Source: Candidatus Mcinerneyibacteriota bacterium (GTDB lineage Bacteria; AUK180; JAQVHJ01). Taken from it: a stretch of 7,546 nt of DNA. Each line of letters begins with the position of its first letter. The stretch's first letter is position 1. The stretch spans positions 1 to 7,546 of the forward strand of contig DAOVMD010000133.1 of assembly GCA_030630935.1 (NCBI GenBank). The letters are read 5' to 3'. This document shows positions 1-7,546 of this stretch, one piece after another. Under the pieces are notes generated by a model, which was not told where the DNA came from, did not search any database, and worked only from the letters and a program-made list of their open reading frames with translations. A program made the position numbers and the translations under genes.

Positions 1-900
1 ATCTTCAAGGTCACGGATTCCAATTTCTTTTCCTATTAAAACAGAGATCCCTTCAGAGTTTAGTAAATTTGAGAAGATATGCTTCAATGGGTCATCATCG
101 ATAATATGCTTGATTACATTTTTAAAATGACCAATATCAGAAATCTCCGGTTCATTAAACATTTTATTAGTATTAGAAATATAGAGTTTCTCTGCAGTCT
201 GTGAGATCCTGGCGAAATCGTTCTGAAATATCTTTAGAAGTTCCTGAATACTCTTTTCTCGTTTCTTTAATGATTCAATACGTTTATGAAGAATTGATCC
301 GGCTTCCCTGATGTCTTTATTGCTAAGTTCCTGATTAAGCAAATTCTTGATCTTGACTAAATCTTTCTTGGTAATATCTGTTGGAAGTTCAATCGTTTCA
401 TTGAAAACCATTCCCGATTTAAGTACTAAAATAATGACAACTTTACTTTTATATACCTTTATCAATTCAAGGTGGTCAATTAAAATTTTTTCAAGATGAA
501 CATCCAAAACAACACCAATCTTTCCGGTTAACATCGTCAAAGTATGAGAGGCGGTGACAAGCAATTCTTCAAGCTCCTTTTTAATTATTGTAAACTCACC
601 TTGAATTTTATTGATTTCCGAAACTGTTAACCTCTGTAGATTGATTAGGGAATTTAAGTAATATCTGTAACCTTTATCTGTGGGAATCCGACCCGAAGAA
701 ATATGCGGTTGAATTAATAAACCCTCATCCTCAAGGTCAGCTAATGCATTCCGAATAGTAGCTGGGGAGATCTCCAACCCAAATATCTTCTTTAATGATC
801 TTGAACTAACCGGTTGAGCGGTGTTGATGTACTGAAGTATTAGAAATTCAAGTAAATCCTTTTCTCTATCTTTTAAATGTGATCCAAATTGTTTTTTCAT
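1..900 (-). CDS. hrcA: HrcA, heat-inducible transcription repressor (3' end cut by window edge)
   Basis: HrcA represses chaperone operons (groESL, and often hrcA-grpE-dnaK-dnaJ) by binding the CIRCE inverted repeat; GroEL helps it fold. Reading the minus strand from the ATG at 900-898 gives 300 codons without a stop. Residues 1 to about 75 form a winged helix: SSRSLKKIFG and SPATIRNALADLEDEGLL are the family recognition region, followed by the diagnostic stretch QPHISSGRIPTDKGYRYY. The central GAF-like and dimerisation region follows, and IGKEIGIRDLED at the edge corresponds to the family's 'IGxE' segment. Family members are about 340-350 residues, so roughly 40-50 C-terminal residues lie outside the window. 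There is no frameshift. The start is the first ATG, follows a good promoter closely and lacks a usable Shine-Dalgarno (AAGG only 2 nt away). The gene is divergent from the serpin gene. Any grpE/dnaJ partners would lie beyond the left edge. Confidence 0.96.
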   Translation of the reverse strand, partial: MKKQFGSHLKDREKDLLEFLILQYINTAQPVSSRSLKKIFGLEISPATIRNALADLEDEGLLIQPHISSGRIPTDKGYRYYLNSLINLQRLTVSEINKIQGEFTIIKKELEELLVTASHTLTMLTGKIGVVLDVHLEKILIDHLELIKVYKSKVVIILVLKSGMVFNETIELPTDITKKDLVKIKNLLNQELSNKDIREAGSILHKRIESLKKREKSIQELLKIFQNDFARISQTAEKLYISNTNKMFNEPEISDIGHFKNVIKHIIDDDPLKHIFSNLLNSEGISVLIGKEIGIRDLED

Positions 901-919
901 AACCTTATAATTTTTATGT

Positions 920-948
920 ATTTTACTATAAAAATAGAAATTTGTCAA
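920..948 (-). promoter_or_regulatory. sigma70-type promoter of hrcA
   Basis: On the minus strand, TTGACA (948-943) is separated by exactly 17 nt from TAAAAT (925-920). The -35 is a perfect consensus and the -10 matches 5 of 6. Transcription would begin near position 913, leaving a leader of only about 13 nt, which fits the absence of a normal ribosome binding site. No CIRCE element (TTAGCACTC-N9-GAGTGCTAA) is present around it. Confidence 0.8.
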
Positions 949-970
949 GTCATTACCGAATTGTTTCACA

Positions 971-1050
971 TTTATGATTTATGATTGATGGTTAGTAATT
1001 GAATATTGATAGCATTATATATCACAATGCTTTTATCTATAAAACGACTG
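971..1050. other. AT-rich spacer with short tandem heptamers
   Basis: Two exact TTTATGA heptamers (971-977, 978-984) are followed by a variant TTGATGG. GCATT (1012-1016) and AATGC (1026-1030) form a small inverted repeat around an AT-rich loop. No coding signal is seen. The function is unknown; it may be decayed intergenic repeat. Confidence 0.4.
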
Positions 1051-1058
1051 TTTGCGTG

Positions 1059-1098
1059 CCCAGAACCCGAGCAAAGGAAGTGGTACTGGGTCGGTTCT
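1059..1098. repeat. imperfect hairpin, GC-richer than surroundings
   Basis: CCCAG (1059-1063) pairs with CTGGG (1086-1090). Alternatively AGAACC (1062-1067) pairs with GGTTCT (1093-1098), with GA/TC continuing the stem past one bulged C. The two pairings exclude each other. It stands out as a GC-richer island in AT-rich DNA and looks like a dispersed palindromic repeat unit. No T-run follows, so it is not a convincing terminator. Confidence 0.4.
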
Positions 1099-1119
1099 CT
1101 GATAGCTATTTACCAACTC

Positions 1120-1274
1120 TTGAACTATCTTAACTCGCGCACACTTGAACTTGTTTTTAACATTTAAACAATTAAACTATCTTAACTTCCGCACACTTGA
1201 ACGGTTTTGTTAACACTTGAACTATTGAACACTTGAACATTTGAACGCATGCGAAGCATGCATTGATCTTGAAC
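1120..1274. repeat. TTGAAC hexamer array with a 28-nt direct repeat
   Basis: Exact TTGAAC begins at 1120, 1145, 1197, 1217, 1225, 1233, 1241 and 1269, four of them spaced exactly 8 nt apart (1217-1246). Within the array, a 28-nt unit starting AACTATCTTAACT and ending CGCACACTTGAAC occurs at 1123-1150 and again at 1175-1202, with 26 of 28 identical. The array ends shortly before the serpin promoter. It could be slippage-generated filler or clustered protein binding sites; the sequence alone cannot decide. Confidence 0.75.
1247..1261. repeat. GCATGC-GAA-GCATGC hairpin
   Basis: This is a perfect 6-bp inverted repeat with a GAA triloop. Its centre is GCGAAGC, which is known as an unusually stable DNA mini-hairpin. 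It sits inside the TTGAAC array. A second GCGAAGC lies in the intergenic repeat at 7309-7315. No T-run follows, so terminator function is unlikely. Confidence 0.65.
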
Positions 1275-1283
1275 TATTTTCAA

Positions 1284-1300
1284 GGTTAACAGAGTTAACC
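1284..1300. promoter_or_regulatory. operator-like 17-bp palindrome upstream of serpin promoter
   Basis: GGTTAAC-AGA-GTTAACC is a perfect 7-bp inverted repeat with a 3-nt centre, ending 16 nt before the -35 box of the serpin promoter. Its centre lies about 60 nt upstream of the predicted start point, a position typical of activator sites. A lone GTTAAC half occurs at 1209-1214. Binding by a dimeric regulator is inferred; no regulator is identified in the window. Confidence 0.45.
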
Positions 1301-1316
1301 GCGAAAATAATTTTTC

Positions 1317-1345
1317 TTGACAAACTTAGAAATAACTTATATAAT
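1317..1345 (+). promoter_or_regulatory. consensus sigma70 promoter of the serpin gene
   Basis: TTGACA (1317-1322), a 17-nt spacer and TATAAT (1340-1345) match the consensus perfectly. The predicted start point is about 1352, giving a leader of about 30 nt with AAGGAGG (1370-1376) placed 5 nt before the ATG at 1382. A promoter this strong suggests high expression unless the upstream palindrome or another factor restrains it. Confidence 0.88.
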
Positions 1346-1381
1346 GAATACGTAAATTTAAGAAAGAAAAAGGAGGATTCT

Positions 1382-2602
1382 ATGAGAACAGGACAATTTA
1401 AGGTTTCAGTTATTTTTATTTTGATTATGGTACTTATCTCCATCGCTTTTGCTGGTGATTTAGAGATTTCACCTATGAACAAAGTCGCTGAAACAAATAA
1501 TGAATTCAGTTTCAATTTTTTAAAGGAAATCTTAAAGACCGAAGAAGGGTTGAATGTATTCATTTCACCTTTAAGTGTTAGTTTTGCTCTATCAATGGTA
1601 TTAAATGGTGCAGATGGCACAACAAAAGATCAGATGATGGATACCCTGCAATTAAAGGGGATTGAATTAATTGACTTAAATACGGGGATGAAGGATTTAA
1701 ATAAAAGCTTATATCGTGCAGATAGGAAAGTCGAGCTTCGAATTGCTAATTCATTATGGTTAAGGGAAGGAACTTCTTTTAAGAAAGATTTTCTAAAGTT
1801 AAATAAAAAGTACTATGATGCAGAGATTCAGGTTTTGAATTTCTATGATAAATCCGCATCAGATACAATTAATAAATGGGTAAAAAAAGCTACAAACAAG
1901 AAGATAAAAGAAATTGTGCCTAAGAAAATAGATTCTTTGACAATTGCTTATATAATAAATGCAATTTATTTCAAAGGATCCTGGTCTGATGAGTTTGATC
2001 CTGAAGATACGAAGGAAGAGAATTTTTTCTTATTAAATAACAAATCAAAAAAGCATCCGCTTATGTATCAACAGGAGGAATATAAGTATTTTGAATCAGA
2101 TGATATGCAATGTATTAGTCTTCCTTATGGAAAGGGTAGAATAAGTATGTATGTTTTTCTTCCGAGTGAAAAAGTAGGGATAATTAAATTTCTCAAAGAG
2201 ATTGATTATAAAAAATACAAAACCTGGACAAATCAAACCAGGAAAGAAAAAGTGAAATTGAAACTCCCAAAATTTAAAATGGAATATGAAAAGAATCTAA
2301 AACAAATTTTATCAGATCTAGGAATGCCAATTGCCTTTGATATAGATAATGCAAATTTTGGAAAGATGTGCAATATCCCCCCCAATGTTTATATTCGGAA
2401 AGTTAAGCATAAAACTTTTGTTGAAGTTAATGAAGAAGGCACTGAAGCCGCAGCGGTTACTTCCATTTCAATGGGTATCAAATCAGCACCACCAAAGAAG
2501 ATTTATGAAATGTATATAAATCGACCATTCTTCTTCACCATTCATGATAATCAGACTGGTGTCGTAATATTTATGGGGGTAATTACAAATCCGGAAGAGT
2601 AA
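1382..2602 (+). CDS. secreted serpin (serine protease inhibitor), predicted inhibitory
   Basis: Serpins trap proteases by a suicide mechanism in which the cleaved reactive loop inserts into a beta sheet. This 406-residue product has a signal peptide (residues 1-24, cleavage after AFA, no lipobox Cys), so it should act in the envelope or outside the cell. Family blocks appear in order: FISPLSVSFALSMVLNGADG, NAIYFKGSW, LPYGKGRISMYVFLPSE, LKLPKFKMEYE, the hinge EEGTEAAAVT (351-360) and the signature MYINRPFFFTI (377-387). The Thr at P14 and small residues at P12-P10 are those of inhibitory serpins. Counting from the hinge puts P1-P1' at Lys367-Ser368, suggesting trypsin-like target proteases. 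The loop is about as long as in antithrombin, so P1 could be off by a few residues. The ATG at 1382 is chosen over an in-frame ATG at 1241 because of AAGGAGG, the signal peptide and the promoter inside the longer frame. The gene appears monocistronic. Confidence 0.95.
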   Translation: MRTGQFKVSVIFILIMVLISIAFAGDLEISPMNKVAETNNEFSFNFLKEILKTEEGLNVFISPLSVSFALSMVLNGADGTTKDQMMDTLQLKGIELIDLNTGMKDLNKSLYRADRKVELRIANSLWLREGTSFKKDFLKLNKKYYDAEIQVLNFYDKSASDTINKWVKKATNKKIKEIVPKKIDSLTIAYIINAIYFKGSWSDEFDPEDTKEENFFLLNNKSKKHPLMYQQEEYKYFESDDMQCISLPYGKGRISMYVFLPSEKVGIIKFLKEIDYKKYKTWTNQTRKEKVKLKLPKFKMEYEKNLKQILSDLGMPIAFDIDNANFGKMCNIPPNVYIRKVKHKTFVEVNEEGTEAAAVTSISMGIKSAPPKKIYEMYINRPFFFTIHDNQTGVVIFMGVITNPEE

Positions 2603-2638
2603 AGTAAATTCTTTTTCCAATTGCAGCCGTCTTGAATT

Positions 2639-2679
2639 GTCATTGCGAGGAAGGAACGAAGTGAATGACGCGGCAATCT
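2639..2679. repeat. GTCATTGCGAG...CGCGGCAATCT dispersed repeat, copy 1
   Basis: A 41-nt unit has conserved 11-nt ends, GTCATTGCGAG and CGCGGCAATCT, around a 19-nt variable middle. ATTGC and GCAAT near the ends are inverted. The same ends occur at 7299-7336, and both copies are preceded by CTTGAAT or CTTGAATT. Units of this type recur in intergenic DNA of many uncultured bacteria; this is recalled, not searched. Confidence 0.75.
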
Positions 2680-2694
2680 GGCGGTATCCGAAGA

Positions 2695-2748
2695 TAAATG
2701 AATTGCTTGCCAAACAAAGTAGGGGCATTGTTTCCCTCCGGAAAACAA
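2695..2748. repeat. palindromic repeat 'CCAAAC...GTAGGGGCA', copy A
   Basis: The segment AATTG..CCAAAC..GTAGGGGCA (2701-2730) matches 2909-2938 at 23 of 30 positions. Both copies are preceded by CCGAAG, directly in copy B and after a 7-nt insertion here. Its 3' part folds as TTGTTTcCC-TCC-GGaAAACAA (2728-2748), an 8-bp stem with one mismatch. Confidence 0.5.
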
Positions 2749-2902
2749 CAGTTTGAGTATTCACTTTGGGTTTGCTCCTGTAAACAGGAATATCTTATCA
2801 ATAACGTCTCTTACTCAAACTCTTACTCTTACTGAAAAATAAAATTAATTTTTTATCGTTTTAATCGTTTACGATTCTTATGGAAATGTACTCCCCCGAA
2901 GA

Positions 2903-2952
2903 CCGAAGAATTGTTTTCCAAACGGTGTAGGGGCACGGCATGCCGCGTCCCT
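2903..2952. repeat. palindromic repeat 'CCAAAC...GTAGGGGCA', copy B
   Basis: This copy ends in a near-perfect palindrome at 2929-2952: AGGGGCACGGCA pairs with TGCCGCGTCCCT over 12 positions, with one G-T wobble and one A-C mismatch, centred on GGCATGCC. It is strikingly GC-rich for its surroundings. It shares its first half with copy A at 2701-2730. Confidence 0.6.
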
Positions 2953-2987
2953 GACCGAATGAACTTAATCCTCCCGTATGAAAAGAG

Positions 2988-3087
2988 TATGGAGTGCATC
3001 ACATGCTTTGTTCGTGATGCAAAAAGAATTAAAACAATATAAAAACATCAGGAAACCTCGCATCGATTAACATCGATGCATTCCATA
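2988..3087. repeat. 100-bp nested inverted-repeat element (MITE-like)
   Basis: The ends TATGGAGTGCATC (2988-3000) and GATGCATTCCATA (3075-3087) are inverted copies over 13 positions with a single G-T wobble. Inside are two perfect hairpins: TGCATCAC/GTGATGCA (2995-3002 with 3014-3021) and GCATCGAT-TAAC-ATCGATGC (3060-3079). The inner hairpins use the same bases as the outer stem, so the structures are mutually exclusive. There is no coding capacity. A non-autonomous mobile element or a REP-like structure are both possible. Confidence 0.55.
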
Positions 3088-3121
3088 TAAAAAATGTTGA
3101 AACCGCCATTATTTTTTTTTC

Positions 3122-3150
3122 TTTACTTTCAGTTAAAAATCTGTTATAAT
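3122..3150 (+). promoter_or_regulatory. probable sigma70 promoter of corA
   Basis: TTTACT (4 of 6 matches to the -35 consensus), a 17-nt spacer and a perfect TATAAT (3145-3150) lie upstream of corA. Transcription would start near 3157, about 42 nt before the ATG. Confidence 0.6.
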
Positions 3151-3198
3151 TAATATATATATGTTACTTATTAACTAATATATTAATAAAGAATTGCC

Positions 3199-4131
3199 AT
3201 GATAAAGATTTTTAAAACAATTAACAGTAAAATTGAAGAGATTAAATCACCTGAAGATAACTGCTGGATTAATATTACAAACTCTAATAGAGAAGAAGTT
3301 AATGAATTAAGCAGCCGTTTAGTGATTCCGCCTGAATTCCTTATATACCCTTTAGATATACATGAACGAGCGCGAATTGAGATTGATGAAGGTTGTATGT
3401 TGATTATTCTCAGAGTTCCGGTAAAGGAGCCTGGTGATGCTGAGATCCCATTTATAACAGGGACATTAGGTATAATATTAAAGGATAAGATAATGATCAC
3501 TATGTTATCCCAATCCAATACATTATTTAATGATTTCCTGAATAATAAGATTAAGAATTTCGATATTAAGAACAGGATAAATTTCCTTCTTCAGATATTT
3601 TATCAGATTTCATTTCATTATCTCAACGATCTGAAGGAAATAAATATAATGACCAATTCAATTGAGAAAGAGCTTCATAAGTCAATGAAGAACGAAGAAT
3701 TGATCAAGTTACTAAACATAGAGAAGAGTTTAGTTTATTTCACAACATCATTAAAAGAGAATGAAATTATGATGGAACGTTTCCAGAGGATTCAGCTATA
3801 TAACCTTGATGAAGAAGCCACAGATCTCCTGGAAGATGTAATCATTGAAAATAAACAGGCTATTGAGATGGCTAATATTTACAGTAATATCCTAAGTGGA
3901 ATGATGGATGCATTTGCATCTGTGATATCGAATAACCTGAATGTGGTTATGAAGATCCTAACTTCAATCACGATTATTTTAATGCTCCCGACTCTTGTTG
4001 CAAGTATTTATGGTATGAATATTGATTTACCATTACAGCATCATCCCTTTGCATTTCCTATAACGATGGGTATCTCTTTGATCTGTGCGTTAATAGCAAT
4101 TTTAATATTTTTAAAACGTGATATGTTTTAA
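3199..4131 (+). CDS. corA: CorA-family divalent metal ion transporter
   Basis: CorA proteins form membrane pentamers that move Mg2+ (some members Co2+, Ni2+ or Zn2+). The 310-residue length is normal. Residues 1 to about 245 form the cytoplasmic domain, ending in the long helix through SVISNNLNVVMKILTSIT, a very typical family stretch. The first membrane segment is about 250-270 and closes with the YGMN signature (GMN at 272-274), the selectivity-filter motif. The second is about 287-305, followed by a short basic tail KRDMF in the cytoplasm. The loop after GMN reads IDLPLQHHPFAF, not the classical acidic MPEL form, placing it in a CorA-like subgroup whose exact ion cannot be read from sequence. 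The start is the first ATG; no strong Shine-Dalgarno precedes it. It has its own promoter and the next gene has another, so it is probably a single transcription unit. Confidence 0.93.
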   Translation: MIKIFKTINSKIEEIKSPEDNCWINITNSNREEVNELSSRLVIPPEFLIYPLDIHERARIEIDEGCMLIILRVPVKEPGDAEIPFITGTLGIILKDKIMITMLSQSNTLFNDFLNNKIKNFDIKNRINFLLQIFYQISFHYLNDLKEINIMTNSIEKELHKSMKNEELIKLLNIEKSLVYFTTSLKENEIMMERFQRIQLYNLDEEATDLLEDVIIENKQAIEMANIYSNILSGMMDAFASVISNNLNVVMKILTSITIILMLPTLVASIYGMNIDLPLQHHPFAFPITMGISLICALIAILIFLKRDMF

Positions 4132-4145
4132 TTGCAATAAATAAC

Positions 4146-4174
4146 TTGACTTTTTACCTGATTTTTGATAGAAT
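4146..4174 (+). promoter_or_regulatory. sigma70 promoter for the small membrane protein/MBL-HhH/pheS group
   Basis: TTGACT (5 of 6), a 17-nt spacer and TAGAAT (5 of 6) sit between corA and the next gene. The predicted start point near 4181 is just upstream of AGGAGGT (4190-4196), which lies 7 nt before the ATG at 4204. This placement rules out the in-frame TTG at 4186 as the start. Confidence 0.75.
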
Positions 4175-4203
4175 AAAGAGTTAAATTGCAGGAGGTAATT
4201 TTA

Positions 4204-4461
4204 ATGGGTAAATTTGAGAAATATAAAAAAGACAGCACGGGACCTTCCAAATTAGAGAAGTATAAAAAGTCCCATGGTTCAACTCTTAAAACTGCTGAGA
4301 AGAAATCCATCTCAACACTTAAGCAAAGAACCAGGCCTTTAAAGAAGAAAAAAAAGGCTGAAGGTGATTCGACCTTACCCGGAACCATTCTTATTATAGT
4401 TTTGGGAGCGATAACAGTTGGGGTCTGGGTTGGGGTTTTAGTAAAGTTATTCTCATCATAA
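4204..4461 (+). CDS. small basic single-pass membrane protein, unknown function
   Basis: I do not recognise this 85-residue protein. Residues 1-53 are strongly basic and hydrophilic, with two related units, KFEKYKKDSTGPS (3-15) and KLEKYKKSHGST (16-27), then a lysine run RPLKKKKK (44-51). Residues about 60-82, TILIIVLGAITVGVWVGVLV and the next few residues, form one hydrophobic helix near the C-terminus. By the positive-inside rule the basic part should be cytoplasmic, as in a tail-anchored protein. The start is fixed by AGGAGGT at 4190-4196. It is the first gene after a promoter and ends 15 nt before the MBL-HhH gene, so the two are likely co-transcribed. The basic tail could touch nucleic acid or acidic lipid, but that is only charge-based inference. 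Confidence 0.8.
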   Translation: MGKFEKYKKDSTGPSKLEKYKKSHGSTLKTAEKKSISTLKQRTRPLKKKKKAEGDSTLPGTILIIVLGAITVGVWVGVLVKLFSS

Positions 4462-4476
4462 ACGGAAGTAATAATT

Positions 4477-6093
4477 ATGAAAAAAAACATTAAACTACTT
4501 TTTATTCTTTTATCTTTTATTATCCTGATACCTGTTTTTACATTTGCAGGTGAAGTTGATACGAAAGCAAAACTAATGAAGGTTACTTTTATTGACGTGA
4601 AACAGGGTGATTCCATTTTGATTGAGACTCCAAATGGAAAAACGATTCTAATAGATGGTGGTGCACCTCAATATTATGACCCTGAAAAGAATATTTATTA
4701 TTCACACTTTGATGCAGGACGTGACAGGATACTTCCATTATTAAAAGAAAGAGGGATTTCAAGAATTGATTATATGATCGGGACTCATCCTGATGCAGAT
4801 CATATTGGCGGTTTAGTTTATGTGATGAAACATTTTCCGGTCGGAGCAGTTTATTATACAGGTAAAACGCATACCACAAGGATTTTTAAAGAATTCCTTA
4901 CGACAATTAAAGATAAAAATATAGATTACCATATTACCCGGGAAGGTGATATCCTGAAATTTGATAAAGCGCTTTTATGCCAGGTTCTTCACCCACGAGA
5001 ACAGGATATGTCATTGAATTCCAATGATACATCTATCGTAATAAAATTAGTTTATCGTGAAGTTTCTTTTATGTTAACAGGAGATGCTGAATCGGATGTT
5101 GAGAAGAGAGAAATTAGGGATTATGGTAAACAATTAAAATCCACTTTTTTAAAGGCAGGTCACCATGGTTCAAAATCTTCTACCTGTCTTGAATATTTAA
5201 AAATTGTTCATCCTGAAGTTATCATTTTATGTTGCGGTTTCAAAAATAAATACGGTTTTCCAAACCCCGAGACAATTGAAAGAGTTGCCCGGTTAGATTA
5301 CTATCCACAGTTCTATAGAACGGATGAACAGGGACATATTACTGTTACAACCGATGGTAAAACTTACAGCATCGAAACATCCAAGGGTGATGGGAAAGAA
5401 TATTTAATGTATAAAGTAAATATTAATAGGGCTTCCGCATCTGATATGGGCAGGATACTTGAGTTAACTGAAGACCAGGCAAATGAAATTGTAAAATACC
5501 GAAAGAAAAACGGTGAGTTCAAAACGATTGATGATGTTGGAAAAGTTTTTTCAGATACTTCGGTATTCAACAAAATTAAGGAAAAAATTACTATTTCAAA
5601 GAGCAAAGTAATTACAGACTCAGATAACTTAACATATTCAAATATTAAAAAAGTAAATATAAACACTGCATCCAAAGATGAACTGATTAAATTACGCAAA
5701 GTTGGTCCTGTGACAGCTCAAAATATAATTGATTATCGTTCTCAACATGGACCATTTAAACGTATTGAAGATATAAAAAACGTTACTAGAATAGGTGAGA
5801 AGACTTTTCAGAGTCTAAGACCCTACATCACTGTTGGTGAAAACGATGAAGTTAATACTGATGACTCAAGTTCAAATTCGGAATCGTCAAGTTCCATAAC
5901 AAAAATAAATTTAAACACTGCAACTCAGGAAGAACTTGAAACTGTACCCGGGATAGGTCCTAAGACCGCTCAAAACATAATAAATTATCGTACTCAACAT
6001 GGTCCATTTAAATCGGTTGATGAACTGGATAATGTAACAAGGATAGGTCCAAAAACCCTGGAAAAAATAGCACCCTACTTTAAAGTTGAGTAA
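4477..6093 (+). CDS. secreted ComEC-like metallo-beta-lactamase-fold hydrolase fused to three ComEA-like HhH units
   Basis: The protein has 538 residues. Residues 1-24 are a signal peptide ending TFA. Residues about 34-300 are an MBL-fold domain of the ComEC/Rec2 type: FIDVKQGDSILIE, ILIDGG (57-62), the metal motif THPDADH (103-109), NDTSIVIKL, LTGDAE (200-205) and HHGSKSS (229-235). In ComEC this domain acts as a nuclease on incoming DNA; nuclease activity here is inferred. Three helix-hairpin-helix units follow at about 313-373, 392-454 and 476-537. Units 2 and 3 carry the hairpins KVGPVTAQNII and GIGPKTAQNII of ComEA-type DNA-binding domains; unit 1 (LELTEDQANEIVKYR) lacks GxG. A Ser/Asp-rich linker (462-473) separates units 2 and 3. 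No ComEC channel segment is present. The ATG at 4477 is preceded by GGAAG at 8 nt. Alternatives to a DNA-processing role are a non-nuclease phosphodiesterase or a general nutrient-scavenging DNase. Confidence 0.92.
   Translation: MKKNIKLLFILLSFIILIPVFTFAGEVDTKAKLMKVTFIDVKQGDSILIETPNGKTILIDGGAPQYYDPEKNIYYSHFDAGRDRILPLLKERGISRIDYMIGTHPDADHIGGLVYVMKHFPVGAVYYTGKTHTTRIFKEFLTTIKDKNIDYHITREGDILKFDKALLCQVLHPREQDMSLNSNDTSIVIKLVYREVSFMLTGDAESDVEKREIRDYGKQLKSTFLKAGHHGSKSSTCLEYLKIVHPEVIILCCGFKNKYGFPNPETIERVARLDYYPQFYRTDEQGHITVTTDGKTYSIETSKGDGKEYLMYKVNINRASASDMGRILELTEDQANEIVKYRKKNGEFKTIDDVGKVFSDTSVFNKIKEKITISKSKVITDSDNLTYSNIKKVNINTASKDELIKLRKVGPVTAQNIIDYRSQHGPFKRIEDIKNVTRIGEKTFQSLRPYITVGENDEVNTDDSSSNSESSSSITKINLNTATQEELETVPGIGPKTAQNIINYRTQHGPFKSVDELDNVTRIGPKTLEKIAPYFKVE
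5650..6084 (+). repeat. intragenic tandem duplication encoding HhH units 2 and 3
   Basis: Two similar segments lie 252 nt (84 codons) apart inside the MBL-HhH gene. The best-conserved 45 nt, at 5716-5760 and 5968-6012, match at 40 of 45 bases, and both encode TAQNII-(D/N)-YR-(S/T)-QHGPFK. Upstream parts encode VNINTAS and LNLNTAT-like stretches, and downstream parts encode NVTRIG. Similarity at the DNA level points to a fairly recent duplication or gene conversion. Confidence 0.75.
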
Positions 6094-6117
6094 TCAATAA
6101 TTAGGTTAAAAAATAAA

Positions 6118-7137
6118 ATGAAAGATTTAATTGATCAAATTGTAAATTCTGCATGTAAAGAAATAAAAATTATTAATGACTCGAGAAGTTTAGAAGAGTT
6201 TAGAGTGAAATTCCTGGGAAAGAAATCAGAACTTCAGAATCTTTTAAAAAAGATCGGAACTCTTTCAAAAGAAGAGAAACCGGTAATTGGTCAGGCACTG
6301 AATAAAGCAAAAAAAACTATTTACGAACTTTTTAATAATCTAAAAAATGGACTTGAAATTTCTGAACAGGATTCAAAATTAAAGAGCGAACTTTTTGATT
6401 TAACTTTACCCGGTGTGAAAGTACCTATAGGACATAAACATATAATTTCAAAGTCAATCGAAGAGATATGTGATATCTTTATTAATTTAGGTTTTGAAGT
6501 GAAGATTGGTCCTGAACTCGAGACAGATTTCCATAATTTTGAAGCATTAAACATTCCTGCCGATCACCCGGCACGGGAAGATTTTGATTCATTCTATTCA
6601 GAATCAGGGCAACTCCTAAGAACTCATACTTCACCCGTTCAGATTAGAGCAATGCTTAATGAACAACCGCCAATTGCAATGGTTTGCCCGGGGAAATGCT
6701 ATAGACGTGATTCAATTGATGCAACTCATTATCCCATGTTCCACCAGGTTGAAGGTCTTTTAGTGGATGAAAACATTACTCTCGGTGATTTAAAAGGAGT
6801 ACTTGAAAGTTTCTGCCACAGAATGTTCGGTTCTCATACTGAATTAAGATTTAGACCCAGCTTCTTTCCTTTTACCGAACCAAGCGCAGAAGTTGATATA
6901 TCCTGTGTCTTTTGTGGTGGTAAAGGATGTAATATCTGTAAAAATTCAGGATGGATTGAAATTTTAGGTGCCGGTATGGTAGACCCCGAAGTCTTTAAAG
7001 CTGTAAATTATGATTCAGAAAAATGGACAGGGTTCGCATTTGGGATGGGTGTTGAAAGAGTCGCAATGCTAAAATATGATATTAACGATATTAGGTTCTT
7101 CTACGAAAATGAGATCGAATTCCTGAAACAATTTTAA
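6118..7137 (+). CDS. pheS: phenylalanine--tRNA ligase alpha subunit
   Basis: PheS is the catalytic subunit of the (alpha-beta)2 phenylalanyl-tRNA synthetase, which charges tRNA-Phe in the cytoplasm. The 339-residue length is normal. Residues 1 to about 85 form the N-terminal coiled-coil arm that contacts tRNA. The class II catalytic core follows, with motifs in order: LPGVKVPIG (97-105), LLRTHTSPVQIR (166-177), CYRRDSIDATHYPMFHQVEG (194-213, motif 2), FRPSFFPFTEPSAEVD (245-260) and GFAFGMGVERVAMLKY (305-320, motif 3). Four cysteines in CVFCGGKGCNICK (263, 266, 271, 274) look like the zinc-ribbon-like insert found in many bacterial PheS proteins. It begins 24 nt after the MBL-HhH gene with a weak AGG site, so it may depend on the promoter at 4146. 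No pheT start follows within the 409 nt to the window edge, which is unusual. Confidence 0.97.
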   Translation: MKDLIDQIVNSACKEIKIINDSRSLEEFRVKFLGKKSELQNLLKKIGTLSKEEKPVIGQALNKAKKTIYELFNNLKNGLEISEQDSKLKSELFDLTLPGVKVPIGHKHIISKSIEEICDIFINLGFEVKIGPELETDFHNFEALNIPADHPAREDFDSFYSESGQLLRTHTSPVQIRAMLNEQPPIAMVCPGKCYRRDSIDATHYPMFHQVEGLLVDENITLGDLKGVLESFCHRMFGSHTELRFRPSFFPFTEPSAEVDISCVFCGGKGCNICKNSGWIEILGAGMVDPEVFKAVNYDSEKWTGFAFGMGVERVAMLKYDINDIRFFYENEIEFLKQF

Positions 7138-7166
7138 AAGGAGGGACAGGATTCCCATTTTGTCCC
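7138..7166 (+). other. orphan Shine-Dalgarno and hairpin just after pheS
   Basis: AAGGAGGG (7138-7145) directly follows the pheS stop codon and looks like a strong ribosome binding site, but no open reading frame of useful length follows. GGGACA (7143-7148) pairs with TGTCCC (7161-7166) across a 12-nt loop. ATAAAAG follows, not a T-run, so an intrinsic terminator is doubtful. Confidence 0.4.
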
Positions 7167-7201
7167 ATAAAAGAAAAAAATAAATACATTAATCACTCAT
7201 T

Positions 7202-7275
7202 ACAAAAGAAAAATAAAACATAAAAAAACAAGAAAAAAGAAAGATTTTAACAGTGACTTTTACGAGACTTGTAAA
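7202..7275. repeat. A-rich direct repeat, copy 1
   Basis: A 17-nt purine-rich block beginning ACAAAAGAAAAATAAAA (7202-7218) and a 32-nt block (7244-7275, starting ATTTTAACAGTGACTTT) recur in the same order at 7351-7399. The first block is identical and the second matches at 29 of 32. Copy 1 has 25 extra A-rich nucleotides between the blocks. No coding potential is seen. Confidence 0.65.
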
Positions 7276-7298
7276 AGATAATTTTAAAACGCTTGAAT

Positions 7299-7336
7299 GT
7301 CATTGCGAGCGAAGCGTTAGTGCAGCGCGGCAATCT
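7299..7336. repeat. GTCATTGCGAG...CGCGGCAATCT dispersed repeat, copy 2
   Basis: This 38-nt unit has the same 11-nt ends as 2639-2679 and a 16-nt middle. It contains GCGAAGC (7309-7315), the stable mini-hairpin core also seen at 1250-1258. It lies in the interval between the two direct-repeat copies at 7202-7275 and 7351-7399. Confidence 0.75.
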
Positions 7337-7350
7337 CATTTCTTTAAAAG

Positions 7351-7399
7351 ACAAAAGAAAAATAAAAATTTTAACAGTGACTTTAAAGAGACTTATAAA
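7351..7399. repeat. A-rich direct repeat, copy 2
   Basis: This is the compact version of the repeat at 7202-7275: the 17-nt purine-rich block (7351-7367) directly joins the 32-nt block (7368-7399). The GTCATTGCGAG element separates the two copies. Confidence 0.65.
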
Positions 7400-7459
7400 T
7401 AGCTTACCTATATTGTTTATAATTGTTTAGATCTTTAAGTGTTATTATCTTCAATCATG

Positions 7460-7539
7460 GTCAAGGTCAAACTGACCTTGACTGAAGGTTAGTACTTTGA
7501 AAAGTATTACAATTAGCCATAACAATGGGGTTTTACCCC
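7460..7539. repeat. three successive small inverted repeats at the right edge
   Basis: GTCAAGGTCA-AAC-TGACCTTGAC (7460-7482) has perfect 10-bp arms. TACTTT-GA-AAAGTA (7493-7506) has 6-bp arms. GGGGT-TTT-ACCCC (7527-7539) has 5-bp arms. None is followed by a T-run. They may be regulatory sites of a gene beyond the edge or more dispersed palindromic repeat. Confidence 0.55.
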
Positions 7540-7546
7540 CTTAAGG

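Follow-up and report, generated by a model that had tools for sequence, protein, structure and literature searches.

A predicted exported ComEC-type metallo-beta-lactamase fused to ComEA-like domains as a candidate nuclease subunit for a nuclease-dead ComEC

The window (the whole stretch of DNA analyzed, 7,546 nucleotides) is one whole contig of a draft genome (G000; 3.16 Mb, 80% complete) of Candidatus Mcinerneyibacteriota bacterium. Positions 4477 to 6093 of the plus strand form one complete open reading frame (ORF) encoding 538 amino acids. The features considered here are as follows.

3199..4131, plus strand: CorA-type transporter, upstream neighbor also present in G001 (Pfam); not thought to be part of the system
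4204..4461, plus strand: small basic protein, 85 amino acids, probable partner or anchor; upstream of the fusion in 7/7 phylum genomes
4477..6093, plus strand: fusion of a signal peptide, a metallo-beta-lactamase (MBL) domain and three HhH units, 538 amino acids (Pfam, NCBIfam, AlphaFold2 model, match to 9ic4)
4477..4548, plus strand: Sec-type signal peptide, residues 1 to 24 (by eye: KK, 18 hydrophobic residues, cleavage between TFA and GE)
4561..5385, plus strand: ComEC-type MBL domain, residues 29 to 303 (Pfam, sequence and structure matches)
4786..4803, plus strand: HPDADH metal-binding motif, equivalent to H598-x-D600-x-D602-H603 of Moorella ComEC (alignment, PMC12455585)
5077..5085, plus strand: TGD motif, counterpart of the metal ligand D700 (alignment)
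5161..5172, plus strand: HHGS motif, equivalents of H725 and S728 (alignment)
5416..5598, plus strand: HhH unit 1, ComEA-like, hairpin glycines lost (Pfam; model helices 321 to 370)
5653..5838, plus strand: HhH unit 2, hairpin intact, basic, pI 10 (Pfam, sequence)
5902..6090, plus strand: HhH unit 3, hairpin intact (Pfam, sequence)
6118..7137, plus strand: pheS, conserved neighbor downstream of the fusion, also in another family of the class (Pfam, NCBIfam)

The window also contains a serpin gene at 1241 to 2602 (PF00079, 395 bits), conserved in the same stretch of G001; serpins are unusual in bacteria.

The full-length protein consists, in this order, of a signal peptide, a ComEC-type MBL domain, and three ComEA-type HhH domains. 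Its N terminus, MKKNIKLLFILLSFIILIPVFTFA followed by GE, is predicted by eye to be a Sec-type signal peptide; direct reading of this N terminus revealed no lipobox, and a signal peptide of the same type is found in 7/7 fusion orthologues. In Pfam, Lactamase_B matched residues 40 to 252 (E 9e-16) and HHH_3 matched three stretches (E 7e-65), while the same scan gave no match to the Competence channel domain (PF03772) or to the SLBB domain. When compared to NCBIfam models, the tail scored 196.5 bits against comEA (TIGR01259, cut-off 152), a value that sums the three units. The score of the protein against ComEC_Rec2 (TIGR00361), 135 bits, is below the whole-protein cut-off of 190 because the channel is absent. 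The motifs HPDADH (residues 104 to 109), TGD (201 to 203), and HHGS (229 to 232) are in place, and every catalytic residue of a ComEC-type MBL is present. An earlier sequence-only reading had described a signal peptide, these three motifs, and no ComEC channel, as borne out by inspection by eye, Pfam, and NCBIfam. Its description of three ComEA-like HhH units agrees with the three HHH_3 stretches but is slightly generous, because unit 1 (residues 314 to 374) has lost its G-h-G hairpin glycines (ELTEDQAN); the hairpin is kept in units 2 (KVGPVTA) and 3 (GIGPKTA).

Among sequences with solved structures, the fusion is closest to ComEC proteins and to the nuclease domain of Moorella ComEC on its own. 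An AlphaFold2 model of the fusion (pLDDT 87) matched the latter (9ic4) with a Z of 36.9 and an rmsd of 1.9 over 260/266 residues at 36% identity, followed by the phosphorylcholine esterase Pce (Z 28, 19% identity) and RNase J (Z 19). The fusion is therefore a ComEC-type MBL domain by both residues and fold; it is neither a ComEC, having no channel, nor a plain ComEA. A contig scan with the full protein matched only two Lachnospiraceae ComECs.

The host phylum was sampled by seven genomes. The fusion MBL is found in all of them with an unchanged catalytic signature, HDDHDHHS. Besides the fusion in the window, three others are complete, each with three or four strong HhH domains, and contig edges cut off the remaining ones. 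The architecture that the sequence-only reading had proposed to look for elsewhere is thus found, whole or in the part held on the contigs, in 7/7 genomes of the phylum, and since these genomes share both architecture and signature, chance is excluded. In G003, which belongs to the other family, pheS likewise follows the fusion gene.

The small upstream gene starts at the ATG at 4204, preceded by an AGGAGG ribosome site, and encodes two K[FL]EKYKK repeats followed by a C-terminal transmembrane segment. In 7/7 phylum genomes, a protein of 74 to 85 amino acids that combines K[FY]DKYKK repeats with a transmembrane helix at its C terminus is encoded a few bases 5′ of the fusion. The earlier suggestion that this protein is a partner therefore holds up, and it is probably a strictly conserved one. 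That it acts as a membrane tether is our guess from the strict synteny and from a weak likeness to the FxxYRR-transmembrane start of stand-alone MBLs; its best non-self match to the N-terminal anchors of these MBLs (E 0.025) is no more than suggestive of homology.

Live MBL paralogues without HhH domains, namely, the C90 lipoprotein and MBL-FN3 proteins, are present in the same phylum genomes. An exported, lipoprotein-like ComEC-type MBL of 400 amino acids adjoins uvrC (L032:3835-5046 in G000 and L035:4758-5954 in G001), and loci L054 to L057 of the phylum encode MBL proteins of 600 to 720 amino acids with FN3-like repeats and a sorting-domain-like C terminus. Excision of the fusion MBL from the phylum’s own ComEC was considered and rejected, as the MBL tree (with weak deep branches) places the fusions with stand-alone MBLs and outside the main group of ComEC MBLs.

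The sequence-only reading had also pointed to the host’s competence genes. Secretins and T2SSE-type (PilB/PilT-type) ATPases are encoded in 7/7 phylum genomes and full DprA in 6/7; the secretin and T2SSE-type ATPase families serve other pili and secretion too. A full-length ComEC is likewise present, but its MBL domain appears dead. ComEC was found in 6/7 phylum genomes, in each case as the only Competence-domain protein of the genome, and is about 965 amino acids long where complete. The HxDxDH and HHGS motifs are lost in 6/6 of these proteins (e.g., NLNKEN, DLSDEN, DYSTDN, and YKGE). In the C-terminal domain of the G000 ComEC, TNLNKEN replaces THPDADH, PYKGE replaces HHGS, and the four HxDxDH positions read NNEN; the D602 position is still D in the ComECs of G003, G005, and G006. 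The Pfam matches of the G000 protein are DUF4131 and Competence only, with no match to Lactamase_B, and its MBL domain keeps the fold (model pLDDT 90, Z of 33.0 to 9ic4). In Moorella ComEC, nuclease activity all but disappears with alanine at H598, D602, H603, or D700, and D600A decreases it about five-fold, while matching mutants of Legionella lose transformation (PMC12455585). Going by these effects, the phylum ComECs should lack nuclease activity, given that the residues at the H598, D600, and H603 positions are gone, and, judging by its lost motifs, the MBL domain of the host ComEC is CATALYTICALLY dead. Since the only channel of the phylum has a dead MBL and the fusion a live one, the cutting step appears to have been moved into a separate protein. 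The fusion gene adjoins pheS and not comEC, so the two are linked in this phylum by co-occurrence only.

Upstream of ComEC lies a gene for a PorV-type outer-membrane barrel of 492 amino acids with two ComEA-type HhH domains (PorV_fam 97.8 bits, comEA 168.7 bits). Between the two is a gene for a 663–amino acid protein with one HhH near the N terminus and a long, possibly barrel-forming remainder. This arrangement is seen at L036:775-7328 (G001), L047:2389-8919 (G004), and L049:2891-9406 (G003) and is divided between L033 and L034 in G000. Both HhH proteins are possible outer-membrane DNA receptors.

To follow ComECs of this long type, a profile of 17 long ComECs, including that of G000, was run over 337 genomes; its members came from genomes picked for having stand-alone MBLs. 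Near-complete long ComECs scored at least 370 bits (21 genomes, 12 families), and canonical ComECs scored at most 305 bits. A contig-end fragment in G275 scored 308 bits, and the G000 ComEC, itself a profile member, scored 1238 bits over its full length. The HxDxDH motif was absent from every long-ComEC member tested. A live stand-alone MBL, its active site complete, was found in 20/21 long-ComEC genomes, compared to a stand-alone MBL match of equal strength, with active sites read in part, in about 19/316 other genomes (Fisher about 1e-20, computed with near-identical counts and ignoring phylogeny). In the exception, G071, the stand-alone MBL has a clean in-frame deletion across the motif.

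Long ComEC, HhH, and live MBL genes form an operon, often with one more HhH gene, in G182, G317, G035, G083, G124, and G238 and in most long-ComEC genomes of family f120 of the G124 phylum. In G024, G171, G219, and G078, none of which belongs to the phylum of the window, the MBL within the long-ComEC operon is dead and a live copy is located elsewhere. Most of the long-ComEC genomes checked also encode a second, canonical Competence protein without an MBL domain; in G083 and G238, the canonical ComEC that accompanies the long one keeps its MBL intact. Further MBL-HhH fusions occur in G100 and G024. The one in G100 (L092:3764-5497) is independent and has an OB fold (PF01336) between HhH units; the same genome contains an MBL-HhH-MBL-HhH-HhH-HhH-HhH-ComEC cluster (L091:3865-12397), where the ComEC MBL is intact. 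ComEC is split into two adjacent ORFs in G212 (L158:4684-7117) and G297 (L159:4316-6813), which encode a channel of 527 and 536 amino acids and a live MBL of 292 and 296 amino acids, respectively.

The G124 phylum (39 genomes), in which the long-ComEC profile and an MBL query were run separately, provides a natural experiment. In family f120, the complete stand-alone MBLs of genomes with long ComEC were catalytically intact in 12/12 cases (a 13th MBL is truncated). In genomes without detectable long ComEC, the stand-alone MBL persists, as does its HhH neighbor wherever the contig reaches (L245 to L254), and the active site is broken in 9/9 cases (Fisher 3e-6, phylogeny ignored). The nine are broken in seven different ways, HHDHDNHS, HHDDDDHA, HHDHDGHS, HHNHDGHR, NHNNNNHN, HHENDNHS, and SHDHEKHS. 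On the HhH and MBL tree, the pattern corresponds to three changes, at least two of which are forced by well-supported branches. As a control, another secreted MBL paralogue was intact in those of the nine genomes where it was read; the two proteins of this kind that were scanned have FN3-type domains. In G337, where long ComEC is present, the MBL query found no MBL. The ~850–amino acid MBL frames of the phylum were considered as canonical ComECs and rejected: the two that were read are of a signal peptide–MBL–FN3 type without a Competence domain, and these frames were used solely as an intact-MBL control.

Overall, we think it probable that ComEC is split in these bacteria and that the fusion is its catalytic subunit, a nuclease acting in trans with a ComEA-like DNA grip of its own. 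The long-type ComEC retains the OB fold and the channel together with an MBL-fold domain that has lost its metal ligands, and the exported fusion would supply the MBL nuclease in trans, presumably from the periplasm and docked to ComEC. Much as ComEA does, the HhH tail would keep incoming double-stranded DNA close to the active site, and one strand would be degraded by the fusion MBL while the other enters ComEC during transformation; the small upstream membrane protein may tether the fusion at the inner membrane. Artificial fusion of the ComEA DNA-binding domain to the ComEC MBL raised nuclease activity, and there is a precedent for cutting in trans in pneumococcus, where EndA does so for a ComEC with a probably inactive MBL (PMC12455585). 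The sequence-only reading had offered a secreted DNase or an uptake accessory that trims DNA. The accessory is the better of these suggestions, but since the host has a full-length ComEC with a dead nuclease, the fusion looks like a replacement nuclease rather than an extra trimmer. Counting against the split-ComEC reading are the location of the fusion gene beside pheS, the live HhH-free MBLs of the phylum genomes, the dead operon MBLs of G024, G171, G219, and G078, the deletion in G071, the negative MBL query in G337, the intact canonical ComECs of G083 and G238, the use of counts that ignore phylogeny, and the choice of genomes for the long-ComEC profile.

Alternatively, the fusion could be a DNase for scavenging or biofilms that acts independently of ComEC, secreted from the cell or kept in the periplasm, its HhH domains gripping extracellular DNA that is degraded for phosphorus or nucleotides. 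The cleavable signal peptide, the lack of an anchor on the fusion itself, and the location of the gene away from comEC would suit such an enzyme. Haloarchaeal surface nucleases carry stand-alone COG2333 MBL domains, and their smaller homologue Hvo_1477, in which the MBL is missing, is required for growth on DNA (PMC3929857). However, both the presence and the intactness of the MBL follow the long nuclease-dead ComEC across phyla, operons combine MBL, HhH, and long ComEC, and loss of the channel would give a free DNase no need to decay. We therefore regard a DNase of this kind as unlikely. A lack of any relation between the dead MBL of ComEC and the live stand-alone one, with decay of the ComEC MBL being common and the fusion an independently kept paralogue, is less likely still. 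Many stand-alone ComEC-type MBLs do occur in genomes without long ComEC, and Lactamase_B is found on only 52% of ComEC proteins (PMC6299819). Coincidental decay is at odds with the distribution of live MBLs over the 21 and 316 genomes and with the f120 active sites, which were lost at least twice. Least probable is a non-nuclease enzyme hydrolyzing another phosphodiester, as does Pce, the second-best fold match, with HhH domains, which can bind proteins and the first of which has no hairpin, as a protein scaffold: the ComEC nuclease is far closer in sequence and fold, units 2 and 3 are ComEA-like with intact hairpins, and the genomic partners are DNA-uptake genes.

The split-ComEC reading can be extended, more tentatively, to a model that may hold, in which long ComEC, a stand-alone MBL, and a ComEA-like HhH protein form a distinct, widespread DNA-uptake machine with the nuclease off the channel. 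The dead MBL of the channel would serve as a platform for docking or for guiding the strand, and a live enzyme would be kept only as long as the channel exists. In the phylum of the window, this machine would be the only one built around ComEC, its enzyme and DNA receptor sharing one chain. The model bears on how one of the strands taken up comes to be degraded and on whether the ComEC nuclease needs to be attached to the channel; many ComECs have no MBL or a dead one. To our knowledge, the partner nuclease of such ComECs is known for few, such as that served by EndA. The fusion and the stand-alone MBLs are concrete, genome-encoded candidate partner nucleases in many lineages, and the natural experiment, in which the active site is kept with the channel and lost without it, renders the in-trans model testable.

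Stand-alone ComEC-type MBL domains are already known (PMC3929857); in the literature covered by our search, we found no account of them as partners of ComEC, including a nuclease-dead lineage of it, or of ComEA. The fusion shares a common fold and the HxDxDH, TGD, and HHGS motifs with the BLACT domain of ComEC/Rec2 (COG2333; Moorella 9ic4, full-length 30bt) but has neither the OB fold nor the channel and is extended by a signal peptide at one end and HhH domains at the other. Its HhH domains exceed the cut-off for ComEA (HHH_3, TIGR01259); unlike ComEA, it has three units instead of one, the first of them degenerate, joined to an enzyme, and no SLBB or oligomerization domain (SLBB before HhH is a trait of the Gram-positive type of ComEA). 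The haloarchaeal thermonuclease-MBL surface proteins (Hvo_1477 group 2; PMC3929857) also carry an exported COG2333 MBL outside ComEC, but they are archaeal, with a thermonuclease as the partner domain and no HhH link shown. EndA of Streptococcus pneumoniae serves in trans a ComEC with a probably inactive MBL, as proposed for the fusion; it is, however, an unrelated, membrane-bound nuclease. The ComEA-MBP-BLACT laboratory fusion (PMC12455585) likewise joins the ComEA DNA-binding domain and the ComEC nuclease on one chain. That construct is man-made, with HhH on the N-terminal side and an MBP spacer, whereas the fusion in the window, with C-terminal HhH domains, is a natural counterpart of this artificial proof of principle.
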